Source: a virus. From it: DNA of 21,862 nucleotides. The notes under the pieces are model-generated. The model saw only the letters and a list, made by a program, of their open reading frames with translations. It had not been told where the DNA came from and did no database searches. Position 1 is the first letter of the stretch, and every line of letters begins with the position of its first letter. Below are positions 1 to 21,862 of this stretch, piece by piece. Position numbers and translations under genes: made by a program. The stretch is taken from positions 1-21,862 of IMG/VR virus record IMGVR_UViG_3300017771_000137; one strand, 5' to 3'.

Positions 1-2229
1 AATAATAACGGAAATCACATTAGAAACGCTGATTACAGCCCTGTTAGAAAACAAGACGAAGGTTTTTGGGTTACTAAGGTTGATACAAGCACGACCCCCG
101 ACAGGATATACTTCCGCCATTTTGTAGGCCCGGATTCTGCTATTGCTTCTTCTAATGGTGTTTCCGGCTCTACTATCACAGTAGGTAATGGTAAGCAATA
201 TAGACCCAACCAATATGTCACCTTTGGCACTACATATCATAATATTGCTAGAGTTAAATCAATAAACGGCAACGTAATTTCTCTAAAGAATTTGGCTGAC
301 GAAAATGATTATACTATTACAGGAAACTCAACTCAATTAGCCAACACAATAGTCTACACTACTGGTAGCGTTAAAGAGCATTACAATGATGATAGAGTAA
401 GGAAATGTGCTACCGTCGCTACTGTAGCGAGAGCCGCAACTGATACTACAATCACATTAGCACAGGATGAGAAGTTTGAAGCGGGCGATGTTATCCTCAT
501 TGAATATCCACTAGAGGCAGGTCAAACTGCCGCAGAACAAAGACGCATTTACAATGGTGATGCGCCCGCCACTTACGATAATGAATTTAGTGGTGATTCA
601 GTCCATCACGTTGTCCAAAGCAGAAGCAATAACGTGCTGACTCTTACTGCGGCAATAGGTTATGTAGTGCCTGTGGGTGCTTTGATAACTAGGATGACTA
701 GGGATATTGTGATAGGGTCACAAAATTCCGGTGCTAATGATGTAGTAGCCTCTAGTAATATCTCCTACTACTATGTGGAACATACTAATAATTGGAGTAG
801 AAAGTTAATTCTCAAAGATGTTTGGTTTAAGAATATAGGCAGTTATCAAAGCGGTGTCTATTCCGGTGTTACGGTGCGAGGTAGGGCTTCTACTGTGGGA
901 ACAGGGAACGGAACAGATTTACAGGGTAATGCTTGGAGTGCAAACTCGTATAGCAATCCTGTGTATTCTGATATAAGCATAGGGTATCAGAAATCAGACC
1001 GTGAGCCTTATTTTGAAGGTCTTTCTATTCAAGGCAACCCAACAGAAACAAGGAATTGGGGTGGCTTTTGGTCTTATGATTTTAGGGGAGCAGTAGTAAG
1101 ATGTTCTGTTTCTACACAGGGGGATAACGGCTTTGCTTGGTATCACGAACCCAACGGGTGTGGTTTCAATAACTTTGCTTACTGTAATACTAATAACGGA
1201 TTTAACTTTAGGGGAGTAGGGGAAGACGGGGAGTTAGGATATTGCTATTCTGGTAGAAATAATCGCGGTATATTTATCGAAACTCTCTATAATACAAGTG
1301 TAAACAATATGATAAACAATGTTAGTAGCAATGACTCAGTAAGATGTTATAGGACTGTGGGTGGTAATGGTCTTTTCTTTAACTTCGACTGTAAAGACGG
1401 CTACCTAAAATTACCTTACATGGATTCTCAAGTAGGTAAGTGGACTTTCTTACATAGTAGGTTTCGTGGTATAGAATATTATAACGACAATACCGAACCT
1501 ATAACAAACGGACAACATAGGATTAGCGGTTCGTCTTATGCGGGTAGACAGGGTTATTTCCCCGAAATGTCCGTAGGTAGAATAATAGAGAATAACTTTG
1601 AGTATGACAATGTATTAAATTTTAGTTATTATATGTCTTGGCGTTGGGATGATACCCAAAAAGCCTATGTCGTGAAAAGGTCAAGTCACGATGACGGAGA
1701 GCAAGCCGCTATAGTAGAGAGCATCTATGTTCCCGCTAATGCCTCTTGTACTGTAAAGGTCACAGTTAAACCATTAGCAACAGGGTTTAATGGGACTGAA
1801 CCTAGACTATGGGTAGGAAGTCCAATAGGTAAGTTTGGTTCTGATACTGACAATACTCATGGAAGAAGTATAACAGGTTATCTTGATACAAGTAACTATG
1901 GTCTTTCAGTCCATGAGGGAACGCACTATATTCAGCAATTTGCATCTATGGAAAGTAATACTGATTGGCAGACCTTGACTTATACTGTTCCCGCCATACC
2001 ATACCCAAGATACATTATAGGGGGTATAGTACAGAACGATAGCGACTCATGGGAAGGGTGGTACATGAAACCCATACAAATGATGCTAAGTGATTCAACT
2101 CTAGCGAATGACAACGCTACACAAGTATATGGAAACCCTGATATGAATAAGCATAATACCAACGTAACAATCATAAAACAATATGCAAGTGATGGTACTA
2201 CCAAGCGGCGGTTTGGGGGTGTAAGTTAA
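1..2229 (+). CDS. Tail spike / receptor-binding protein, right-handed beta-helix type (5' partial)
   Basis: The reading frame is open from base 1, so the gene starts upstream of the window. A TTG at 292 is only an internal codon. At least 742 residues are present. A beta-rich N-terminal part leads into a region from about residue 220 with alternating short hydrophobic strands, Asn/Gly turns and strings such as ITRMTRDIVIGS, as in right-handed beta-helices and G8/CEMIP-like proteins. From about residue 530 a second beta-sandwich-like part (around YVPANASCTVKVTVKP) looks like a carbohydrate-binding jelly roll. The protein ends in a short basic tail, KRRFGGVS. It lies directly before a fibre gene and overlaps it by one base (TAATG), which fits a virion surface protein for host recognition. 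An enzymatic role, such as a polysaccharide depolymerase, is possible, but I cannot point to catalytic residues. Confidence 0.6.
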   Translation, partial: NNNGNHIRNADYSPVRKQDEGFWVTKVDTSTTPDRIYFRHFVGPDSAIASSNGVSGSTITVGNGKQYRPNQYVTFGTTYHNIARVKSINGNVISLKNLADENDYTITGNSTQLANTIVYTTGSVKEHYNDDRVRKCATVATVARAATDTTITLAQDEKFEAGDVILIEYPLEAGQTAAEQRRIYNGDAPATYDNEFSGDSVHHVVQSRSNNVLTLTAAIGYVVPVGALITRMTRDIVIGSQNSGANDVVASSNISYYYVEHTNNWSRKLILKDVWFKNIGSYQSGVYSGVTVRGRASTVGTGNGTDLQGNAWSANSYSNPVYSDISIGYQKSDREPYFEGLSIQGNPTETRNWGGFWSYDFRGAVVRCSVSTQGDNGFAWYHEPNGCGFNNFAYCNTNNGFNFRGVGEDGELGYCYSGRNNRGIFIETLYNTSVNNMINNVSSNDSVRCYRTVGGNGLFFNFDCKDGYLKLPYMDSQVGKWTFLHSRFRGIEYYNDNTEPITNGQHRISGSSYAGRQGYFPEMSVGRIIENNFEYDNVLNFSYYMSWRWDDTQKAYVVKRSSHDDGEQAAIVESIYVPANASCTVKVTVKPLATGFNGTEPRLWVGSPIGKFGSDTDNTHGRSITGYLDTSNYGLSVHEGTHYIQQFASMESNTDWQTLTYTVPAIPYPRYIIGGIVQNDSDSWEGWYMKPIQMMLSDSTLANDNATQVYGNPDMNKHNTNVTIIKQYASDGTTKRRFGGVS

Positions 2230-4499
2230 TGGTCGATTCAGTTAGAGTAACCCCGGCTTCTCGTAAGATTGAGTTTTTCAATCCTACTACTGCGGCGGCT
2301 AAGTCTACTATTTCTCTTGATACAAGCGGTAATTTAACTATTGTGGCTGATGGTACTATAGGCATAGGAGATACATCTGCTGATATTTATGTGGGCGATG
2401 GCTCTTCTAACGTGGATATAGTCTACACGGCTGATGGTGAGATTAGGACAGAAGGTTCGGGTGTAGAATTAAGTATTGTTTCTGATGAGAATATCAAATT
2501 TCCCGGTAGTGGTAAGGTAGGAATAGGTGTAGCAAACCCATACGCTAAACTAACTGTTGATGGTAATTTATTAGTGTCTAGTGCCGGAGATACCGCAGAC
2601 CCTAAAGTAGAAGGAATACTATTCCGTCATACAGGAACAACTGACAACAATCCAAGCATGGAGATGTTTTTCGTTGAGAATGACGGTTTGGGTTATGGTT
2701 TCCGTATGCACTTTGATGGTGCTAACAATCGCATGAGATTCTATACTCACGATAATAACACAAGTGGTTCAGAGGTAATGAGATTCAACAGGGCGGCGGC
2801 AGGCGACATTTGGCTAGGCCCAAGTGGTAACAAGGTAATGATTGGTGGGACAGGTTCCCCCGGTAAAACTTTGCATCTTTCTGATGGTTCAACAAGTGGA
2901 ATAACAGGTGGAACTAATACCGCTTTGCTAATTACTGATGACGCTAATCCCCGTATTTACTTTGAAGATGTAGGTGAAGGTTCAGGCGACAGAGTAATGG
3001 ACATAATGTATGATGCTGAAGCATTATCGTTTAACTCTCTAAATGACGCGGCATCAGCGTATGATGTTCAGAATATTATGGTGGTGCATAGAGATGGTAA
3101 TGTTGGGATAGGTGTTACCGCACCAACTGACTCACTAGCCGTAAGGGGCGGAATCAAGATAGGCGAGTTCAACGACCCGGATGGGACGGGTTATGCTGGT
3201 ACTGCCGCACCAAATTCTGCTAACACAGGGACAGGCGCGGCAGACCCACAACTGAGAGTTTCGGGTAGGTCTACAGGCAATCCCGGTATCATACAGATGG
3301 CGCAGTTCGATGCCAACAATTTCTTCGGTGGAACAACAGAATTTGTTTTGGGTAGACTACAATACGCTATGAACGAAAACAGCCAAGAAGTCACCACGGT
3401 TGCTGAGATTCGTGGTATCACAAGCAAGGTCAACGACCCCGGACACTTCGATGGTGCGCTTACGTTTTTAACTTCTCAAGGTGATGGTTCGGGTGCTAAC
3501 CTTACTGAGAAGATGATACTCACCGCTGATGGCCGATTGGGGATAGGCACTACGACTCCCGATGTTCCTCTTGATGTGACAACAGGTTCAGCAGGCAAAT
3601 TACTACAATTGAATGATGGTAATACTTCGGGAACATATATGGGTATTTGTAATACAAGGGGAATGATAGGTTATAATGGCAATCTTGTATTACAGGGTGG
3701 TTATTCTAAAGGTATTTCTTTCTGCGTGAACAATGGTACATTTGGTAGTGGCACAGTAGCCTCTTTCGATACTTCGGGTAATTTTGGAATAAACGATACT
3801 ACGCCTTCCTACAAACTAGACGTAAATGGGACGGGTCGCTTTACGGGTGCTTTGACTGGTAATGGTGCAATATCCCATGACCCCGCGCAGGGTGGGGATG
3901 GGGTAGTGACTATGGGTGTGACGGATGGGGTATTCGTTCAAGAGTTTGTGGTGGCAGATGGCTCTACTCCAACAGATGCCGCATACTCAAATATAAATCA
4001 AAAAATGGCGTCGATTATCACTAGAGGGAATAGAGTCACGACTAGCGGTAGCGGGACTAATGATAGTACTCTTATGACTACCGCAACTTCTCGATACTAC
4101 CTTTTCAATGTGGTAATGGATAATCTCTCCGGTAGCAACGTAGCAGATACGTTCCAATCATTCGATGTGACTGTCTATGTAGGTGATGATACTTACGACA
4201 CGGCAAGAAGGAAAACTATCCATTGTATGCACGATGGGTCTACATCAACTTTATTCTTTTCAGATGGGGTTGATATGCGAAACGCCGATAGTACCACGCT
4301 TGACTATATTGATATTGGAGTGGAATACGCTACTGGTGATGCTACTATTACTGGTGTAGCAACCGATAACATAGCCGTAGCAAGGGTTTACATTACACTA
4401 CCAAAAACAAGTGATAAGAGTCCTGACAGGTTTGGTGATGAAACTTTGAATTGGTCTTGGGAATTTACAGGGTTGAAGGATGAGGCGACAAATGCATAG
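2229..4499 (+). CDS. Long tail fibre protein with GIG...P...LDV repeats
   Basis: This 756-residue protein is built of imperfect beta repeats of the kind seen in trimeric phage fibres. Clear copies are VGIGVANPYAKLTVDG (about residue 97), IGGTGSPGKTLHL (about 203), VGIGVTAPTDSLAV (about 292), LGIGTTTPDVPLDV (about 437) and FGINDTTPSYKLDVNG (about 519). Between them are Asp/Gly/Asn-rich beta segments. A distinct beta-rich domain fills residues 560-756. Fibres with these repeats often end in a self-cleaving S74 chaperone domain; I see no such domain here. The ATG at 2229 shares its A with the stop of the previous gene and has a GGTG element shortly upstream, so translation is probably coupled. 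Expected role: a trimeric receptor-contacting fibre or baseplate appendage. Confidence 0.75.
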   Translation: MVDSVRVTPASRKIEFFNPTTAAAKSTISLDTSGNLTIVADGTIGIGDTSADIYVGDGSSNVDIVYTADGEIRTEGSGVELSIVSDENIKFPGSGKVGIGVANPYAKLTVDGNLLVSSAGDTADPKVEGILFRHTGTTDNNPSMEMFFVENDGLGYGFRMHFDGANNRMRFYTHDNNTSGSEVMRFNRAAAGDIWLGPSGNKVMIGGTGSPGKTLHLSDGSTSGITGGTNTALLITDDANPRIYFEDVGEGSGDRVMDIMYDAEALSFNSLNDAASAYDVQNIMVVHRDGNVGIGVTAPTDSLAVRGGIKIGEFNDPDGTGYAGTAAPNSANTGTGAADPQLRVSGRSTGNPGIIQMAQFDANNFFGGTTEFVLGRLQYAMNENSQEVTTVAEIRGITSKVNDPGHFDGALTFLTSQGDGSGANLTEKMILTADGRLGIGTTTPDVPLDVTTGSAGKLLQLNDGNTSGTYMGICNTRGMIGYNGNLVLQGGYSKGISFCVNNGTFGSGTVASFDTSGNFGINDTTPSYKLDVNGTGRFTGALTGNGAISHDPAQGGDGVVTMGVTDGVFVQEFVVADGSTPTDAAYSNINQKMASIITRGNRVTTSGSGTNDSTLMTTATSRYYLFNVVMDNLSGSNVADTFQSFDVTVYVGDDTYDTARRKTIHCMHDGSTSTLFFSDGVDMRNADSTTLDYIDIGVEYATGDATITGVATDNIAVARVYITLPKTSDKSPDRFGDETLNWSWEFTGLKDEATNA

Positions 4500-4507
4500 G
4501 TGATAAA

Positions 4508-4960
4508 ATGGGAACGACAGAATATCTTGATTTTAATAAACTAACAAAACTACATTATGCTAGAGCAAGCATGGGTACAGGAACAGTTGATTTGCGACTA
4601 CCGCCGGGTGGTGATGGTACTATGAACGCCAACAGTTATCCTATGCCAGCAGACGGACGAGTAATGGCCTTTTCACTACATTACTTCGCTGGTACTATCG
4701 CTACTAACGTGAATGATACTTGGCGAATAAGGAAGTTCACTCCGGTAGGAACAGAAACCACACTTGATACAGTAGTAGCGAGAAGCGGTATGGTTAATCC
4801 TACTGGTACTAACTATACTATTACAGTAAGACTAGCAACTCCATTTGACGTTTTAGAAGGTGATATACTTCTAATAAAAAGACAGGTTAATGGTGGTAGT
4901 CTAATTCACGTTAATGGTTATTTATGGGTAGACTTTGAGAGTAGCACTCGTTCAACGTAG
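4508..4960 (+). CDS. Small beta-rich virion protein, fibre-associated
   Basis: The 150-residue product is predicted to be almost all beta strand and has no transmembrane segment. It contains alternating patterns such as YTITVRLATPFDVLEGDILLI and a hydrophobic C-terminal strand, VNGYLWVDF. I do not recognise a specific family. Its size and pattern fit a beta-sandwich or lectin-like head domain, or a small fibre/decoration subunit. The start is well supported: GGTGAT at 4499-4504 lies 3 nt before the ATG and begins on the G of the previous stop codon. The same arrangement recurs at the next junction. Its position directly after the long fibre suggests it attaches to, or forms the tip of, that fibre. 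Confidence 0.5.
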   Translation: MGTTEYLDFNKLTKLHYARASMGTGTVDLRLPPGGDGTMNANSYPMPADGRVMAFSLHYFAGTIATNVNDTWRIRKFTPVGTETTLDTVVARSGMVNPTGTNYTITVRLATPFDVLEGDILLIKRQVNGGSLIHVNGYLWVDFESSTRST

Positions 4961-4968
4961 GTGATAAT

Positions 4969-5178
4969 ATGGATTGGGATGAATTAAGAGGATTAAGAGA
5001 TACCGCACTATTGAACATGGACAAGTACCAATTGGTAATACCATATGCCGCATTGACACAAACACAGAAGGATGAGTTAGCGGCCTATAGAACGGCTTTG
5101 CTTACCCTCCCTCAAGACTACGATACGGCGGCAGAAGCGTTGACTAACTTCCCCACGAAGCCTTCTTGGATGGCATAA
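4969..5178 (+). CDS. Probable tail fibre assembly chaperone (Phage_tail_APC-like)
   Basis: The 69-residue protein has the layout of the short phage tail assembly chaperones found after fibre genes. An N-terminal helix with WDELRGLRDTALL takes the place of the usual W..(I/L)R..RD.LL. A variable segment follows, then LTQTQKDELAAYRTALLTLP, matching the family's conserved L...Q..E.AAYR.AL..LP. The protein ends with an FPTKPSW element, again typical. These proteins help fold or attach fibres and are thought to be absent from, or minor in, the virion. The start has GGTGAT at 4960-4965, 3 nt before the ATG. The assignment rests on motif resemblance; a profile search against Pfam PF16778 would settle it. 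Confidence 0.65.
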   Translation: MDWDELRGLRDTALLNMDKYQLVIPYAALTQTQKDELAAYRTALLTLPQDYDTAAEALTNFPTKPSWMA

Positions 5179-5180
5179 CC

Positions 5181-5188
5181 CTTAAATA
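5181..5188 (+). promoter_or_regulatory. Archaeal-type TATA box before the 5210 gene
   Basis: CTTAAATA lies just after the stop of the fibre-chaperone gene. The ATG at 5210 is 28 nt from the first T of TTAAATA. Archaeal transcription normally starts about 22-27 nt downstream of the TATA centre, so the transcript would begin at or near the ATG and be leaderless. This fits the absence of a well-spaced Shine-Dalgarno element there. It marks a likely transcription unit boundary between the fibre cassette and the small-gene/neck region. Confidence 0.55.
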
Positions 5189-5209
5189 GACTTGGGGTGT
5201 GGTCGTGTT

Positions 5210-5428
5210 ATGAGTGAAGAGATGAGTGAAGTAGAGATGATAAGGCAGGTTGCGTCAGACCGTTTGGTTTGGCTAAGGCTTATGGAGAAGGCAGTCAATG
5301 ATATTGATAGTGTCCTTATGGGTCTAAAGCGCGATGTTGCTGAAATATCACAACAGGTTGCCGCAAGAAATGAGGACATGACTTTGGTGGAACAGGAAGA
5401 TGAAGAAGTATCTGAATCTGACGAGTAA
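5210..5428 (+). CDS. Small acidic helical protein, unknown function
   Basis: The 72-residue protein is mostly helical with heptad-like spacing (for example WLRLMEKAVNDIDSVLMGLK), consistent with a short coiled coil. It ends in an acidic tail (VEQEDEEVSESDE). There is no signal peptide or membrane segment. I do not recognise a family. A TTG at 5192 is in frame, but the ATG at 5210 is preferred because the TATA box at 5181-5188 would place the transcript start near 5210, leaving the TTG outside the RNA. It is the first gene after this promoter and precedes three other small genes. A scaffold-like or assembly role is possible, but nothing shows it directly. Confidence 0.6.
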   Translation: MSEEMSEVEMIRQVASDRLVWLRLMEKAVNDIDSVLMGLKRDVAEISQQVAARNEDMTLVEQEDEEVSESDE

Positions 5429-5461
5429 TGCCCCAATAAATCATAGTGGTAATGTGATAGT

Positions 5462-5629
5462 ATGGGAATGAGATTAGGAAAGATAGTATATTCTCCACCC
5501 GAAAAATCATACACGAAGGTAAACATTGAAGAGACACCTCATGGCTACAAGATATATCGGCCCGGAGATACGAGGCACTTTACAGTAATTCCGCTTTCCG
5601 CAGTCAAACAAATAATTTACGATAGGTGA
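5462..5629 (+). CDS. Small protein (55 aa), unknown function
   Basis: This frame encodes 55 residues beginning MGMRLGKIVYSPPEKSY and ending AVKQIIYDR. The composition looks like a small folded alpha/beta protein, with strands around KIVYSPP, GYKIYRP and HFTVIPL and a C-terminal helix. The start is supported by GTGAT at 5454-5458, 3 nt before the ATG, the same ribosome-binding pattern as neighbouring genes. The stop codon TGA lies within the GGTGAG element that would serve the next gene. It is too short for most gene finders. No family is recognised; tight packing and a good ribosome-binding site argue that it is translated. Confidence 0.6.
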   Translation: MGMRLGKIVYSPPEKSYTKVNIEETPHGYKIYRPGDTRHFTVIPLSAVKQIIYDR

Positions 5630-5634
5630 GAAAA

Positions 5635-5997
5635 ATGAGTGAAAATAATACAACAGTAGCAGATTGTGTAGCAGATTGTGTAGAGGCTTCTTCCGGCCTA
5701 CTAGCAGACATTGAAATGGTGTTAGTAGCAGGCGGTGCGCTTCTCGCTCTTGCGGCATGGGGATACCAGAAATACAAATCAATGATGGCAGATGGGAAGA
5801 TTACTCTTGATGAGTTGCTTGACGCAGTTGATGAAGTAGAAGATAAGATAGAGGAGGCCGAAGAACACTTAGAGGTTCTTGAGAAGGCTTACGATAAGTA
5901 CAATGTAGCCGAGTTGAAGGCTATGCTCAAGGAGAAGGGACTCCCAGTTGGTGGCAAGAAAGCCGACCTAGTTGCTCGCCTTGAGGAAGCCCAATGA
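5635..5997 (+). CDS. Membrane protein with coiled coil and C-terminal SAP motif
   Basis: The 120-residue protein has three parts. Residues about 1-25 contain a VADC-VADC duplication with two cysteines. Residues about 27-44 form one hydrophobic segment, IEMVLVAGGALLALAAWGY, long enough to span a membrane. Residues about 55-88 form a very acidic helix or coiled coil. Residues about 89-120 carry a SAP-type helix-turn-helix pattern: YNVAELKAMLKEKGLPVGG followed by KKADLVARL. SAP motifs usually bind DNA, so joining one to a membrane anchor is unusual. The ATG at 5635 is chosen over an in-frame GTG at 5626 because GGTGAG just upstream is a proper ribosome-binding site. It overlaps the next membrane-protein gene as ATGA, indicating coupled translation. 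Holin-like, membrane-DNA tethering and virion-internal roles are all open. Confidence 0.65.
   Translation: MSENNTTVADCVADCVEASSGLLADIEMVLVAGGALLALAAWGYQKYKSMMADGKITLDELLDAVDEVEDKIEEAEEHLEVLEKAYDKYNVAELKAMLKEKGLPVGGKKADLVARLEEAQ
5656..5679 (+). repeat. 12-bp tandem duplication inside the SAP/membrane gene
   Basis: GTAGCAGATTGT occurs twice back to back (5656-5667 and 5668-5679), followed by a further GTAG. It encodes VADC-VADC, so each unit brings one cysteine to the segment just before the membrane helix. The copies are identical at the DNA level, which suggests a recent slippage duplication. Confidence 0.85.
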
Positions 5998-6173
5998 GTG
6001 GCCGTTTGGCCCCTGCTTGGTTTTCTTGGGTCGAGGGTAGACTTAGTTATCAACAAGACATCCTTCAAAACCTTGAAGAATCACTCGCTTCATACAAGCG
6101 AATGCAGAAGCGTATGCTTTACGCAATAATGACTATGGTGATACTAAATGGCTTCCTACTGTTCTTCTACTGA
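5994..6173 (+). CDS. Small single-pass membrane protein (59 aa)
   Basis: The start ATG overlaps the previous stop as ATGA, and GAGG at about 5983-5986 can act as ribosome-binding site. The 59-residue product begins MSGRLAPAWFSWVEG. It has a helical middle (YQQDILQNLEESLASYKRMQ) and ends in a hydrophobic stretch (MLYAIMTMVILNGFLLFFY) that would be a C-terminal membrane anchor preceded by basic residues KRMQKR. No family is recognised. Pairing with the upstream membrane/SAP gene suggests they act together at the membrane, for instance in lysis, egress or genome entry; this is inference. The last 26 nt overlap the next gene in another frame. Confidence 0.6.
   Translation: MSGRLAPAWFSWVEGRLSYQQDILQNLEESLASYKRMQKRMLYAIMTMVILNGFLLFFY
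6137..6142 (+). promoter_or_regulatory. Ribosome-binding site GGTGAT for the adaptor gene
   Basis: GGTGAT lies 5 nt before the ATG at 6148 and inside the coding region of the 59-aa membrane protein. It supports initiation at 6148 despite the 26-nt overlap of the two genes. Confidence 0.7.
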
Positions 6174-6678
6174 TGTTGGTCAAAGACTGGGCCTAAATAG
6201 CGCCCAGCGTACCTCTGCTGCTACTAGATTGTCTTCTGCTATTCGTAGGGCAGCGATTGACATAGACCAAGAGTTCCGTGATTATGGTCGCAACGCACCC
6301 TCAAGAGAAACCGCTCAGACGACGCTGGACGGCGCCGTTGCTGCTGGGGCTACCACGGTGAACCTAACGACCGGAACGGCCTTTAGTGACGCTGGAAACG
6401 GCAATATAGACGGTGATTCATTCGCATGGACAGGTAAGTCTACAAATCAACTAACAGGAGTGAGTGGAATAACCGAAGACCACTTAGATGATGTAACGGT
6501 ACAAGAGGGAGAGATGGCCCATGTAATAAAAGAAATCTGTGCTGACCTAGCGGCGGCTTACTATATGGAGGATGAAGGAACGTTCTTCACAGGCGGGGAG
6601 AGTATGAGAGGCGGAATGCTAAGAGAGAGAGGAACTATGAACCTTCGTAGACTGGCCCATCTTGGCTCAGTTGATTAA
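6148..6678 (+). CDS. Head-tail adaptor (connector) protein, gp6/gp15-like
   Basis: The 176-residue protein starts with the pattern of phage head-tail adaptors that bind under the portal. CSSTDVGQRLGLNSAQR is followed by a long helix with ATRLSSAIRRAAIDIDQEFR, and near the C-terminus comes a helix with IKEICADLAAAYYMED. Between the helices, residues about 57-107 form a small inserted beta domain (GATTVNLTTGTAF...FAWTGKS...LTGVSGI) of a type often found in phage structural proteins. The family normally has about 100-130 residues, so the insert explains the extra length. The order adaptor, gp10-like protein, tail terminator, tube matches the head-tail joint module of siphoviruses. The exact subfamily is uncertain. 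Confidence 0.65.
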   Translation: MASYCSSTDVGQRLGLNSAQRTSAATRLSSAIRRAAIDIDQEFRDYGRNAPSRETAQTTLDGAVAAGATTVNLTTGTAFSDAGNGNIDGDSFAWTGKSTNQLTGVSGITEDHLDDVTVQEGEMAHVIKEICADLAAAYYMEDEGTFFTGGESMRGGMLRERGTMNLRRLAHLGSVD

Positions 6679-6687
6679 GGTGATGGC

Positions 6688-7479
6688 ATGGTTGGTATAG
6701 ATTTAGGTTCGGGATTTACTACAGTTGGTGACTCTACTGATACTGCTTCTTTTAGTATAAAATTTGATAAGCAAGATGTGAATAGAAAGATAAAGGGCAT
6801 CAAAGACGAAGCAAATAGAATAACTAGGGAGTATATCAAAGAGCAGTTAAAAAAATCAGCACACGAAACTGCAAGAAACGTAAGAGCAGCATCGGTTAAA
6901 GAAAAACTAGGGCGGCTATCGAGAGGTCTTGGTAGTAGTTCTGCGCCTATGAAAATTGCCAATTCTCTGGGATATGGATTTAGATTTGCGACACAAGATA
7001 GAATAGAATATACTGCTGGGTCTTATGATTCGGATGAGGGATTGGATATATCCACAAGAAAATCATCTCTCAGACAACCACCAACGGGTATTAGGGCCAG
7101 CACTATGAAAAAGGAAGGACCATCACTAACTGAGATATATGAAAATACACAGGGACCATTTGAAGTGACGGGAATTATTACTACCCCAAAACAAAAGGGA
7201 GGGTATGTTTCTGGGGAAATAATGGGCGCAGAATGGAAGACAAAGCAAGAAAGCGATAATGAAGTGTACTATTCTATGAAGGGTTATGGTCGAGATATTG
7301 AGCGAAGAGGTAAAGCCCCGCCAAAGATACAACGAAAGGGGTTTAGGGGCGTACGCGCTATGGCTAAGTATGAAAGAAAATTCAGAGATAATCTCAATAA
7401 CAATGCTCAATCACTAGATAGAAAATTACGAGATATTAATTTTACAGGACGAAAACAAACCACATTGGGGGACTTTTAA
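6688..7479 (+). CDS. Neck / head-tail joining protein, HK97 gp10-like
   Basis: The 263-residue product is strongly basic. A long amphipathic helical region at about residues 28-85 (FDKQDVNRKIKGIKDEANR, then EYIKEQLKKSAHETARNV) resembles the first helices of gp10-like joining proteins, where paired helices are followed by a beta region. The central part (KIANSLGYGFRFATQDRIEY, FEVTGIITTPKQ) looks beta-rich, and the C-terminus is again basic and helical. It lies between the adaptor and the probable tail terminator, exactly where this family sits in siphovirus genomes. The start has GGTGAT at 6679-6684, 3 nt upstream. Its stop overlaps the next start as TAATG. The assignment relies mostly on gene order and secondary structure; the family is usually about 110-190 residues. 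Confidence 0.5.
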   Translation: MVGIDLGSGFTTVGDSTDTASFSIKFDKQDVNRKIKGIKDEANRITREYIKEQLKKSAHETARNVRAASVKEKLGRLSRGLGSSSAPMKIANSLGYGFRFATQDRIEYTAGSYDSDEGLDISTRKSSLRQPPTGIRASTMKKEGPSLTEIYENTQGPFEVTGIITTPKQKGGYVSGEIMGAEWKTKQESDNEVYYSMKGYGRDIERRGKAPPKIQRKGFRGVRAMAKYERKFRDNLNNNAQSLDRKLRDINFTGRKQTTLGDF

Positions 7480-8534
7480 TGGCAGTAGCAACTAAGAAGG
7501 AATACTGGAACGCTAGACTTCGTGGTGAAGACCCTAGCGACCCAAGCGGGGCAAATATAGGTGATGCCTTTGCTGGTAGTGGTGGTTCTGCTTCTGGTGG
7601 TGCGTGGGTAATTACTAATAGCACATATAGTATAGGGTCTGCATCTGCTATGACAATGTGCGCTATGCTTTCCTTTGGTACTGCGCCTGACTCAGGGGCG
7701 GTTCTAATGACCCTTGATAACGGAACCAAACGAGTGCAGGTCAAGAGCAAGGGCAATAACACCGAACTAGATTTAGTCGGTGCGACTACTGTTACGGTGT
7801 CTGACTTAGACTTAAATCTTTCGGAAGACAATTCTGTACCTGTATTACTACGATTGACGATGGACGCTAGTGGTAATGCGAAACTATACACCCATGAGAT
7901 TCTAAGAGATACAGACGGCAACGATGCATTCTATTCGGTAGTAGGTGCAAGCACTAGTAGCGGTACCGCATCTTTTGGTAATACTAGCGGCTCAGTTAAC
8001 TGGTTTTCTATATACTACTGTAAGTTTGGTTCATTCAATCCCGAAGAGTTAATGCTATCTGATTTTGCACAGGATACACTTTCTCGTATGGGCATCTCCG
8101 TAGTAGATACTATCAAGGCTTGTGAAAGACCATTCATAAAGAAGTATGTGCAAGATTCTGCTATAGTTTTCGGATATGATTTATCTTCTCAGATGTTAAA
8201 TAGAATAAGCGCACCTTCAATCCATGTGATATTTGCTAATGTTTCCTCACCTTCCTTCAACGCATTGGGTGGTGCAAGCATAGAGCAATTATATGAAATT
8301 TCGATTTATGTCACAACCAAAGGAGTAAATTATGAAGAAGCATACAGATTGGGGTTAAATATAATCGGTGAGGTCTTTGATGAATTATATGTCAATACGG
8401 GGTTGGCGGCTACTACGGATAACTTAGAAGGTTATACTATGAATCTAGATACTAAATTAGACGATGATGATACAGTCTGCGTTCACCAACTCAATCTTTC
8501 TTATAATCGCAGAATAAAGATGACCCGAAGGTAA
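7479..8534 (+). CDS. Probable tail terminator with N-terminal concanavalin/LamG-like domain
   Basis: The 351-residue protein appears to have two domains. Residues about 40-190 are beta-rich with the flow of a concanavalin/LamG jelly roll: TMCAMLSFGTAPDSGAVLM, then TKRVQVKSKG, then VPVLLRLTMDASGNAKLYTH, ending with VNWFSIYYCKFG. From about residue 190 the pattern changes to that of tail terminators: an N-terminal helix (SDFAQDTLSRMG), paired strands (PSIHVIFANVSS), IEQLYEISIYVTTKG, and a helix with EEAYRLGLNIIGEVFDELY. Terminators form the ring that stops tube growth and joins the tail to the neck, and usually have about 130-170 residues. Position directly before the tube gene supports this. 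The lectin-like part would decorate the top of the tail. Domain names are from pattern reading only. Confidence 0.55.
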   Translation: MAVATKKEYWNARLRGEDPSDPSGANIGDAFAGSGGSASGGAWVITNSTYSIGSASAMTMCAMLSFGTAPDSGAVLMTLDNGTKRVQVKSKGNNTELDLVGATTVTVSDLDLNLSEDNSVPVLLRLTMDASGNAKLYTHEILRDTDGNDAFYSVVGASTSSGTASFGNTSGSVNWFSIYYCKFGSFNPEELMLSDFAQDTLSRMGISVVDTIKACERPFIKKYVQDSAIVFGYDLSSQMLNRISAPSIHVIFANVSSPSFNALGGASIEQLYEISIYVTTKGVNYEEAYRLGLNIIGEVFDELYVNTGLAATTDNLEGYTMNLDTKLDDDDTVCVHQLNLSYNRRIKMTRR

Positions 8535-8535
8535 T

Positions 8536-8543
8536 GTTTATAC
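8536..8543 (+). promoter_or_regulatory. Archaeal-type TATA box before the tail tube gene
   Basis: GTTTATAC begins right after the TAA stop of the preceding gene. Transcription would start around 8562-8566, leaving a leader of about 15-20 nt before the ATG at 8581 and containing the AGAGGT ribosome-binding site. A dedicated promoter suits the most abundant tail protein. Confidence 0.55.
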
Positions 8544-8568
8544 ATCACGCATGGGCTACGTCGGAGTA

Positions 8569-8574
8569 AGAGGT
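8569..8574 (+). promoter_or_regulatory. Ribosome-binding site AGAGGT deciding the tube start at 8581
   Basis: AGAGGT is 6 nt before the ATG at 8581. The in-frame ATG at 8551 has no such element and would lie upstream of the predicted transcript start, so 8581 is the better start. Confidence 0.6.
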
Positions 8575-8580
8575 TTTAAT

Positions 8581-10242
8581 ATGGCAGGCGCAGAATGGTT
8601 AAATAGATATGTTTCTATAGAAAAAGAGGCAACATACGGTACAGAACCGTCAGGAACTCAAATATTTGGAGAAGTTGACGACGAATCTTTTAAGGCAAAT
8701 TTCGACCTTCTTGTAAGGTCAGACATGGCACGACAGGTTGCTTCAAAGGCAGTCACCAACACCCGATACACCGAGGGTTCAATGAATTTTGCAGTTCAGC
8801 CTGACGACTTCATGGGCAACATTATCGCTTCTTTCTTTACCAAGAGAGTTCATTCTTCCTTTTATGATGCTATTACTTTTGCAGGTAGGGGATACGGATA
8901 CATTGCTGGAACAGGCGCAATCACCGACGACGGCGGAAATGACGGAGTAGACAAGATTGGCTACTGGCAGGTTCGCAATGGTGCTGAGTCAGAATTAAGT
9001 GGTGATAATGACCTTAGTGGTACAAACGGTTCAGAAACAATAGTCCTTACAGACAACGCAGTTACAGCAGAAATTTGGGGAAAACACGCCGGAGTCACGG
9101 TGACTACCGATAACCCCGGATACGGTATTCTTGGCGCCCCCGATTCGGGTAGCACTACTGCCGGTACTTACTTTAAGTACACAGGAGTAAACGCAGGGGC
9201 GCATTCACTCACAGGCGTCACTACTTACAAGCATGACAGTACCTTTACTACTCCCGCTGCTATGGGAACTGTTGTTGATAACACGGTATGTGTGCAGTAC
9301 GAAAACTACGTTAACGGTGTAGAGCCGGGTCGAGTTTACGGATACATTACTATCCCCGGTAGTGGTAAGAGCCAAGTTTCGCTAAACGTAGCAAACGACT
9401 TCTACGGTCTTGCCGCTCTACTAAACGCAAGCCCCAAAGTCGGTGGTGCGGTAATTACTACCCCAGTAGCAACTATCGGTGGTACAAGAAAGCACATTTT
9501 CGAAGAGCCTACTCTAGCAAGCGAGTCTTACCCTTCCTACACAGTTAGGATTGGTAGGGAGTCTAAGGAACACACCTTTACTGGCATGACCGCTACAAGA
9601 CTTTCTCTTTCTGCTAACCTAAACGAGTATGTGATGGCATCTGTGGACTTCCTAGGACAGGCAGAAGCAGCACCAACAGATATTCAGACTTCGTTCTCAT
9701 ACTCTGGTAACGATGTTGACGCACTTCACTTTGCAGACGCACAGTTATTTATTGATGGTTCTGCCAGCAAGTCTACTAAGATTCAGTCGGTCAGTCTTGA
9801 GATTAACATTAACCGTGACCTTGAGTCTGCCTACGCAGTAGGGTCTAACACCATTACCCGTATGCCACCTTCAAGGACTAGGGAAATTACTGGGACAATG
9901 GAGTTTAACGAGATTCTATACGCAGATGACACAACTGCTGCCGGTGAGCCTTCTTACCAAGATTTGGCTACGGCAACTTCAGTTCACAAGATACACCGAG
10001 GACAAGGTACACCTGCTCTTAAGTTGAAATTTACTGGTGCGGGTACTTTAGCCGCTACTGAGTTTGTAGAGATTGACCTTTACAACATTAGATTCGAGGC
10101 ACCTACGGCCTCGGTAAGCGGTCGTGACCCTGCTCGAATGTCTGTCGGCTTCCAAGCCTTCTATGACTCAAAGGCTACGGGTGCTGCTAAGGCAATCACC
10201 GTTAAAATGACCGGGGCAAATCTACAGGCCAGCGCATATTAA
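8581..10242 (+). CDS. Major tail tube protein
   Basis: The 553-residue product has the hallmarks of phage tail tube proteins. The N-terminus is RYVSIEKEATYGTEP, followed by FGEVDDESFKANFDLL and QPDDFMGNII, as in tube proteins that start with a pre-strand and receptor loop. The C-terminal half has the tube beta-sandwich pattern: YTVRIGRESKEHTFTG (about residue 320), a strand with VMASVDFLGQ, TKIQSVSLEININRDL (about 400), then PPSRTREITGTMEFNE (about 430). About residues 100-260 form a large extra beta region with YFKYTGVNAGAHSLTGV, likely displayed on the outside of the tail. Many tube proteins have 150-350 residues, so this is large. The start at 8581 is set by the TATA box and AGAGGT. It is followed by small genes, chaperones and the tape measure, the standard siphovirus order. 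Confidence 0.8.
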   Translation: MAGAEWLNRYVSIEKEATYGTEPSGTQIFGEVDDESFKANFDLLVRSDMARQVASKAVTNTRYTEGSMNFAVQPDDFMGNIIASFFTKRVHSSFYDAITFAGRGYGYIAGTGAITDDGGNDGVDKIGYWQVRNGAESELSGDNDLSGTNGSETIVLTDNAVTAEIWGKHAGVTVTTDNPGYGILGAPDSGSTTAGTYFKYTGVNAGAHSLTGVTTYKHDSTFTTPAAMGTVVDNTVCVQYENYVNGVEPGRVYGYITIPGSGKSQVSLNVANDFYGLAALLNASPKVGGAVITTPVATIGGTRKHIFEEPTLASESYPSYTVRIGRESKEHTFTGMTATRLSLSANLNEYVMASVDFLGQAEAAPTDIQTSFSYSGNDVDALHFADAQLFIDGSASKSTKIQSVSLEININRDLESAYAVGSNTITRMPPSRTREITGTMEFNEILYADDTTAAGEPSYQDLATATSVHKIHRGQGTPALKLKFTGAGTLAATEFVEIDLYNIRFEAPTASVSGRDPARMSVGFQAFYDSKATGAAKAITVKMTGANLQASAY

Positions 10243-10254
10243 GGTGGTGGTTAG

Positions 10255-10455
10255 ATGGTAGACAGACTTTGGTTATACGAATTGGGAAGACTAATCCCAG
10301 AAGAAATGATGGATGAATTAGAGGCAATGGAAAACGCATCTGATGTAGTTAAGGTAGTTCAATCATTTCCTATAGGACTTATGGAAAAGCCTAAGCCAGT
10401 TAAGAAGGCAAAGAAAGCAGCGCCTAAGAAGAAGGCTGCTAAGAAGGAGGACTGA
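10255..10455 (+). CDS. Small protein with lysine/alanine-rich C-terminal tail
   Basis: The 66-residue product has an acidic helical N-terminal half (GRLIPEEMMDELEAMENA) and a strongly basic, flexible tail (KKAKKAAPKKKAAKKED) like the tails of histone H1-type proteins. No membrane segment and no recognised family. GGTGG shortly before the ATG at 10255 supports the start, and the gene follows the tube gene after 12 nt. A nucleic-acid contact or charge-based virion assembly role is possible from composition alone; nothing more specific can be said. Confidence 0.6.
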   Translation: MVDRLWLYELGRLIPEEMMDELEAMENASDVVKVVQSFPIGLMEKPKPVKKAKKAAPKKKAAKKED

Positions 10456-10459
10456 TTAG

Positions 10460-10651
10460 ATGGCTTTTAGTGGTGGAACTGTTATAGCAGATAAAACTAA
10501 GTTAAAAATAAGTACATTCTATGGTGGGGCTACTGCTATGCAGACTGCTCTACGAGCCGCAATTGCTAACAATGATGTTATAATTAGCGCAAATCTAAGT
10601 AACGGTAGCGCAGGTAAAATGCTTACTGTTGTTTGGTATGACGTAGCATAA
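10460..10651 (+). CDS. Small protein (63 aa), unknown function
   Basis: The 63-residue product reads as one or two beta strands (GTVIADKTKLKISTFYGG), a helix (AMQTALRAAIANNDVII) and a C-terminal strand (KMLTVVWYDVA). It resembles a compact alpha/beta fold. There is no signal or membrane segment and I recognise no family. The ATG at 10460 follows the previous stop by 4 nt, with GGAGG at 10446-10450 in the end of that gene as ribosome-binding site. Location between tube and chaperone genes suggests a small virion or assembly protein. Confidence 0.55.
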   Translation: MAFSGGTVIADKTKLKISTFYGGATAMQTALRAAIANNDVIISANLSNGSAGKMLTVVWYDVA

Positions 10652-10665
10652 GTAGGTTTTGCGCT

Positions 10666-10827
10666 ATGGCAAGGGCTGGCGCATCCAAAACCTTTATAAA
10701 CTCACTAGGTACATGGGAACTCAAGGACGACGGAACAGTTCGTCTATTAAGAGCAGCACAGCAGCCTACACAGGTTAAAGAGAGAAGGAAGTGGAGAAAA
10801 AATGCCGGTAAAGAAAAAAGAATTTGA
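10666..10827 (+). CDS. Small basic protein (53 aa), unknown function
   Basis: The frame starts at an ATG 14 nt after the previous stop and encodes 53 residues: MARAGASKTFINSLG, TWELKDDGTVRLLRAAQQ and a basic end (KERRKWRKNAGKEKRI). It overlaps the chaperone gene by 26 nt in another frame. A TAGGT element about 10 nt before the ATG is a weak ribosome-binding site. Without it, 150 nt in a very dense gene string would be empty, which favours a real gene. No family is recognised. The same bases also hold a TATA-like sequence (10693-10700). Confidence 0.5.
   Translation: MARAGASKTFINSLGTWELKDDGTVRLLRAAQQPTQVKERRKWRKNAGKEKRI
10693..10700 (+). promoter_or_regulatory. Possible archaeal TATA box before the tail chaperone genes
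   Basis: TTTATAAA matches the archaeal TATA consensus but lies inside the 53-aa gene. A transcript from here would start near 10720-10727, about 75-80 nt before the chaperone ATG at 10802. It may be chance, since it also encodes Phe-Ile-Asn in frame. Confidence 0.3.
10791..10796 (+). promoter_or_regulatory. Ribosome-binding site GTGGAG for the chaperone gene
   Basis: GTGGAG lies 5 nt before the ATG at 10802, within the upstream 53-aa gene, and supports initiation at 10802. Confidence 0.55.
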
Positions 10828-11152
10828 ATTAGATGATGGAAGCAAGATTTGGGTGCGACAAGCATCTGGTATCGAGAAGTTGAAGATTAGCAACGCGCAA
10901 GCCAAGGTTTTTAGAAGGTTTGCCGAGGCTGGCGACCCTACAGAATGGGACGAAGATACAAACCTAGCCTTTTCAGACGCGCTTGATGAGGCCGGTGCTG
11001 GTATGCAATCACAAATTGATAATTGGTTGGTTCCTTGTGTTCTTGATGAAACTTTTGATGTAAATCTATTTACGGTTGAGGAATTACTACCTATCCTATC
11101 ATTCGTCCGTGGTGACGATGAGGAAGGTGCAGTTAATTTTTTGAGTTCGTGA
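10802..11152 (+). CDS. Tail assembly chaperone, short form (gpG-like)
   Basis: The 116-residue product sits between the tube and tape measure genes, where siphoviruses keep the chaperone that holds the tape measure before tube assembly. The N-terminus LDDGSKIWVRQASGIEKLKI gives a short beta start typical of such proteins. The rest is helical and acidic, ending FTVEELLPILSFVRGDDEEG. In many phages this gene is read in two ways: most ribosomes stop, while a few shift back one base and make a longer fusion. The end of this gene carries a strong signal for that (11137-11167). The ordinary stop is the TGA at 11150-11152. The start has GTGGAG 5 nt upstream. Confidence 0.75.
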   Translation: MPVKKKEFELDDGSKIWVRQASGIEKLKISNAQAKVFRRFAEAGDPTEWDEDTNLAFSDALDEAGAGMQSQIDNWLVPCVLDETFDVNLFTVEELLPILSFVRGDDEEGAVNFLSS

Positions 11153-11167
11153 GGGTTGCACCCTCAC
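11137..11167 (+). promoter_or_regulatory. Programmed -1 ribosomal frameshift signal
   Basis: In the chaperone frame the bases read T TTT TTG (11137-11143), a canonical X-XXY-YYZ slippery heptamer. After a 5-nt spacer (11144-11148) comes a perfect 8-bp hairpin: GTGAGGGT (11149-11156), loop TGC, ACCCTCAC (11160-11167). Shifting back one base leads from the gpG-like frame into the frame that stays open to 11433, skipping the TGA at 11150. The fusion would have 210 residues (114 before and 96 after the shift). The hairpin contains the normal stop codon. All three elements and their spacing are visible directly; use in the cell is inferred from the conserved phage mechanism. Confidence 0.85.
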
Positions 11168-11433
11168 TTTGCATGGCCTTCAAAGGTATCTTACCTTCTG
11201 ACCTTTGGTTGAAGTATAACCAAGAGGGAGGAAAATGGTTGATGGAATTAGATATGCACGTTGCTATAGAAATGAATGATAAGATAGCAGAAGCACATTC
11301 CAAGGCAAGTAAGAAAAGCAATAGCCCAGCGGGTCTACCCCGACTAACTGGTGACGATGCTAAAGATGTAGTAGCGAGGCGTAATGCAAAACGTAAAGCG
11401 CGAAAACAACAACAAGATTTATCAGACAGTTAG
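11149..11433 (+). CDS. Tail assembly chaperone, frameshift extension (gpT-like)
   Basis: This frame, -1 relative to the gpG-like gene, encodes the C-terminal extension of the chaperone fusion. Its first in-frame start is a GTG at 11149, inside the frameshift hairpin and without a ribosome-binding site, so separate translation is unlikely. The frame is entered by the shift at 11143. The sequence includes ILPSDLWLKYNQEGG, a helix with MELDMHVAIEMNDKIAEAH, and a basic end with ARRNAKRKARKQQQ. Short aromatic and acidic helices after a LPS.LW motif are common in T-like extensions, which contact the tape measure protein. The fused protein would be 210 residues. It ends 52 nt before the tape measure frame. 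Confidence 0.75.
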   Translation: MRVAPSLCMAFKGILPSDLWLKYNQEGGKWLMELDMHVAIEMNDKIAEAHSKASKKSNSPAGLPRLTGDDAKDVVARRNAKRKARKQQQDLSDS

Positions 11434-11485
11434 TTTTACCATAGTATGTAGCGAGCCGTATGGCATTAGGTGGAGTGGATGATTT
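11434..11485 (+). other. Gap with competing starts for the tape measure gene
   Basis: An ATG at 11460 opens MALGGVDDF and stops at TGA 11487-11489. Another at 11479 opens MIFDS and stops. AGGTGGAG at 11468-11475 is the only clear ribosome-binding site; it lies 10 nt before TTG 11486 and 3 nt before ATG 11479. The tape measure frame is blocked upstream by a TGA at 11480-11482. Losing one base from the first frame at the T5 run (11483-11487) would join MALGGVDDF to the tape measure. Confidence 0.5.
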
Positions 11486-14400
11486 TTGATAGTTGAAGCA
11501 GGATTTATCGGTCTAAACGGTCCTTGGGGCTTTCTCGCACTAATGGCTATGGCAGTCGCCATGCTAGTCAACAGGGCTGGCGCGTCGATGGTCTTCTTCG
11601 ATGTGGTCGGTCGTTTCCAAGCCCAACGTTTGATTAAAGATGCAGATACTTCTATGACAGTCTTTAACTCTATCATGCTGGATACCTTCGCTAATATGCA
11701 AGATTCTATTAACGTCTTGGGTACTAGTGTAGAATCACTAGCCACAAGCGTACTGCCCTTTGCAGAAGCGATGCAAGATGCAGAAATAGAATTGCGTAAA
11801 TTCTTAGATGCGAGCGAGGATATAGACCAAGTAGCAGATGAGGTTAGACAACTAGGTGTTGACTTTGGTTATGCGGGTGATGAAGCACTAGCAGCAGCAG
11901 CAAAGATGGCGCAGTTGGCTTCAGTCTTGGGTGCGGGACAAACAGGGACAGGAACGCAGTTGGGTATAGAGTTCGGTTTGATAAGCGGCATGGAAACAGA
12001 AGCAGCAATGCAGCGCTTGATTAACTTGAATCAGCAACTTTTCTTTATGACAGAAGGAACAGAAGACTTAACTACTGCTGAAGAAAAGGGATTGAAGATT
12101 AGGAAAAATACCCTAGCAGTCATGGACCAACTCAACACCATTGAGAATAGGTCGGCTTCGACCATGCAACAGGTCACATTCGTTATGAATCAATTCGCAT
12201 CGCAGGCTCATCTGACTGGTGAGAGTATAGCGATGATGGCAGCGCAGTCCGCCGTTTTGATTGAAACTGGTGAAGAACAGGGTAAGGCTGGTCGTGCGCT
12301 TAGAATGATTTACGCACGATTGGGTGCAGATACCAACGGGGCTAGAAGAGAATTAGAGAATATGAATATCGCCGTTGTTGATGCTAATGACAATATGAGG
12401 CCCCTCTCTAGAATCTTAGGGGATTTGTCGCAAACGTGGGGGGACTTAGAGGCTGCCGAAAGAATGGCTATAGCACAGGGTGTAGCCGGAAACAGACACT
12501 ATACTAGATTTATCAAGTTGATGGATAACTATGAGAGGGCTGCTCAATTAGCCTTTGAGGGGCAGATGGCTCTCTTTCCCGCCTTGGAAGAGGTCAACAA
12601 CAGACTCGATACCTCAATTACTAAGTATCGCCAAGCAGAAGCCGAACTAAGCAACTATAGAGCGGAACTAGGAGAGGCCCTACTACCTGCTTTGACTGAT
12701 GCAGCAGAAAGCCAAGCGGCTTTTACAGGACATATACTCACTCTGGTTGAAATCTTCCCTAACCTTGTAGGCGGGGTTGTAACCCTAGGTATGAATATGA
12801 AGAGCCTAGTCGTCCCTATGCTAGGGGTTGTGACTAACATTGCGGCTATGACCGTGGCTATGCAAGCACAACGCGCAGTATCAAGGGCTATGGCCGGCGA
12901 GCAACTGATGTTAGAGCAAGCATTTAGTACGGCTGGTACCTCATATCAAAGCGCAAGCGCGGCTTTAGCAGAATTAGCCATACTCAAAAAAGAAATGATA
13001 GGTCTTAATCAGATGGAAATGAAAGACTTGAAGATTTTAAGTGAGGACGAAAGGGAAATACAAACAGATAGATTAAGGTTTATGCAACAAGAGGCCGCAT
13101 TGACTGAAGATGCAATAAATGAAAAGCAAAAAGATATTAACGCGCATCGAATTCTAATACAAGAGAAGAAAGAATCGATTGCACTAGCAGAGGCAGAAGG
13201 TGCAGAAGTAATTGATTTGCAAGGAGATATGAAAGGGCTTAATGCTGAGTATGAAAAACTACAAACTTCTATGATGAAACTAAATGCAGAAAGAAGATTT
13301 GAATTGGGTATTATCGAAGAGGCCTCTGGTCAGTTAGCAGAAGATAGACTCGCAACTCTACACGAAGAAAGAAAGGAAACAGACGCGGCAAATGAGGCTA
13401 TGGCCGCAAGAGCAAAGGCTATGTATGCGGTGGGAGGTGCCTCTATTGCACTAGGTGGAGCGATGATGACTCTTACCGAGAACCAGAGAATCAATACTGC
13501 TGGTATGACTTTGATGACTGCTGGGGCCGCAGTCTTAGCAGCACAACAAATTGCTCTAGCGGGTTCTACTATGATAAAAGTAGTTGCTGACCAATTAGAC
13601 ATAGACACTAAGAAGAAGAAACTCGGCGTTATTGCCGCAGAAATAAGTGCTTTGATAGCAGAAAAGATTGCTACTACTGGTTCTGCCATAGCAACTAGTT
13701 TTAATGTAATGACTACTAACGCAGATACAGGCGCTAGAACTATAAATACCGCTGCGATATGGGCGCAGATTGTTGCGTTAAGAGCATATGCGGTGGCTAA
13801 CAAGGCCGCTCTTGGTGTAGTAGGATTAGCGGTTACTGGTTTAATCGTACTCTTTACTGCTCTATGGTCTGCTGAAAAGAAAAGAAACGCAGAAGCAAAG
13901 GCATTACAGGACCAAACTACTCAATATATTCAGACTGACGCGGCGTTATTTATTCAGACTCTACATGACCAAGAACTTGCTTTAGATGACATTATTTCAA
14001 AATACAGGACAGCCAAGTCCGAAGTTGAACTTTATGCTGAGGCTAGTACGGAAGCGGGTAAGAAACTTAGAGATGATGCCGGTAAGGACATGGCTACTTA
14101 TGGGGACGTAGCAGAAGTTAAACTAGCAGGCATACTTGAGCAAGGAGAAATAACAAAGGAAGAAGTTGCAAAAGTAGTAGATGCAATGGACGAATTAGAA
14201 ACCGGCGCTGGTGCAAGAAGGCGCGGTATTTTCTTTGATGAGTTTAATATTCTTACGGGCGAAAACATGACTCAAAAGGCAATAGATAACGCTACGAGAA
14301 TAATAGCCGAATATGAAGATTTAGTGACATATATAGAAATAAGTGGCAAAGAAGGCGAAGACGCTATTTACAATTCTATACAATCAAATGCCTCAAGCCT

Positions 14401-14722
14401 TAGTGCGTTTATGGCGGACTCTAACGAATATGTTGACGGTATAGCGGTGGCTATGGAGTCTGCAACTCAATCGGTATTGGAGTTTAACAACGCTAGGGAA
14501 GAGTTGTTCTACGGTATGGCGGCTTCTAATATCACAGGGGATTTGGTAAGGCAGGTAGTTAATAGAGGAGTGGAAAACCTTTTAGTAAACACCGAGGTCA
14601 TTATGACCAATAACTTTAACGGTATGACGACAGCCCAAGCCGCACAGGAGATACTAGACCATGTGGAGAGAGGAGCAAGAATGAGAGGAGTAGATTTGAC
14701 GACAACCAGTCAAAGCATATAG
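11486..14722 (+). CDS. Tail tape measure protein
   Basis: The 1078-residue protein sets tail length and is carried inside the tube. Residues about 75-420 match the tape-measure core of TP901-type phages: helical Ala/Met-rich sequence with VADEVRQLGVDFGYAGDEA, MAAQSAVLIETGEEQGKAGR, ALRMIYARLG and AAERMAIAQGVAGNRHYTR. Residues about 515-610 are a charged coiled coil. Hydrophobic stretches follow at about 425-460, 645-700 and 770-795 (LGVVGLAVTGLIVLFTALW), as expected of a protein that enters or spans the membrane during DNA delivery. With about 1.5 angstrom per residue, the tail would be roughly 160 nm (inference). The start is uncertain: TTG 11486 is the first possible start in this frame; the first ATG, 11543, has no ribosome-binding site and would remove part of the N-terminal hydrophobic segment. 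The gene ends TAG, 13 nt before the hub gene. Confidence 0.85.
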   Translation: MIVEAGFIGLNGPWGFLALMAMAVAMLVNRAGASMVFFDVVGRFQAQRLIKDADTSMTVFNSIMLDTFANMQDSINVLGTSVESLATSVLPFAEAMQDAEIELRKFLDASEDIDQVADEVRQLGVDFGYAGDEALAAAAKMAQLASVLGAGQTGTGTQLGIEFGLISGMETEAAMQRLINLNQQLFFMTEGTEDLTTAEEKGLKIRKNTLAVMDQLNTIENRSASTMQQVTFVMNQFASQAHLTGESIAMMAAQSAVLIETGEEQGKAGRALRMIYARLGADTNGARRELENMNIAVVDANDNMRPLSRILGDLSQTWGDLEAAERMAIAQGVAGNRHYTRFIKLMDNYERAAQLAFEGQMALFPALEEVNNRLDTSITKYRQAEAELSNYRAELGEALLPALTDAAESQAAFTGHILTLVEIFPNLVGGVVTLGMNMKSLVVPMLGVVTNIAAMTVAMQAQRAVSRAMAGEQLMLEQAFSTAGTSYQSASAALAELAILKKEMIGLNQMEMKDLKILSEDEREIQTDRLRFMQQEAALTEDAINEKQKDINAHRILIQEKKESIALAEAEGAEVIDLQGDMKGLNAEYEKLQTSMMKLNAERRFELGIIEEASGQLAEDRLATLHEERKETDAANEAMAARAKAMYAVGGASIALGGAMMTLTENQRINTAGMTLMTAGAAVLAAQQIALAGSTMIKVVADQLDIDTKKKKLGVIAAEISALIAEKIATTGSAIATSFNVMTTNADTGARTINTAAIWAQIVALRAYAVANKAALGVVGLAVTGLIVLFTALWSAEKKRNAEAKALQDQTTQYIQTDAALFIQTLHDQELALDDIISKYRTAKSEVELYAEASTEAGKKLRDDAGKDMATYGDVAEVKLAGILEQGEITKEEVAKVVDAMDELETGAGARRRGIFFDEFNILTGENMTQKAIDNATRIIAEYEDLVTYIEISGKEGEDAIYNSIQSNASSLSAFMADSNEYVDGIAVAMESATQSVLEFNNAREELFYGMAASNITGDLVRQVVNRGVENLLVNTEVIMTNNFNGMTTAQAAQEILDHVERGARMRGVDLTTTSQSI

Positions 14723-14735
14723 AGAGAGATTAACA

Positions 14736-17700
14736 ATGGTACGAACAGTCACGGATAATTACTCGTTTTGGCTCACGGGCTACTACGATGATTTTACCAA
14801 TGCTAGGGCAATCGCAGATGATGCTAATACCCCCAGTACGACGGTTGCTTATTCTTCTATTAAGAGTCATCATGGTAATCCCCTCAATGGAGAAGCGCTT
14901 CTAAATCCTCGCTATAGATGGTCGGTCATAGATAGGGAAAACTACTCTACTACTCTTGATGCTCTTAGCGGGGTGACTATGGGTGAGTTCTCAAAATTAA
15001 AAAACGCTGGAATGTTCGAGTGGCTCTCTCACGATACTATTAGAAATGGCGACGATAACTGGGTTGGTAGGGCGCAGTTGCAGTATCCCAATGGTCTTGC
15101 ACCAAACCGATTTAAGTTTGGTGATGGGACTAGTAATAGCAGTTATAAGGATACTGGCATTTCTACTGGAAGAGGGTATCAGTTAATAGCGAATGGTTAT
15201 GATACCACAGGAACATATGTGCTTAACGCAGGGGATGAGGATGCGTCATTTAGAAGAAGCGAGATGGAACCCTTTCACACAAAGACAGATGGCTCTACAG
15301 ACAACATTACCAGCACCGAGTATGTTAATAAATTAGCAGGTAAATTTAATAGTTGGTACACCAGTTCTGAACCCGCTAGAAGAATACAAAACGCACATCT
15401 CACAGGTGTTTGGACTGGTGAGTGTCTGAGTTATGCTACAGGCAACGCAACCAATGTCACACCGGAGAATCTATTTCATACGATAAAATCACCGGGAGGC
15501 AAACCCTTCTTAGTGATAAAGAACATTGCAGAAGCCAATGCTAGTGAACCCTCTCTAACATATGATGGGGCATTGAATGCGAGATTGGATAATGATGTAT
15601 TCCATGCTAGGATTGCGGCTCGCTCTCACCACGGAGATACCGCGCAAAGCAATACTATTCGTGGCTCTTCCTTCGCTAACGGGGAATATCCTATGGAGGT
15701 GGATTTCCAAGTAGGGTTTCCTACTACTAGCGCGGGAGTGACAGATACTACTGGTCTTGCTGGTACCCCCGCTATACAATTTAAGTTGCTTTTAGGAACT
15801 ACAAGTGGAGTTCTTTCTAGTACAAACTATGGGCATTACCCATCTTATGATTGTCTTGGTGCAAGTTATATCGGCGCATCAGAACAGACCTATAGCAATG
15901 ACGATGCGTGGATTGATGTTGATATTAGAATTGACTTCACCAATCAGAAATTCTATCCTTATGTTGATGGAAGTCGGGTCGGTTTGACTCAGGGTTATTC
16001 TCTAAATGGAACAAGTTTTGGGGGTAATGTAAGTGCCAATGAAATATACGGGTATGAGATATACCACAAAGAGCATGATAGCGGCTCTACTAGTACTGCT
16101 CTTGGCGTAAACTATCTTATGCTCGATAGAGTAGGAATAGTTAGATACCTAACTTCTCCTCTTACAAATAAAAATAGACACGCCGAAACACCAATCTCTA
16201 AATTTAGACTGAGTATGGCTAACGATGCTTTTTCTATAGCCAGCATAGAAATACAAGATGACAAAGATGACGGTGTAGCGGGTACGTCATCTAGTAATTA
16301 TACTTATAATCTAAAAACACTATTTTCTAATATGGACCCTGTTGAATGTGGTCTTTTAGTCTTTGCTTCGGATGAACAACAAAGAATAGATAGACCAAAT
16401 TGGAGAGGTATAATAGATAAAATGTCTTTGCAACAAGACAAGTCTTCTAGAGTAATACGACTACAAGCCAGTCATCGTGCTTCGGTTTTAGGAAAGCAAA
16501 TTCCTATGTGGGATGTAGGGCAACTACAAGAAGGAAATGATGAAGACGGTACAGTTCAGTATTGGAGAGCAGATAACGAGGGATTCAAAAGCATTATGGA
16601 AATGGGTACTAGACCACTAAAGATGCTAAATAATAAACTTGGTTTCGGACAGGCAAACGGCTTTCAAGAAAATAAAAACCAAAGGCTTCAACTTGGTTCT
16701 GGAATGCCAATACAGATGTATAACAACCACGACCCCGACCACGGACCAAATAGCGTAGAAGAGCAGTATAGAGGTAATTCTGTTGGTTCTATCATGCAGA
16801 CTATTCTGGATTCTAATAACAACGCAGTAGTAACTGGGGGAACTTCTGACGGTAGCGCGACCCTAAAAACCACATTGGGTCTTATTTCTCAAAGTAGTTT
16901 AACAGAAAGTGATACTGTTAATATTGTGAATACCACAAACCACAATGCTTCTAGTAAAGATATTCTTGACATATATAACACAAGCCTTTATAGAGATGTC
17001 GCAAGTTTCATGGCAGTTGATAACCTTACTTATACCCCAGAAAGCAGTAAGATTATTTATATCGGCGCAAAGATTCCCGCTAATACGGCTTACCTAACTA
17101 GTCTATGGCATCAGTTTAATTTCGATGTTGAAACCCAATGGCAAAATTATTTGGAAAACAACCCATCAACTAATCTAACCACTAGTGATAATCTTATTGT
17201 GATGTTTGATACAGACCCCAATTTGAAAGTAGGGGATTATATGTATATTAACCATGTAAGTCTTGCCGGCACCATGACTAATACTGGGTATAACGCTGCT
17301 ACTAATTCAAGTCCATTAAGAACTACTCTACGGGGAAGGCATAGGGTTTCTTCTATCCATACGGCAAAGGACATTTACACTACTAGTCGTATAGGTACTA
17401 CTTGGATTAATACTCCCAGTATTAAGTATGTAGTACTAGAAACTAGTGCGGTCAATGCGCTTAGTTGGTATGAAGGAAAATATGGTTCAATTACAAGCGT
17501 AGGTAATACGCTTACAGGAAACAACCGCTATCCGTGGACAAGAGAAACTGGGGCTATCAATGACTCTTCTAGTGATTTGGGTAAGGCTGCGCTTCGTCCA
17601 ATGCATGCCCGATGGATAAGAGACTTGCCTCAATCTTTATGGTTTAAGTACCACTTTGGTATTATAGAGTATGACCCCCTTGGCGCAAACGCTAATACCG

Positions 17701-20700
17701 ATATTACCTATGGGTATAACCCCAATGATACTAGGGTTAGAACTAGTGCTGTAAGCGGAAACGCAGCAGCAAATATTACTAAAGGAGATACGGCAGTACA
17801 AATAGCACAGGGACTTTACGATGCTCTTGTAGCGCAACAGGCATGGTCTGGTGTAGCCGAAATAAGAGCAGAAGGGTTTTGGACTAGTGGTCCAGACGCA
17901 GGGAAAGATTCTGGAACACAGACCAACAAGAGAAGCAAGTTTATTTGGCAAGACCTTCAGAATATTGGTGGTAGTTATTATATGCTTGGTTGTAAGTATA
18001 TTGACGCCTCTTTTACTATGGGTACAGGAACTAAAACAAGACAGGGTAGTAACCAGACTTACAAAAACGTTATATTTATATTACCGTTAAAGTTTTCTGA
18101 TAATTACAATCATCTGTGGGTTCTTTGGGCCGACATGAGAATAGACGGTAAGGCTGATGCCGACGGAGGAACAAGGAAAACCAAGTTCGGTTTAATATCC
18201 CCGACGCCGGAGAACTATACAGTTAATTTGCATTATGTGGATAAAGAGGGGGCCGACGGAACCCCCGATAAATTTACCGAACTCAAGGTAAATGATGATG
18301 TGACTCTGTGGGATATTAGCGCTATAGATAACGTTACCGGGGCCGGATTCTCCAAGCCTGTGAACTATGGTAATGGTACTTCATCAACTGCCTTAGAAAG
18401 CGTAGGTCTATCTTCCAATCTCAATGATTTGAACGGACAACCTATAGTAGCGGGACAACCAACTGCAAACCTCCTTGTCACTAAAACCAGTCACGGTATT
18501 ACTTCTGATTATGTTCATCTCTTTAATACTACGAAGCATGACGGGGTTCATAAGGTATTAGCGAGTACTTCGAACAACTTAGTTTTAGATACTAAATTTT
18601 TAGGCGCTGATACTGGCAACACCATTGGGGGTACAAGGCTTTGTCCAGTCAACGAATCCGTCGAAACCAACTATCAAGATTGGGAAAACAAGGGAGGGGC
18701 TATGTGTATAGTCGATGCTTCTCCATTCTTCAACCTCAATACAGGTTCGAATCAAGGCGGAGTATATCAAGTTTCTGGTGGGACAACTGACCTTTCGGAT
18801 TATACTGTAGAAACGACGGGCTTCCCTGCTCTAATTGATAACTACTGGGCTGAAGTAATTGCATCGGATAATAACAAAGCGGCTTCTCAGGACGTTCACC
18901 CTAACGCATACAAAGTCATTAGTGATGTGACTGCTCTAAAGGCAGATTTGAATTTTGGTGATGCGGGTATAGAAGTTGATGACATTAGTATTTTTGCTGA
19001 GAGCGGTACAGGGAAGTTTGTCATGCAACAGGCAGTTAGTGGGTCAAACGAGCAAACTATCAATACTGCTTATTTCAAGTGGTCTAGCAAGAACACTACA
19101 GAAAGAAGCGGTACCGCAACAATGGATGGTGTCAGTTTGATTAATAATAATACTTGGTATGAGTTAGATTTGAACGGAACTGATTGGGCTGCTTTAGGAA
19201 TAAAGGAAGGTATGATGATTCAGAATACCACAACAGGAAATAATCATAAGATTGTTTCTGTCGGAGATGGTACAAATGCAGACATACTCAGAATAGATAG
19301 AGGGCAGTATTCCAACGGCGTATCAGCAAACTATACTTGGACTGATACTGATGATTGGAAGATACCCATACAATTGGGCGGTCTTTGGACAATGAATACC
19401 TTCTTAAGCGAAAGCGCGTTAGATAACCCAAACGAAATTCTCTCAGAAGTGAATCAAGCATATATCAATACTGGGGGTAGAGTCGGCTCTTCAACCAAAT
19501 TAGATATTAAGGTTCAACCCGATGAAACATCCGCCGATTATGATTATGAGATAGTCACAGTAAGCAGCACCGTCTATACGGCTAGTCAGAATATCACTAG
19601 AATCCTTATGCATTTAGAGGGATTAATAGAAGCACCAAATAGCGGTACTTATTACGACAGCGACAAACTGAGGATGTTGTGGAATGCTGGTCTTACCAAG
19701 AATTGGAACCCACCGACAAGGCTTACCTCTTTCTTTGATATTAACAACGTGCCTATCACTACATCAATGACTTCTGACGGTGGGACTACCAATAATGATA
19801 ACTACGGTGGCGTTGTCAAGGGAGGAGTTAAACCATTGCTTGCTACTCTAAAGGATATTCAAAAGGGTGCGGGTTTTGGAGTCACTAATAACCACCACAC
19901 CTCTTTCTCTTGGTTATCGGGTCGTGATGGTAGGATAGATTTCAGACCAAAATTCAATAGTGGTTTAGTTTTCAATAGAGATAATATGGTAATGAATAAT
20001 CTAAGCACGCAAGTATCTGGTAGTGTCACCAACGTTAGGATTTATTATAACGGTAATAAAGACTTTGTAGATTATCCGAGCGCCAGCACTACTTCTACTA
20101 CCAATTGGAAAACATTGGAATATCCAAGGATTTTCAATAAGAAAGAAGCGCAAAGATTAGCACAGAAGGAATACAATGCTAGTAGAAAAACCAACTCAAG
20201 TATTATCTTAGAGCCTAGTGCGACTTCTTATACGGAAGACGGCGCAACTAGTTTGGTTTCTTCTAAGTTTTGTGATACTGGTCGTTATGGTTATATCGCA
20301 GACCCATACATAGCCCTGCAAGGAAAGGCTGACGCTTCCGTAAAACCAACCAGTTGGACTCGTTTGGGTACGGGTGGCTCTCTCTTTACGGGTATGAGCA
20401 ATGCGTTTGACGGCAATCTAGGAACCAACGGAACTCTTCTCAACAGGTGGGGCAAGTCCGGCCCCCATCAAACAAATACCTCAGCAGGTAATGTCACATG
20501 GGCTAACAACTTCTATTGGTATGGTGCCGCGTCTGTCAGTCACGCGGTGCAGGTAGTCCATGTGCCAAATCATTGTCCTCTTGTCAGCGAGGAAACCGGA
20601 GAAGAGTTGAGAATCTTTGTGACACCACACGAAAACCAAACAACTGCGGATGTATCTGTAGACTCTACTTCAACTCTCCCTCCACCCAAATTCGATATTT

Positions 20701-21862
20701 GGGTTGTGGACTATGCGTATATCAACGATAACATCAAGACTGCGACCATTAGCGATTCGGGAGGTACTCATTCTAAGACAGGGGCCACTCGGTATAATAG
20801 AGTAGTGGTTCAAGAGAGCGGTTTCTATGAGTTAGTTTTACCGTTATCTTATTGGAACAATAGCGGGAGTGCTTTCAGCCCCACAAGAAGAATCATTGTA
20901 TCTTTCAATGCAGATTACTGTAGGGATTTGCTACGGCACAGGTGCGGCGACCCTGCCAGCGCTGACTTGTATAAGAGTGCCAACACCCTACCGGGTATCA
21001 CGGCAGGTACTTCTAATGGAAATATAACCATAGGTAATGACTATTCCATCTTCCCTCTTGGTGGGAGAATGTATGAGGAGTGGTATATGTTCCACGGTGT
21101 AGGGTCAAGAGCGATGTGGAATGCTCCGAGAATACAGATGGTTAGAGATTTCTCCTATGTGCCGGCCTCTTATGTCAAACTGACGGATGCTGGTTTGGGC
21201 TACAATGATGCAACATTTGTCATAAAAGATATAGATTGGGAATTATCGTCTGGGAGAAGTGAAACACTAAGAATAGAATTGGCTATGGATGAGTCCCTAC
21301 GAACCGGAAACCTTACATCATTCTTACCCTCTAACACTATTAATGTTCCTACTTTCCAACCTGATATTCCTTCTTTACCTCCGGCGTCAAGCACTCCGGG
21401 CGTAGAAACCACACCCACACCGATTAGTGGAACGCCACCAGCCGGTCAAGGCTTAACTGGCTGGGATAGAAGAGGAAGAGGCTGGGGTATTAATAACTCT
21501 TCTTCTGGTCTGTTTAACAGGTGGAGAAACAGAATGGGTGATATGGCAAACTCTCTTGGGAGTGGTGAAACTTCAGTCTTGGGTGGAGAGAGAGCAATCG
21601 TGACACCACAGACTAACTCAACGGCTTCGCCATCGACCAACGTAGATGTATCGGGCGGCAACGCGGTTTCTGCTGCCACCGGATTTACTTTCCCCGGAGT
21701 AGGCAACGTGGAAGAAGGAACCTCACCATACTTTTCCAGCGCCTTTAATAAATCTGTCACTACGCCCCCTAACGTCACTTCTGATACAGTAGAAGTGGTT
21801 GGGAATGTGACCCACTTAGCAACTACTGGACAAGCGGTCATTACAACAAGGATAAGTTACGA
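14736..21862 (+). CDS. Giant tail hub / tip protein (3' partial)
   Basis: From ATG 14736 the frame stays open to the end of the window: I translated all 2375 codons and met no stop. It follows the tape measure gene, where the distal tail and hub proteins are encoded. Residues about 270-475 look like a concanavalin/LamG beta-sandwich. Residues about 482-600 resemble the first part of siphovirus tail hubs (RGIIDKMSLQQDKSSRVIRL, then QASHRASVLGKQ). Residues about 1695-1830 look like a later hub domain (LLATLKDIQKGAGFG, SWLSGRDGRIDFRPKFNSG, VTNVRIYYNG). Some 1100 beta-rich residues separate these parts. Near the end, about 2195-2240, is a Pro/Thr/Ser-rich linker (PDIPSLPPASSTPG) and a less ordered glycine-rich tail. 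Typical hub proteins have 400-1200 residues. Ribosome binding is weak (GAGAGAG about 8 nt upstream). Role: plug of the tail tip, contact with host surface. Confidence 0.75.
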   Translation, partial: MVRTVTDNYSFWLTGYYDDFTNARAIADDANTPSTTVAYSSIKSHHGNPLNGEALLNPRYRWSVIDRENYSTTLDALSGVTMGEFSKLKNAGMFEWLSHDTIRNGDDNWVGRAQLQYPNGLAPNRFKFGDGTSNSSYKDTGISTGRGYQLIANGYDTTGTYVLNAGDEDASFRRSEMEPFHTKTDGSTDNITSTEYVNKLAGKFNSWYTSSEPARRIQNAHLTGVWTGECLSYATGNATNVTPENLFHTIKSPGGKPFLVIKNIAEANASEPSLTYDGALNARLDNDVFHARIAARSHHGDTAQSNTIRGSSFANGEYPMEVDFQVGFPTTSAGVTDTTGLAGTPAIQFKLLLGTTSGVLSSTNYGHYPSYDCLGASYIGASEQTYSNDDAWIDVDIRIDFTNQKFYPYVDGSRVGLTQGYSLNGTSFGGNVSANEIYGYEIYHKEHDSGSTSTALGVNYLMLDRVGIVRYLTSPLTNKNRHAETPISKFRLSMANDAFSIASIEIQDDKDDGVAGTSSSNYTYNLKTLFSNMDPVECGLLVFASDEQQRIDRPNWRGIIDKMSLQQDKSSRVIRLQASHRASVLGKQIPMWDVGQLQEGNDEDGTVQYWRADNEGFKSIMEMGTRPLKMLNNKLGFGQANGFQENKNQRLQLGSGMPIQMYNNHDPDHGPNSVEEQYRGNSVGSIMQTILDSNNNAVVTGGTSDGSATLKTTLGLISQSSLTESDTVNIVNTTNHNASSKDILDIYNTSLYRDVASFMAVDNLTYTPESSKIIYIGAKIPANTAYLTSLWHQFNFDVETQWQNYLENNPSTNLTTSDNLIVMFDTDPNLKVGDYMYINHVSLAGTMTNTGYNAATNSSPLRTTLRGRHRVSSIHTAKDIYTTSRIGTTWINTPSIKYVVLETSAVNALSWYEGKYGSITSVGNTLTGNNRYPWTRETGAINDSSSDLGKAALRPMHARWIRDLPQSLWFKYHFGIIEYDPLGANANTDITYGYNPNDTRVRTSAVSGNAAANITKGDTAVQIAQGLYDALVAQQAWSGVAEIRAEGFWTSGPDAGKDSGTQTNKRSKFIWQDLQNIGGSYYMLGCKYIDASFTMGTGTKTRQGSNQTYKNVIFILPLKFSDNYNHLWVLWADMRIDGKADADGGTRKTKFGLISPTPENYTVNLHYVDKEGADGTPDKFTELKVNDDVTLWDISAIDNVTGAGFSKPVNYGNGTSSTALESVGLSSNLNDLNGQPIVAGQPTANLLVTKTSHGITSDYVHLFNTTKHDGVHKVLASTSNNLVLDTKFLGADTGNTIGGTRLCPVNESVETNYQDWENKGGAMCIVDASPFFNLNTGSNQGGVYQVSGGTTDLSDYTVETTGFPALIDNYWAEVIASDNNKAASQDVHPNAYKVISDVTALKADLNFGDAGIEVDDISIFAESGTGKFVMQQAVSGSNEQTINTAYFKWSSKNTTERSGTATMDGVSLINNNTWYELDLNGTDWAALGIKEGMMIQNTTTGNNHKIVSVGDGTNADILRIDRGQYSNGVSANYTWTDTDDWKIPIQLGGLWTMNTFLSESALDNPNEILSEVNQAYINTGGRVGSSTKLDIKVQPDETSADYDYEIVTVSSTVYTASQNITRILMHLEGLIEAPNSGTYYDSDKLRMLWNAGLTKNWNPPTRLTSFFDINNVPITTSMTSDGGTTNNDNYGGVVKGGVKPLLATLKDIQKGAGFGVTNNHHTSFSWLSGRDGRIDFRPKFNSGLVFNRDNMVMNNLSTQVSGSVTNVRIYYNGNKDFVDYPSASTTSTTNWKTLEYPRIFNKKEAQRLAQKEYNASRKTNSSIILEPSATSYTEDGATSLVSSKFCDTGRYGYIADPYIALQGKADASVKPTSWTRLGTGGSLFTGMSNAFDGNLGTNGTLLNRWGKSGPHQTNTSAGNVTWANNFYWYGAASVSHAVQVVHVPNHCPLVSEETGEELRIFVTPHENQTTADVSVDSTSTLPPPKFDIWVVDYAYINDNIKTATISDSGGTHSKTGATRYNRVVVQESGFYELVLPLSYWNNSGSAFSPTRRIIVSFNADYCRDLLRHRCGDPASADLYKSANTLPGITAGTSNGNITIGNDYSIFPLGGRMYEEWYMFHGVGSRAMWNAPRIQMVRDFSYVPASYVKLTDAGLGYNDATFVIKDIDWELSSGRSETLRIELAMDESLRTGNLTSFLPSNTINVPTFQPDIPSLPPASSTPGVETTPTPISGTPPAGQGLTGWDRRGRGWGINNSSSGLFNRWRNRMGDMANSLGSGETSVLGGERAIVTPQTNSTASPSTNVDVSGGNAVSAATGFTFPGVGNVEEGTSPYFSSAFNKSVTTPPNVTSDTVEVVGNVTHLATTGQAVITTRISY

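Follow-up and report, generated by a model that had tools for sequence, protein, structure and literature searches.

A -1 frameshift of the G/GT type, described for phage lambda (PMC5009743), is conserved in long-tailed phages. A -1 shift in the tail assembly chaperone has also been predicted for the haloarchaeal siphoviruses HVTV-1, HCTV-1, HCTV-2, and HCTV-5, and a +1 shift for the haloarchaeal myovirus HSTV-2 (PMC5009743, PMC8211752). The only experimentally proven archaeal -1 frameshift is that of the alpha-L-fucosidase of Saccharolobus solfataricus (PMC8211752). Besides this one case, only a few viral predictions of frameshifting on archaeal ribosomes exist so far (PMC8211752, PMC5009743), which agrees with the original prediction that examples in archaeal viruses are few. 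The ICTV profile of the Aoguangviridae lists a tail assembly chaperone (PMC10768690), and a literature search, which took in few subscription papers, returned no description of frameshifting in marine viruses of the type analyzed here.

The locus under study lies on a linear fragment, a virus record of 21.9 kb that is called the window throughout. Shared with lambda gpG/gpGT are the place between the tube and tape measure genes, the -1 overlap ending a short chaperone, the slippery heptamer, and the C-terminal extension (PMC5009743). The window differs from lambda G/GT in its U_UUU_UUG site, a clade-specific 8-bp hairpin, the archaeal type of the virus, and the lack of detectable similarity to known families. 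Gene position and -1 direction are shared with HVTV-1, HCTV-1, HCTV-2, and HCTV-5, for which the host is archaeal. While the slippery sites of haloarchaeal viruses are purine-rich (PMC5009743), with GGGAAAG at the junction of the joined chaperone in the HVTV-1 record, those of the window's relatives are pyrimidine-rich, and profile comparison detected no homology between the chaperones of HVTV-1 and the window. The Aoguangviridae and the magroviruses of marine archaea are likewise marine, tailed, and PolB-bearing. Magrovirales are expected to pair PolB with a sliding clamp encoded by the virus; PCNA_N was matched in none of 16 contigs related to the window, which may be partial. The alpha-L-fucosidase shift resembles the present one in its -1 direction on an archaeal ribosome, a slippery site, and a putative stem-loop, but it resides in a cellular gene.

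A programmed -1 frameshift in a tail assembly chaperone pair of the lambda G/GT type is the best explanation of the locus, and on the sequence comparisons given below we regard it as highly probable. The window very likely holds a real and selected chaperone frameshift of this type in a probable archaeal virus. The mechanism has long been known from bacterial phages; the comparative evidence for it here, in probable archaeal viruses, is unusually rich. About 80 distinct natural shift sites, in which selection on individual silent bases can be seen, together with a lineage that apparently changed direction, provide a test set for the tolerance of archaeal codon-anticodon pairing.

Anatomy of the probable shift site and its predicted products

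The T TTT TTG heptamer on the plus strand is in phase with the 0-frame ORF, which closes with the codons GTT AAT TTT TTG AGT TCG TGA, and TTTTTTG occurs only once on this strand of the window. The phase of the heptamer, the 5-nt spacer, and the perfect 8-bp hairpin with its 3-nt loop were all found where the original prediction had placed them (Table 1). The stem pairs GTGAGGGT (11149-11156) with ACCCTCAC (11160-11167), and the folding energy of this strand is -16.2 kcal/mol (z -2.4), with 3 of 200 shuffles equally good. The -1 frame is open from exactly the heptamer onward and yields a fusion of 210 aa, confirming the length that had been forecast. Because a TAA closes this frame at 11134-11136, the shift point can lie no further upstream. 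An SD-like element upstream of the heptamer pairs with the anti-SD at about -10 kcal/mol, which is not above synonymous randomisations.

Table 1. Features of the chaperone locus and its neighbours in the window.
Feature	Position	Strand	Basis
Tail tube protein	8551..10242	+	Pfam Phage_tube_2 5.1e-20
0-frame ORF, short tail assembly chaperone (G-like), 116 aa	10802..11152	+	ORF, alignment, AlphaFold
SD-like AGGAAGGTG, end 7 nt 5' of heptamer; possible stimulator, unsupported	11121..11129	+	anti-SD pairing
TAA closing the -1 frame, just 5' of heptamer	11134..11136	+	sequence, script
-1-frame extension (T-like domain), fused to 0-frame product	11137..11433	+	open frame, alignment
Slippery heptamer T TTT TTG	11137..11143	+	sequence; clade-invariant
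Spacer AGTTC, 5 nt	11144..11148	+	sequence
Putative stimulatory hairpin, loop TGC 11157-11159	11149..11167	+	fold, pair counts, silent-change test
0-frame stop TGA, within hairpin 5' arm	11150..11152	+	sequence
Tail tape measure protein	11486..14722	+	Pfam PhageMin_Tail 1.8e-14; PHROG tape measure families

In the proposed mechanism, most ribosomes would read the 0-frame ORF to its TGA and release the 116-aa short form. A minority, held by the hairpin, would slip back by one base on U_UUU_UUG and translate the -1 frame as far as 11433; the resulting 210-aa form would end in a helical domain. Depending on the state of the A-site tRNA at the slip, the tryptic peptide spanning the junction of the fusion would be GDDEEGAVNFLEFVR or GDDEEGAVNFFEFVR. 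If the two forms behave as in lambda, the short one would coat the tape measure protein, with the rare long one recruiting subunits of the tail tube. That slippage takes place, how often it does so, and what each form does are our inferences.

The chaperone has the tail tube gene upstream and the tape measure gene directly downstream, where lambda-like phages carry their G/T pair. In 27-member alignments, the 0-frame product is 50-91% identical and the -1-frame extension 52-88%. The chaperone had no match beyond chance in Pfam, PHROG, or PDB sequences and none among INPHARED phages. The AlphaFold model of the 116-aa product reached a pLDDT of 84.5, and its first and second PDB matches were both the HK97 tail assembly chaperone 2ob9, although weakly (E 0.13, probability 0.82). 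Among viral models, the top match was A0A516M8M4 (44% identical), which carries no protein name, while many of the named matches were tail assembly chaperones. The predicted fold of the 0-frame product may resemble that of the HK97 tail chaperone.

The locus could also encode two separate proteins, with termination at the 0-frame TGA and re-initiation at GTG 11149 or ATG 11173. In favor of this reading, GTG 11149 overlaps the stop (GTGA) in the 5' arm of the hairpin, and an ATG overlaps or adjoins the stop in 21 relatives. The GTG lacks a Shine-Dalgarno match, however, with -2.2 kcal/mol compared to -7.9 to -12.3 kcal/mol for most other starts tested and an average of -3.4 kcal/mol for random 20-mers. 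That the hairpin holds both the stop and a restart codon without a ribosome-binding site was thus predicted correctly, but the GTG is not the sole candidate, as ATG 11173 is also in frame. Use of this ATG would drop the conserved residues VAPSLC. The T-like domain is predicted to be helical from the shift point onward, and the conserved residues directly after the shift sit in this predicted helix, which speaks against a separate start downstream.

Conservation and selection among relatives

Searches of IMG/VR identified relatives of the second-frame domain encoded in 136 stretches, of which 80 were kept and joined by the loci of further searches. From 163 loci, 76 distinct junctions were drawn, while L038, L060, L062, and L063 did not resolve. 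Of the 76 distinct relatives, 75 have the -1 overlap, each with its slippery site at the corresponding codon. The sites read AAT TTT TTG in 10, C CCT TTA in 14, C CCT TTG in 27, N CCT TTT in 22, and CAT TTT in 2 relatives, corresponding to 10, 41, and 24 members of the classes U_UUU_UUG, C_CCU_UUA/G, and CCU/CAU_UUU, respectively. Four more divergent loci (L311-L314) also showed C CCT TTA and a -1 frame. Conservation of these sites supports the predicted programmed -1 frameshift in a chaperone of the G/GT type.

Re-initiation fails as an explanation because 35 of the 76 relatives offer no start codon in the stretch from the shift to the conserved LCM block; in 10 more, the only one is a TTG inside that block. 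It also leaves the invariant heptamer, and a silent C before CCU described below, unexplained, and we consider it very unlikely.

A broken or mis-assembled gene, in which an indel splits one ORF and no regulated shift takes place, is a reading that one window alone could not discriminate from a programmed shift. The two overlapping frames are, however, kept in 76 distinct sequences from many metagenomes, and none of these resolved junctions has the two frames fused into one. The number of relatives excludes this reading, to which we attach hardly any probability at all.

The programmed shift is further distinguished from transcriptional slippage, in which mRNAs of altered length would arise on the T6 run and ribosomes would not shift. 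A run of six T is indeed present, but it is short for polymerase slippage, and the hairpin lies ahead of the shift site in the mRNA, as for a ribosomal signal. Transcriptional slippage fails on the absence of this run from most relatives: in 65 of 76, the clade's AATTTTTTG is replaced by CCTTTA, CCTTTG, or CCTTTT/CATTTT. It is very improbable.

All 10 distinct members of the window's clade carry the same heptamer, with no change even at the silent positions of AAT and TTT. The expectation that relatives would keep the heptamer was borne out in this clade, and more distant relatives carry different slippery sites at this codon. Synonymous change was absent from the stem codons GTG, AGG, CCC, and TCA but had occurred in 22 of 23 further testable codons (P 2.8e-4); for CCC and TCA alone, which lie outside the overlap, P was 0.01. 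The loop codon GTN varies freely in the clade. The original prediction had raised compensatory stem changes among relatives, and here it did not hold: pair counts in the clade gave 98.8% pairing, no double change, and no covariation. Since the stem is nearly invariant, its support comes from the missing synonymous change. The stem is specific to the window's clade, since none of the other slip classes showed a hairpin in this position.

In the C_CCU_UUA/G viruses, the silent base before CCU was C in 41 of 41, with no change over a tree length of 8.46, and two neighbouring silent sites changed 7 times each. In the CCU/CAU_UUU clade, the base before CCU changed 10 times over a tree length of 2.80. 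A Fisher test on the C before CCU gave P 8e-5, but all non-C cases fall in one clade, and the change counts are therefore preferred as the main evidence. We infer from these patterns that a U_UUU tetramer can suffice for slippage, without the C, where UUU is followed by C or U, and that UUA and UUG require the full heptamer. Judged by the substitution patterns, both frames, the slippery site, and, in the window's clade, the stem are kept by selection.

One clade of loci, comprising L022, L056, L086, and similar ones, has a 0-frame TAG directly after C CCT TTA/G and no hairpin near it. In these loci, the stop itself may be the stimulator.

An apparent change of direction

At locus L010 (5680-5740 of contig IMGVR_UViG_3300025110_000229, which also carries L019 and L069), the second frame is +1. 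L010 groups within the window's clade with a support of 100/95. Its junction reads GTA TCC TTT CGT TGA, with heptamer, stem, and phase lost together. A slip at UUU_C would give GAVSF-VEFLQVAPALCM, which aligns without gaps to GAVNF-FEFVRVAPSLCM. One sequencing error would not produce this combined loss, which is known from a single contig. A protein search from L010 found no second contig with this site in the junctions examined, and a 15-base pattern for the site was too unspecific as a search key. A +1 shift in the chaperone is predicted for HSTV-2 and would be needed in L010; that of L010 is nested in a -1 clade, while HSTV-2 is likened to it by direction alone.

Taken together with the site classes, L010 suggests with fair probability that a marine family of tailed archaeal viruses has kept its frameshifted tail chaperone while the sites turned over between U_UUU_UUG, C_CCU_UUR, and U_UUU-type. 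L010 would then have switched from -1 to +1 (UUU_C), losing the heptamer and the hairpin with the fusion length unchanged.

Host and neighbouring reading frames

An archaeal host is likely, as suggested by RFC-like and XPF-like proteins together with PolB in a related contig. The clamp loader of this contig (G003) has archaeal RFC small subunits as its closest matches, and an ERCC4/HHH protein matches XPF weakly. The PolB matches with the longest coverage come from tailed viruses of haloarchaea, at 22-24% identity, and PolB occurred in 15 of 16 related contigs. The prediction of a probable archaeal virus is supported indirectly through these genes. Two scans of genome contigs returned no relatives, and no tRNA was found in three long relative contigs. 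Our guess at the host is Poseidoniales or another marine group.

Three further reading frames of the window were observed. Downstream (3') of the tape measure gene, a very large ORF of at least 2375 aa (14736-21860) runs off the window. It is probably a tail tip or fibre, and its first 1000 aa had no PHROG match beyond chance. The C-terminus of a frame at 5626-5997 (LKAMLKEKGLPVGGKKADLVARLEEAQ) appears SAP-motif-like by eye. A 53-aa ORF at 10666-10827 (MARAGASKTFINSLGTWELK...) overlaps the chaperone start and is kept in close relatives. It contains a RAGAS motif that reappears close to the N-terminus of the tape measure protein (11486 onward).
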